Positions 1-54,347 of a DNA stretch of 54,347 bases are shown here, in pieces (the stretch's first letter is position 1; the number at the start of each line of letters is the position of its first letter). The translations under genes were made by a program, and so were the position numbers. Under the pieces are notes generated by a model. The model saw only the letters and a program-made list of their open reading frames with translations, was not told the origin of the DNA and did not search any database. The DNA comes from Verrucomicrobiota bacterium (GTDB taxonomy: Bacteria > Verrucomicrobiota > Verrucomicrobiia > Opitutales > Opitutaceae): contig JANYJB010000102.1 of NCBI GenBank assembly GCA_025361935.1, positions 1 to 54,347 of the forward strand, written 5' to 3'.

Positions 1-24
1 ACCCGCGGGGGCGCCCGCCGTTTT

Positions 25-1707
25 TCACGGAGCCGGCGGGGTAAGCAGGCCGGCGCGGTGGTTGTTGGCGGGAACTTGATCGACGAAGCCGGGCGGAAGC
101 ACGAGATCGGTGCGCAGCACGAGGCGGCCTTCGCGGGCCAGCCGCGCGGCATCGACGGGCAGGCTGACCGTCGTGACCGCACCGGGCGCGAGCGGGGGGA
201 CGGGGTAGCTGGAGATGTTGCCGCCGACCTCGGCGGCGAGGGTCATGGCGACAGTGGTGGTGGCGCCGCGGTTTTGAATCATGATGGCGACGGTGGAGCT
301 CCCGGCGTCGTAAGCATTGCCCGCGATGGCGAGGTCGGCGCGCGCCGGATCGTTGCGAGCCATCGCCCAGCCGAGGTCAACGACGCCGTGGCCATAATCG
401 GGATCGGGTCCGGCGGGACCGGCGTCGTCGGCGTGGGTCTGGAGGACTTGCACGGCTTGCGCGGCGGTGAGGCCCGGACTTTCCGACATCACGGCGGCGA
501 TGGCGCCGGCGACGACCGGCGTGCTGGCCGAGGTGCCGCTGAAGAGAATGCGTTGGCCGTTTGCCCCGGCGGTCTGGATGCCGTAGCCGGGCGCGGTGAG
601 GTGGAGTTGTTCGCCGGAGTTGGAGAAACTCACCTGCTGTCCGGTCGCGTCGGTCGCGCCTACGGAGACGACGCGGGGATTGGCGGCGGGCCACGCGAGG
701 CGCGAGGCTTGGTCGTTGCCGGCGGCGGCCACGATGACGACCCCGTGCGACTCGGCGTAGGCGACCGCACGGTCAAGTGCTTCGGATGTCGAGTAGCCGC
801 CCATGCTGATGTTGACGATCTGCGCGCCCTCATCGACGGCGGCGACGATAGCCTGCGTGACGGTGAACGCGTCGCTTTTGCCGTCCGCATCGGTTACGCG
901 GATGCTGAGGATGCCGGCGGCGGGGGCGACGCCACGAGCTTCGGGCGAGGCGCCGGCAGCGAGCGCGGCGACGGCGGTGCCGTGCAGGCTTTCGTCCACC
1001 GGGCCGGTGTAGCCGAGGCCGATGTCGAGGTAGCGCAACCGTCCGCCGCCGAGGGTGGCGTCGGGTTGCGCGCCGCTGTCGAGCACGGCTATGGTTACGC
1101 CCCGGCCCCAGGCGGAGTTGTCGGTGGTGACGCCGAGCGTCGCGAGTAATGTGTCGCGCACAGGAACCTGCGGATAAGCGGAGCGTTCCGCGGGCACGGG
1201 CGGGGCTTCCACGAGGGTGTTGGCGGCGACTCCGCCGTAGTCTGCGGCGTGGGCGAGTAGCTCGGCGGCGAACGTGTCGTAGGCGCGCACACGGACGCGC
1301 GCGATGGAGAGCGGGTCGATCTGCGCGAGCACCTCGACGCCGGTCTGGGCGGCGCGGGCGAGAAAGCGGCGGTAGCCGTCGTCGGTTTTGAAAATCAGCA
1401 CGGCTTCGTGGGCGCGGGCATCGGCGCGGGTGAAGCGCAGGTTCATTCTGGCCGCGAGGATGGCGGCGGTGGTGTCGGGCGTGATCGCGGGGTCGGGCCG
1501 TTCATTGAGTGCGGCGGTCGGTTCGGAGACGGGCGAGGAAGCCGGGGTGGTTGCCTGCGGTGGTGTTTCCGATGGATGGATGTGCAGCCACGTCAGCAGA
1601 ATCATCAGGGTGAGTCCGATGAGGAGCAGGATGATGATCTCGGTCTTGCCTTTCATGTGGGTGGCGGAGCGACTGCGCACAGTGCGCTCGGTCGGCGTGG
1701 AGTTCAA
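25..1707 (-). CDS. Membrane-anchored subtilisin-like (S8) serine protease
   Basis: Predicted extracytoplasmic serine endopeptidase of family S8, 560 aa. The triad is visible: Asp210 in TIAVLDSG, His242 in LHGTAVAAL, Ser393 in FSGTSASTP, with the oxyanion Asn331 in AAAGND. Residues about 22-43 form one hydrophobic segment (IIILLLIGLTLMILLTW) after a basic stretch, so the protein is probably an N-terminally anchored or signal-anchored enzyme. Residues about 80-190 look like a degenerate pro-region. The last ~100 residues (ADLAIAGNAY onward) resemble a CARDB-like beta-sandwich adhesion module. An alternative start at 1656 (MKGKTEII) would place the membrane segment right at the N-terminus and is equally plausible. 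It is transcribed away from the next gene. Substrate unknown; the family call is secure. Confidence 0.9.
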   Translation of the reverse strand: MNSTPTERTVRSRSATHMKGKTEIIILLLIGLTLMILLTWLHIHPSETPPQATTPASSPVSEPTAALNERPDPAITPDTTAAILAARMNLRFTRADARAHEAVLIFKTDDGYRRFLARAAQTGVEVLAQIDPLSIARVRVRAYDTFAAELLAHAADYGGVAANTLVEAPPVPAERSAYPQVPVRDTLLATLGVTTDNSAWGRGVTIAVLDSGAQPDATLGGGRLRYLDIGLGYTGPVDESLHGTAVAALAAGASPEARGVAPAAGILSIRVTDADGKSDAFTVTQAIVAAVDEGAQIVNISMGGYSTSEALDRAVAYAESHGVVIVAAAGNDQASRLAWPAANPRVVSVGATDATGQQVSFSNSGEQLHLTAPGYGIQTAGANGQRILFSGTSASTPVVAGAIAAVMSESPGLTAAQAVQVLQTHADDAGPAGPDPDYGHGVVDLGWAMARNDPARADLAIAGNAYDAGSSTVAIMIQNRGATTTVAMTLAAEVGGNISSYPVPPLAPGAVTTVSLPVDAARLAREGRLVLRTDLVLPPGFVDQVPANNHRAGLLTPPAP

Positions 1708-1824
1708 CCCCTAGACGCGAATGGCGGGCGGAAGTTGCGCGGAAACGGTTTGTCAGATGCTGCGTAACTGCGGCAGTTTGTGCGCGTCTTTGGTTAACAG
1801 CGTTTTTATCCAACACTCCCCATC

Positions 1825-2256
1825 ATGAAACTGCGTCTTCTCTTCACCGCCCTGATTCTTGCTATCTTCACATGCCCGCTCGTCCGCGCCGAAGACGGCC
1901 CGGCGACCGATCTCGAAAAAGAGATGAAAACGATGAGTAAGGCGTTCAAGCAGTTGAGAAAACAGGCGGGTGAGGCGACTCAAAACGCCTCTTCGCTTGA
2001 GCTGGTCGCGCAGATGCAAAAATCCGCCGCAAACGCCAGCGCTTTGGTTCCGGTAAAAGCCGCTGATCTGCCTGAAAAGGACCGCGCTGCCTTCACGGAC
2101 GACTACAAGGCGAAGATGAAGGATTTCAGTGCCGTCCTTGCTAAACTCGAGGCCGCGCTCAAGGCGGGCGACAACGCGGCCGTCGGCAAACTGGTGACGG
2201 AGCTCAACAACCTGCAACGCACGGACCACAAGGAATTCCGCAAGCCGCAGGACTGA
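1825..2256 (+). CDS. Cytochrome b562-like periplasmic four-helix protein
   Basis: Small exported protein, 143 aa, with a clear signal peptide (residues 1-22, cleavage likely after VRA). The mature part is almost wholly helical and charged. It aligns by eye with soluble cytochrome b562: DLEKEMKTM near the N-terminus matches DLEDNMETL of the E. coli protein, placing Met34 at the axial Met ligand, and QRTDHKEFR near the C-terminus places His135 at the axial His ligand. A covalent CXXCH motif is absent, so haem, if bound, would be b-type. The role may be periplasmic electron transfer, but no redox partner is adjacent. Haem binding is inferred from only two ligand positions; many b562-fold proteins in other phyla have lost haem. 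Confidence 0.7.
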   Translation: MKLRLLFTALILAIFTCPLVRAEDGPATDLEKEMKTMSKAFKQLRKQAGEATQNASSLELVAQMQKSAANASALVPVKAADLPEKDRAAFTDDYKAKMKDFSAVLAKLEAALKAGDNAAVGKLVTELNNLQRTDHKEFRKPQD

Positions 2257-2277
2257 GTTTATCGCTTTCGCAGGGTG

Positions 2278-2973
2278 TCAGAGCCACCAGTTGATCGTTT
2301 TGCGGCCGTGTGCGGCGAGGAGGTAGTTGGCCTCGGAGAAATGTCCGTTGGCGGCGAATTTCTGTTCGGGCGGCAGCCGATTTTGCGCGAGCGGAGATGG
2401 GTGTTGATCGCGCAGGATCGCGTGGCGCGCCGTGTTGATATGCGGCTCGGCGGAGGTGATGGCCTTGCCGCCCCAGAGCATAAAAACGACGAAGGGCGCT
2501 TCCGCCTGCACGAGGCGAAGCGCGGCTTGGGTGAACGCCTGCCAGCCGAGCTTGGCGTGGCTCATGGGTTCGCCGGAGCGCACGGTCAGGATCGTGTTGA
2601 GGAGCAGCACGCCTTGGTGCGTCCACGGTTCGAGATGGCCGGAGGAGGGCGCGCGCCAGTCGGGGAAACTGCGGGCGAGGGAGGCGTAGATGTTTTTGAG
2701 CGACGCGGGCGTGCGGACGGTGGGCGGCACGGAGAAGGACAGGCCGTGGGCGTTGCCCGGCGTGGGGTAGGGGTCTTGGCCGAGAATGACGACTTTCACG
2801 TCGGCGGGGCGGACGAGCGCGAGGGCGCGGAAGAGATTTTCGCGCGAGGGGAAAACGTCGCCTGCCGCATACGCTGCGTCCACGGCGGCGGAGAGCGCGG
2901 CGAATTGCTCGCGGGTGTAGCCGTGCTCAAAGATGCCCGACCACGCGGGCGGAAGCGTGTCGGCGGTTGTCAT
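2278..2973 (-). CDS. ung: Uracil-DNA glycosylase, family 1
   Basis: Removes uracil from DNA in base excision repair; 231 aa, the normal length. Visible motifs: GQDPYP at residues 65-70 with the water-activating Asp67, GLSFSV with the uracil-stacking Phe80, LLLNT with Asn126, and HPSPL with catalytic His191. The usual GQDPYH reads GQDPYP here, a variant known from active actinobacterial enzymes such as M. tuberculosis Ung, so activity is expected. The start codon overlaps the stop codon of the upstream methyltransferase by four bases (ATGA, 2970-2973), which points to translational coupling and fixes the start. Confidence 0.96.
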   Translation of the reverse strand: MTTADTLPPAWSGIFEHGYTREQFAALSAAVDAAYAAGDVFPSRENLFRALALVRPADVKVVILGQDPYPTPGNAHGLSFSVPPTVRTPASLKNIYASLARSFPDWRAPSSGHLEPWTHQGVLLLNTILTVRSGEPMSHAKLGWQAFTQAALRLVQAEAPFVVFMLWGGKAITSAEPHINTARHAILRDQHPSPLAQNRLPPEQKFAANGHFSEANYLLAAHGRKTINWWL

Positions 2974-4064
2974 GGCGAAGTGATGCCGGCGGATTTGACG
3001 TGCTTCCAGCGCCAGGTGTCCACCTGGGGCCAGTTACCGATGGTGAGGGTGATGGCGATCACGTCGCCGTCGGCGAGAAATTCGCGGTCGGTGCGGAGGA
3101 TGCGGTAGCCCCAGTTGGTGGCGCGGCCGGGGTCGAGCGGGCTGGAGTTGAGCGCGAGGTCATCGTCCACCATCGCGCGGAAATAGACAACGTAGCCGTC
3201 GAAACGGCCGCCGCGCGTGATCGTGCGCGTAAAGCGGATTTCCTTGGGCAGATCTTCAGCGCGCAGCGTTTGCAGGTCGATAGTGAGGACGGGCGACGGT
3301 TCGGAGAGCAGGTAGTCAACGTAGCCGAGGTCGGCGGCGGGGATGTGGTAGTAGTGCGGGTCTTGCGGGCGTTCGCGGTCCATGCACGAGTAGTCGATAC
3401 CGTGGACGTTCATGTCCCAGATGTGGGGAACGAAGCGGCCGTCGCGGATTTTGACGGGCTCGCAGAAGAGATCGAAGCGGGCGGGGAGGATGAGGCCACC
3501 GGGTTTAAGCAGACGGTCGCGGAGATCGGTGATGTTGACCACCATGTCTTCGTCGAAGAGGTAGTCGCCCATCTGCTCGTGGAGGATGACGTCCACCGGG
3601 GCGTCGAGTTTCAGGTCCTTGCTGTGGGTGCTGATGAACTCGACGTTTTCAACGCGGTTATGGGCGGCGAGGGTCTTGGCGTGTTCGAGGATGACGGAGT
3701 GGTCGATGGCGTAAACGCGGGCTGCGCCGCGGCGGGAGGCGAAGGCGGCGAGGATGCCGGTGCCGGTGCCGAGATCGATGACGCGCGCGCCGGGCTTGAT
3801 GTGGCGGGCGATGGCGGCGTGGTAGAAATCCATACGCGGCTTGTCGGCCAGCATCTTCTCCTGCTCGTAGAACTGGGCGAAGTAACTGCGGTTGAAATCG
3901 CGGTAGCGCTCGTCCGTGGTCGGCTCGGCGGCGGGCTCGGTCGAGGGATAAACCCAGGAGTTGAGGCGTTCGCTGAAGAGGAGCTTGGCGGCCAGTTTGC
4001 CGCGCACGCGTCGCAACGATTCGAGAAAAGCAGTCCAGGGAGTGCGGTGAAAGGGGCTGGGCAT
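2970..4064 (-). CDS. PRMT-like class I SAM-dependent methyltransferase
   Basis: Predicted methyltransferase of the protein arginine methyltransferase type, 364 aa. Seen: a pre-core YFAQFYEQEKMLADKPRMDFY element like the PRMT N-terminal helix, the SAM-binding motif VIDLGTGTG (95-103), an acidic residue ending strand 2 (AIDHS, 119-123), and HEQMGDYLFDED (162-173), whose Glu163 and Glu172 are nine residues apart exactly as in the PRMT double-E loop. The C-terminal half would be the beta-barrel substrate domain; a clear THW motif is not visible, although a TWRWKHV segment lies near the end. The gene overlaps ung by four bases. Bacterial PRMT-like enzymes are mostly uncharacterised; the substrate could be a protein or a small molecule. 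Confidence 0.75.
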   Translation of the reverse strand: MPSPFHRTPWTAFLESLRRVRGKLAAKLLFSERLNSWVYPSTEPAAEPTTDERYRDFNRSYFAQFYEQEKMLADKPRMDFYHAAIARHIKPGARVIDLGTGTGILAAFASRRGAARVYAIDHSVILEHAKTLAAHNRVENVEFISTHSKDLKLDAPVDVILHEQMGDYLFDEDMVVNITDLRDRLLKPGGLILPARFDLFCEPVKIRDGRFVPHIWDMNVHGIDYSCMDRERPQDPHYYHIPAADLGYVDYLLSEPSPVLTIDLQTLRAEDLPKEIRFTRTITRGGRFDGYVVYFRAMVDDDLALNSSPLDPGRATNWGYRILRTDREFLADGDVIAITLTIGNWPQVDTWRWKHVKSAGITSP

Positions 4065-4153
4065 GGAGAGGCGAAGCCACGGGGCTTCACGTCCATTGAG
4101 AATACATTCTTGGCCTAAAGCCAGAGGAACTCTGGCGGGGTGGGTAGTGTGGA

Positions 4154-4239
4154 AATCGTTCTCGTTCTCTTACTCGTTCTCGTTCGTCAGAAAGAATAGG
4201 AGCGAGAGAACGAGAATGATTACGAGAACGAGAACGATT
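4154..4239. repeat. Large inverted repeat built of TTCTCG units
   Basis: The left arm starting at 4154 and the right arm ending at 4239 match perfectly over their outer 16 bases (AATCGTTCTCGTTCTC against GAGAACGAGAACGATT). They stay largely complementary inward to about 4185 and 4208, leaving a loop of about 22 nt. Each arm is itself made of short tandem CGTTCT units. The element lies between the small gene ending at 4247 and the methyltransferase start at 4064, both on the minus strand. It could act as a terminator-like or mRNA-stabilising hairpin, or be one copy of a dispersed repeat; no second copy is present in the window. Confidence 0.75.
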
Positions 4240-4246
4240 ATCTGAC

Positions 4247-4606
4247 TCAGGCCACGGCCTGCCGTGGGGCGTTCATCGAGGCGGCCTCGGCGATTCTTTC
4301 GGCAATCTGGAGGGCCAGCGGGGCGGAGTCGCCGGTGGCGGCTTTGATTTCGCCGAGATGGAGGCGGAGTCCGGTGATGAGCGGGGAGAAAAGGGCAGCT
4401 TCGGGAGAGCGTTTCACGATGGCCAGCACGCGGCGGGCATCGGCGGCGCCGGCGAGGCGGATGGCAAAATGGATCATCATGCTGAACGAATTTCGGCAGG
4501 TGTCGGCGCGGGCGAGGAAAACTTCCAGTTCGGCGAAGAGGTATTCGTTGGTAGGGCGCGGCAGCATGGGAGGTGGTGAGGGGGTGAGCGCACGGGGCGC
4601 GTCCAT
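4247..4606 (-). CDS. Small hypothetical protein
   Basis: Not recognised. A 119-aa frame on the minus strand with a plausible protein composition: a Pro-rich N-terminus, then amphipathic helical segments (YLFAELEVFLARADTC, DARRVLAIVKRSPEAAL, LALQIAERIAEAASMN). No signal peptide or membrane segment is visible. An in-frame ATG at 4567 (MLPRPTNEY) removes the Pro-rich leader and may be the true start. Neither start has a recognisable ribosome binding site. The gene ends eight bases before the large inverted repeat. It stands alone between the methyltransferase and the divergent DTW gene. Confidence 0.5.
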   Translation of the reverse strand: MDAPRALTPSPPPMLPRPTNEYLFAELEVFLARADTCRNSFSMMIHFAIRLAGAADARRVLAIVKRSPEAALFSPLITGLRLHLGEIKAATGDSAPLALQIAERIAEAASMNAPRQAVA

Positions 4607-4626
4607 AATTCAGCAGGAGGGATGCC

Positions 4627-4710
4627 ATGGCCGCTAAGATTTTAAAAACACCAAACTGCGGAGTTTTTACCACTAATGGAAACTCCCAACGGGAGTTTCT
4701 CGGGGAGTAG
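4627..4710 (+). CDS. Candidate 27-aa small ORF with strong ribosome binding site
   Basis: A very short frame, ATG at 4627 to TAG at 4708-4710, beginning MAAKILKTPNCGVF. It is preceded by a perfect AGGAGG (4615-4620) six bases from the ATG, which is unusual here because most genes in the window lack a good Shine-Dalgarno sequence. The end of the frame runs through a perfect hairpin (4679-4699). It lies 111 bases upstream of the DTW-domain gene. It may be a leader peptide or an independent small protein; no homology is recognised, and translation is unproven. Confidence 0.3.
   Translation: MAAKILKTPNCGVFTTNGNSQREFLGE
4679..4699. repeat. Perfect 9-bp hairpin
   Basis: GAAACTCCC (4679-4687) pairs with GGGAGTTTC (4691-4699) around an AAC loop. 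It sits upstream of the DTW gene and inside the candidate small ORF. No T-tract follows, so it is more likely a leader structure or operator than a terminator. Confidence 0.5.
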
Positions 4711-4821
4711 TTTCGGCCAATGGCCTTCACAATTCAGCGGAGGAGCGGCTGATGCCGCCTGGGTTGGACTGAGGGCATGCCGTCTTGACGGACAGGGGCG
4801 GTTGCCACGGCATAGGGCACG

Positions 4822-5592
4822 ATGGCCCGAAGTGTTGTCCGCAATCCCACCCCGCGCTGCGCGCGTTGCCAGCATCTCCCCCGGTGGTGCATCTGCGAGG
4901 GGCTGCGCACGCTGGAGTGTCCGCTCGCGGTGGACGTGCTCATGCACAGCCGCGAGGTGTGGCGGCCGAGCAGCACGGGGCATCTGATCAAACGGGTGAT
5001 TCCGGAGTCTCGGCTGCATGTTTATGACCAGGGCGCACCGCTGGAGCGTGAGCAGATCGTGCGTCCGGGAAAAACCCTGTGGGTGCTGCATCCGCTGGGG
5101 GAACCGATGCCGGCCGACGCCGTGCCGGATGACCTGCAACTGCTCCTGCTCGACGGAAGCTGGGGCGAGGCGGCCGACATGAAGAAGGCGGTCGAAGGCT
5201 GGGGGCAACGCGTGAGCCTGCCGATGACCGGCAAGAGCCGCTACTGGCTGCGCGCGCAGCAGGAAGCGGGACAGTTTTCCACGGTGGAGGCGCTGCTCTT
5301 CGTGCTGGCGGCGCTCGGGCTGAAGGCGGAGCACGACGCGTTGCGGTTGCAACTGGAACTGCACGTGTTTGCGGGGCTGTCCACGCGCGGGAACAAGACG
5401 ATGATTGCGGATTATCTGGCCGACTCGCCGCTGCGCGAGGCGATGCCCGAGCTGTTGCGCAAGATGCAGCCGCAGTCGCCGCTGGAGAAACGTGCGATGC
5501 AGGAGCGGCTGGAGGCGCGCCGCGCCGCCGGGCTGGACGTCGAGCCTGCGCGAAGCGGGGTTGCGACGGACGGACGGAGGCCGCAAGGTTAA
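4822..5592 (+). CDS. DTW-domain protein, probable tRNA-uridine aminocarboxypropyltransferase
   Basis: 256-aa member of the DTW (YfiP/TapT) family, whose characterised members transfer the 3-amino-3-carboxypropyl group of SAM to uridine in tRNA (acp3U). Seen: an N-terminal four-cysteine zinc site Cys13, Cys16, Cys23, Cys25 ([13 protein letters not shown]), the PSSTGHLI segment (49-56), the signature as LLDGSWGEA (109-117), where Ser replaces the usual Thr of the DxTW motif, and QFSTVEAL, matching the family's F-S/T-T-x-E element. The C-terminal ~30 residues are basic and low-complexity. purT starts 13 bases downstream on the same strand, so the two are probably co-transcribed. Confidence 0.85.
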
Positions 5593-5605
5593 TCAATTTT
5601 TCGCC

Positions 5606-6799
5606 ATGCTCACTCCCGGAACCTTTGCCCCTCCTTCGTCGCCACGCGCCACGCGCGTCCTGTTGCTCGGTTCGGGCGAGCTGGGCAAGGAGGTCGTCAT
5701 CGAGCTGCAACGCCTCGGCTGCGAGGTGATCGCGTGCGACCGCTATGCCGGCGCTCCGGCGATGCAGGTGGCGCACCGCAGCCACGTGTTTTCGATGCTC
5801 GACGGCGCGGCGCTCCGGCGCGTGATCGCCGAGGAGAAACCCGACCTCGTCGTGCCCGAGATCGAGGCCATCGCGACCGACGTGCTGGTCGAGTTGGAAG
5901 CCGCCGGGCAACGCGTGGTGCCGACCGCGCGCGCCGCCAAACTCACGATGAACCGTGAGGGCATCCGACGGCTCGTGGCGGAGGAACTCAAGCTGCCGAC
6001 CTCGCCGTATCGCTTTGTCGGCACCGAGGCAGAGGCTTCGTCGGCGGGCGTGGAGCTGGGTTTTCCCTGCGTGCTCAAGCCGCTCATGTCGTCGAGCGGA
6101 CACGGGCAGAGCGTCGTGAAAACCGCCGGTGACATGGCGGCGGCTTGGAAATACGCGCAGGAAGGCGCGCGGGCCGGTGCGGGGCGTTGCATCGTCGAGG
6201 GGTTTGTCCGCTTCGACTACGAGATCACGGTGCTCACGGTGTCGGCGGCGAATGGCATCCAATGCTGCCTGCCGGTCGGGCATGTGCAGATCGACGGTGA
6301 CTATCGGGAGAGTTGGCAGCCGTGCCCGATGTCGGCTTCGGCGTGGGCGGAGGCGCAGCGCATCGCGAAGACCGTGGTGGGCAATCTCGGCGGCTACGGT
6401 TTGTTCGGCGTCGAGTGTTTCGTGTGCGGCGACAAGGTGATTTTCAGCGAGGTGAGCCCGCGTCCGCATGACACAGGGCTGGTGACGATCGGCAGCCAGG
6501 CGCTGTCGGAGTTCGCGCTGCACGCGCGAGCGATTCTCGGATTGCCGGTTCCGCCGATCCTGTTGCTGCGTCCGGCGCACAGCGTGGCGCTGCTGGGACA
6601 TGGCGACGGCGTGCCGGTGGTATCGGGCGTGGAAAAAGCGCTGGCGGTGCCGGAGAGCCAGGTGCGAATTTTTGGAAAACCCGAGTGCCGCGGTCACCGC
6701 CGGCTGGCGGTCGCGGTGGCGAGCGGCGCGACGCCGGAGGAGGCGAGGGATCGTGCGCGCTCGATGGCGGCGGTGATCACGATCACGGTGGGGGAGTGA
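5606..6799 (+). CDS. purT: Formate-dependent phosphoribosylglycinamide formyltransferase (GAR transformylase 2)
   Basis: ATP-grasp enzyme that makes formyl-GAR from GAR, formate and ATP in purine synthesis. The start at 5606 ([10 protein letters not shown]) gives 397 aa, close to the 392 aa of E. coli PurT; a longer upstream frame would run through the DTW gene. Seen: the N-terminal GSGELGKEV nucleotide-binding turn (22-30), the ATP-grasp core ([17 protein letters not shown]), the YEITVLTV strand, and the metal-binding [12 protein letters not shown] near the C-terminal part of the grasp domain. It follows the DTW gene by 13 bases. The next gene is convergent, ending eight bases away. Confidence 0.95.
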
Positions 6800-6807
6800 C
6801 GGGGCAT

Positions 6808-7665
6808 TTAGGTCGCCGCCGTTAAAATCGAAAGAAGCAGTGTTAAGACACAGGCCCAAATGAAGAGTCCTAGAACATCGCCTTTCTTTTTCTTGATTCT
6901 ATAAAACGAGAGTCCGGTGAAAATGATCCATATAGCCAAGAACAGCAGTAGTTGAGGGGTTAACGCCCTGGATATTTGTAGGCGTTCGTTGGCTCGGGCC
7001 CATTCGATTTTTTCTTTGGGCGTGAGAACATATTCGCCAACGCGGATTCCGGGAGGAAGAGCCTCAAAAATATTGGCGGTTTTCCCTTTTCCGTCGAAAC
7101 GGGTGAGTTGTCCGCCGTTGTCTGATAGGTTGTGGTAATGCATCACTCTGCCGTCTAAAAAGACGATCATTCCACATTTTGAGCCGTAAGGGCTAAACGT
7201 TGTCCATGTGCCATCTGACTGCAGACCGCGCGTCCACGCTATTGGCGTGGTGACTGGCATCTTTGTGTTTAGCTTTTCTAAAACAACCGCTACGCAGGAT
7301 TTGAATAAATAAGTGGAATTTTGAGGATCGTTTTTGGGAATGGACGCACTAGAACAGTTTTCAAGATATGACGCTGGATCGAGATGCGATTGCCAGATGC
7401 CAATATCGTTCGGAAGACGTCCTGCATCAATTAGCTGCCAAGCGTAATCCAGTATATTAGACGCGTTGGGAAGTTGATCGTTATGGTCAGTCGCATAACT
7501 CAAACTGGCAGTTCCAATTGAGCGAAGGTGTGACATGTCGAACGCCCTAATAGCGGCGTCCTTGTTTGCTCCGATTGCCGGGAAAACCCAAAGGTTCAAC
7601 AGCAGGGTCACGACGACCAACGTTGTTGAAGCAATTAAGACAATTTTTGAGGTGCAAGTGTTCAT
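6808..7665 (-). CDS. Pseudopilin-like membrane protein in a low-GC patch
   Basis: 285 aa, not recognised as a named family. It has an N-terminal hydrophobic helix (about 8-32), then HLRSIGTASLSYATDHNDQLP and a DGRVMHYHN segment, both typical of the type II secretion G-like pseudopilin proteins abundant in Verrucomicrobiota and Planctomycetota. Unlike those, it lacks a clear prepilin peptidase site (G/FTLIE) and carries two further C-terminal membrane helices (LLLFLAIWIIFTGLSF and LFIWACVLTLLLSIL) separated by a KKKK cluster. Its DNA is visibly AT-richer than both neighbours (about 43% GC in one 60-base line counted at 6901-6960), which suggests recent acquisition. Function unknown. Confidence 0.65.
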   Translation of the reverse strand: MNTCTSKIVLIASTTLVVVTLLLNLWVFPAIGANKDAAIRAFDMSHLRSIGTASLSYATDHNDQLPNASNILDYAWQLIDAGRLPNDIGIWQSHLDPASYLENCSSASIPKNDPQNSTYLFKSCVAVVLEKLNTKMPVTTPIAWTRGLQSDGTWTTFSPYGSKCGMIVFLDGRVMHYHNLSDNGGQLTRFDGKGKTANIFEALPPGIRVGEYVLTPKEKIEWARANERLQISRALTPQLLLFLAIWIIFTGLSFYRIKKKKGDVLGLFIWACVLTLLLSILTAAT

Positions 7666-7672
7666 TATAAAC

Positions 7673-8674
7673 TCACGGCTCCACGATCACCGGCAGGCCG
7701 ACGTAGGCGATCGAGAGGAGCGTGCGGGCGTCCCAGTTCGCGAGGCGGAAGCAGCCGTGGGATTCGGTGCGGCCTACGTTTTCGGGGAGCGGGGTGCCGT
7801 GGATGCCGTAGCCGGGGCGGTCGAGGCCGATCCACGCCACGCCAACCGGGTTGTTGGGGCCGGGGGGGATGATGAGTTTGTGGCCGACGGACTGGGCTTC
7901 CTCGGATTCGGGGAACGTTGCCGGGTCGAAGGTGTAGTCGGGGTCGGCGATGACGATGGCGACGTGGAGTTCGCCGACGGGGCGTTTCTCGACTTTTTGG
8001 GCGATGCTCACGGGGAAGTGGGCGACGAGCGCGCCAGTGTCGTCGCGGGCTTCGAGGACGTGCTCGGCGAGGCGCACGTGGAGCATCGCGGGTTTGGCGA
8101 GCGGGGCAGCGAGATCGACGTCGGGGACGCTCACGACGGTGCCAAGCTCGACCGAGGTCCAGTCGATGGAGGGGTTGAGCCGACGGATGAATACGGGGCC
8201 GGAGTGGGTCTGCTCGGATACGAGTTCCAAGGCGGTTTCGTAGGCGAGGGCGGTTTGTTGCGACTTGCCGATCCACGTGGGGCTGAGGCGTTCCAGACGG
8301 TCGAGGTCGTCGGCGGCGAGGGGAAGTTGCCGGAGCGGCGGGGTGGTCAACACGAGCGCGGCGCGGGTGGCGTCGTCGAGGCGGCCGGTGGCGGGGAGGT
8401 TTTGGTTTTTCTGAAAGGCGACGAGGGCGGCGGCGCTTTGCGCGCCGGGGACGCCGTCGATGGGGCCGCAGGAGATGGCGTGGCGGGCGAGGACGATCTG
8501 CGCTTCCATCCAGGATTCCACGGGGCGCGGGTAGGTGCGGACGGGAACGGGTTTGAAGGTGACGGCGGGCAGGTCGGCGGGCGCGGACACGGGGGATTGC
8601 GCGGGTAGCTCCGTCGCCAGGCTGATGGCAATGAGAACGAAAATGAGGTGAAGCGGGGACACGGGTGAACGCAC
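7673..8674 (-). CDS. L,D-transpeptidase with peptidoglycan-binding domain
   Basis: Predicted periplasmic YkuD-type L,D-transpeptidase, which cross-links peptidoglycan or attaches proteins to it. The GTG at 8674 is chosen as start because it places a signal peptide (SPLHLIFVLIAISLATELPAQS) at the N-terminus; the frame stays open to 8890, but that would overlap the upstream transporter gene. Product about 333 aa. Seen: a peptidoglycan-binding type 1 repeat (PIDGVPGAQSAAALVAFQ ... TGRLDDATRAAL), then the catalytic region with His292 in IHGTP and SHGCFR (His306, Cys308). The catalytic signature is complete. Confidence 0.88.
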   Translation of the reverse strand: MRSPVSPLHLIFVLIAISLATELPAQSPVSAPADLPAVTFKPVPVRTYPRPVESWMEAQIVLARHAISCGPIDGVPGAQSAAALVAFQKNQNLPATGRLDDATRAALVLTTPPLRQLPLAADDLDRLERLSPTWIGKSQQTALAYETALELVSEQTHSGPVFIRRLNPSIDWTSVELGTVVSVPDVDLAAPLAKPAMLHVRLAEHVLEARDDTGALVAHFPVSIAQKVEKRPVGELHVAIVIADPDYTFDPATFPESEEAQSVGHKLIIPPGPNNPVGVAWIGLDRPGYGIHGTPLPENVGRTESHGCFRLANWDARTLLSIAYVGLPVIVEP

Positions 8675-8771
8675 GGGATGGGCGCAGTTTCCCGCGCATG
8701 GCGCGTGACGTCGAGGGAGTTTATTGGCGGAGCAACGCGCCGAGACGGATCGGCGGAGGATAAACGCGGGC

Positions 8772-9662
8772 TTAGGGGCGAGCAGGGTTTTGTTTTCGCG
8801 TGTAGGAGGACGCTGCGGTGCCGCCGAGGATGAGGGCGCCGCCGAGGAGTTCGGGCGCGGTGAAGTGTTCGCCGAAAAAAGTGGCGCCACCGAGGGCGAT
8901 GCCGAGGGGCACGAGCATTTGGAGGAGCGAGCCTTCGGCGACGGAGAGGTCGCGAAAGGCCTGGGTCATGAGGAGTTGGCCGACTCCGGCGCAGGTGCTG
9001 GCGACGGCGAGAACTATCCAAGCGGCGGACGGGAGGGCGGAGAAGGTCGCAACGGCCGGACCGCCGCAGAGGAGCAGGCCGAATAAGCATTGGGCGGCGA
9101 AAATCGTGGAGGAGTGTTCGCGCGCGTGGAGCTGGCGGATGGTCACGACGATCCACGCGGAGCCGAGGGCATTGAGGAACGCGATGAAGTCGTAGAAGCC
9201 CGTATGGGCGCTTCCTGAGAATGGGTTGGAGAGGAAGCCGAGGCCGATGAGCGTGGCGATCGCGCCGCCGAGGAGCCCGGGGCGCAGGTGCTCACGCAGC
9301 ATCCAGACGGCGAACAGTCCGCCCCAGATGACGTAGGTGTTGTTGATGAACGTGGCGCGGCCGGCTCCGAGTTTCGTGACCGTGTAGTAGAACCCAAGCG
9401 TGCAGAGTCCGCCGAGGAGACCGCGCTCGATGAGCTTGCGGTTGGTGAAGAGGTGGGACGGCTGAAACTCACGCCTGTAGAGCGTGAGCACGATGACGAG
9501 TCCGACGGCGAAACGAGCGGACGTGACCACCCAGAGGCTCACGTTTTCGATGCCGCCGAGGGCGCGGATGAGGAGCACGTTGGAAATGAAGCACGCGGTC
9601 GAGCCGAGCATCAGCAGGAGACTGGTGCGATGGGAGCGTGCGGAGGTTGGGACTGAGGTCAT
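8772..9662 (-). CDS. EamA/DMT-family transporter
   Basis: Predicted ten-helix inner-membrane exporter of the drug/metabolite transporter superfamily, about 296 aa from the start at 9662 (MTSVPTSARSHR). A longer start at 9701 lies at the U-tract of the terminator just upstream and is therefore unlikely. Two EamA repeats are visible: SLLLMLGSTACFISNVLLIRALGG begins the first, and the second starts near TGFYDFIAFLNALGSAW and ends with the typical LVPLGIALGGATFFGEHFT and GGALILGG. Substrate cannot be told. Not obviously co-transcribed with its neighbours. Confidence 0.88.
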   Translation of the reverse strand: MTSVPTSARSHRTSLLLMLGSTACFISNVLLIRALGGIENVSLWVVTSARFAVGLVIVLTLYRREFQPSHLFTNRKLIERGLLGGLCTLGFYYTVTKLGAGRATFINNTYVIWGGLFAVWMLREHLRPGLLGGAIATLIGLGFLSNPFSGSAHTGFYDFIAFLNALGSAWIVVTIRQLHAREHSSTIFAAQCLFGLLLCGGPAVATFSALPSAAWIVLAVASTCAGVGQLLMTQAFRDLSVAEGSLLQMLVPLGIALGGATFFGEHFTAPELLGGALILGGTAASSYTRKQNPARP

Positions 9663-9701
9663 GGAGGGTGTCTGGTGGAGGACGGCCCGACGACGGCGCA
9701 T

Positions 9702-9731
9702 AAAAAAACCGCGCCGGAATCGGGCGCGGTT
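9702..9731 (-). terminator. Rho-independent terminator downstream of metH
   Basis: Read on the minus strand, AACCGCGCC (complement of 9723-9731) pairs with GGCGCGGTT (complement of 9707-9715) around a 7-nt loop and is followed directly by a run of Ts (complement of 9702-9708). It lies about 190 bases after the metH stop and just before the EamA transporter start. Confidence 0.85.
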
Positions 9732-9922
9732 GCTTCGTGGGAGGCGTTTCTTGGTGTGGGATTAAGAAACGTTCACCGACCGTGCAGCCGCGCATCCGCT
9801 GACGCGAATGGCGCGCCAGAGAGCGATAACGACTGCAGGGACTTTATGCTGGGTGAGCATAGGTGATAAAATGGGATAATGGTGTTGAGGACCGTTTGGC
9901 AAGTTTGGCGTGCGGAACGTGA

Positions 9923-13813
<3,891 letters not shown>

Positions 13814-13870
13814 AGTTTGAGAGAGTTTGACTGGGAAAAGGGAACGCAACGACGGCGTATTGGCAAGTAA

Positions 13871-13900
13871 CATATCTTCGTATGCGTATGTATTGATATG
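13871..13900. promoter_or_regulatory. Possible operator dyad in the metH/btuB divergent promoter region
   Basis: CATATC and GATATG flank an 18-base centre that contains tandem CGTATG units, 58-87 bases upstream of the preferred metH start. The position suits a regulator of metH. The half-sites resemble those of ArsR-type methionine-cycle regulators, but this is a resemblance only. Confidence 0.3.
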
Positions 13901-13935
13901 TTTTTTGGGTTAAGGCTTGATTCGATAAGAGGCGC

Positions 13936-14165
13936 GGCGCAGGGTGCGCACGCCTGTCGTTCTTTTTCAACTTTGCGGAAACGGGGAAGGCCGTGAAAAC
14001 CGGCCACAGTTGCGCTGCGGTAACGTATCAGTCCAAACCCACAGCCCGCGCCAGAAGGCGCGCGGGTCAAAGCCAATCGGGGTAACATCCGGTGAAGGCG
14101 AGAGGAGAGGCACGCGGGCTTTTTAAGCCCGTAACAAATGCGGAGTCCGAACATCCGTCCTGCAA
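13936..14165 (+). promoter_or_regulatory. Cobalamin riboswitch
   Basis: Conserved blocks appear in the right order for the btuB-leader aptamer: GGTGC (13943-13947), GGGGAA (13983-13988), GCGCTGCGGTAACG (14012-14025), GCCAATC (14072-14078), GGTGAAGGC (14091-14099), and a B12-box-like AGTCCGAACATCCGTCC (14144-14160). P1 closes by GCAGG (13939-13943) with CCTGC (14159-14163). A hairpin GCGGGC/AAGCCCG (about 14115-14131) fills the variable arm. Downstream, an 8-bp hairpin (14178-14199) and a second pairing (CGCTTCA 14202-14208 with TGAAGCG 14223-14229) may form the expression platform. It precedes the BtuB-like receptor; vitamin B12 would repress that gene. Confidence 0.9.
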
Positions 14166-14298
14166 AGGCTCACGCGTCCGGTGCGATTGCGCGCACCGGT
14201 TCGCTTCACTTCATCGCAAAAATGAAGCGTGAGAGTGGTCGCTTTCCCGTGCCAACGGGGCGGGTGCCTGCTCTTGCCTTAGACAAAAGCAGACATCC

Positions 14299-16173
14299 AT
14301 GAACATTCCTTCGCGCTCCCGCCAGGCGGGTCGCCTTTTCCTCGCGTTCGCCCTGGTGGCGGCGCTCGTTTCCATCGCCTGCGGGCAGGTCGTGCCCTTC
14401 ATCCAGATGGAGGACTACGTCGTCACCGCCGCGCGCACTCCCCAAGATCCCGACAACGTGGCCAGCAGTGTCACGGTCATCAGTTCCGCCGAGTTGGCGG
14501 ATCACCAGATCGACAACGTCGGCGACGCCCTGCGCTCCGTGCCGGGCGTGAACGTCCTGCAAACCGGCGGGAGCGGGGGCGTGACCTATCTTTCGCTGCG
14601 CGGAGGCAAGAACTCGCAGACGCTCGTGCTCGTGGACGGCGTGCGTTTCAACGACGCCAACTCGACTTATCAAAGTTGGCTGGGCGGATTTTCGCCGAGC
14701 GCGCACGACCGCATCGAGGTGCTGCGCGGCCCGCAGAGCACGCTTTACGGCGGCGCGGCGATGGGCGGCGTGGTGTCCATTGGCCTGGAGCGCGGCGCAG
14801 GCGCGCCGTCCGGGTCGGTCGATCTTGAGGCGGGCAGTTTCAGCACGAGCCGCGGTGTCGTTTCGTCGCAGGGGGAGGTGAAGAGCTTCGCCTATTCGTT
14901 CACGGCGTCCGGTCTCGACACCGACAACGACCGGCAGAACAACAACGCGCGCCTGCAAAACTACGCGCTCCGCCTCGACTACCAAGCGACCGCGAATCTC
15001 GCGGTGGGCGGCACGGTCCGCTATCTCGACAGCTACTACAAAGACCCGAACGACATCCGCACGACCAACACCACGCCGATCAATAACAACTACCTCCAGA
15101 GCACCTTGGGAACCGTGTTTGCAGAGGTCACGCCCTCGGAGGTGTGGCGGTCGCGTGTGACGGCGGGATATCAGCGTCAGCTCTACGACAACGACGGGAG
15201 TTTCTCCGGGTTTCCCAGTCCCTACAGCACCGATACCAAGCGGGAAATTCTGGAATGGCAGAACAACCTGCGATTCACGGATGCGATCACGGCGGTGGCG
15301 GGCGCCAGTTACGAGCGCTCCGAGTTTTCAGATGGCGTGTCGTATCCCAACGACCGGTCGAAGGGCGTTTACGGCCAGGCGGAGTGGTCGCCGTTGAAAG
15401 GGCTCCGTCTCGGGGCCGGCGTGCGTTATGACGACTACGACTCGTTTGGCGGATCAAACACCTACCGCCTGACGGCGAGCGAACTCGTGGCGGCCACGGG
15501 CACACGGTTTCACGTTACCTATGGGACCAGCTTCTTGCCGCCCAGCATCACGCAGCGATATGGCTCGGCGTTTACAGCGGCGGCTCCCGGCATCCAGCCG
15601 GAGGAATCCACAGGCTGGGACGCGGGCGTCGAGCAAACGTTCATCGACAAAAAACTCACGGGCGACGTCACGTTTTTCCGCAACGACTACAAAAACCTCA
15701 TCTCCTACAAGGGCGCGATCTTCCCCGCGCTCGGTTCGTTCGTGAACATAGGCCAGGCGCGCACTCAGGGCGTGGAGACGTCGATCAAAGCGAAGTTGTC
15801 CGAGCAGGTGAGCGTCGCGGCCGCTTACACTTATCTGGAGGCGACAGACGAAGTTTCTCAGGTGCGGCTCGAGGACCGTCCGCGTCACACCTTTTCGGCT
15901 AACGTCGATTGGACGCCGGTCGAGGCGTGGCTGCTGGGCGCTGGTGTGCAGGGGGCGACGGATAGGCGGACGACGAATTTCAACACGGCGCCGTCGAGCA
16001 AAGTTGATCAGGCCGGCTACACGGTCTTTCGGCTCTACACGCGTTATCAGGCGACGAAGCAGCTCACGCTGCATGCGCGCGTGGAGAACGTGTTCGACGC
16101 GCACTACGAGGAGACCTACGGGTTTCCCTCGGCGGGCGCGGCGGTGTTTGCCGGCGCGGAGTTCAAGTTCTAG
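14299..16173 (+). CDS. btuB: TonB-dependent outer-membrane receptor, BtuB-like (cobalamin)
   Basis: 624-aa outer-membrane receptor that takes up a corrinoid with energy from TonB. Seen: signal peptide (1-29), a TonB-box-like region followed by VVTAARTP, the plug domain (SVTVISSAELADHQIDNVGDALRSVPGV ... RIEVLRGPQSTLYGG, split here by a gap), and a 22-strand-type barrel ending in Phe (AEFKF), the outer-membrane sorting signal. The length matches BtuB (about 614 aa). The cobalamin riboswitch immediately upstream and the divergent metH support a B12 substrate. No BtuFCD or TonB genes are adjacent. Confidence 0.9.
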   Translation: MNIPSRSRQAGRLFLAFALVAALVSIACGQVVPFIQMEDYVVTAARTPQDPDNVASSVTVISSAELADHQIDNVGDALRSVPGVNVLQTGGSGGVTYLSLRGGKNSQTLVLVDGVRFNDANSTYQSWLGGFSPSAHDRIEVLRGPQSTLYGGAAMGGVVSIGLERGAGAPSGSVDLEAGSFSTSRGVVSSQGEVKSFAYSFTASGLDTDNDRQNNNARLQNYALRLDYQATANLAVGGTVRYLDSYYKDPNDIRTTNTTPINNNYLQSTLGTVFAEVTPSEVWRSRVTAGYQRQLYDNDGSFSGFPSPYSTDTKREILEWQNNLRFTDAITAVAGASYERSEFSDGVSYPNDRSKGVYGQAEWSPLKGLRLGAGVRYDDYDSFGGSNTYRLTASELVAATGTRFHVTYGTSFLPPSITQRYGSAFTAAAPGIQPEESTGWDAGVEQTFIDKKLTGDVTFFRNDYKNLISYKGAIFPALGSFVNIGQARTQGVETSIKAKLSEQVSVAAAYTYLEATDEVSQVRLEDRPRHTFSANVDWTPVEAWLLGAGVQGATDRRTTNFNTAPSSKVDQAGYTVFRLYTRYQATKQLTLHARVENVFDAHYEETYGFPSAGAAVFAGAEFKF

Positions 16174-16202
16174 TTGGGGAGGCTGTCGGCTGCGTCAAGC
16201 CG

Positions 16203-16234
16203 CCAACGGCAGGGGGGAAATTTCCTGCCGTTGG
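16203..16234. terminator. Strong hairpin between convergent btuB-like gene and recQ
   Basis: CCAACGGCAGG (16203-16213) pairs perfectly with CCTGCCGTTGG (16224-16234) across a 10-nt loop. It lies in the 65-base gap between two convergent stops. There is no long T-run on either side, so it may be a bidirectional barrier rather than a classical intrinsic terminator. Confidence 0.55.
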
Positions 16235-16238
16235 TTCG

Positions 16239-18068
16239 TCAGTTGTTGAAGGTCATGCGGGAGTTGTCCTGGAGGTAACTCGCGATTTCACGGGAGAAGA
16301 GTTCGCTGAACTCGGCGCGTTTTTTCGCACCCATGCCGAAGATGTTGGCCATCGCTTCGTCGGACTGCGGGTATTCGCGGGCCATCTGGCGGAGGGTGGC
16401 GTCGCCGAAGATGACATACGCGGGAACCTTGCGTTCGTCGGCGAGTTTTTTGCGGAGGTCGCGGAGGCGGTTGAAGAGAATCTCGTCGCACTCGATGTCG
16501 CCTTCGCGGCGGACGATCTTGCGGACTTTGGGCAGGTCCATCGGTTTGGTGAGCGTGATGGGGCGGCGAGTTTTCAGCGCGTCGATGCCTTCGGCGTTCA
16601 GTTGGAGCGTGGGGTATTCGCCTTCGCTTTGGACGAGGAGGCCGAGGCGGAGGAGGTCGCGGCCGATGGCGGCCCAGGCGGGGCGGGAGAGGTCTTTGCC
16701 GATGCCGTAGGTGGAGAGGCGGTCGTGGTCCCAGCGGCGGATTTTGTCGGTGTCGGCGCCGGTGAGGACTTCGCAGACGTGGTTGATGCCGACGCCGAAG
16801 CGGCTGGCGGCGTTGATGCGGTAAACGCAGGAGAGGAATTTTTGCGCGGGGATGGTGCCGTCGTAGGTGTCGCGGGGTTCGAGGCAGTTGTCGCAGGCGG
16901 CGCAGTTATCGAGGGGGAATTTTTCGCCGAAGTAGGCGAGGAGTTCGCCTCGGCGGCAGGCGGCGCTCTCGGCGTAGCGCATGATCTGGCGGAGCTGGGC
17001 GCGGGCGACTTGCTGCTCCTGCTCGTTGGTCATCTCGTCGATGAAGTGGGTCTGCTTGGAGGCGTCGCCGGCGGAGAAGAGCAGGAGGCAATCGCCGGGG
17101 AGGCCGTCGCGCCCGGCGCGGCCGGTTTCCTGGTAGTAACCTTCGATGTTTTTGGGGAGGTCGTAGTGGATGACCCAGCGGACGTTGGGCTTGTTGATGC
17201 CCATGCCGAAGGCGATCGTGGCGCACATGATGCGAACCTCGTCACGGAGGAAGAGATCCTGGTTGCGCGCGCGTTCGTCGGCGGGGAGGCCGGCGTGGTA
17301 GGGGCGGGCGGAGTAGCCTTTGCCGGCGAGAGCATCGGCGACGCGTTCGGTGGCGGCGCGGCTGGCGCAGTAAACGATGCCGGACTCGTCTTCGCGTTTT
17401 TTGACCCAGGCGATGATCTGGTCGGTGGGTTTTTCCTTGGGGAGAACTTTGTAGGTAAGATTAGGGCGGTTGAAGGAGGCGACGAAGACGGCGGGGTCGC
17501 GGAGCTTGAGGTGTTTGATGATGTCGGCGCGGACGCGTTCGGTGGCGGTGGCGGTGAGCGCCATCACGGGGACGTCGGGGAGGAGTTCGCGGAGTTTGGA
17601 AATCTGGCGATACTCGGGGCGGAAGTCGTGGCCCCATTCGGAGACGCAGTGGGCTTCGTCGATGGCGATGGCGGTGACGTTCCAGGCTTTTAAGTTTTCC
17701 TGCCAGTTATCGAGCATGAGTCGCTCGGGGGCGACGTAGAGGAGGCGCCATTCGTTGCGATGGAGGCCGGCGAGACGCGAACGGGCTTCGGCGGAGGAAA
17801 GCGTGGAGTTGAGAAACGTGGCGGCGACACCGGCGGCCTGAAGTTGGTCAACTTGATCTTTCATCAACGCGATGAGCGGCGAGACCACGATGGTGAGGCC
17901 GGTGCGGTGGAGGGCGGGAATTTGGAAGCAGAGAGACTTGCCGCCGCCGGTGGGCAGGAGGGAGAAGACGTCGCGGCCGGCGAGGGATGTCTCGAGGATC
18001 TCGCGCTGGAGCGGGCGAAACTCGGGATAGCCGAAGGTGGTGTGGAGGGTGTTGAGGAGTTCGGGCAC
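16239..18068 (-). CDS. recQ: ATP-dependent DNA helicase RecQ
   Basis: 609-aa superfamily 2 helicase acting in recombination and stalled-fork repair; the length equals E. coli RecQ. Seen in order: the N-terminal FGYPEFRPLQREI element (motif 0), Walker A TGGGKSLCFQ, DEAH box in DEAHCVSEWGHDFRPEY, TATATERVR, motif IV-VI region with FGMGINKPNVRWVIH and QETGRAGRDG, the zinc subdomain cysteines (ESAACRRGELL ... NCAACDNC), a winged-helix domain, and a C-terminal HRDC domain (FGDATLRQMAREYPQSDE). All helicase motifs look intact. Confidence 0.97.
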   Translation of the reverse strand: MPELLNTLHTTFGYPEFRPLQREILETSLAGRDVFSLLPTGGGKSLCFQIPALHRTGLTIVVSPLIALMKDQVDQLQAAGVAATFLNSTLSSAEARSRLAGLHRNEWRLLYVAPERLMLDNWQENLKAWNVTAIAIDEAHCVSEWGHDFRPEYRQISKLRELLPDVPVMALTATATERVRADIIKHLKLRDPAVFVASFNRPNLTYKVLPKEKPTDQIIAWVKKREDESGIVYCASRAATERVADALAGKGYSARPYHAGLPADERARNQDLFLRDEVRIMCATIAFGMGINKPNVRWVIHYDLPKNIEGYYQETGRAGRDGLPGDCLLLFSAGDASKQTHFIDEMTNEQEQQVARAQLRQIMRYAESAACRRGELLAYFGEKFPLDNCAACDNCLEPRDTYDGTIPAQKFLSCVYRINAASRFGVGINHVCEVLTGADTDKIRRWDHDRLSTYGIGKDLSRPAWAAIGRDLLRLGLLVQSEGEYPTLQLNAEGIDALKTRRPITLTKPMDLPKVRKIVRREGDIECDEILFNRLRDLRKKLADERKVPAYVIFGDATLRQMAREYPQSDEAMANIFGMGAKKRAEFSELFSREIASYLQDNSRMTFNN

Positions 18069-18082
18069 GGTAAAACGTCGGC

Positions 18083-18284
18083 GTGAAAGACGGCCAGATT
18101 GCGGGCGGGGATGGGCGGCTCAAGGTGTATCGCTCGCTGATGGAGGTTTTTGACCGGCTCGAAGTCTTGGAGGCGACGGCAGAGGCTTTGCAGCTCGCTC
18201 GGGCCGCTGGGTCCGCTGGTGCCGATGCCGGACAGCGCGCTCGCGGAGCTGCGCAAGGCGTTTGGGATGGAGCGAGGCGAGTGA
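18083..18284 (+). pseudogene. Possible small gene split by a frameshift
   Basis: Between recQ (diverging) and allophanate hydrolase (converging) lies about 200 bases with protein-like sequence in two plus-strand frames. One starts at GTG 18083 and reads KDGQIAGGDGRLKVYRS then LMEVFDRLEVLEATAEAL. Shifted by one base, another reads SSLGPLGPLVPMPDSAL then AELRKAFGMERGE and stops at 18282-18284. Joined near 18195 they would give a helical protein of about 66 aa. This may be a decayed gene, a sequencing error, or chance. Family not recognised. Confidence 0.25.
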
Positions 18285-18289
18285 GTGCG

Positions 18290-19966
18290 TCAGCGCTGTG
18301 CGGCCAGGTGGGCCACCCAGCCGCCGTGGGGCGTGATGTTAATCGCGTCGGCGAGGGCGGCGGGTTCGCAGAGGAAACTTTTGCTGGTTGTGCCGTCGGC
18401 GAGCGTCGCGGTGCCGATAACCATGGGGGCGGGAACGGCGGCGACGAAGCGACCGAACGCCTCTGGTGTGAGCGCGTAAGTCTCGACGGCGATGGGCGCA
18501 CCGGTCTCGCCGGGCGCGACGCGCACGAGACCGGGCTTGGGCGGAGTGGTGTTGGCCAGCGCGTAGAGGCGGTAGTCGGGCGAGGTCGTGGTGGCGGCGA
18601 GGAAGCGTGCGCCGAGGGACGTGAGTTGGTGGTGCAGCGGTTGTCCGCGCAGGTGCGCGCCGCAGACGGCGAGGCGGATGGTGTCGGCGGGCGGGACGGT
18701 AGCAGGCGAGGGTTCGCCGAGGTAGCGTGCGCCGAGAGCGAGGAGTTGCGCATCATGCCAAGCGGGGGCGATGAACGTGATGCCGAAACCGGGGCCGAAA
18801 CTGTAGCGACCGGCGGGCAGGGTGAGGCCGCACAGGTCGAGCAGGTTCATGAAATTGTTATAGCGGCCGAGATTCGAGTTGAGGCGAATCGGGTCGGCGG
18901 CGATTTCAGATATTTTGTAGATCGTGCCGGCGGTGGGGGCGACGAGGGCGTCAACGGTGGCGAGAATCTGGTCGGCAGTTCGGCGGAGTTCGACGAGGCG
19001 GTAGGTGGCGCGGAAAGCGTCGGCAGCGGAGGCATTGCGGCCGCCGAGGATGATCTTGGAGACGGTGGAATCGAGTCCGGCGGCGCGGGCGGACTCGGGC
19101 GTGGCGGAGTGTTGTTCGATGAATGCGCCGACGGCGGCGTAGCGCTCGGCGGTCCAAGGGCCTTCGTAGAGCAGGCGGGCGGCGTCGAGGAACGGGGAGA
19201 AATCGACTTCTGTAATTTTGATGCCGAGGGTGCGCAGGCGGTCGAGGGCGGCGGCGAAGAGGGCGGGGGACTCGGTGTTTCCAAACCATTCGAGTTGGTC
19301 GGCGCGGGGGACGCCGATGCGATGAGGGTCGGAAATTTTGTCACTTATTAAGTGACAAATGGGTCGGGCGCGGGAGAAGGGGTCGAGTGGGTCGAAGCCT
19401 TCGGTGACGGCGAGAACGCGGGCGGCGGTGGCGATGTCTCGGGTAAAGATCGAGACGCAGTCGAGGCTGCGGCATGCAGGGACTACGCCGCGAGTGCTCA
19501 GGCGCCCTTTGGTGGGTTTGAGGCCGATGATCTGGTTGAAAGCGGCGGGCACGCGGCCGGAGCCAGCGGTGTCGGTGCCGAGGGCGAAATCGACTTCGTT
19601 GCGGGCGACGGCAACAGCCGATCCGCTGGAGGAACCGCCGGAGATGTAGTCGGGATTAAAGACGTTGCGCGGTGCGCCGTAGGGCGAGCGGGTGCCGACG
19701 AGGCCGGTGGCGAATTGGTCGAGGTTGGTTTTGCCGACGGGCGTTGCGCCGGCGGCGAGAAGACGTGCGACGACGTGGGCGGATTCGGTCGGCGTGTAGG
19801 CGAAGGCGGGGCAGGTGGCGGTGGTGGGGACGCCGGCGAGGTCGATGTTGTCTTTGATCGCGAAGGTGAGGCCGGCGAGCGGGGCGGTGACGGTGGGCGT
19901 GGCGAAACGCGCTTGTTCGACGGCGGTGAGGCGGTGAATCCAAATCGAGGCGTCGTCGGTGCTCAT
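18290..19966 (-). CDS. atzF: Allophanate hydrolase
   Basis: Hydrolyses allophanate to two ammonia and two CO2, the last step of urea or guanidine carboxylation pathways. 558 aa, amidase-signature family: catalytic Lys38 (AIKDN), the cis-Ser region GGSSSGSA (110-117), and nucleophile Ser136 in TDTAGSGRVPA. The Arg/Val in place of the usual GGSIRIP is typical of the allophanate-specific group. The C-terminal third (GRFVAAVPAPMVIGTATLADG) is the separate domain known from AtzF-type enzymes. It starts six bases after the carboxylase stop, so it is the last gene of that operon. Confidence 0.94.
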   Translation of the reverse strand: MSTDDASIWIHRLTAVEQARFATPTVTAPLAGLTFAIKDNIDLAGVPTTATCPAFAYTPTESAHVVARLLAAGATPVGKTNLDQFATGLVGTRSPYGAPRNVFNPDYISGGSSSGSAVAVARNEVDFALGTDTAGSGRVPAAFNQIIGLKPTKGRLSTRGVVPACRSLDCVSIFTRDIATAARVLAVTEGFDPLDPFSRARPICHLISDKISDPHRIGVPRADQLEWFGNTESPALFAAALDRLRTLGIKITEVDFSPFLDAARLLYEGPWTAERYAAVGAFIEQHSATPESARAAGLDSTVSKIILGGRNASAADAFRATYRLVELRRTADQILATVDALVAPTAGTIYKISEIAADPIRLNSNLGRYNNFMNLLDLCGLTLPAGRYSFGPGFGITFIAPAWHDAQLLALGARYLGEPSPATVPPADTIRLAVCGAHLRGQPLHHQLTSLGARFLAATTTSPDYRLYALANTTPPKPGLVRVAPGETGAPIAVETYALTPEAFGRFVAAVPAPMVIGTATLADGTTSKSFLCEPAALADAINITPHGGWVAHLAAQR

Positions 19967-19972
19967 GGAGGA

Positions 19973-22900
19973 TCAGCCTTCGAGGACGACGAGGGTTTCG
20001 CCGGCGTTGACGGGGCGGCCTTCGGCGCAGCGGATTTCTCGAACCGTGCCCGCTCGGGTCGCGGAGACGGTGACTTCCATTTTCATGGATTCGAGGATGA
20101 CCAACGGTTGGCCTTCGGTGACGGTGTCGTTGGGCGACACGAGGATTTTCCAGACGTTGCCCGGGATGTGGGACGGGAGGGCGATGCAGCCTTCGGGGAT
20201 GGCGGACTCGTCGGCGGTGGCGGCGGCTTCGTCCGACGCGGAGAAGTTGAGCTGTCCGCTGTCGATCCAGCGTTGGCGCTCGGCCTCGAAGGCGGATTGC
20301 TGGTGGGTCTTGAAGGCGGTGATGGATTCGGAGTTGTCGGCGAGGAACTTTTGGTAATCGCGGAGTTTGAAGGTGGTTTCCTCGATGCGGAGTTTAACGC
20401 GGCCCTGGGGGAAGTCTTCGCGGAACTGCGTGAGCTCGGCGTTGGAGACGGGGTAGAACTTGATCTGGTCGAAGAAGCGGAGGAGCCAGGGTTTTCCGTC
20501 GGTGAAGTCGGCGGTCTGTTTGTGGCGGTTCCACATCTGGCAGGTGCGGCCGATGAACTGGTAGCCGCCTGGGCCTTCCATGCCGTAGATGCACAGGTAG
20601 GCACCGCCGATGCCGACGGCGTTTTCAGGGGTCCAGGTGCGGGCGGGGTTGTATTTGGTGGTGACGAGGCGGTGACGCGGATCGACGGGCGTGGCGACGG
20701 GTGCGCCGAGGTAAACGTCGCCGAGAGCGAGCACGAGGTAGCTCGCGTCGAAGCAGATGCGGTAAACTTCCTCGAGGTTGGGGAGGTCGTTGATGCGGCG
20801 GATAAACTCCAGGTTGCTCGGGCACCACGGGGCGTCCTTGCGGACGATCTGCATGTATTTGCGGATCGCGAGCAGGGTGGACTCGTCTTCCCAGGAGAGC
20901 GGGAGGTGGACGATGCGGGAGGGGACTTCGATGTCGTCGATGGCGGGGAGTTCGGACTCGGCGCGGAGAAGGATTTCGAGGAGGCGCTCGTAGGGGAGGA
21001 GGCGCTGGTCAAAGTGGACTTGGAGGGAGCGAATGCCGGGCGTGAGGTCGATGATGCCGTGGAGGCGGTGACGCTCGAGCCAGGTTTGCAGCGCATGGAC
21101 TCTCATGCGCATGGCGATGTCGAGTTGGAGCGGGCCGTATTCGACGAGGAGGTTTGCGTCGCCTTGGCGGCGATAGACGACGGCGGGCGCGGCGGGGCGG
21201 GCGGGTAGTTGATGAAGGATGGCGGGTTCCTGCAAAGAGTAACCTATTGGGTTACTCTTTGGTTTTGGGGCGCGCTGGAGGTTTTCGATTTCGGACTCTT
21301 GGGCGAATGCGAGTTCGCGGGCGTGTTGAGCGGTGAGGACGAAGAAGCGGACCTGGTCGCCAGGCTTGAGCTGGCCCATTTTCCAGAGATCGGCTTGCGC
21401 GATGGTGAACGGACACACGAAGCCGCCACAGCTCGGGCCGTCGGGGCCGAGGATGATGGGCATGTCACCCGTAAAATCGACGGCGCCGATGGCGTAGGCG
21501 TTGTCGTGGATGTTGGACGGATGCAGGCCGGCCTCGCCGCCGTCGCGCCGGGCCCATTCGGGTTTGGGGCCGATGAGACGCACGCCGGTGCGGGCGGAGT
21601 TGTAGTGGACTTCGTAGGACGTGGTGAGGAGGACGGAGATGTCGGCCTCGGTGAAAAAGTCGGGCGCGCCGTGGGGGCCGTAGAGGACGCCGATCTGCCA
21701 TTCGCGGGTGAGCGGGGGTTGGATGGCGGCGGGGGCGCGGAGGAGCGGGGCGGACGTGAGCACACCGGCGGGCGTGGAAGTGTGGACGCGGAGGACGTCG
21801 CCGGTGCGGAGGGCGCGGCCGGAGTGTCCGCCGAAGAGGCCGAGGGTGAAGGTGGACTTGCTGCCGAGGTAGTCGGGGACGTCGAAGCCGTGGCGGATGG
21901 CGAGGTAGGCGCGAAGGCCGGGGCCGTCGATGGAGGCGATGCGGAGGGTTTGGCCGGCGCGGACGCGGACGGCGCGGTGTTGAGCGACGGGTTTGCCGTC
22001 GAGCGTGGCGGGCATGTGCGCGCCGGTGAGCGCGACGACGACGGCGGTGTTGAAGCGGAGGGACGGGCCGTTGACGGTGAGTTCGAGGGCGGCTGCCGTG
22101 TCGGGATTTCCGACGAGGCGATTGGCGAGGCGGAAGGACAGGTTGTCCATCGGGCCGGAGGGCGGGACGCCGACATCCCAGTAGCCGATGCGGCCGGGGT
22201 AATCTTGGACGGTCGTTTGGGTGCCGCCTTCGAGGACTTCGATAGTGGAGGGGACGAAGGGGAGCGTGGAGAGATATTTGGTGGTGACGCCGCCTACGAG
22301 GAAACCGGGGCTGGCGATGATCTGGCGGAGGTAGGGGAGGTTGTTTTCGAGTCCGTAAACGCGGGTGTCGGCAAGGGCGGCGTCGAGGCGGGCGAGGGCG
22401 TCGGCGCGGTCGGTGCCGCGGACGATGATCTTGGCGATCATCGGGTCGTAGAAGGCGGAGACTTCGCTGCCGGTTTCGACCCACGTCTCGATGCGCGCGG
22501 AGGACGGAAAATGCACGTCGGTGAGGGTGCCGGCGGCGGGTTGGAAGTTTTTGCCGGCGTCTTCGGCGTAGAGACGGACCTGGATGGACGCGCCGGTGGC
22601 GGTAGGCGTGTAGGTGCGGAGGTCGAGTTCGCTGGCGGCGGCGCGGATCATCCACTCGACGAGGTCCACGCCGGTGACTTCTTCGGTGACGCCGTGTTCG
22701 ACTTGGAGGCGGGTGTTGACTTCGAGGAAGTAGAAATGGCCGGTGGCGTTGTCGTAAACGAATTCGACGGTGCCGGCGTTGGTGTATCCGGCGGCGGTGC
22801 CGAGGCGGGCGGCGCAGGCGAGGAGTTCGGCGCGTTGAGCGGCGGTGAGGCCGGGCGCGGGGGTTTCTTCGACAACCTTTTGGTTGCGACGCTGGACGGA

Positions 22901-23584
22901 GCAGTCGCGTTCGCCGAGGGCGACGACGTGGCCGTGGCTGTCGCCGAGGATCTGAACCTCGATGTGGCGGGCGTGCTCGACAAATTTTTCGAGGAAGACG
23001 CCGCCGTCTTTGAAGTTGTTTTTGGCGAGGCGGACGACCGATTCGAAGGCGGGGGCGAGTTCGGCGGGTTTGCGGATGAGGGACATGCCGATGCCGCCGC
23101 CACCGCCGGTGCTTTTGAGCATGACGGGGTAGCCGATGCGAGCGGCTTCGGACTGGGCGGTGGCGAGGTCGGGGAGGAGATCGGTGCCGGGGAGGAGGGG
23201 GACGCCGTGGGCCTTGGCGAGGGCGCGGGCGGAGTGCTTGGGGCCGAGCTGGCGCATCTGCGCGGCGCCGGGGCCGATGAAGGCGATGCCGGCGGCTTCG
23301 CAGGCTTCGACGAAGGCGGCGTTTTCGGAGAGGAAACCGTAGCCGGGGTGGATGGCCTGGGCGCCGGTTGCCTTGGCGGCGGCGAGGATTTTGTCGGCGT
23401 CGAGGTAGGACTGCGCGGCGGGGGACGGGCCGATGTGGATGGCTTCGTCGGCTTGGGAAACGTGGAGGCTGTGGCGGTCGGCGTCGGAATAGACGGCGAC
23501 GCTGGCGATGCCCATTTTACGGAGGGTGCGGATGACGCGGCAGGCGATGGCTCCGCGGTTGGCGATGAGGACTTTGGTGAACAC
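19973..23584 (-). CDS. Biotin-dependent urea or guanidine carboxylase
   Basis: 1203-aa biotin carboxylase fusion annotated in most genomes as urea carboxylase. Order: biotin carboxylase domain (1 to about 450; ANRGAIACRVIRT, ATP-binding GGGGGIGMS, ERDCSVQRRNQKVVEE, EVNTRLQVEHGVTE), the carboxyltransferase formed by the KipA-like half (GGTQTTVQDYPGRIGYWD) and the KipI-like half (YRRQGDANLLVEYG), and a C-terminal biotinyl domain with ESMKME carrying Lys1168. It carboxylates urea or, where paired with DUF1989 partners as here, guanidine. Free-standing from allophanate hydrolase, unlike the yeast fusion. It needs biotinylation by a ligase such as that at the window's right end. Confidence 0.93.
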   Translation of the reverse strand: MFTKVLIANRGAIACRVIRTLRKMGIASVAVYSDADRHSLHVSQADEAIHIGPSPAAQSYLDADKILAAAKATGAQAIHPGYGFLSENAAFVEACEAAGIAFIGPGAAQMRQLGPKHSARALAKAHGVPLLPGTDLLPDLATAQSEAARIGYPVMLKSTGGGGGIGMSLIRKPAELAPAFESVVRLAKNNFKDGGVFLEKFVEHARHIEVQILGDSHGHVVALGERDCSVQRRNQKVVEETPAPGLTAAQRAELLACAARLGTAAGYTNAGTVEFVYDNATGHFYFLEVNTRLQVEHGVTEEVTGVDLVEWMIRAAASELDLRTYTPTATGASIQVRLYAEDAGKNFQPAAGTLTDVHFPSSARIETWVETGSEVSAFYDPMIAKIIVRGTDRADALARLDAALADTRVYGLENNLPYLRQIIASPGFLVGGVTTKYLSTLPFVPSTIEVLEGGTQTTVQDYPGRIGYWDVGVPPSGPMDNLSFRLANRLVGNPDTAAALELTVNGPSLRFNTAVVVALTGAHMPATLDGKPVAQHRAVRVRAGQTLRIASIDGPGLRAYLAIRHGFDVPDYLGSKSTFTLGLFGGHSGRALRTGDVLRVHTSTPAGVLTSAPLLRAPAAIQPPLTREWQIGVLYGPHGAPDFFTEADISVLLTTSYEVHYNSARTGVRLIGPKPEWARRDGGEAGLHPSNIHDNAYAIGAVDFTGDMPIILGPDGPSCGGFVCPFTIAQADLWKMGQLKPGDQVRFFVLTAQHARELAFAQESEIENLQRAPKPKSNPIGYSLQEPAILHQLPARPAAPAVVYRRQGDANLLVEYGPLQLDIAMRMRVHALQTWLERHRLHGIIDLTPGIRSLQVHFDQRLLPYERLLEILLRAESELPAIDDIEVPSRIVHLPLSWEDESTLLAIRKYMQIVRKDAPWCPSNLEFIRRINDLPNLEEVYRICFDASYLVLALGDVYLGAPVATPVDPRHRLVTTKYNPARTWTPENAVGIGGAYLCIYGMEGPGGYQFIGRTCQMWNRHKQTADFTDGKPWLLRFFDQIKFYPVSNAELTQFREDFPQGRVKLRIEETTFKLRDYQKFLADNSESITAFKTHQQSAFEAERQRWIDSGQLNFSASDEAAATADESAIPEGCIALPSHIPGNVWKILVSPNDTVTEGQPLVILESMKMEVTVSATRAGTVREIRCAEGRPVNAGETLVVLEG

Positions 23585-23599
23585 GGCGACGGAAAGTGA

Positions 23600-24256
23600 T
23601 TAATTCCAAATAAAGACTTCGGCGGGGGTGGGGTTCCAGCCGTTGCACGGGTTGTTGAGCTGAGGACAATTCGAGATGAGGCAGACGATGTCCATGCAGG
23701 CGACCATCTCGACGTATTTGCCTGGGGATGATACGCCGTCGGCGAATTGGAGACCGCCATCCGGTGTCACAGGAACGTTCATGAAGAAGTTTATGTTGGC
23801 GGGGATGTCGCGCTTGTTGAGATCGAAGGTCGAACCGGGCCAGGTCATGAGGCCGAGGAGAAAACTCTGGCGGCAGGAGTGCATGTGGCGCGTGCCGTGG
23901 CCGTAGCGGATCGTGTTGGCCTCGCAGGAGCAGGCACCGCCGAGGGTGTCGTGGCGGCCGCAGGTGTCGGCGGTGATCTCGGCGAGGACACGGAGCTCGT
24001 TGGAGTAGAGCTTGGTGCCGGTGGTGAGATAGATGGAGCCGTTTTCGCGGATAGTGTCCTGTGCGCTGTAGCGTTCGCGGAAATCGGCGGCGGCGTAGAA
24101 CAGGGTGTCGGCTGCTTGGTTTCCCTCGAGGTCGAGAATGCGAAGCGTCTGGCCGGCCTTGATCGCGTGCATCCAAAAGTCGCCTGCGGGGATGACGTGG
24201 CGGTAGGCTGCGTCAGCGGAGGAGAGGGAAGATTCGGTGTATTTGAGCGTGCTCAT
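23600..24256 (-). CDS. DUF1989 protein (urea carboxylase-associated protein 2 / carboxyguanidine deiminase subunit)
   Basis: 218 aa, DUF1989 family. Characterised pairs of these proteins (CgdAB in Pseudomonas) form a carboxyguanidine deiminase that turns carboxyguanidine into allophanate and ammonia, linking guanidine carboxylase to allophanate hydrolase. Seen: the family core [27 protein letters not shown], the metal-site-like [11 protein letters not shown] with His and Cys, [10 protein letters not shown], and [12 protein letters not shown]. It lies six bases downstream of its larger paralogue and 15 bases upstream of the carboxylase, so all are one operon. Which paralogue is subunit A or B is not decided here. 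Confidence 0.88.
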
Positions 24257-24262
24257 GGCCGG

Positions 24263-25063
24263 TCAGAGATAAAAAAGCTCGGAGTTGTAAAGGGCGCGCT
24301 CGTTTTCGGGGCGGTAGGTGCGGCAGTAGTCGTCGGGGGAGGGAGGCGGCGTGGCGTGGAGCTGGAGTTTCACGGGCTTGGGCCCGTAGGCGGGCGACGT
24401 GTCTAGGGGATGGTGGCAGGTCGTGAGAACAATCAGGACGTCGAGTTCGGCGCGGAGATCGAGGTGATCGCCGGCGCGGGAGTGGTTGGGGACAAAAGAG
24501 AGCTGACCCTCGGAGTCGGTCGAAAGTTTGCTGAAGAAGTTAATATTGGGGACGAGGTCTCGGGCGTTGAGGCCGTGTTTGGCGAGCTCAATGAGGAAGT
24601 GGTCGCGGGAGTTACGGTGGCAGGCGTTGCGGGCGGCTTGGTAGTTGAGGACGCCCCATTTTTTGGCGACGTGGGCGGCGGTGTCGTGTCCGCCGAGCGG
24701 GTCGTGCCAGCCGAGGGTGTCGCCGGTGATCGAAAATAGGGCGCGGCCCATGTCGGAGTAGAGCATGCAGCCGGTGGTGAGCTTGGCGGTGTGCTGGCCC
24801 TTGAGCGTGTCGGCCATGTTGTAGCGGTCGATGGGTTCGGCGCGGTTGAAGCAAAGGAATGAGACGTTGGCGCCGGCTTCAGGCGCGGCGAGGCGCAGCG
24901 TGGTGTGGCGGCGGACGACGAAGGAAACGGCGGAGCCGCCGGGGACGATTTCTTCGCGCAGGAGGCGGTCGGCGGGGATGGGCGCGGGGGTGGGCGCCGG
25001 GCCGGCGGGGCGCGGAGTCGTGAAGGAGGTGCCGGTGGGCACGGGCGGAACGAGGAGCGGCAT
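24263..25063 (-). CDS. DUF1989 protein (urea carboxylase-associated protein 1 / carboxyguanidine deiminase subunit)
   Basis: 266 aa, larger DUF1989 paralogue and first gene of the second transcription unit. The ATG at 25063 (MPLLVPPVPTGT) is preferred; the frame continues upstream to 25138, but that would run through the operator. Seen: EEIVPGGSAVSFVVRRH, TGCMLYSDMGRALFSIT, DTLGWHDPLGGH (matching RHDTLGG of the partner), ACHRNSRDHFLIEL, and VPNINFFSK. A Pro/Thr-rich leader of about 30 residues precedes the core. The partner gene follows after six bases. The expected role is one half of the carboxyguanidine deiminase. Confidence 0.86.
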   Translation of the reverse strand: MPLLVPPVPTGTSFTTPRPAGPAPTPAPIPADRLLREEIVPGGSAVSFVVRRHTTLRLAAPEAGANVSFLCFNRAEPIDRYNMADTLKGQHTAKLTTGCMLYSDMGRALFSITGDTLGWHDPLGGHDTAAHVAKKWGVLNYQAARNACHRNSRDHFLIELAKHGLNARDLVPNINFFSKLSTDSEGQLSFVPNHSRAGDHLDLRAELDVLIVLTTCHHPLDTSPAYGPKPVKLQLHATPPPSPDDYCRTYRPENERALYNSELFYL

Positions 25064-25074
25064 GGCGAAAAATA

Positions 25075-25103
25075 GTGTTACGAAATGTTTAAAAAGTATT
25101 ACC
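25075..25103 (-). promoter_or_regulatory. Operator upstream of the carboxylase unit (copy 1)
   Basis: On the minus strand, GTAATAC, 14 bases, then GTAACAC: a direct repeat with 21-base periodicity (half-sites at 25096-25102 and 25075-25081). The proximal half-site ends 11 bases before the ATG at 25063. A near-identical element with identical spacing precedes the substrate-binding protein gene. The likely binder is the NikR-like regulator encoded immediately upstream. Confidence 0.65.
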
Positions 25104-25144
25104 GCAAGAATAATGCCAGCGTGTGCGAAGCGGGTCACCCGTTC

Positions 25145-25585
25145 TCAGAGCAAGGGCGGGATTGCGGTGGCAGTGAGGTTGAATTTGCCCTGCTTGACGC
25201 CCCGGCAGGTGATGAGTTCGTCGGCGAGCTGACGGAGTTTTTGGGCGGGGCCTTGGACGAGCAGAACCTCCATGTAGTTGTGGGCCTCCAAGTGAACATG
25301 CATCGAGGCGACGACCATGAGGTAGTATTTGTGCTGGATGGCGGCGAGGCGGGTCTGGAGGCCTTTTTGCTTGTGGTCGTAAACGAGGCTGATGGTGCCG
25401 GCCACAGAGGCGGTGCCGAGCTGGGTGGCGAAATCGACCAGGCCGTCGCGCGCGAGCGTGGCCACGGCTTGGGAGCGGCTGGCATAGCCCCGGCGTTTCA
25501 CCATTTCATCGAGTTCGTCGAGGAGACTTTCGGGAAGTGAAACACTGAAGCGGGCCAGACGGTCTTTTTTAGGGGAAACGGGCAT
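25145..25585 (-). CDS. NikR-like ribbon-helix-helix transcriptional regulator
   Basis: 146 aa from the ATG at 25585. The N-terminal ribbon-helix-helix (LARFSVSLPESLLDELDEMV, then RRGYASRSQAV) and the C-terminal ACT-like regulatory domain match NikR in length and layout. Of the four nickel ligands of E. coli NikR, His76, His87 and His89 are kept (His85, His96, His98 here, in QHKYY and MHVHL), but Cys95 is Tyr104; Glu97 is also kept (Glu106). It may therefore bind a different metal or a ligand such as a nitrogen compound. It is the last gene of the transporter unit and lies 81 bases before the carboxylase unit, next to one of two shared operators. Confidence 0.85.
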   Translation of the reverse strand: MPVSPKKDRLARFSVSLPESLLDELDEMVKRRGYASRSQAVATLARDGLVDFATQLGTASVAGTISLVYDHKQKGLQTRLAAIQHKYYLMVVASMHVHLEAHNYMEVLLVQGPAQKLRQLADELITCRGVKQGKFNLTATAIPPLL

Positions 25586-25596
25586 GGTCGAAGTTT

Positions 25597-25625
25597 TAAC
25601 CACAGATTACACAGATCGGCGCAGA
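25597..25625. repeat. Dispersed-repeat-like intergenic sequence
   Basis: Contains AACCACAGATTACACAGAT, with the unit CACAGAT occurring twice, in the gap between the glutamine synthetase-like gene and the regulator. Sequences of this kind recur as intergenic repeats in several environmental genomes. Only one copy is in the window, so the call rests on resemblance. Confidence 0.3.
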
Positions 25626-25637
25626 GGGAAGATCGTA

Positions 25638-27002
25638 TTAGAACATCCGGGCGTAGCGGTCGATTTCCCAGGCGCTGACCTGCTGGTGGTATTGGCGCCA
25701 CTCTTCGGATTTGTAGGTGATGAACTCGTCGCGCAGGCCTTGGCCGAGGGTTTTGGTGATGAACGGATCGGCGGCGAAGGCGGCGACGGCTTCCTGCAAC
25801 GTCTGCGGGAGGTAGCTGATGCCGCGGCGGGCGAGTTCGGCCTCGGGGAGTTCGTAGAGGTTGTCCTCCTGCGGCGAGCCGGGGTCGAGGTTTTCGCGGA
25901 TGCCTTCGAGGCCGGCGGCGAGGGCGAGGGTGGCGGCGAGGTAGGGGTTGCAGGCGGAGTCGGCGTTGCGGCTTTCGCAGCGGCCGCCGCCCATGGGGAC
26001 GCGGATGGAGTTGGTGCGGTTGTTGGTGCCGAAGCTGTTGAAGACGGGCGCCCAGGAGTAGTAGCTCATGAGGCCGCGGCGGACGAGGCGCTTGTAGCTG
26101 TTGACGGTGGGGGCGAAGGCGGCGCAGAGGGCGGGGCCGTGGCGGAGGATGCCGGCGATGAAGGAGTAGGCGACGGGCGTGAGGCCGAGGCCGCGGGGGT
26201 CGTCCTTGGGGTCGCACTTGAAGGCGTTGGCGCCGGTCTTCAGGTCGGAGAGGGACATGTTGAAGTGCGCGCCGTTGCCGGTTTTGTCGGCGAAGGGTTT
26301 TGGCATGAAGGTGGCGAGCAGGCCTTCCTCGGCGGCGTAGTGGCGGGCCATGGTGCGGAAGAAGACGTAGCGGTCGCACATGGTGAGGGCGTCGCTGTAG
26401 TTGAAATCGAACTCGAACTGGCTGTTGGCGTCCTCGTGGTCGAGGGAGTAGAGGTCCCAGCCGAGGTCGTTGATGGCGGTGGAAACCTTGTCGAGCCAAG
26501 GGAAGCGGTCCATGAAGCCCTGGATGTCGTAGCAGGCCTTATTGAGGCGGTCGTCGGGGTTGGGGATGGAGAGGGATTTGCCGTCGGCGCCGAGTTTCAC
26601 GACGTAAACTTCGCACTCGATGCCAAGGTTGAAGCCGAAGCCGAGAGAGGCGGCGTCGGCGAGGACGTTTTTCAACGCGACGCGGGTGCTGATGTCGTAG
26701 GGTTGGCCGTGAAAGGTGTTGTCGGCGGGGAACCAGGCGACCTGTTTGTTCCAGGGGAGAATGATGCCGCGGTCGAGGTCGGGGACGGAGGCGATCTCGT
26801 CGTCGTTGGGGGACTGGCCGAGGCCGTCGAGGGCGTAGCCGGTGTAGAGTTCGGAGCCGTGGGCGAAGTGGGCAAAGTGGTCGATGGGGACGAATTTGCC
26901 CTTGGGGACGCCGTGGATGTCGGGGTAGGCGCCGACGACGTATTTGACGCCTTTGGCTTTGAGGTCGGCTTGGAGAGCGAGGATTTCGGTATCAGGTTTC
27001 AT
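25638..27002 (-). CDS. Glutamine synthetase-like ligase (type III glutamate-ammonia ligase, GlnT type)
   Basis: 454 aa, glutamine synthetase fold: beta-grasp N-terminus ([20 protein letters not shown]), active-site strand with metal Glu residues (GIECEVYVV), Glu-containing [14 protein letters not shown], the loop [10 protein letters not shown] matching GNGMHIHMSL, and the C-terminal [27 protein letters not shown] region (split motif: [20 protein letters not shown]). The expected reaction is ATP-dependent ligation of ammonia or an amine to glutamate. In this operon it would capture ammonia released by allophanate hydrolase. Members of this clade can also use alkylamines, so the acceptor is not settled. 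It lies 29 bases after the creatininase-like gene. Confidence 0.88.
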
Positions 27003-27031
27003 GGGAATTTTTTAATGTGGAAAGCTGGAAA

Positions 27032-27829
27032 TCAGGAAACGGAAGCGGGGACGGAGTAAGCGTGCGGGAGAGGAGGGTTTTCGCGGAGGGCGCGGCGGAC
27101 GGTTTTGGCGAGGTCGGCGACGATCCAGCGGAAGAGGCGGTGGCCTTGGGCGGCGGTGGCGCGGGAGGGCGTGCCGGTCACGCCGTTGGCGCTGGTGCGG
27201 TTGACGGGATGGGCGAAGACGAGACCGGTGGTGCGGTCGGGGTCGTCGGAAGTGGAGAGGAGGGACGGGCGCGTGAGCTCAGGGGCGAGCGCGAGCATGA
27301 GGGCGGTCTCGGCTTGGTTGGCGTGCCAGTCGGCGGCGTCGGCGCAGAAGGCTTTTTTCACGCGGGGGCTGACTTCGGCGGTGTTGAGGACGGCGACCAT
27401 GAAGCCGTCGTGGCGGCTGCGGAGGATTTCGAGGGCGCAGCGGAGCGGGGCGGCGTTGGTGACGTGGCTGTTGACGAGAAAGAGGCGGCGAAAACCGGCG
27501 CGAAAAAGCCAGTCGCCAAGGTCGGTAACGAGGGCGATGAGGGTCTGGGGTTGGAGGGCGAGCGTGCCGGGCCAGCGGTGGGAGTGGCCGAGGGAACAGC
27601 CGTAGGAAAGTGCGGGAAGAACGGGCACGCCGGTCGCGGCGGAGACGGCGGCGCAGACGTGGGTGGCGAGCGAAGTGTCCATGCCAGTGCCGAGGTGCGG
27701 GCCGTGTTGTTCGGTCGCGCCGCAGGGGAGCATGACGGCATCCATGCCGTCGGACGGAAGCGCGGCGATCTCGGGCCAGGTTAAGCGGCTCCAGAGAACG
27801 GGGGCTTTCGATTTCTTGGCGGGCGGCAT
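27032..27829 (-). CDS. Creatininase-family amidohydrolase
   Basis: 265 aa. Metal-site motifs of the creatininase fold are present: [20 protein letters not shown] (Glu, His, Asp ligands), [10 protein letters not shown] in place of the usual NGHGGN, and [13 protein letters not shown] with the distal Glu. The family includes creatininase, several cyclic amide or formamide hydrolases, and cofactor-maturation peptidases, so the substrate is open. The position between an ABC importer and a glutamine synthetase suggests it opens or deformylates a nitrogen-rich compound brought in by the transporter. No creatinase gene is nearby, which argues against plain creatinine breakdown. Confidence 0.85.
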
Positions 27830-27845
27830 AAGTGGTCGTAAGGGT

Positions 27846-27870
27846 AATCGCCCGTAAACGGGCTCCTACA
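27846..27870 (-). repeat. REP-like element
   Basis: On the minus strand: GTAG, then GAG, then the hairpin GCCCG-TTTA-CGGGC followed by GATT. A GTAG head followed by a short palindrome is the hallmark of REP elements mobilised by RAYT transposases, and the sequence closely resembles the Pseudomonas REP consensus. It lies between the ATPase and creatininase genes inside the operon and could affect mRNA stability. No RAYT gene is in the window. Confidence 0.6.
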
Positions 27871-27880
27871 TCAAGGCAGG

Positions 27881-28777
27881 TTATTCCACGTCGTCGCCGA
27901 CTTGGGTGAGACGGATGATGGGCAGGTGTTCGTGAGCGTGAGCATCGACGCGCGGGTGGATGAGTTCTTCGAGGCGGCGGCGGGTGGCGAGGAACTCGGG
28001 TGAGTTCAACTGCGAGAGATTGCGCGGGCGCGGGACAGGCACCTCGATCACCTCTTGGACTTCGCCGGGGTGGGCTTTGAGGACGAGGATGCGGTCGGCG
28101 AGGAAGATAGCCTCATCGAGATCATGGGTGATGAAGAGGATGGTGACGTCCACGTTGCGCCAGATTTCGAGGAGATGGGACTGCATCTGGGCGCGGGTCT
28201 GGGCGTCGAGGGCGCCGAAGGGTTCGTCCATGAGAAGGACGCGTGGGTTGGCGGCGAGGGCGCGGGCGATAGCGGTGCGTTGCTTCATGCCGCCGGAGAG
28301 TTGCGCGGGGTAGGTATCGGCGAAGCGCGTGAGGCCGACGAGGTCGATCCACTGGCGGGCCTCGCGATCCGCCTGGCCACCGTCCATGCCCTGCATCTTG
28401 AGGCCGAACATGACGTTCTTTTTCACCGTGAGCCACGGGAAGAGGGTGTAGCCTTGGAAAACCATGCCGCGCTCGGGGCAGGGGCCGCTGGTTTCCTTGC
28501 CGTCCACGAGCATGCGGCCGGAGGTAGGTTCGTCGAGGCCGGCGATGATGCGGATGAGGGTGGACTTGCCGCACCCGGAGGGGCCGATGACGCAGACGAA
28601 TTCGCGGCGGTGGACTTTGAAGGAGATGTCGTGCAACGCCACGACGGGGCCGTGTTCGCCTGGGAACTGGCGGCCTAGGCGATCAATTTCGAGGACGACG
28701 GGGCGCTCCTTGATTTTCGCAAAGCGGGCGGCGACGGCGGGGGATTGGTCGCGGTAATCGGGAAGGGGCTCGCTCAT
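27881..28777 (-). CDS. ABC importer ATPase, nitrate/sulfonate/taurine type
   Basis: 298-aa nucleotide-binding subunit of a SsuB/TauB/NrtD-type importer. The start at 28777 ([12 protein letters not shown]) overlaps the permease stop by four bases (ATGA). Seen: Walker [11 protein letters not shown]-loop in [12 protein letters not shown], signature [15 protein letters not shown], Walker [13 protein letters not shown], and H-loop ITHDLDEA. The C-terminal 60 residues ([21 protein letters not shown], split here as [13 protein letters not shown] and IHPRVDAH) are a tail seen in this subfamily. It works with the adjacent permease and binding protein. Confidence 0.93.
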
Positions 28778-29814
28778 TGCGGGAGGAGTTGCACGGGTTT
28801 TTCGGCGGAGGCGGGACGGAGGCCGAAGAGTTTTCCGAGAAAGGCGCGGATGCGGCTGGGACGCGGATTTTTCCAGGGGAAGAGGCGGTGGCCGACGAAG
28901 GCGAGGATCTGGTCGATGGTGAGGCCGAGGATTCCGATGATGATGATGGCGGCGTAAACGTTGTCGAAATTCCGATATTTGGCCTGCTGGTTGATGAAAA
29001 AAGAAATGCCCGAGCTGACGCCGACGACCTCGGCGACTATGAGGTAGGTCCAAGCCCAGCCGAGGAGTATGCGGGTGTCGTTGTAGAGGTCGGGCAGGCT
29101 GGCAGGGACGATGACGCGCAGGACGAGCTGGCGACGTTTGGAACCGAGGGTTTGAGCGGCCTCGATGAGGGCGCAATCCACTTTGCGGACGGTGTTGGCG
29201 ACGACGAGGACCTGCTGGAAAAAGGTGCCGATGACGATGATGGCGATCTTGGGTTCGAGTTGAATGCCGAAGATGGCGACCATGAGCGCGCCGAACGCGG
29301 GGGCCGGCATGTAACGGACGAAATCGACGAACGGCTCGGTGAGGCGCGAGATCGCGATGAAGGAGCCGCAGAGAATGCCGAGCGGAATGCCAACGACGGA
29401 CGAAATCGTGAAGCCCCAGAAGATCGTCTGGATACTCATCCAGAGGCTTTGGTGGAGCCAGAGGTCACCCTTCAGGACGGGCGCGGTGGTGAAGGCGGTA
29501 TAGAGCGAGCGGATGACGGCGTGGGGAGCGGGAAAATAAATGGGGTTGGCGCGAAATCCTACGGGAGCGTGCGTGTGGGCGAGCTGGGCGGTGGCGACTT
29601 CCTTGTCGAAGTCGTGGCGATTGATGAGCAGGCCGGCGCGCATCCAGTCCACGTCTCCGGGGGCGGTCACCTTGACCATCGGGTGCCAGAGCCAGGGTAT
29701 GTAGCTGAACAGGCTCCACAACGCCAGCGGCAGCATGAAAGCGAGCACGCCGAGAAAGCGGCTGCGCTTGGGTGTGAGCTCTTGGCGGACGGAGAACCAG
29801 CGTGGTCGGGACAT
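28774..29814 (-). CDS. ABC importer permease, nitrate/sulfonate/taurine type
   Basis: 346 aa from the ATG at 29814 ([11 protein letters not shown]). It has one N-terminal membrane helix ([20 protein letters not shown]), a periplasmic stretch of about 110 residues, and then the SsuC/TauC-type domain with helices around [17 protein letters not shown] and [13 protein letters not shown]. The cytoplasmic EAA-like loop [21 protein letters not shown], given here as EAAQTLGS with [10 protein letters not shown], contacts the ATPase. The long extra periplasmic segment before the core is unusual for the family. It overlaps the ATPase gene by four bases. Confidence 0.9.
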
Positions 29815-29851
29815 GGGACTGGCGAAAAGGCTAAGGGCTGTGGGCGATATG

Positions 29852-29883
29852 AAAACGGGTGCGTTGTGCTCCAACGCACCCGT
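29852..29883 (-). terminator. Attenuator-like hairpin between binding protein and permease genes
   Basis: ACGGGTGCGTT (29855-29865) pairs perfectly with AACGCACCCGT (29873-29883), a loop of 7 nt. On the minus strand the 11-bp stem is followed by TTTT. Such a partial terminator after a binding-protein gene normally lets it be expressed more than the permease and ATPase behind it. Confidence 0.65.
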
Positions 29884-29901
29884 GGTTTTGCTGCCGGGCG
29901 G

Positions 29902-30885
29902 TTATTTCTTCAACGCGTCAACAGTGAGGGAAGCGTCGAGGTAGCCGCCCACGTCCTGAGACTCTTTATAGACGCCGTTTTTCACGTTGAACTCGTTGGC
30001 GATCTTGGAGGAGCCGATGACGGAATCGAGACCGTCGGTTTTCGTGGTCAGGACCTTGGCACCTTCTTCGAGGGTGAGCAGGCGGGTGCCGGGCATAAAC
30101 GCGGCGTATTCCTTCGGGTCCACGCCGGCGCGGGCGGCCATGATCTTGATGCCGTCTTCGCGGGTCTTCGGATCGGCGAGGTAGGCGACGATTTTGTCCC
30201 ACACTTTGACGACCTTCAACCACTCGGCGCGGTGCTGGGCGAGGCTTTGGGGTGTGACTACGATGGCGTCGTAGATAAGACCGGGAGCGTCGGCGCTGGT
30301 GTAAACGGGCTTGGAGCCGGGGACGGCCTTGAGGGCGGCGCCGCAGTTGGGCTGCCAGGCACCGATGGCGTCAACCTGACCGGAGGCGAGCACCTGCGGG
30401 GTCTGGTTGGTGGGCGTGGGGACAAGGGTGACGTCGGATTCGGTCAGGCCGGCTTTCTTGAGGCCGTTGAGGAGGAGAAGGTGTTCGACGAAGCCGATCT
30501 CGATGCCGACTTTTTTGCCCTTCAGATCCTTGAGGGATTTGATGCCGGGCTGGCCGACGATCATGTCGTTGCCGTTGGAGTAATCGGTGATGAGGACGGC
30601 GATGTTCTTGGCGCCGCCGGCACCGGTGACGAGGGCGTCGCCGTTGGTGACGGTCACGGCGTCGCATTTGCCGGCGGTGAAGGCCTCCATGGAGGGACCA
30701 TATTCGAACCAGAGGAGATCGACATCGACGCCGGCTTCCTTGAACCAGCCTTTCTGGGCGGCAATTTCGAGAGCGGTCCAGCCGGGCCAGTCGGAAAAGG
30801 CAATTTTAAGCGGGGCGGCGGAGACGGTGGCAGTGGCAGAGGCGGCGGCGACCGCGAGAAGGGCAATCAGGTTACGTAGGCGCAT
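29902..30885 (-). CDS. ABC importer substrate-binding protein (SsuA/TauA/NMT1-like)
   Basis: 327-aa exported binding protein, start at 30885 ([10 protein letters not shown]), with signal peptide ([20 protein letters not shown]). Type II periplasmic-binding fold of the nitrate/sulfonate/taurine kind: [68 protein letters not shown], and [13 protein letters not shown]. Homologues adjacent to guanidine- or urea-utilisation genes are thought to bind the nitrogen compound. It is the first gene of the transporter unit and is preceded by the shared operator. Confidence 0.9.
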
Positions 30886-30896
30886 GGTGAAGGTTA

Positions 30897-30925
30897 GTGT
30901 TACGATTATGGTAAAAAGTGTTACC
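30897..30925 (-). promoter_or_regulatory. Operator upstream of the transporter unit (copy 2)
   Basis: On the minus strand, GTAACAC, 14 bases, GTAACAC (half-sites 30918-30924 and 30897-30903), also containing GGTAA-N6-TTACC. The centre includes CATAAT, which could serve as a -10 box. The proximal half-site ends 11 bases before the ATG at 30885, exactly as in copy 1 at 25075-25103. Confidence 0.65.
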
Positions 30926-31022
30926 AACTTCGTTTTAGCACAACGCGTGCCCACGCCTGTTGTGGACGAAATTTATCTGGAAATGAGCGGTTCCCCCATG
31001 CGCCGCACGCAGATCGGGCAAT

Positions 31023-31053
31023 AAAAAACCACGCCGTGAGTCGCGGCGTGGTT
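31023..31053 (-). terminator. Rho-independent terminator
   Basis: AACCACGCCG (31027-31036) pairs with CGGCGTGGTT (31044-31053) with a 7-nt loop. On the minus strand the stem is followed by a T-run (complement of 31023-31028). It ends the coiled-coil protein gene whose stop is at 31075. Confidence 0.85.
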
Positions 31054-31074
31054 GGGAGAGTGCAAAAAAAGGGG

Positions 31075-31893
31075 TTATTTCTTGGGGCTGGAAGCCTGAA
31101 TGTCGTCGAGCTGCTTTTGAATGGCGTTCATCTTGTCCACGAGCTGCTGCTCCTTTTTCTTGCGCTCGCTGCTGTCAATAATACTGAGGTCGGCGGCGTC
31201 CTTGATGATGTTGGCAGGGAGGGCAAAGATGCGGGTGATGATTCCCTGATCTTTAAGCGAACTCAGATAGAGCGCTACAGTCTCGTGCGAAAGGGCGAGG
31301 GACTGCTCGGCGACCGAATGGGCTTGAACGAGGTTGTTGTTGAGAACCTGGTTTTTAGCGAGTTCGGCGGTCAGGACGGAACCGACTTGGTCGGCGATTT
31401 TCTGACTGTAGGAGGCAAGCGACTCCCGGGTGAGATTCTGGTCCTTGGCGATGTCGGCCAGGATGGGTTGGATTTTTTCGGAGAGGCGGCTGGAAACCTT
31501 GTCCACCTGTTCGTTTTGCAGCCGCTCGGCTTCCTCGGGGGTCTTGGGGAGCGGGTTGAAAGGCTGGATCTTCTGGGCGATGGCCTCGGCGAGCTGGTTT
31601 ACCTTGGCGGCATTGGCCTCGGCGAACTCTGCATCCGTCATGAGCGCGTCGGCGGAGCGTTTGGCGATGGCGTCTTTGAGGAGGGTGTTGACGGCCTCGA
31701 TCTGGCGGCGCGTCTGCTCGGCGGAGACCTGAAGTTCGGCGCTATGCTGTTCCTTGAGTTCGGTGATCTCGCGTTGACGAGCGGCGTTTAGGTCGGGAAT
31801 GACTTTGAAGCTGACATAGGCCCCGAGAACGAGACCGACGAGAAGAACGGTTGCGAGAATGACAGGAAGCTGATCCTTAAGTTTTTGCCACAT
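31075..31893 (-). CDS. Membrane-anchored coiled-coil protein
   Basis: 272 aa, family not recognised. One N-terminal membrane helix (PVILATVLLVGLVLGAYVSF) is followed by a long charged coiled coil (ITELKEQHSAELQVSAEQ; QEQIEAVN-type heptads through RLQNEQVDKVSSRLSEKI), a helical region LTRESLASYSQKIADQV, and a C-terminal coiled coil (ERKKKEQQLVDKMNAIQKQL). The topology would place the body outside the cytoplasm. It is a single-gene unit with its own terminator. The role may be structural in the envelope; this is not shown by the sequence. Confidence 0.75.
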   Translation of the reverse strand: MWQKLKDQLPVILATVLLVGLVLGAYVSFKVIPDLNAARQREITELKEQHSAELQVSAEQTRRQIEAVNTLLKDAIAKRSADALMTDAEFAEANAAKVNQLAEAIAQKIQPFNPLPKTPEEAERLQNEQVDKVSSRLSEKIQPILADIAKDQNLTRESLASYSQKIADQVGSVLTAELAKNQVLNNNLVQAHSVAEQSLALSHETVALYLSSLKDQGIITRIFALPANIIKDAADLSIIDSSERKKKEQQLVDKMNAIQKQLDDIQASSPKK

Positions 31894-32007
31894 AGAGATG
31901 TTTGGTGGGATGTATGAAAGCTAGAACAATGCCGCGTAAAAGCAATGTCGGCGTGGCGATGGCTTTTCGGTTGTTTTTGGCACGGGCGTGCGCACGTTTT
32001 CTCATAC

Positions 32008-32331
32008 ATGAGCCTGAACCGGACCGAGCAGATGGTGTTCGATTATGTGCAGCAGCATCTCGATGAGAAGCGCCACTGGCAGGACAAGGTATGCAAAATG
32101 TCCGCGCGGGCCCGCGATCCGCACGCGGCGGCGATCGAGCTTGAAGGAGATTTGTGGAGGTATTTCGAGGAGCGTTCGGCAGTGGCGTCGCCATTCAGGG
32201 AAATCGCGCAACGCGAAGGATTGCGCCGAATCAGCCTGCGGAATCTCGCCGAATACCTCCTCCGCCTATGGGCTCCGGTGAAGGCGAAACAAAAATCCAC
32301 GGATGGAACCCCGTTGCTTCCTTATGCATGA
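32008..32331 (+). CDS. Small helical hypothetical protein
   Basis: 107 aa from the ATG at 32008 (MSLNRTEQMVFDYVQQHL); the frame extends upstream to 31945, but the extra residues are not protein-like and overlap the promoter region. Rich in charged residues and predicted helical, with HWQDKVCKMSARARDPH, ELEGDLWRYFEERS and SLRNLAEYLLRLW. No membrane segment. It precedes phoH by about 100 bases on the same strand but has a gap long enough for a separate phoH promoter. Not recognised. Confidence 0.6.
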   Translation: MSLNRTEQMVFDYVQQHLDEKRHWQDKVCKMSARARDPHAAAIELEGDLWRYFEERSAVASPFREIAQREGLRRISLRNLAEYLLRLWAPVKAKQKSTDGTPLLPYA

Positions 32332-32435
32332 TCCGGCTGTGACGGCCGTGTAACTTTTATCAATGTGGCCCAACTCTTGCATGGACAAAAGTCCGTCAGC
32401 GTGCAGATTTACTCACAAGTTATTCACCACCCTAA

Positions 32436-33995
32436 ATGGAAAACCTGAGCGAGGCCAAAACCTCTAAACCGCAGCTCAAGGTCTCTGCAAAGGCGAAGAC
32501 CTTCGTCCTGGACACCAACGTCCTCCTCCACGACCCGCAGTCGATTTTTAAATTTGAGGACAACAACCTGGCCATACCGGTCGAGGTTTTGGAAGAGTTG
32601 GATGCCATCAAAACCGAGCAGTCCACCGAGCGCGGCCGCAACGCCCGCCGCGTGCACCGCATCCTCTCGGAACTTCTGCCCGACTCGCGCTCCATGCACG
32701 AGGGCGTGAAGCTGGAAAACGGCGGCACGCTTTCCATCATCATCAATCCCTACATGGCGGACCCGTCGCTGCGCGACGCGCCTCTGATGCAAAAACTGCG
32801 CGCTGTTCTCTCCGATTTCGGCAAGAAGGACAACCGCATCATCGCCGCCGCGCTTTTTGTCCAGGAACGCTATACGCCACCGACGATTCTAGTCACGAAG
32901 GACGTCAACGTTGCCCTCAAGGCGCGCGCCGTCGGTCTCGAAGCGCAGGATTATCTTAACGATAAGGTTCCCGAGAGCGTTGATGAAGATTCCTATGTAG
33001 AGATCCCCGTAACCATCTACGAAATCCAGCGTTTCTGCTCTGAGGGTGAGTTCGACATCGGCAAGGAGGCTTCGGCCAAGCTCTACCTCAACGAATACGT
33101 CCTTTTGCGCTCCGATGAGGGCAAAACCATGCCGGCGCGTTACTATGGTGAAGGCATCGTGAAGCGCCTGCGCATCCCCGAAAGCATCAAGGCGCCCGGC
33201 GGCATTTCCATCCGTGCGCGCAATCTCGAACAGCAGTTCTTCATGGACGCGCTGCTTGATGATTCTGTTTCGCTCATCACCTGTTTCGGCAAGGCGGGCA
33301 CCGGCAAGACCCTGCTCTCCATCGGCTGCGCGCTCCACCAGACGCACGACGACCGTTCGCTCTACGACGGCCTTTCGATTTCCCGTCCGGTCATTGCGCT
33401 CGGCAAGGACATCGGTTTTCTCCCCGGCACGCTGGAGGAAAAGATGAAGCCCTGGCTTCAGCCTTACTTCGACGCGCTCGAGGTGCTCATGCCATCGAAG
33501 CCTGCGAAGGAGCCGCAATTCGCCGCCAAAAAAGTCTCCAAGAAGCACAAGAAAAACCAGCCGAGCGCGCTGGAAATGTCCCGAGCCGAGTCGGTTTCGA
33601 GCCACGGTTCGAATAGTAACGGCCACAGCCACGGCAGCGGCAACGGTGCGGCTCCGGTCAAACCCTACGAGCGTCTCATCAAAAGCGGTCTCGTGGAGGT
33701 CGAGGCCCTGTGCTTCATCCGCGGACGGTCCATTGCCCGCCGCTTCTTCATCTTGGACGAAGCCCAGCAGCTTACTCCGCACGAAGTGAAGACGGTCATC
33801 ACCCGCATCTCGGAAGGCTCCAAGATCGTGCTGATCGGCGATCCGGCGCAGATAGACAATCCCTACGTCGATTCACGCAGCAACGGCCTCGTCTATTGCT
33901 ACAACCGCATGAAGGGCCACGCGATTTCCGCTCATGTGAAGCTCACGAAAGGCGAGCGCTCCAAGCTCGCCGAACTCGCGGCCGACCTCCTGTAA
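32436..33995 (+). CDS. PIN-PhoH family protein (RNase/ATPase)
   Basis: 519-aa PhoH2-type protein: an N-terminal PIN nuclease domain joined to a PhoH ATPase, a combination shown in other bacteria to unwind and cleave RNA. PIN acidic residues Asp26 (VLDTNVLL), Asp132 (KKDNR) and Asp156 (VTKDVN) are in place. The ATPase has Walker A GKAGTGKT (285-292) and Walker B FFILDEAQQ (about 437-445), followed by VLIGDPAQIDNPY. Between them, residues about 355-408 form a Lys/Ser/Gly/His-rich low-complexity insert (KKVSKKHKKN, GSNSNGHSHGSGNG) not typical of the family. Single gene, closed by a strong terminator. Confidence 0.92.
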   Translation: MENLSEAKTSKPQLKVSAKAKTFVLDTNVLLHDPQSIFKFEDNNLAIPVEVLEELDAIKTEQSTERGRNARRVHRILSELLPDSRSMHEGVKLENGGTLSIIINPYMADPSLRDAPLMQKLRAVLSDFGKKDNRIIAAALFVQERYTPPTILVTKDVNVALKARAVGLEAQDYLNDKVPESVDEDSYVEIPVTIYEIQRFCSEGEFDIGKEASAKLYLNEYVLLRSDEGKTMPARYYGEGIVKRLRIPESIKAPGGISIRARNLEQQFFMDALLDDSVSLITCFGKAGTGKTLLSIGCALHQTHDDRSLYDGLSISRPVIALGKDIGFLPGTLEEKMKPWLQPYFDALEVLMPSKPAKEPQFAAKKVSKKHKKNQPSALEMSRAESVSSHGSNSNGHSHGSGNGAAPVKPYERLIKSGLVEVEALCFIRGRSIARRFFILDEAQQLTPHEVKTVITRISEGSKIVLIGDPAQIDNPYVDSRSNGLVYCYNRMKGHAISAHVKLTKGERSKLAELAADLL

Positions 33996-34027
33996 CCCCG
34001 AGTCCGAGCGGTTCGGTTTTAGAAAAT

Positions 34028-34062
34028 AAAAACGCCCGCCGTAGAAAGAGGCGGGCGTTTTT
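34028..34062. terminator. Bidirectional rho-independent terminator
   Basis: AAAAACGCCCGCC (34028-34040) pairs perfectly with GGCGGGCGTTTTT (34050-34062), with a 9-nt loop. T-runs exist in both directions. It separates the convergent phoH and the small membrane protein gene. Confidence 0.9.
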
Positions 34063-34092
34063 ATTTTTGAAAGAGCAGATGTCGCTAGACGT

Positions 34093-34731
34093 TCAAGTGC
34101 GGATGACCGCCGCTTCACGATTGCGCCCGAGCAGGCTGGGGCGGTAGGCGCGGCGGGCCGCGTATTCCATCGCGAGAGCAAACAAGCCGGTGAATAGCAG
34201 GTCGCTCGCGAAGGTGTTGCGGAAAAAGAAGAGCGTGGGGGCGAATTCCAGATGACCCACGGTCAACGCCTGCCACCAGCCCGCGAGGCTGCGCGCGTAA
34301 AAAGGATCGGTCGCCCAGGAAGCGGTGTTGGTCGCGAGGTAGAAAATCACCGAACCGCTGAGCGCGCCGCTGAAGAGATTGAGCCAGTTTTTGCGGCGGG
34401 CGACGATCAGGCCTAGGCCGAGCGCGGCGGCGAAGCAGGCAGTGCGGGTAACTGCCCCTACACCATCCCAAGAGTAACCCATCTGGGTCGCGTAGTAATG
34501 GTTAATGTAAAGATCCGAGAGACTAAGCGCGACAAACGGCACGAGCCAGAGACGGGCGGAGCGGAAATAAACCGCTCCGCAGAACGCCAGAGCCATGAGT
34601 GGTGAGAAATTCACCAGTCCTGGGTTCCAGACGGCTACGACCCGATAAAGCGTGGCGGATAAAACAAGCGCGAGCGCGAGAGGCATGATGAGGATGGTTG
34701 GCGGGTTGAGGGAGAAAGACAAGCCTGTCAC
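34093..34731 (-). CDS. Small integral membrane protein (DUF6580-like), linked to cobalamin adenosyltransferase
   Basis: 212 aa from GTG 34731, or 197 aa from ATG 34686 (MPLALALVLS), which begins directly with the first helix and may be the true start. Five or six membrane helices, including LVNFSPLMALAFCGAVYF, LWLVPFVALSLSDLYINHYY and FAAALGLGLIVARRKNW. The NFSPLMALAFCGAVYF pattern matches a family of unknown function (DUF6580-like) with the size of ECF-type transporter S components. It lies 21 bases behind the PduO-type adenosyltransferase on the same strand, so a role in corrinoid uptake or handling is possible but is inferred from the neighbour only. Confidence 0.7.
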   Translation of the reverse strand: MTGLSFSLNPPTILIMPLALALVLSATLYRVVAVWNPGLVNFSPLMALAFCGAVYFRSARLWLVPFVALSLSDLYINHYYATQMGYSWDGVGAVTRTACFAAALGLGLIVARRKNWLNLFSGALSGSVIFYLATNTASWATDPFYARSLAGWWQALTVGHLEFAPTLFFFRNTFASDLLFTGLFALAMEYAARRAYRPSLLGRNREAAVIRT

Positions 34732-34752
34732 CCATGCTGATTTTGGGAATCA

Positions 34753-35283
34753 TCAGGCTTTTTCCGCCTGCCGGGCGAGCAGCCAGAGGAGGTCGGAGAT
34801 CCGGTTGACGTAATGGTGCAGCAGCGGGCGCACCGAGCGACCGTTAGCGGGCAGTGCGGCGAGGTGACGTTCCGCCCGGCGGGCGGCGGTGCGGGCGAGA
34901 TCAAGCGCGGCGGCATGGAGATTGGCTCCGGGAGTGGCCCAGCCGTCGAATGTGATGTTTTGGGTTTCGAGCATCGCGACACCGGCGTCGATGCGGGCGA
35001 GATCGGTATCGGCAAGCTTGGTGAACTTAGATGCGGCGTAACGGGCCAGATCGGCCTCGGCGCAGGCGAGTTCGCCCATGAGGTTCACGAGGTTATGCTG
35101 GATCAGCTCGATTTCCGTTCGGCGAACGGGGTCGGTGCAGGTGGCCTTGGCGAACCCGAGGGCGGCGTTGAGCTCGTCGAATGATCCCACGGCTTCGATT
35201 TGCGGGTGATCTTTCGGGACGCGCTGGCCGTAGAGCAGGCTTGTGGTGCCGTCGTCACCGGTTCGGGTTGCGATGGAGGACAT
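34753..35283 (-). CDS. Cob(I)alamin adenosyltransferase, PduO type
   Basis: Makes adenosylcobalamin from cob(I)alamin and ATP. 176 aa from ATG 35283 (MSSIATRTGDDG); the longer start at 35319 adds residues absent from the family. Seen: the N-terminal ATP-binding motif TRTGDDGTTSL, VGSFDELNAALGFA with the family's DELN, the ARTAARRAERHL segment matching RRAER, and VNRISDLLWLLAR matching the YLNRLSD motif. It is upstream of the membrane protein gene in a two-gene unit and complements the cobalamin block at 10-16 kb. Confidence 0.94.
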   Translation of the reverse strand: MSSIATRTGDDGTTSLLYGQRVPKDHPQIEAVGSFDELNAALGFAKATCTDPVRRTEIELIQHNLVNLMGELACAEADLARYAASKFTKLADTDLARIDAGVAMLETQNITFDGWATPGANLHAAALDLARTAARRAERHLAALPANGRSVRPLLHHYVNRISDLLWLLARQAEKA

Positions 35284-35335
35284 GGTGGGGAAGATGCTTA
35301 GAATCCGTTCCGCGTCCATCCCTTCGATGATTGTT

Positions 35336-35376
35336 CGAAAAACAAAAAGCGCCCCCGGAAAAATTCCGAGGGCGCT
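35336..35376 (-). terminator. Rho-independent terminator
   Basis: A 13-bp stem (35348-35360 with 35364-35376, one mismatch) around an AAA loop, followed on the minus strand by a T-rich tract. It ends the surface-repeat protein gene at 35415 and lies before the adenosyltransferase gene. Confidence 0.85.
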
Positions 35377-35414
35377 CAGGTTATACGGCTAAATCAGGCT
35401 GTGATATTTGAGTA

Positions 35415-36026
35415 TCAAAAGCCGATATTGATGAAGGGGAAAACCTTCGGCAGGGGCTTGAATTCGTCCCAATTACGGGAATCGACTTGGTTCCAGAGGC
35501 CGATTTGCAGGCCCTTGAGGGTTTGGGCGTAGTTGACTAAGCCGAGTTGAAGGCCAGTGACGTTCTTGGCGGCGTTAACAAGGCCGATTTGGAGGCCGGT
35601 GAAGTCAGCCTTGATGCCTTCGCCGCCCCAGTTGACGATGGCGGTTTGCAGGCCGGTGACCTTGGCATCAAAGACGTTGATCGCGCCGGCTTGCCAGCCG
35701 GTGACTTCGCCCTTGGTCACGTTGACGAGGCCGAATTGCAGGCCTGTGGTGGTTCCGTCAACGCGGTTGAAGATCGAGGGAATAAAGATCAGTCCCGTGA
35801 CGCCCGTGAAATCGCCGGTGGTGATGTTGACTAGGCCGAGTTCGAGGCCGGTTACGTTTTTGTTTTCGCCGTAGATATCCAAGCGGATGCCTGAAACGCT
35901 TTCGCTGGCGGGCACGAGCTGCATATCGGGAGCCCAGAGAGCGGCTTGGAAAGAGGCGTCGGCACGAACGGTAAGGGCGGAGACACTGACCAAGGCGAGA
36001 ACGGACAGGATTTTTAGGGATTTCAT
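35415..36026 (-). CDS. Exported repeat protein (LA_2272-like surface repeats)
   Basis: 203 aa with a signal peptide (SLKILSVLALVSVSALTVRA). The body is a ladder of about seven imperfect repeats of roughly 20 residues with the core VTGLxLGLVN: VTGLELGLVN, TTGLQFGLVN, VTGWQAGAIN, VTGLQTAIVN, FTGLQIGLVN, VTGLQLGLVN, LKGLQIGLWN. The repeats suggest a beta-solenoid or barrel at the surface, and the terminal Phe fits outer-membrane insertion. Similar repeat proteins are known from Leptospira (LA_2272 family) and gut bacteria; no function is established. Monocistronic with a strong terminator. Confidence 0.8.
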   Translation of the reverse strand: MKSLKILSVLALVSVSALTVRADASFQAALWAPDMQLVPASESVSGIRLDIYGENKNVTGLELGLVNITTGDFTGVTGLIFIPSIFNRVDGTTTGLQFGLVNVTKGEVTGWQAGAINVFDAKVTGLQTAIVNWGGEGIKADFTGLQIGLVNAAKNVTGLQLGLVNYAQTLKGLQIGLWNQVDSRNWDEFKPLPKVFPFINIGF

Positions 36027-36133
36027 TTATGGTTGGGGTTAAAGACAGACACTAAACACGCTTGGAGCATGTTGATCCCGTCATATTTAGCAAGCGGCTG
36101 GCGCGTGCGCTTTTGGACGCGGCGTGCTTCCCC

Positions 36134-36718
36134 TTAACTTGTTTTAGAGCTGATGGTTGCCACTGCATCGCGGGTGGACTTGGCGAGTGCCTTGATCTCC
36201 GGCTCGATCGTGGCTCGCACCTTTTTTTCCATCCGGTCGATGAAGAGTGTTCCGTTGAGGTGATCCACCTCGTGCTGGATGCAGCGTGCGAGCAGGTCGT
36301 CGCACAGAAGCGTGTGCGGCGTGCCTTGCAGATCCTGATAGTTTACGCGAATCGCGTCGGGGCGAACCACGTCGCCGCGGATGTCGGGGAACGACAGGCA
36401 GCCTTCCTCGTAAACGAATTCGTCCGAGGGCAGGAAGGTGATAACGGGGTTCACCAGCGCGAACGGCATGAACAGCTCCTTGGGCGGCTTGGCGCCGTCG
36501 AGTTCCCAGTTGAAATCCACCTTGGCGCCGCGCAGGTCCACCACGCAGAGCTGGATCGCCTGACCGATCTGTTGGGCGGCGAGGCCGATGCCGGCGGCGG
36601 TGTGCATGGTGGCGATCATCTGTTCGGCAAGGCGGGTAAGCGCGGCGTCGAAGACGGTGATCTTGGCGCCTTTTTTTCGCAGGACGGGATCGTTGTAATG
36701 AACAATTGGCAGGGCCAT
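36134..36718 (-). CDS. def: Peptide deformylase
   Basis: Removes the N-formyl group from nascent proteins; 194 aa. All three family motifs are present: GIGLAAQQIG (motif 1, GxGxAAxQ), EEGCLSFP (motif 2, with the metal-binding Cys), and QHEVDHLNG (motif 3, HExDH with two His ligands and the catalytic Glu). ATG at 36718. The next gene is divergent. Confidence 0.97.
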   Translation of the reverse strand: MALPIVHYNDPVLRKKGAKITVFDAALTRLAEQMIATMHTAAGIGLAAQQIGQAIQLCVVDLRGAKVDFNWELDGAKPPKELFMPFALVNPVITFLPSDEFVYEEGCLSFPDIRGDVVRPDAIRVNYQDLQGTPHTLLCDDLLARCIQHEVDHLNGTLFIDRMEKKVRATIEPEIKALAKSTRDAVATISSKTS

Positions 36719-36784
36719 GGGTCAGTGGATGACCGCAAAACGTGGATTTGCCTCACGAACGCGGCAACCGAATACTGCGCACCC

Positions 36785-38419
36785 ATGAGCCTTCCCTCCA
36801 ACACCCGCCTCCCGCCGATTCTGGCATGGATGGCCGCCGGGTTGCTGCTCATCGCCGCCGCCTGGGTGGTGCCGGTCAACCTCAATTCGGTCACGCCTCC
36901 TCTGCTCAAGGCCGCCGGCGAAGGCACGCCGTCGGTGGCCCGTCTTGGGCGCGACCTGCTCGACTCCGAAAAATCCGGCCCCGCCGCGCTTGTGCTGGCC
37001 GCCGTGCGCAGCCTGAGCGATCCGCAGGGTGATTCTCTGTCGGCGGCGATCGACCGTGTCGCGCAACGCCGTCCCGAACTCGTGCCCTGGGGCGGCTGGG
37101 ATCCATTTCTCGATCCGCTTTTCAATCTCAAGGACAACGCTGGCCACCGTGAGAGCACGCCCGTCCTCACGTTTTTTATCACCGAAAAGGCCCGCACCGG
37201 CCTGCGCGATTATCTCTCCAACTCCCGCTCGGACGGCGTGCAGTCGTGGCTGAAGCTGCGCACGCTCGCCAACACCGGGCGCTTCGTCCCCGCCAACAAA
37301 CCCGGCGGACAAGCGCTCGACGCGGTCATTTTGCTCGGGGCGCTGCTTTATCAGGGCGAACATTTTTCCACGCCGTTGCAGCGCGAACTGCGCGGTCTCG
37401 CCGAAACCGCCGTGGAGCAGAAAGCCCTCGGCGACCTTGAGCCCGTGTGCATCGATCTGCTTTCGCTCGGGCGACGCCTCAACTGGCTTCAGCTCTGCGA
37501 ACTCCTGCGCGTGACCGACAGCACGAAGGCCGTCGGGGAATTCGCCCAGCTCGCCCGCGCCACGCCCGACGATCTTCCGATCATCTATGGCGCCGCGCTG
37601 CTATCCGGCTCCGCCGACCGTGTGGCGACCTACCTGCTGCGTTATGGTTACGCCGGCATGGCCGATCTGAAGCTCGCCCTCTCATCGGGCCAGGGCGCGG
37701 TGAACCAGCTCCTGCTGCGTCAGGTTCCCGTCAACCGCCAGCCTTCGCCCTCGTTCGGCCCGGCGACCTTGCTGGCGTTGCTGTATCCCAAGCTGGCGCT
37801 TGCGGCCAAGTATCTCGGGTTTCTCTTGGGAGCTTTTTGTCTTTTTCGCGGTCTTGATCGTGTGCTGTTCGATCCGCGGTTGGACGCGGCCACGCATCCT
37901 CACGTCAAAAGCGGCGTGCTTGCGGTGCTCACCGCCGGCATGCTCGTCCTCGCCACGGAACCCTTCCTGCTCAAACCTGCGCCACCCTCCGAATTTCAGA
38001 TCAAACTCACCGTTCCCGTCCTCGCCAACATTTCCGATCCCGCCTCGCTCACCCACGTCGAAAACACTTTCACCATGGACACATCAACCCTCCTCTCCAT
38101 CGGCTTCTTCGCCCTCCTCCAGGTCGGCATGTATCTGCTCTGTCTCGCCAAGATGCGCGAGATCGACCTCCAGCAGGTTCCCGCGTTGCTCAAGCTCCGC
38201 CTCATGGAAAACGAAGAAAACCTCTTCGACGGCGGCCTCTACATCGGCATCGCCGGCACCGCGACCGCGCTCGTGCTTCAGGTGCTCAAGGTCATCGAGC
38301 CCAATCTGCTCGCCGCCTACTCGTCCAATCTCTTCGGCATTACCTGCGTCGCGCTCGTGAAAATCCGCCACGTGCGTCCCTTCAAACGCCGCCTCATCCT
38401 CGAAAGCCAGACCTCCTGA
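36785..38419 (+). CDS. Multi-helix membrane protein of unknown function
   Basis: 544 aa from ATG 36785 (MSLPSNTRLPPILAW). One N-terminal membrane helix (ILAWMAAGLLLIAAAWVV), then about 300 soluble helical residues (for example SLSAAIDRVAQRRPELV and AVILLGALLYQGEHFS), then helices at YLGFLLGAFCLFRGL and GVLAVLTAGMLVLATEPFLL, and in the C-terminal part LSIGFFALLQVGMYLLCLA and LYIGIAGTATALVLQVL. Not recognised. The coiled-coil gene begins 40 bases downstream on the same strand and is probably its partner. Confidence 0.75.
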   Translation: MSLPSNTRLPPILAWMAAGLLLIAAAWVVPVNLNSVTPPLLKAAGEGTPSVARLGRDLLDSEKSGPAALVLAAVRSLSDPQGDSLSAAIDRVAQRRPELVPWGGWDPFLDPLFNLKDNAGHRESTPVLTFFITEKARTGLRDYLSNSRSDGVQSWLKLRTLANTGRFVPANKPGGQALDAVILLGALLYQGEHFSTPLQRELRGLAETAVEQKALGDLEPVCIDLLSLGRRLNWLQLCELLRVTDSTKAVGEFAQLARATPDDLPIIYGAALLSGSADRVATYLLRYGYAGMADLKLALSSGQGAVNQLLLRQVPVNRQPSPSFGPATLLALLYPKLALAAKYLGFLLGAFCLFRGLDRVLFDPRLDAATHPHVKSGVLAVLTAGMLVLATEPFLLKPAPPSEFQIKLTVPVLANISDPASLTHVENTFTMDTSTLLSIGFFALLQVGMYLLCLAKMREIDLQQVPALLKLRLMENEENLFDGGLYIGIAGTATALVLQVLKVIEPNLLAAYSSNLFGITCVALVKIRHVRPFKRRLILESQTS

Positions 38420-38459
38420 TCCTTTTCGCGCAACCGCAGGGTTCATCCCGCCCGGTGCC

Positions 38460-39809
38460 ATGAACAAGACCCTCCTTCTCATCATCTGCGACTTCCTGCT
38501 GCTGAACCTGCTCGCCCTCACCAACTGGGAGAAGGCGATGCCTGCCAGCCCGCAGCTCAAGCCAGTGAAGGCGGCGCCGGCCGCCAACGCCGCGACCAAG
38601 GACGACGACATCGTCTCCGTGATGAAGCTTTCGCTTCAGGACGAGCAGGCTCGGCGCGAGCAACTCTCGCAGAAACTCCAGACCACCGAGACGACGCTCC
38701 AGCAACGCGAGCAAAACCTCACGCAAGTTTCCTCCACGCTGGCCGAGACGCAGAAGACCGCCGCCGATCTTTCTCAAAAATACGCCGCCGCCTCCCGCGA
38801 CGCCACCATGACGAAGGAGCAGCTCGCCCAGCTCCAGGCCGAGGCCGAGCGCCAAAAAAAGCTCCTCGCCGAACTCGAAAAACAGCAGGCCGAGGCCCGC
38901 GAAAAAATCGAGAACCTCAACGTCTCGGTCAAAGTCGCCGAGCAAGAGAAACAGATGCTCCGCGCCACCGCCGACAGCCTGAAGGTCCAGGTCGAGGCCG
39001 AGCGCCAGGAGCGCCTCAAGGTGCAGGAGACGACCACGCAACTCGCGCAGGGCGTCGGTCAGCTTGCGGAAAGCTCCACCGCGCTCACCAAGGAAATCCG
39101 CGACAACCGTCCGATCAACGTCAACGTCCTCTTCAACGACTTTCTCGCCAACCGCGTGCAGACCACCTTCACCGGCACTCGTCCGGGACTCTTCGGCACC
39201 AAGACGGAGAGCACCGCGACCAAGACTGTTTTTGTGACCGATGGACATGACACCTTCGCGCTGGTGCATCTCAACGACACGCCCTTCGACCTGATCGGCC
39301 CCGCGTGGGATTGGAAAACGCTCAAAGCCGAGTTCAGCAGCGACACCTACCAAACCGACTCGACCGCGTTGGTGTTTCTTGCGATTGATCCGCGGGTGGT
39401 GGCGCTCCCAGTGACGGCGGCTCAGGTCGCCGCCTTGGGCGTGAAACCCTACAAGACCGTGCTGGAGCCCTTTAAATTCACCGACGCGCTGCTCATCTCC
39501 AGCGGAGGCGCGGGCTACGGCGAGGTTCCGTTCAAACTCGACCCGACGAATCCCAGTTACGTGCGCATGGACAACCGGCTTGTGCGCCGGCTTTTTGGCG
39601 ACTTCTCGCCGTCACGCGGCGATCTGGTGATGAGCAAGACCGGCGAGCTGCTCGGCATCATGGTGAACAGCGACTACTGCGCCTTGGTGAACAACTTTCT
39701 GCCGTCCTATACGCTGAAAACTGGCGATGATCTCTCGACGCGACCGACCAGCGGACCGCTGACGGATCTCATCAACCGCCGCCGCGCGCTGCCGTTCCGC
39801 CTACAGTGA
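38460..39809 (+). CDS. Membrane-anchored coiled-coil protein with degenerate protease-like C-terminus
   Basis: 449 aa. N-terminal membrane helix (TLLLIICDFLLLNLLALT), a long coiled coil of about 170 residues (LSLQDEQARREQLSQKLQ through VEAERQERLKVQETT), then a beta-rich domain of about 230 residues. In that domain, GDLVMSKTGELLGIMVNSDY resembles the region around the nucleophile of trypsin-like proteases (GDSGGPLxxxxGxVIGI), but the GDSGG is replaced by GDLVM, so a peptidase activity is not expected. It follows the membrane protein gene by 40 bases. Function unknown. Confidence 0.75.
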   Translation: MNKTLLLIICDFLLLNLLALTNWEKAMPASPQLKPVKAAPAANAATKDDDIVSVMKLSLQDEQARREQLSQKLQTTETTLQQREQNLTQVSSTLAETQKTAADLSQKYAAASRDATMTKEQLAQLQAEAERQKKLLAELEKQQAEAREKIENLNVSVKVAEQEKQMLRATADSLKVQVEAERQERLKVQETTTQLAQGVGQLAESSTALTKEIRDNRPINVNVLFNDFLANRVQTTFTGTRPGLFGTKTESTATKTVFVTDGHDTFALVHLNDTPFDLIGPAWDWKTLKAEFSSDTYQTDSTALVFLAIDPRVVALPVTAAQVAALGVKPYKTVLEPFKFTDALLISSGGAGYGEVPFKLDPTNPSYVRMDNRLVRRLFGDFSPSRGDLVMSKTGELLGIMVNSDYCALVNNFLPSYTLKTGDDLSTRPTSGPLTDLINRRRALPFRLQ

Positions 39810-39823
39810 GGCGGCCGGGCGGC

Positions 39824-40591
39824 TCAGGCGGACGCTGGGCGCAAGTCGCCTTCGCTGAGTTTGCGCCGGAAAAAATCCACCGCCATGCCGAGCGTGAGAT
39901 GGGCGATCTCGGGATCGTAGCGGAAGCCCTCGTCGCGCAAGAAGGCGTGCGCGCCGTTGAACTCGTGCCAGGTGAAATGCGTGCCGGCCGCAGAGAGCAC
40001 GGCGTAAATCATCACGCGGCCCTCGGCGGGGATGTGCGGGTCCTGGCGGCCGAAGATCATGAGGAGTTCGCCTTTGATCTCGGCAGTGCGGGCGAGGGAA
40101 TCGTCGTTCATGCCTTTGCCGAGTCCGCGCTTGTGGAGATCGGTCGGATAAAAACAGACGCCGGCCGGGACTTCCGGGTTCATCGCGGCACGGAAGGCGA
40201 TGTGGCCGCCGATGCAGATGCCCATGACGCCGAGTTTGCCAGTGGAGGCGGGGTGGGTTTTGAGAAACGCGAGCACGGCGCGCGCGTCTGCGTCGTAGGC
40301 GGAGAGTTCCTTTTCAGTTTTGAGGCGGTTGCCCTGATCGGCTCCGGCTTGGTCGTAGGCGAGCACGGTGCCGGCGGGTAGGAACTCGTGGTAAATTTCC
40401 GGGACGACGACGAGGAAGCCGTGGCCGGCGAGAAACGCGGCAGTGCGGGCGATAGGGCCGGTCATCTGAAAAATCTCGGAGTAGAGGACGATGCCGGGAT
40501 AGCGGCCGGGCGCGGCGGGACGAAACAGGAAGGTCCGCATGGGACCGTTGGGCGTGGGGAGGTCGATGGCTTCGGTTTCGCGGAGGGTCAT
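39824..40591 (-). CDS. Dienelactone hydrolase family protein
   Basis: 255-aa alpha/beta hydrolase from the ATG at 40591 (MTLRETEAIDLP). Triad: nucleophile Cys in GVMGICIGGHIA, Asp in FGRQDPHIP, His in NGAHAFLRDE. The cysteine nucleophile and the GxCxGG elbow are typical of dienelactone hydrolases. An upstream open stretch to 41119 in the same frame overlaps the divergent sulfatase-like gene and is not coding. The natural substrate is unknown because no aromatic catabolism genes are nearby. Confidence 0.9.
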   Translation of the reverse strand: MTLRETEAIDLPTPNGPMRTFLFRPAAPGRYPGIVLYSEIFQMTGPIARTAAFLAGHGFLVVVPEIYHEFLPAGTVLAYDQAGADQGNRLKTEKELSAYDADARAVLAFLKTHPASTGKLGVMGICIGGHIAFRAAMNPEVPAGVCFYPTDLHKRGLGKGMNDDSLARTAEIKGELLMIFGRQDPHIPAEGRVMIYAVLSAAGTHFTWHEFNGAHAFLRDEGFRYDPEIAHLTLGMAVDFFRRKLSEGDLRPASA

Positions 40592-40666
40592 GGAATGGAA
40601 AGTCCAGCCGTTGGCGGCGGGCTTGGCAAACCTTGCGCGGGACTGGCCCGCGTCTAGTTTGGCGGC

Positions 40667-41812
40667 ATGGCTTCGGTTGCCTCGCCCAACATTCTCTGGA
40701 TCGTCACGACGCAGTGGCGGGCGCAGGCGTGCGGGTATGCGGGCGACGTGAATGCGCGCACGCCGCATCTCGATGCGCTGGCGCAGCAGAGCGTGAACTA
40801 CGCGCAGGCGGTGACGCCGCATCCCTTCGGACCGTTTGCGCGGGCGGCGATGCTCACGGGAAAGCCTTCGCCGGAGAACGGCGTGCGGGACTACTACGAT
40901 CCGCTGCCTGCGAATGCGCGCACGATTGCGCACGAGATGAGTGATCGCGGCTACGGCACGGCGTTTTTCGGCAAGTGGCATTTGGCGGAAAGAGACCGTC
41001 ATGCGCCGCTGGTGGGGGAGACTCATGCGCGGATGATCGTGCCGCCGGAAGCGCGCGGTGGATTTGGATTTTGGGAAGGATTTGAGAGCGGGTTCCTCTT
41101 GAACAATCCGTGGCTGCATGGCTCACGGCTGCCGGAGCCGGCGCAGTTTTTGGGTTATCAAAGTGACGTCATCTGCGAGCGCACGGCGAATGCCATCGCT
41201 GGATTCTCCCGACCTTGGTTCGCGGTGGTTAGTCTGGAGGCTCCGCATCCGCCTTACGATGCTTCGGCATCAGGAGTGAAGAGACGTCCGGTGGTTTTGC
41301 CGGCCAACGTGCCTGCGTCTGCGGCAGAACAGGCGCGGCGCGAGCTGGCCGGCTATCATGCGCATATCGAGGCGACCGACCGGGCGATCGGGCGGTTGCT
41401 GGCGACGCTATCCGATGATACGGTCGTGGTGTTCACCTCGGTGCATGGCGATATGCACGGGGCGCACGGATTATTTCGCAAGGGTTGGCCGCATGAGGAG
41501 AGCGTGCGGGTGCCGTTTCTTGTGAGGAATGGAAAATCCGCCGGCGTATCGGACGAGCCGGTTTCGTTGATTGATTTGCCGGCGATGACGCTGGCGTGGG
41601 CGGAGGGGCGTGAGTGGCGTTGCGAGCGGGATCACGCAGTGATCTCAATGCCGAGCGTAGTCATGCTGCCTCAACAATGCGACCGAGTCTGGAGTGGCGT
41701 GCGGTCGGCGACGCGGAAGCAAATTTTCAATGCAGACGGGTCGTCTTGGCTGGAGTTCGATCTGACGAACGATCCGTTGGAAATCACCGACCTGACGAAG
41801 AAAAAGGGTTAG
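40667..41812 (+). CDS. Sulfatase-fold protein lacking the catalytic residues (pseudo-sulfatase)
   Basis: 381 aa with the alkaline-phosphatase/sulfatase fold (NILWIVTT, TPHLDALAQQSVNYAQA, GTAFFGKWHLAE, PHPPYD, GLFRKGWPHEESVRVPFLVR). However, the CxPSR formylglycine site reads GPFAR (55-59), with Gly at the Cys position. The first metal-binding aspartates (usually DD or DQ) are Thr and Gln (TTQW, 14-17), and the distal SDHG reads SVHG, with Val for Asp. The GKWH Lys and His are kept. Activity as a sulfatase is therefore unlikely; it may be a binding protein or a new activity. No signal peptide. Its 3' end overlaps the convergent kinase gene by 29 bases. Confidence 0.85.
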   Translation: MASVASPNILWIVTTQWRAQACGYAGDVNARTPHLDALAQQSVNYAQAVTPHPFGPFARAAMLTGKPSPENGVRDYYDPLPANARTIAHEMSDRGYGTAFFGKWHLAERDRHAPLVGETHARMIVPPEARGGFGFWEGFESGFLLNNPWLHGSRLPEPAQFLGYQSDVICERTANAIAGFSRPWFAVVSLEAPHPPYDASASGVKRRPVVLPANVPASAAEQARRELAGYHAHIEATDRAIGRLLATLSDDTVVVFTSVHGDMHGAHGLFRKGWPHEESVRVPFLVRNGKSAGVSDEPVSLIDLPAMTLAWAEGREWRCERDHAVISMPSVVMLPQQCDRVWSGVRSATRKQIFNADGSSWLEFDLTNDPLEITDLTKKKG

Positions 41813-44800
41813 CAGTATGGCCGGGCTTGGAGCCGAAGTGGCGGCGGATGAAGTCGGCAATCTCGAAGAGTTTCACGGGTTTGGTGATAAAGCCGTTCAT
41901 ACCGATTTCGAGGCAGCGGTCGCGGTCGCTGGGCATCGCGTTGGCGGTGAGAGCAACGATGCAGGGCTGGCGGTTGGCGGGCAGGGTGCGGCGGATGCGG
42001 ATGGTTGCTTCCATACCGTCGAGTTCCGGCATCTGCAAATCCATGAAAATGAGATGATAGGGGCGTTCGGTGGCGGCTTTGACTGCTTCCAGGCCGTTGG
42101 CGACGGCGTCGGCCTTGTAGCCCAGGCGTTCGAGGAAGCGCAGGGCGACCTTTTGGTTGACGGGATTGTCCTCGGCGAGGAGCACGGCGAGGGGGAATTC
42201 TTTCGCGAGGTTGAGATTGTCGGCTTCTTTGCCAGCAGGGGTTGCGGAGGACTGGGTGACGAAGAGTGCGTTCAGCGCCCTCGCCAAGGCGAAGGTGCGC
42301 AGGGGCTTGCTGGCCGATGTGAATGGCGTTTGAATCGTCCATTCCGGAAGGGGGAATTGGGCCGAGGGGAGAAGCCCGAGGACGGGAATCTTGCGGCTGA
42401 CGAGGAGTTTTTGCGGGGGCGTGCCGTCGTCGGCGGCGGGAAGTTCGAGGTCGAGGATGACGGCGGATGGGTCGGGGGAGTTTTTCAAAATCCCCACGAG
42501 GGCATCGGTCGAGGTGGCCGCGAGGGTTTCAATACCGGCATTGCGAAAAAAAGTGGTGAGTCGGCGCAGGGATACGGGATTGTCCTCGGCGCAAATCACC
42601 GGGCCCTTGCGCAGGGCATCGGGGAGGGTTGGGGTCGTGGGGGCGCTGTCGCCGACAGCTTCGACTGGCAGGGTGGCAACGAAGGTGGAGCCGCTGCCGA
42701 TGTCGCTGCGCACGCTCATGGATCCGCCCATGAGGGCGCAAAGGCGCTGGCAGATGGCCAGTCCGAGACCGGTGCCGCCGTATTTGCGCGTGATGGATGA
42801 ATCGACTTGGGAGAAGGGTTTGAACAAGCGGTCGAGGCGGTCGGCGGGGATGCCGATGCCGGTGTCGCGCACCGCGATGGCAATCATGCGTTGCTTGGGG
42901 CGAAGCCGCATGGGGTCGGCATCCAAGTCGAGGGAGGCTTCGATGGAAACGCTGCCGCTGGGCGTGAACTTGATGGCGTTGTTGACGAGGTTGGTGAGGA
43001 CTTGGCGGAGCCGGTTGGCGTCGCCGATCAGCATGAGGGGGACGGCTGGGTCGATGTCGTAAACGAGTTCGATTTTGCGGGCGGATGCCTGCACGGCGAA
43101 CAAGTCGAGGGTTTCCTCTATGGAGCTGACGAGTTCAAACGGCTGGTGCTCAATTTCGAGTTTTCCGGATTCGATTTTGGAAAAGTCGAGGATGTCATTG
43201 ATGATGGAGAGGAGAGCCTCGCCGCTGGTGCGGATGGTGCTGACGGAGTCGCGCTGTTCGTGGGTGAGGGGGGTGTCGAGGAGGAGGCTCGTCATGCCGA
43301 TGACGCCGTTCATGGGCGTGCGGATCTCGTGCGACATGGAGGCGAGGAACTCGCTCTTGGTGCGGGAGGCGTTGTCGGCCGCGGCCTTGGCGCGGCGGAG
43401 GGCGTTTTCCGTCTCGACGCGGACGGTGATGTCGGTCCCGACGGCGATGAAGTTTTCGAGGATGCCCTGATCGTTCCGCACGGGCTGGATCTCGAGTTGG
43501 AGGTGGAACTTGCGTCCCGATTTGGAGTAATTGACTACTTCGGTGGAGAGGACGTTACCTTGGGCGATGGCATTTTTGATGAGGCGGAGCGTCTCGCGGT
43601 TGGTCGCGGTGCCGACCATGAGTTCGAGGGGTTTTTTGCCGATGATTTCCTCGAGGCTGTATTCCATGATGCGCTCGAAGGATTCGTTGACCCACTCGAT
43701 GGTGCCGTCTGGCGCGCCGATAAGGACGAGGTTGTCGGTGCGGCTGGCTACGAGGGAGAGCTTGCGGGCGGCGGCCTGGCTTTGGCGGAGGGCCTGCTCG
43801 GATTGTTTGCGTGCGGTGATGTCCTGCAGGGTGCCGACGACGCGGGACGGTTTGCCGGTGGTGTCGTAGGCCACGGTTTTCGAGCGGGAGTAGAACCAGC
43901 GCCATTCGCCGGAGGCGGTGCGCATGCGGTATTCGGGGTCGATGAAGTCCTCGGTGCCGTCTATCTGGCGGGCCAGGGAAACGCGGTATTCCTCCACGTC
44001 GTCGGGATGTATGAGGGCCTGCCAGGCTTCCGGAGTGGAAACCGTGTCCGCCGGCGGGCGGCCCAGCATGAGCGAAAAACCCACGCTGTGCTGGAGTTCG
44101 TTGGTGGCGAGGGCCCACTCGAAGATGCTGATGGAAGTGGCATCGAGGGCGATACGGAGGCGTTCGTCTGAGACCTTCAGCATGGTCTCGATGCGCTGGC
44201 GTTCCTCGTTTTCGGAGCGGAGGAGGCGGTTGGAGAGCTCGGCGGAGGCGAGGCCGGCGCGCGCGGTGCGGGCAAGGTGGATGCTCAGGCCGAGCAGGAG
44301 GGTGATGCCGAGGCCGGCGGCGAGGGATATTTCCGGGAGGGAGCGTTGGTTTTGACGGAGGAAATCCGTCGTGGGCGCCATGACGATGCGAATGCGGCGG
44401 TTTTCCAGCGTAAAGACCGAGGCGAGCGAGAGGGGGTGGTTGGCGGCGCTTTCCAGTGCGGGGATGGAGTCATACAGGTTTTGATCGCCGATGAAGATCT
44501 GGCAGTGGTGATGGAGGGTGATCTTGGTGCGCTGGTCGATGGTCGCGAAGAATTGCTGATAGTTGAACTCGGCGCCGATGAACGCGACCAAGGTGCGGGC
44601 GCGATAGATGGGCGAGTAAATGGCGAAGCCCGGGCCGCGCCCAGTCATGGTGAGCGAACTGGAGACGACGGGTGCGCCGTCGTGGATCGCCAGTTCCAGG
44701 GCGTGAAGCCGGTCCGGCTGGCTGAACTGGTTGAGGCCGATCAACGCCTCGTTGCCGGATGTAGGCCAATACCAGCGGGTCATGCCGTCGGAGGCGATGC

Positions 44801-45725
44801 GCGCGAGGGAGCGCGCGCCGGGGGCGTCGATCATCCAGGTGGCGGCGTCCGCCTCCCACACGGGGGACTCGTTGTCGTTGATCCAGCGGCGTCCGATGCG
44901 TTCAAGCGCGGCGCACTGCCGCTCGAACTCCAGATTGATGGCGCTCGCAAAGCTGTTGATTGCGATCTGGCCGGTAGTGCTCAGGTAAACCGTCTCGCGT
45001 TCGCGCAAGCCGGCCCAGAAAACCAGCGTGAGCAGGCCGCAGATGGCGACCACGGGCAGAGGCAGCCAACTGGGGGCGCCGGTTTGCAGGGCGTAGTGTT
45101 TGCGCCAGGCGATCAGGAGCAGGATGAAGCCGGTAAAGAGGAGAACCAGCGCAATGCTGGGGGGCAGGTTGCTATCGGATCCCCAGCGGTAGGCCACGGG
45201 CATTTTCAAGACATGGCCGAGCAGGATGATGATGCCGATTGCGCCGATGAGCGAGCCCAGCAGCGCAAAGGCGGGGATGCGGCCCGGTTGCGCACGGGGT
45301 ATTGCCAGCCAGGATACAACGGCGCCGGAAAAAGCCAGGGCCAGGGCAACCACAAGAGGCATCGGTTTGTTGCCGAAAACAGGGCTGACGGAAAACAACG
45401 ACGAGATCCACGACTCAAACCCTTGGCCCAAATCCAGCGGGGCGAGAATCAGCGGGATGACCCCGAGCAGGGTGACGACCAGCGCGAGCCATGCGGCCTG
45501 TCGGGAGCCACGTTCCACGGCGATGACCACTGCTCCGAGCATGCCGAAACCGAACATGGCCGAATAATACCAGGCCTCGGGTTCGCTCTGTCCCGTGGCC
45601 GCGATGTCGAACGGGTTGATGGTGTTTAAGAGAGCCAGCACCGCGATAAGGATGCTCACCACCGCGAGAGCAACGACGGCGCGTTGCGTCCAGGACATGC
45701 GGGGTGAATGCACGGGGTGGATCAT
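41784..45725 (-). CDS. Hybrid sensor histidine kinase with two PAS and two receiver domains
   Basis: About 1313 aa from ATG 45725; ATG 45698 (MSWTQRAVVALAV) and 45761 are alternatives. Order: seven or so membrane helices (MASE-like), an extracytoplasmic CHASE-like sensor of about 240 residues (RETVYLSTTGQIAINSF to IVMAPTTDFL), another membrane helix, two PAS/PAC units (FEWALATNELQHSVGFSLML; VNESFERIMEYSLEEIIGKKP), HisKA with SHEIRTPMNG, HATPase with NLVNNAIKF, DTGIGI and GGTGLGL, then receiver 1 (CAEDNPVS, ILDLELP, SKPLR) and receiver 2 (LAEDNPVNQ, MDLQMPELDG, TKPVK). Both receivers keep the acceptor Asp. A GGGTG/CACCC hairpin (45730-45742) lies just before the start. Confidence 0.93.
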   Translation of the reverse strand: MIHPVHSPRMSWTQRAVVALAVVSILIAVLALLNTINPFDIAATGQSEPEAWYYSAMFGFGMLGAVVIAVERGSRQAAWLALVVTLLGVIPLILAPLDLGQGFESWISSLFSVSPVFGNKPMPLVVALALAFSGAVVSWLAIPRAQPGRIPAFALLGSLIGAIGIIILLGHVLKMPVAYRWGSDSNLPPSIALVLLFTGFILLLIAWRKHYALQTGAPSWLPLPVVAICGLLTLVFWAGLRERETVYLSTTGQIAINSFASAINLEFERQCAALERIGRRWINDNESPVWEADAATWMIDAPGARSLARIASDGMTRWYWPTSGNEALIGLNQFSQPDRLHALELAIHDGAPVVSSSLTMTGRGPGFAIYSPIYRARTLVAFIGAEFNYQQFFATIDQRTKITLHHHCQIFIGDQNLYDSIPALESAANHPLSLASVFTLENRRIRIVMAPTTDFLRQNQRSLPEISLAAGLGITLLLGLSIHLARTARAGLASAELSNRLLRSENEERQRIETMLKVSDERLRIALDATSISIFEWALATNELQHSVGFSLMLGRPPADTVSTPEAWQALIHPDDVEEYRVSLARQIDGTEDFIDPEYRMRTASGEWRWFYSRSKTVAYDTTGKPSRVVGTLQDITARKQSEQALRQSQAAARKLSLVASRTDNLVLIGAPDGTIEWVNESFERIMEYSLEEIIGKKPLELMVGTATNRETLRLIKNAIAQGNVLSTEVVNYSKSGRKFHLQLEIQPVRNDQGILENFIAVGTDITVRVETENALRRAKAAADNASRTKSEFLASMSHEIRTPMNGVIGMTSLLLDTPLTHEQRDSVSTIRTSGEALLSIINDILDFSKIESGKLEIEHQPFELVSSIEETLDLFAVQASARKIELVYDIDPAVPLMLIGDANRLRQVLTNLVNNAIKFTPSGSVSIEASLDLDADPMRLRPKQRMIAIAVRDTGIGIPADRLDRLFKPFSQVDSSITRKYGGTGLGLAICQRLCALMGGSMSVRSDIGSGSTFVATLPVEAVGDSAPTTPTLPDALRKGPVICAEDNPVSLRRLTTFFRNAGIETLAATSTDALVGILKNSPDPSAVILDLELPAADDGTPPQKLLVSRKIPVLGLLPSAQFPLPEWTIQTPFTSASKPLRTFALARALNALFVTQSSATPAGKEADNLNLAKEFPLAVLLAEDNPVNQKVALRFLERLGYKADAVANGLEAVKAATERPYHLIFMDLQMPELDGMEATIRIRRTLPANRQPCIVALTANAMPSDRDRCLEIGMNGFITKPVKLFEIADFIRRHFGSKPGHTANPFSSSGR

Positions 45726-45829
45726 TTCTGGGTGTTTCACCCTAAGTCGGGTGCGGAGCATCGCGCAATGGCATTTACAGGGTTCGCGCGGATTACTTTG
45801 GGCGGAACCGAATCTGCGGCCCGGCCGCG

Positions 45830-48592
45830 TTACGGGCTCGGGTTGGAGCCGGGAGGAACCGGGTTGCCGATGAGGCTGCGCAGAAGGCTGGTGGGCCCGT
45901 AGGTGAAAATCCAGTCAGGTTTGGCCAGAGTGCCCTGCAGCTTCACTTCAAGGGCGTTGGAGAACGGGCTGAGCACGAGTTTCACGGGGCTGAGGACGAG
46001 GGATTTGTTTTCGTCGAAGGGGAAGATCTTCGCCTTGAAATCCAGCTGGTGGTCCTGAAGGCCGTAGTCGCCCTTGGCGTCGATGGCCGCGGTCGGTCCG
46101 CTGATTTTCATGACGCCGAATCGGACGCGGGGTCCGTCGACGACGAACTGGGTGTTGAGCGTATCCAGGGAGAAGCTGCTGAAATTCAGAACGACGGTTT
46201 TACGCAGAAGCTCGGAGAGGACGCCGAACAGATTGATCTGGCCAAGGTCTGCGCCGGTGATCTCCGCGCTTCCCTGGCCGTTGAAACCGTAGAAGTCGCC
46301 GTAGGGTCCCTCGGCTTTGAGGGTGAAGTTGAGGCGTCCGTTTTCCAGCCGCTGCCCGAGGGTTTTTTCGCCGGGTTTGGCGTTGGCTTCCGGCGTGAGA
46401 TTGATCGCGCGGATGGCCGCGCCGAGGCTGGCGTTGGCCATCGTGGCATTAAACGAAACGCGACGGTCCTTGTCTCCACCCCAAACTCTGGCGGAGCCGG
46501 TCACGCGTCCTTCGGCGAAGCCTACCGAGAGTGCGGGCAAATCCACCACGCCGTCCTGGAGACGTCCGGTGAAAACGAGGTCCGAAAGCGGGAATCCGTG
46601 GAAGGCAAACGCGCCGGTCGAGGCGAGGCCGATGGCGATGTTTTGGTGGGCGCCGCCTGGGGATGCCGGGCTTTCGGCATACCCCGCCAGCTTTAGCTGC
46701 GGCGCGTTGGCGAACCGGTAGGGGGAGAAAACCTCCGCGGCGTCCTTGCCGAAAAGCTGCTCCATCGTGGCTAGCGGCAGGCTGGAATCGATGGCGAAAT
46801 CCATGCGGCTCCACGTGTTTTTTTCGAGATTGCTGAGGCGCGTGAAAGCCCCGCCGGCTTCCTGCGCGCCTTGCGCGACCTTGAAGTTGAGCACGTCGTC
46901 CCACTGCGGGCGGACGAAGAGCCGCGTGCTCACCTTGTCAAACGGGGCGCCGCGCAGACCGGTGGCGCCGCCCTCCGCTTGCACGAAGACGCGCGTCGCC
47001 TCGAGGTTGCCCCAGCGGCCGGCGACATCCACGTCGGCCTGCGGCACGGATTTGGAGAAATCGAAGTCGTCCCAGAAATCCGTCCACCAATCGTGGAACC
47101 AGCCGGAGATGCCGTCGGGCCGGAGTCCGCCCGTGAGCAGAAAACGGAAGTCCATCGTCTTCGCATCCATCTCGTAGAGGCCGTGGGCGAGGCTTTCGCC
47201 TTGGCGCAGCACGAGGTTGTCGCAGAGCACGCTGCCGTCGTCGCGGTAGGTGAACTCGGTGCCGGTCTCGTCGAGGTGGACATCGCCGACGCGCACCGGG
47301 CCGCTGTGCAGGCGGCCTTCGGCCTGTTGCAGTTTCCAGCCGGGCAGAAAATCCGCCGAGGCGTGCAGCGCGGCGGGCACCGCCGGTCCGAGCAACGCGG
47401 ACAGATCATTGTTGGCGAAACCGCCGGCCAGGCCAAGCAGCGCGCCGTCGACCCAGCCGTCGAGTTCAACGCGGCCTGAGTTTTTTTGCAGGTCGAGCGA
47501 CGCGCCGACCTGCCAGGGTGAATCGGCGAGTGTGGTGGCGATGTCGGCCACCAGCCGTCCGTCCTTGCGAGGCGTGAGCATCAAGCTCGTCGGTCCGGCT
47601 TCGAGACCTTGCGCGGTTAGGGAGGCGAGTTGCAAGTCGAGCCGCCAGCGTAGCGCGGCAAGGGCGTCGTGGAGGGTTTGCTGGGCAAGCAGGTTGAAGC
47701 GCACGTTGTGCGCTGATCCGAATCCGGGGGCGTTTATCGCCGCGATGCGGCCGTCGCCGCGAACAAACACGGGGGACTCCCCGCCGACGGGCAGTTCGGC
47801 GTTGATCGTGAGCGCGCCCGTGGTCGCGTCCCGTATCTGCGGCACGCCGGAAGGGTTCACACTCGCCGCGCGGAGCGTGGCGCGGACGTTGGCGATGCGG
47901 TTGTCGGCGGGGGCGAGCTCGATGTCCAGCAAGGGCGCTTCGAGCGCGGAGAGCCGGGCGATGTATGCGGGGGCCTGGCGGCCGAGCCGCAGGTAGGCGG
48001 CCACGAGTTCGTCGAGCGATGCGGGCGGGGAAGACGTTTCTTGCGCGAGCGGGAGCCGCAGGGAGCCGTTGGCGGTCACGCAGAGGACGCCGACGCGGCC
48101 TGTGAGGTGGTTGATTTGAATGAGGCGGCCTTGCGGGATGAGCGTGAAGTCGAGGTCGCGCGCGAGTGTCTCGTCTTCGCCGGAGGCGGACGTCATCGCG
48201 GGCAGGTGGAGTTCGACGCCGGAGGCGACCACCATGCGCACGTCGAGGTTGCGCAACGCGAGTTCCCACGGGCTCAGCTTGAGATAAACGGAGCGGGCGG
48301 TGAACAGCGGGGTGGGTGTGGAGGCGGGGCCGAGGGCGACTTTTTCCAGAAGGATGCGTCCGGAAAGATCGAAGCGTGCGCGGGCGAAGGTGACTTCGAA
48401 GCCTTTCTCGGCGAGGCGGCGTTCGATGAGGCGGCGGACCGGGCCGGGCAGCGAGAGTTCGTGGGCGCGGATCGCGTGGAGCTGCAGGCCGGCCGTCGCG
48501 AGCATGAGCAGCCAAAGACTCCACAACGCCGCGAGGCAGCCCTTGCGGGTGCACCAGAGGCTGGCGTGCCAGGTGGAGCGGAGGAGTTTCAT
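45830..48592 (-). CDS. AsmA-like envelope protein
   Basis: 920 aa. N-terminal membrane helix (CLAALWSLWLLMLATAGLQL), then a very long beta-rich body typical of AsmA/TamB/YhdP-type bridge proteins. The C-terminal part (NGRLNFTLKAEGPYGDF, GSAEITGADLGQINLFGVLS, LKAKIFPF and FSNALEVKLQGTLAKPDWIF) matches the AsmA-like C-terminal region. Such proteins are thought to move lipids between membranes. It lies 24 bases after the DUF4340 gene and ends the exporter-type operon. The exact subfamily is not settled. Confidence 0.8.
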   Translation of the reverse strand: MKLLRSTWHASLWCTRKGCLAALWSLWLLMLATAGLQLHAIRAHELSLPGPVRRLIERRLAEKGFEVTFARARFDLSGRILLEKVALGPASTPTPLFTARSVYLKLSPWELALRNLDVRMVVASGVELHLPAMTSASGEDETLARDLDFTLIPQGRLIQINHLTGRVGVLCVTANGSLRLPLAQETSSPPASLDELVAAYLRLGRQAPAYIARLSALEAPLLDIELAPADNRIANVRATLRAASVNPSGVPQIRDATTGALTINAELPVGGESPVFVRGDGRIAAINAPGFGSAHNVRFNLLAQQTLHDALAALRWRLDLQLASLTAQGLEAGPTSLMLTPRKDGRLVADIATTLADSPWQVGASLDLQKNSGRVELDGWVDGALLGLAGGFANNDLSALLGPAVPAALHASADFLPGWKLQQAEGRLHSGPVRVGDVHLDETGTEFTYRDDGSVLCDNLVLRQGESLAHGLYEMDAKTMDFRFLLTGGLRPDGISGWFHDWWTDFWDDFDFSKSVPQADVDVAGRWGNLEATRVFVQAEGGATGLRGAPFDKVSTRLFVRPQWDDVLNFKVAQGAQEAGGAFTRLSNLEKNTWSRMDFAIDSSLPLATMEQLFGKDAAEVFSPYRFANAPQLKLAGYAESPASPGGAHQNIAIGLASTGAFAFHGFPLSDLVFTGRLQDGVVDLPALSVGFAEGRVTGSARVWGGDKDRRVSFNATMANASLGAAIRAINLTPEANAKPGEKTLGQRLENGRLNFTLKAEGPYGDFYGFNGQGSAEITGADLGQINLFGVLSELLRKTVVLNFSSFSLDTLNTQFVVDGPRVRFGVMKISGPTAAIDAKGDYGLQDHQLDFKAKIFPFDENKSLVLSPVKLVLSPFSNALEVKLQGTLAKPDWIFTYGPTSLLRSLIGNPVPPGSNPSP

Positions 48593-48616
48593 GGGAACGC
48601 GACCCGCGGGTCGTCG

Positions 48617-50620
48617 TCAGGGAGCGTGCGCGGGGGCTGGCGTCGGTTGCGGTGCGGCGGGTTCGCCGGGATCGCGCGGGCCGTAGGTGAGCGCCCAGAG
48701 GGCGTCGAGGAGCGTTTGCTCGACCTCGAAGACGACGTTGAACTCGGAAGAGCCGGCGAGCTGGGTGCCGCCGCCGACCCGTTCACTCAGGAAGAGGATG
48801 CTGGTGGTGGTTTGTCCGCCGGTGGCGCCGCCGAGTGCGAGGGTGGTTTCGAGTTTGTATTTCCAAGGTTTGGGCTGGCCGTCGACGAGCGTAGTCGGGG
48901 TGAAGGCGTCTCCCACGAATTGCTTGGTGCGGAGCGTGCGCAGTTGGGAGAGGAGATTGGCGAGGGCGGCGCGCCGGCTTTCCGGCTCGGCGGCGAACGC
49001 GGTCGCCCATGTCTCGCCGGCGGCGAGCTGGCGGGCGTAAATGGGGGTGTTGTTGTCGGTCGCCGTGAGACTGAGGCCGGTGATCTGGGCGCCTTCGGGG
49101 AGGGTGCGCAGGGTGCGGTCGCGGTAGAGGCGCGGGGCCACGGGGAGTTCGTTGAGGGTGTCCTCGGGCACGGCGTAAACAAAGGACTTTCCTTCCTCGC
49201 GGGCCTGCACGAAGCCGGTGGAGCTGCCGCTGATGGCGATCAACAGCGTGATCTGCGCGGGCGTGGCGGCGACGGTGCCGGTGGAGGCGGGCGCGAGGGT
49301 GAGGGTGATTTTGCGCGCGGGGAGGTTGAAGCCCCAGTTCTCAAGGTCGGCGCTGGAGGGCGCGTCACTAAGGAAACCGGACTCGGGCTTGCCGTCCTTG
49401 CCGAGATGCGGCGTGGACTGGAGGAGGACGAGGCGCTGGAGCAGGTGCTGGACGCGGTCGGCGTCGGCGGGAAGCGTCTGCGAACCCTGGTCGCCGGTGC
49501 GGAGCACGATCTGCCAGGAGGTGGAGCCGCCGGTTGGGGCATCCAGACGTTGCAGGGTGAAATCCGGGGAGAGGGAGATCGCGGTGACGGCGGCCGGGTC
49601 GAAGTCTAGGACGCGGGTGTCGCGGAGGGTTTCCTGCGCGCGATGGAGGGAGTTGGCGAGCTTGTTGGGAATTGTGGTGGTGAACACTTGGTCGCGGCCT
49701 TCGAGCTGGGCGTAGAACTCGGTGGCTTCCGGTCCGGGCGCGGCGACGGGCTGGCCGATGACAAGGGTCTCGCGGCGGTTGTTGCCCTCGAGCGTCACGC
49801 GGAGGGTGGAGTTATCCAAGCCGGTGCGTTCGGCGGGGGCCTCGGTTTTGTTGAGGAAACGGCCGACGCGCAGAGCGTTCAGGCCGACGACGGAAACCTC
49901 GACGGCGGCCTTGGACGCGCGGGTGACGATGGGGGCTTCGAAAGACCAGCGGGCCGCGTCGCGGCGGACGCGGACCCGGACGCTTTTGCCGTCGGGTGCG
50001 GGGATTTGCAGGCCGAGGGAGCGGACTTCGTAAACGGGGATGGTGAAGAGCGTGTCGGAGCGGAGTTGTTCCAGGCCCTGCTTGAGACTTTCGGCGAGGC
50101 TGCGGCCGACGACCTCGACGCTCTGTTTATCGGGTGAAAGCAGGTAGAGGCGGTTGCCTATTTTGGTGGTGTCGCCGAGGCCGAGCGTGGTGGTGACGGG
50201 GGTGCCGCCGGCGTTGACGGAGGCGCGGGTGAGGGCGAGGGTGAGGCTGGGCGGCTTGAGGCCGTATTCGGCGAGGCTCTGGCCGTTTTTGGCGAGGTCC
50301 TTTACGCGGAAACTGGTTTCGTTTTCGAGGAACTCGAGTTCGTGGATGATGCGCTTCACCGCGAAATCGTTGGCGGGCCAGTTGATGGGTGCGGTGATGG
50401 ACCAGGGGTCGCTCGTCCTGTCGCGGCCTAGGCGGAGCACGTCGCCGCTGGCGGTGTTTTTGATCTCGATGGCGGTGAGGCCGACGACCTCGTCGCCGAG
50501 GACTTTTTTGCGCGCGGCGTCGAGGGCGACCTCGATGTTGCGCTCGTGGCGGGTGTAGAGAATGACGGCCAGCAGCGCTACGTTCAGAAGGAGAAGGACG
50601 AGCGTGATTTTGGTGCGCAT
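48617..50620 (-). CDS. DUF4340 domain protein of an ABC export system
   Basis: 667 aa with an N-terminal membrane helix (ITLVLLLLNVALLAVILYT) and a large extracytoplasmic body. The DUF4340 core is visible: VGLTAIEIKN, WSITAPINWPANDFAVKRII, and a second repeat (EDRVQHLLQRLVLLQSTP-like segment at about residues 380-410). Proteins of this kind sit next to GldG-like genes and are considered part of gliding-related or exopolymer ABC exporters. It starts 25 bases after the GldG-like gene and precedes the AsmA-like gene. Confidence 0.85.
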   Translation of the reverse strand: MRTKITLVLLLLNVALLAVILYTRHERNIEVALDAARKKVLGDEVVGLTAIEIKNTASGDVLRLGRDRTSDPWSITAPINWPANDFAVKRIIHELEFLENETSFRVKDLAKNGQSLAEYGLKPPSLTLALTRASVNAGGTPVTTTLGLGDTTKIGNRLYLLSPDKQSVEVVGRSLAESLKQGLEQLRSDTLFTIPVYEVRSLGLQIPAPDGKSVRVRVRRDAARWSFEAPIVTRASKAAVEVSVVGLNALRVGRFLNKTEAPAERTGLDNSTLRVTLEGNNRRETLVIGQPVAAPGPEATEFYAQLEGRDQVFTTTIPNKLANSLHRAQETLRDTRVLDFDPAAVTAISLSPDFTLQRLDAPTGGSTSWQIVLRTGDQGSQTLPADADRVQHLLQRLVLLQSTPHLGKDGKPESGFLSDAPSSADLENWGFNLPARKITLTLAPASTGTVAATPAQITLLIAISGSSTGFVQAREEGKSFVYAVPEDTLNELPVAPRLYRDRTLRTLPEGAQITGLSLTATDNNTPIYARQLAAGETWATAFAAEPESRRAALANLLSQLRTLRTKQFVGDAFTPTTLVDGQPKPWKYKLETTLALGGATGGQTTTSILFLSERVGGGTQLAGSSEFNVVFEVEQTLLDALWALTYGPRDPGEPAAPQPTPAPAHAP

Positions 50621-50645
50621 GGAATGAGGGGAGGTTGGCGGCGGG

Positions 50646-52130
50646 TCAGCTTCGGCGGGTCCAGTAAACGATCGTGCCGAGGAGGGCGGCGGCGCCAGGA
50701 AGCAGAAGGAAGAGGCTGTAGCGGAGGTGCCGCAACTGGCTCTGGTTGAGGGAAAGCTGAAACTTGCTGATGGGGCGGATGGGGACGCTGAGATCGACGT
50801 CGCGATCGGTAGCCCAGTTCACGGAGGACATGAAGAGCGTGAGGTTGCCGATGACGCCGAGGCGGGCGTTGGCGATCCAGTCGGCGCTGCCGAAGGCGAT
50901 GACGCGTCCGCCGGGCACGCTGAAGGGAAGGTTGCCCTGGGCGGTGACGCGCTCGGAGGCGGTGACGACGGCGAGAACGTCGCCCTTGAGGTCCACGTTG
51001 GCGTCGAACACGGGCGCGCTGCGTTCGCGGTAGTTGTGCTCGCCCCACGACGAGGCGGGGTCGGAGCACACGAGCGGGGAGACGAGGAGGTTGTTGTCGA
51101 GCGGGCGGCCCGGATCGGGGCGGATGGAGCGGGAAAGGCCAAAGCGGAGCGGGATGCGGTAATCGGCCAGTTTTTTCGTGGTGGGATGTTCGGCACCGGA
51201 CTTGGTGGGCACGAGGATGAGGTCGCCGTTGTCGTTCTGCCCGGCGGAGCCGTTGTCGTAGATGACGACGTCGTCGGCGAGCAGGCCCCATTCGTAGAGC
51301 AGGTCGTCGAGGCCGTGGGGATACATGGGCGGGAGCAGGGCGAGGAGGCGGCCGGCGCGGTTGGACAGATACTGGCGCAGCATGTCCTGCTCCTCGGGGG
51401 TGTAGCGGCCTTGCGGGCCGGCGATCACGAGGGCGGAGGCGTCTTCGGGAATCCTGCGTTTCGCGGAAAGGTCGAGCGAATCGACGTCGAAGTTGCGCGA
51501 GATCAGCTCGCCTTTGAGCAGGGACAGGCCGCGGTCCGCGCTGACGTCGTCGATCTGCATCTCGCCGTGGCCCTGAAGAAAGTAGATTTTTTTGCGGGCG
51601 GGGCTGGAGACGTCGAGGATGGCGGCGGTGAAGGTCTTTTCGCCGAGGAACGCCTTTTTTTCCTGATCCTTGACGTCGTAGAGGTCGTCGAGTTTCACGA
51701 CGCGGCGCTTGTCGCCGCAGATGACGAGGATGATGTTGGCCTGCTCGATGCCGAGGGCCTCGGCGTCGCGCCGGCGTTGGAAAACATCGATGAATTCGGT
51801 GGTGACGCGGCCTTTGCCGTTGTTTTCGGTGGCGTAGCCGTATTCGCGGAGGAGGCTGTTGACGTCGCGGTATGCCTGGGCGACCTGTTCGTTTTCGCCG
51901 TCCTCGGTGAGGGTGACGACGATGCGCACGGGGACGTCGAGTTTCTTGAGGTAGGCGAGCGTCTCGGGCGAGAGCGAGTGGCGGTGGCTTTTCGTGAGAT
52001 CGAAGCGCCACGCATAGTGGACGGCGAGGGTGTTGAGCCCGGCGAAAAGCGTGACGAACAGGACGGCCTGCGCGATGAGGTTGAGAGTGCGGACCCAGCG
52101 GACGGTGCGGAAGCTTGCGGGGGCGCTCAT
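50646..52130 (-). CDS. GldG-like ABC exporter auxiliary protein
   Basis: 494 aa. N-terminal membrane helix (LIAQAVLFVTLFAGLNTLAV), extracytoplasmic domain with FDLTKSHRHSLSPETLAYLKKL, VTLTEDGENEQVAQAYRDVN, FLQGHGEMQIDD, and the glutamine-amidotransferase-like ASALVIAGPQGRYTPEEQDML, and a C-terminal membrane helix (YSLFLLLPGAAALLGTIVYW). This layout is that of GldG and its relatives, which act with a GldF permease and a GldA ATPase. It starts two bases after the permease stop. Confidence 0.88.
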   Translation of the reverse strand: MSAPASFRTVRWVRTLNLIAQAVLFVTLFAGLNTLAVHYAWRFDLTKSHRHSLSPETLAYLKKLDVPVRIVVTLTEDGENEQVAQAYRDVNSLLREYGYATENNGKGRVTTEFIDVFQRRRDAEALGIEQANIILVICGDKRRVVKLDDLYDVKDQEKKAFLGEKTFTAAILDVSSPARKKIYFLQGHGEMQIDDVSADRGLSLLKGELISRNFDVDSLDLSAKRRIPEDASALVIAGPQGRYTPEEQDMLRQYLSNRAGRLLALLPPMYPHGLDDLLYEWGLLADDVVIYDNGSAGQNDNGDLILVPTKSGAEHPTTKKLADYRIPLRFGLSRSIRPDPGRPLDNNLLVSPLVCSDPASSWGEHNYRERSAPVFDANVDLKGDVLAVVTASERVTAQGNLPFSVPGGRVIAFGSADWIANARLGVIGNLTLFMSSVNWATDRDVDLSVPIRPISKFQLSLNQSQLRHLRYSLFLLLPGAAALLGTIVYWTRRS

Positions 52131-52132
52131 GG

Positions 52133-52894
52133 TCAGCTGTGCAGGAGTTTCACTTCGATGCCGAGGATGCTGAAGATGAGCATGAGCACGCTGCCGCTCA
52201 GATAAAAGAGAACCTGGCGGGTGTCCACGATGCCTTGGCTGAAGTCTTCGAGGTGGCGGAACGTCCGCACGTAATCGAGCGCGGCGTGCAGCGGCTTCAT
52301 CGACGCGAGGTTCATCATTTCAAGCGTGGCCGCGTAGTTCAGCCCGATGATGAGCGCGAACAGAATGGTGAACGCGAGGATGCCTGCGACGGCCTGGTTG
52401 CGGGAGAGGGAACTGGCGAACACGCCGACGGCGACGTAAAACAATCCCGAGACGGCGATGAACAGGTAGCCGCCCATCATCGGTCCGAAGTCGAGCAGGC
52501 GCGGATCCTGCGCGAAGTGGTGGAGGATGTAGAAAAAACCGCCGGTTGAGGCCCAGAGGAAGAGATAGAGAAGGTAGGCGGCGGCGTATTTTCCCAGGAC
52601 GACCTCGGTGGTGGTGACGGGCGCGGTGAGCAGGGTTTCGAGGGTGCCGAGGCGGCGTTCCTCGGAGATGCACTTCATGGTGAGCAGCGGGACCATGAAG
52701 AGGACGGGTATCCAGAAAAGTTGAAAAAACACCGTGGCGGGCGAGGTCTCCTGCGCGGCCTTGCTGTAGTTGTCCAACACGCCGGAAAAGATGAAGCCCA
52801 TCAGCGCAAGGAACAGCACGGCGGCCACGTAGGTGCTGGCGTTGACCAGCAGCATGCGAAGCTCGTGGCTGAGGATGGTGAGGAAGTGTTTCAT
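52133..52894 (-). CDS. ABC exporter permease, GldF-like
   Basis: 253 aa with six membrane helices of the ABC-2 type (TYVAAVLFLALMGFIFSGVL; LFWIPVLFMVPLLTMKCISEE; YAAAYLLYLFLWASTGGFFY; GGYLFIAVSGLFYVAVGVFA). ERRLGTLETLLTAPVTTTEV is the typical cytoplasmic signature between the second and third helices. It lies 10 bases after the ATPase gene and two bases before the GldG-like gene. Confidence 0.92.
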   Translation of the reverse strand: MKHFLTILSHELRMLLVNASTYVAAVLFLALMGFIFSGVLDNYSKAAQETSPATVFFQLFWIPVLFMVPLLTMKCISEERRLGTLETLLTAPVTTTEVVLGKYAAAYLLYLFLWASTGGFFYILHHFAQDPRLLDFGPMMGGYLFIAVSGLFYVAVGVFASSLSRNQAVAGILAFTILFALIIGLNYAATLEMMNLASMKPLHAALDYVRTFRHLEDFSQGIVDTRQVLFYLSGSVLMLIFSILGIEVKLLHS

Positions 52895-52904
52895 GGAGTG
52901 CGGA

Positions 52905-53906
52905 TCACTTCGAAGAAGATTTCGGCGCGTCGATGGCTTCCCAGCCGCGTTTGGTGGCGGCTAGGAAAACGTCTTCGAGCGTGGGATGCACGCGGGTGAG
53001 CGCGCGCAGGCGGAGGCGGGTGTCGGCGGAGAGGGTGCGCATCAGCGTTTCGCCGAGGTCGCCTTCGCGAGTGGTCGTGAGGATGAGCTTGCGGAAGCCG
53101 GCGGCGTCGGGCGCGGCGGTTTCGGCGATGACGAGCGTCGGTTCCACGCGGGCGAGCGCTTCGGGCAGGGCGGTTTCGAGATCGCCGGAGATTTCCAAGG
53201 CGTAGCTGGAGTGGCCGAAGACCTCGCGGCGGAGATCGGCGGGCGTGCCTTGGGCGACGACGCGGCCCTGGTTGATGATGAGCACGCGGTCGCAGGTCAT
53301 CTCGATCTCGGGCAGGATGTGAGAGGAGATGATAACCGTCATGCGTCCGCGCAGGCTGGCGATGAGGTCGCGAACGATGAGGATTTGGTGCGGGTCGAGG
53401 CCGATTGTCGGCTCGTCCATGATGATGACGGGCGGCTCGGCGAGGATGGCCTCGGCGATGCCCACGCGCTGGCGGAAGCCTTTGGACAGCTTTCCGATAA
53501 TGCGGTGGCGGACGCGCTTGAGGTCGCAAAGCTCAAGGACCTCGTCGAGGCGGATGGAGAGCTTGGAACGGCCGAGGCCCTTGAGGCGTCCGCGGTAGTG
53601 GAGGTATTCGGAGACGCGCATGTCGTCCGGGAGCGGATTGTTCTCGGGCATGTAGCCGATGAACTTCTTCACCTCGTCGCCGTGGGTGGCGACGGAAAGG
53701 CCGCAGATGTTCACCTGGCCGGAGGTCGCGGGCAGGTAGCCCGTGAGGATGCGCATGGTGGTGCTCTTGCCCGCACCGTTGGGGCCGAGCAGGCCGACGA
53801 TCTCCCCGCGCTTCACAGTGAAGCTGAGATCGTTGACGGCGGTGAGGGAGCCGTAGGTTTTGACGAGGTGTTCGGCCTCGATGGTGAGTTCGGGAATTTC
53901 GGACAT
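52905..53906 (-). CDS. ABC exporter ATPase, GldA-like
   Basis: 333 aa from ATG 53906 (MSEIPELTIEAEHLVKTYG); an upstream start at 53960 adds residues outside the family. Seen: Walker A GPNGAGKST, Q-loop GYMPENNPL, signature LSKGFRQRVGIAEAIL, Walker B VIIMDEPTIGLD, and H-loop SSHILPEIE. The C-terminal ~110 residues form the extra domain of ABC-2 ATPases (RVEPTLVIAETAAP, LTRVHPTLEDVFLAAT). First gene of the Gld-like operon. Confidence 0.94.
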   Translation of the reverse strand: MSEIPELTIEAEHLVKTYGSLTAVNDLSFTVKRGEIVGLLGPNGAGKSTTMRILTGYLPATSGQVNICGLSVATHGDEVKKFIGYMPENNPLPDDMRVSEYLHYRGRLKGLGRSKLSIRLDEVLELCDLKRVRHRIIGKLSKGFRQRVGIAEAILAEPPVIIMDEPTIGLDPHQILIVRDLIASLRGRMTVIISSHILPEIEMTCDRVLIINQGRVVAQGTPADLRREVFGHSSYALEISGDLETALPEALARVEPTLVIAETAAPDAAGFRKLILTTTREGDLGETLMRTLSADTRLRLRALTRVHPTLEDVFLAATKRGWEAIDAPKSSSK

Positions 53907-53968
53907 GCGGCTTTGCGCGGGCGCCCGGCCATTAACACGGAGATTCGGCCCGGCGGGCAAGCCTCGTG

Positions 53969-54347
53969 TCAGGCGTCCCTGCCAAGTGTGACCTCGCCGG
54001 CGCGGAATCGTTCGGTCTTTCCATTGGCAAGACGCACGATGAGCGAGCCCTCGGCATCGAGGCCGGCGGCCGTGCCGCTGACGGTGCGCGTGCCTTGGAT
54101 GACCGTGACGGGCCGGTTGCGCAGCACATCATAGCGCGACCAGAGCAAGGGGAAGCTCTCTCGGTAGCTGCCGTCGATGAACGCGTCGTAGGCGCCGAGC
54201 ACGCGGCCGATGAGGGCCGCGGCAAAACGGTTGAGGTCGGGCAGCGCGCCGGTGGCATCGGCGAGCGAAGTCGCGGTGCGTTGCAATTCGCGCGGCAGGT
54301 CGGCGGTGCGGCCGTTGACATTCAGGCCAAGGCCAAAGGCGAGATCG
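53969..54347 (-). CDS. birA: Biotin--[acetyl-CoA-carboxylase] ligase, C-terminal part (start beyond window)
   Basis: Cut by the right edge; only the C-terminal ~125 residues are present, and the frame is open to the last base. The first visible residues, LAFGLGLNVNGRTADLP then QRTATSLADATG, match the conserved biotin ligase core (G-x-G-x-N-V-N ... A-T-S-L). The SH3-like C-terminal domain follows (RNRPVTVIQG, VSGTAAGLDAEGSLIVRLANG, GEVTLG). The enzyme would biotinylate carboxylases such as that encoded at 19973-23584. An internal ATG at 54286 is not the true start. Confidence 0.85.
   Translation of the reverse strand, partial: DLAFGLGLNVNGRTADLPRELQRTATSLADATGALPDLNRFAAALIGRVLGAYDAFIDGSYRESFPLLWSRYDVLRNRPVTVIQGTRTVSGTAAGLDAEGSLIVRLANGKTERFRAGEVTLGRDA

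Follow-up and report, generated by a model that had tools for sequence, protein, structure and literature searches.

The NikR-like protein encoded in this window, by which we mean the whole 54,347-nucleotide stretch of DNA analysed here, is likely a repressor of guanidine assimilation that derives from NikR, has given up nickel as its signal and acts at two repeats, one on either side of its gene. Both repeats would be operators of this protein, and the units repressed from them would be an importer/accessory/regulator unit and a guanidine-carboxylase unit. As an operator, the repeat belongs to a type already described, and the attribution of operator and regulator to each other is well supported by the sequence. 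As far as the literature was searched, this regulator branch and its target appear to be new. The relatives of the protein form a coherent NikR branch in the phylum that kept the operator, lost the metal site and is linked almost exclusively to one metabolic operon.

The two repeats were located by motif scan on the minus strand. One, GTAACAC-N14-GTAACAC (30897 to 30924), lies before the gene of the ABC transporter substrate-binding protein (SBP) and ends 11 bases from the ATG at 30885. The other, GTAATAC-N14-GTAACAC (25075 to 25102), with a 21-bp register that is conserved in relatives, lies 5.8 kb away before the first DUF1989 gene and ends 11 bases from the ATG at 25063. In both operators the half-site pairs are exact. 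These positions agree with an earlier note on this DNA, which had described a paired GTAAYAC-N14-GTAACAC, 11 bases from the ATG, at two starts 5.8 kb apart. The near-identity of the two sites that it also claimed stood for the operators as a whole (21 of 28 bases), but to extend it to much of the spacer was generous (8 of 14 positions; the stretch to the ATG agrees at 7 of 11). The equal 11-bp distance to the ATG was rejected as a functional feature, because it is not conserved: the distances differ in L005, L006 and L032, the three other loci with listed sites at both the SBP gene and the first DUF1989 gene.

With three mismatches allowed, two matches in the window are unremarkable (shuffle mean 1.26; at least two in 35 of 100 shuffles), and lone half-sites GTRNTAC were not enriched (5 observed vs 7.6 expected). 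For the exact pattern GTAAYAC-N14-GTAACAC, a Markov estimate gave 1e-5 for the window and 5e-4 for the genome, based on window composition and on a pattern derived from the two sites themselves. A genome-wide motif search, which the earlier note had named as a check, was made with GTRNYAC-N14-GTRNYAC; this pattern matched at the two operon starts and nowhere else in the 2.48 Mb source genome (88% complete, 115 contigs), and the same pattern reversed as a control gave 11 matches. Wide use of the motif across this genome was thus rejected, and the proposal of a two-unit regulon in this genome was supported. When 19 genomes were searched, at least one match was found in 16, below the backward control in each genome, and many of the matches were located outside the operon. 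In genome G114, a third operator-like site (L095:4448-4475; C1:3613447-3613474) was seen before a membrane-protein-like gene without an NCBIfam match and urtA, the latter a urea ABC transporter gene by TIGR03407; the regulon may therefore include urea uptake in G114.

The operator resembles the site derived for delta-proteobacterial NikR, GTGTTAC-[N13/14]-GTAACAC, of which inverted and everted forms are given in the sections of PMC545781 used here. The window operators have this GTGTTAC half-site, as its reverse complement GTAACAC, and an N14 spacer that falls within the 13/14-bp range, and they are accompanied by the same type of protein, a ribbon-helix-helix (RHH) domain joined to NikR_C. 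The two systems differ in three respects: the window sites are direct repeats of pseudo-palindromic half-sites instead of inverted or everted ones, they stand before predicted guanidine carboxylase genes instead of nickel transport genes, and the window regulator is without the nickel cysteine (PMC545781).

The operon consists of ten consecutive minus-strand genes. The importer is encoded by three of them: the SBP (29902 to 30885; SsuA/uca-type, below NCBIfam cut-offs), a permease (28774 to 29814) and an ATPase (27881 to 28777). They are followed by a creatininase-family hydrolase (27032 to 27829), a type III glutamate-ammonia ligase family protein (TIGR03105; 25638 to 27002) and the NikR-like regulator (25145 to 25603; start codon uncertain). 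The second operator is internal to the gene run, before the first DUF1989 gene. Beyond it come two DUF1989 proteins, UAAP1 (24263 to 25063) and UAAP2 (23600 to 24256), the predicted subunits of a carboxyguanidine deiminase, then a urea/guanidine carboxylase (19973 to 23584) and an allophanate hydrolase (18290 to 19966). In profile searches, TIGR03425, TIGR03424, TIGR02712 and TIGR02713 were over the NCBIfam cut-off for the UAAP1/UAAP2 pair, the carboxylase and the allophanate hydrolase. Provided that this division into two units is right, the regulator gene comes last in the first of them and would be autoregulated. Downstream of the operon, a TonB-dependent receptor gene was seen on the opposite strand at 14299-16173.

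The carboxylase suggested guanidine as the substrate. Its Asp703 aligns with an asparagine of the K. lactis urea amidolyase, in the column that we take to be decisive between guanidine and urea, and aspartate was found there in all 43 carboxylases readable in related loci. In the text of PMC12186494 drawn on here, an active-site aspartate marks guanidine enzymes and an asparagine urea enzymes. Based on this residue and the pathway gene set, we named the operon a predicted guanidine-assimilation operon, encoding a predicted guanidine-carboxylase pathway. It shares the ABC importer, the paired deiminase subunits, a carboxylase with the active-site aspartate and the allophanate hydrolase with the riboswitch-controlled guanidine carboxylase operons described in the available parts of PMC12186494 and PMC12508155. 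Where those operons have a guanidine riboswitch, the window operon has the NikR-like operator and predicted sigma-54 promoters.

No guanidine riboswitch was found in the window between 14000 and 36000 or in 24 fetched loci, and none of class I in 45 genomes, in a search whose filters can lose weak matches; classes other than class I were searched outside the phylum loci L129-L248. Control of the operon by a guanidine riboswitch was rejected for the searched regions. Matches to Thr_leader and STnc370 near 34 kb were dismissed, since they do not reach the gathering score and lie at a distance from the operon. Matches to Rfam 5_ureB_sRNA in L009, L044 and L045 suggest that a urease gene lies no more than about 5 kb from the operon or the regulator. 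No description of NikR-like regulation of a guanidine or urea carboxylase was found among the titles and abstract starts listed from an open-licence library, and the portion of PMC2667541 consulted describes no link of NikR to guanidine carboxylase genes.

The regulator matched both NikR domains (PF08753, 101 bits; PF01402, 32 bits). It was over the cut-off for NF003381, NF002169 and NF002815, and below it for TIGR02793 and NF001884. The NikR proteins of E. coli and H. pylori, as covered in the passages used of PMC9860126 and PMC4486848, are nickel-dependent regulators with a His3Cys site, and share with the window protein the domain architecture and a matching C-domain. Their nickel ligands (H. 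pylori numbering) are His99, His101, Cys107 and His88' according to PMC9860126. The corresponding residues of the window protein are His, His, Tyr and His, with a tyrosine in place of Cys107; its operon also differs from theirs. An AlphaFold model (mean pLDDT 77; below 50 in the N-terminal strand region) confirmed the predicted NikR C-domain fold, with about 1.0 angstrom rmsd to NikR C-domains over about 79 columns.

To place the protein among its relatives, NikR_C homologues were collected from the phylum (134 of 387 genomes positive), from an order sample (19 of 132) and from seven named contigs. Among the 146 copies classified by their ligand positions, 90 were HHHC and 56 were not, and carboxylase-pathway genes were present in the fetched stretch of none of the 90 vs 49 of the 56. 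All but two of these 56, including the window regulator, formed one tree group with an SH-aLRT of 99, in a quick unrooted tree made after removal of the four ligand columns, with SH-aLRT support only and no bootstrap; the two others, L138 and L248, were placed among canonical NikRs. In the group of 54, the nickel cysteine occurred in no row. Three ligand histidines were retained in 14 members, two in eight, one in 25 and none in seven, and in members close to the window protein three of the four nickel ligands remain. The pathway genes accompanied 49 of the 54. The five without them were two with an in-frame stop (L033, L047), two at contig ends (L038, L046) and L004, in which the regulator stands with transport genes and carboxylase genes are absent within 10 kb. 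Even among the seven members without any ligand histidine, six retained the operon link.

These comparisons indicate that the branch has lost part or all of the nickel-holding site. The DNA-strand residues Arg15, Ser17 and Ser19 were kept, with threonine in about a fifth of rows at both serines. The regulator would descend from a nickel NikR, with the DNA-reading strand and the operator kept and the His3Cys site lost. Residues that mark the group are Glu103 (0.96 of rows), Gln114 (1.00) and Pro146; Glu103 and Gln114 are candidate ligand contacts. A second divergent NikR group was also noticed, L248:7988-8464 with L255-L260 (genus code g112), in which the nickel ligands are replaced by NRTS, DRAS or DRLS; near the L248 copy there was a GTATTAC-N13-GTAATAC site but no guanidine-carboxylase genes.

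Because the nickel ligands were lost while the operon link was kept, the signal of the regulator is probably not nickel, and automatic labels such as 'nickel-responsive regulator' are probably wrong for this branch. Most plausibly, the signal would be a compound of the guanidine or urea pathway. Guanidine is attractive, since the operons lack the riboswitches that serve elsewhere and since the authors of PMC12186494, in the part of their paper used here, knew of no guanidine-binding regulator. We suggest tentatively that the group might be a protein-based guanidine sensor, in which the NikR effector fold was recruited for guanidine (or carboxyguanidine or allophanate) rather than nickel. If so, the group would play in this phylum the part that guanidine riboswitches play elsewhere, with the ancestral nickel operator kept. 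The branch offers a candidate guanidine-sensing transcription factor that can be put to the test; a 2025 review names factors of this kind as still to be found. Urea-related signals are possible as well, given the third site ahead of the membrane-protein-like gene and urtA in G114 and the ureB-type matches close to the operon in L009, L044 and L045.

The loss of the cysteine could also be read as a changed metal site rather than a lost one. Nickel or another metal on a His3Tyr site would then repress the nickel-independent guanidine/urea carboxylase route while urease is usable. Three histidines are indeed kept in the window protein, and members near the window could bind a metal. Urease is present in the source genome, in three loci the ureB-type matches are only a few kb away from the operon, and the third site in G114 precedes the membrane-protein-like gene and urtA; a precedent would be the NikR repression of a nickel-independent hydrogenase predicted in the section of PMC545781 used here. 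However, the cysteine is gone in 54 of 54 members, the operon link outlasted even the histidines in six of seven cases, and the carboxylase aspartate predicts guanidine rather than urea. We consider a retained metal sensor unlikely.

A predicted sigma-54 promoter was found beside each operator on the minus strand. Before the DUF1989 gene, the -24/-12 element TGGCATTATTCTTGCG (25103 to 25118) adjoins the operator, which begins 1 nt past the -12 GC and is immediately preceded by TGGCATTATTCTTGC. Before the importer, the operator begins 13 nt past the -12 GC of GGGCACGCGTTGTGCT (30937 to 30952). In both window elements, the GG at -24 and the GC at -12 are separated by 10 bp. Within the window alone, sigma-54-like elements are not uncommon and numbered 6 vs 4.3 expected in the loose form and 3 vs 0.6 in a stricter form. 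The source genome has a sigma-54 gene. Among related loci, a sigma-54-like match with a score of at least 8 was found in 37 of 44 importer (SBP) regions vs 13 of 186 controls, and at only 12 of 49 DUF1989 genes.

The position of the operator relative to these elements was similar across loci. At most promoters where both were found, it lay within about 20 bp downstream of the -12 element. In six DUF1989 promoters (window, L003, L006, L008, L009 and L032), it begins 1 nt past the -12 GC, and at importer promoters other than those of divergent loci the distance is 2-19 nt; in L035 and L037, where the scripted match overlapped the promoter, the offset of 5 nt is a manual reading. The bound regulator would cover the start region of the sigma-54 promoter and block transcription. 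Expression of the operon would then need a sigma-54 activator, perhaps one responsive to nitrogen limitation, together with release of the repressor.

An operator upstream of a sigma-54 element could instead serve activation, and the regulator might activate, or both activate and repress according to operator position. In the divergent nikR/SBP loci L041-L043, L046 and L048, the operator is upstream of the SBP promoter and begins 65-67 bp from its -12 element; in G114, by manual count, a possible sigma-54 site of the urtA unit follows about 100 bp downstream of the operator start. The divergent-locus operators, however, are also about 50 bp upstream of nikR, which fits autoregulation, and at the other promoters where both were found the operator begins 1-19 nt past the -12 GC, on the expected start site or shortly beyond it. 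Activation therefore seems rather improbable to us, and repression remains the preferred reading.

The spacing of the half-sites was scanned in 145 regions upstream of importer, regulator and first DUF1989 genes from 52 loci of the regulator group. For GTANTAC-type half-sites, 53 matches in 35 loci had the 21-bp register, and each other spacing from 14 to 29 gave at most 5. After the E. coli-type half-site GTATGA/TCATAC had been added post hoc, upon inspection of loci without the first type, 76 matches were found at 21 bp in 49 of the 52 loci, and the next-best spacing gave 16. These are raw, non-independent counts: many loci are close relatives, sites between divergent genes were counted from both sides, and some matches overlap promoter elements (e.g. 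L035, L037, L234, L240). Perfect sites gave 45 matches in 37 of 52 loci at 21 bp and at most 2 at any other spacing between 14 and 29, and their reversed control gave none at 21 bp. In the three loci outside the 49, a perfect site had been found earlier in L009, a weaker site is present in L044, and L243 has none by the rule. Perfect 21-bp pairs also occurred within 1.5 kb of 10 of the 90 canonical NikR genes of the phylum (20-bp pairs in 5), several of them as GTGTTAC-N14-GTAACAC.

Orientation varied while the register was fixed. The pairs at 21 bp comprised 47 symmetric (PP), 7 inverted (FR), 3 + 2 direct (RR and FF), 1 everted (RF) and 16 mixed. L238, L239 and L240, all group members, carry exact E. 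coli NikR-type sites GTATGA-N16-TCATAC, suggesting that the half-site type changed within the group at a constant register. Such an operator may thus be defined by its 21-bp register rather than by half-site orientation. GTANTAC is itself a 7-bp pseudo-palindrome, so each half-site could suit a two-fold symmetric ribbon-helix-helix dimer. A tetramer would set one such dimer on each sub-site, the two sub-sites being on the same face of the helix and separated by two turns (21 bp). Geobacter uraniireducens NikR, which is said to be a nickel regulator, reportedly has a direct-repeat operator of GTGTTAC with N14 allowed; direct GTGTTAC-type repeats with N14 would then be common to both.

The earlier note had taken the direct repeat as a sign of a different binding arrangement. 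In favour of such a geometry, direct GTANCAC/GTANCAC repeats, read in the orientation of the gene, account for 7 of 46 sites (unique per locus), and GTANTAC/GTANCAC pairs for another nine. Over 45 distinct sites, however, direct and inverted readings match equally well (5.5 vs 5.4 of 7), so that direct orientation is not in itself evidence for a new arrangement, and the sites of relatives include inverted, everted and symmetric ones without a change of register. We rejected a new geometry; that direct orientation is essential is very unlikely.

The operator, the regulator and the operon also occurred together. In the order sample, UAAP2 was over the cut-off in 17 of 132 genomes (18 at E 0.001), 16 of the 17 with the regulator; G041 has the operon without it. 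Three genomes there have the regulator only; in two of them it is interrupted by an in-frame stop, and in the third there is a contig end. In the phylum, comparison of the separate NikR_C and UAAP2 searches showed a NikR_C homologue in 38 of 45 UAAP2 genomes and none in seven (G041, G132, G139, G140, G194, G209, G229). None of the seven regulator-less operons showed a 21-bp site in the stretches scanned before its importer and first DUF1989 genes, with six SBP regions readable and the start of the first DUF1989 gene uncertain in L249, L251 and L253; L254 had one unrelated-looking 23-bp match over promoter elements. A TGGCA-type sigma-54-like element was seen by eye at all six readable importer promoters of these operons. 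G102 and G032, in which UAAP2 is absent and the regulator is interrupted by a stop, had no strict motif matches, and G070, with the regulator and an intact operon, had no GTRNYAC-N14-GTRNYAC match and a weaker site only.

The joint absence of operator and regulator in seven operons, together with the published NikR half-site, upheld the earlier link of the shared operator to the NikR-like gene. That another factor binds the repeat, with the NikR-like gene a mere neighbour, is hardly credible: nothing speaks for it directly beyond the separate activator that sigma-54 promoters need, and against it stand the half-site given for NikR in the section of PMC545781 used here, the joint absence with sigma-54-like elements kept in the six readable cases, and the lack of strict matches in G102 and G032, although G070 with its intact operon has none either. 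In the operons without a NikR-like gene in L249-L254 (genus codes g104/g116), three UAAP2 matches were observed per genome.
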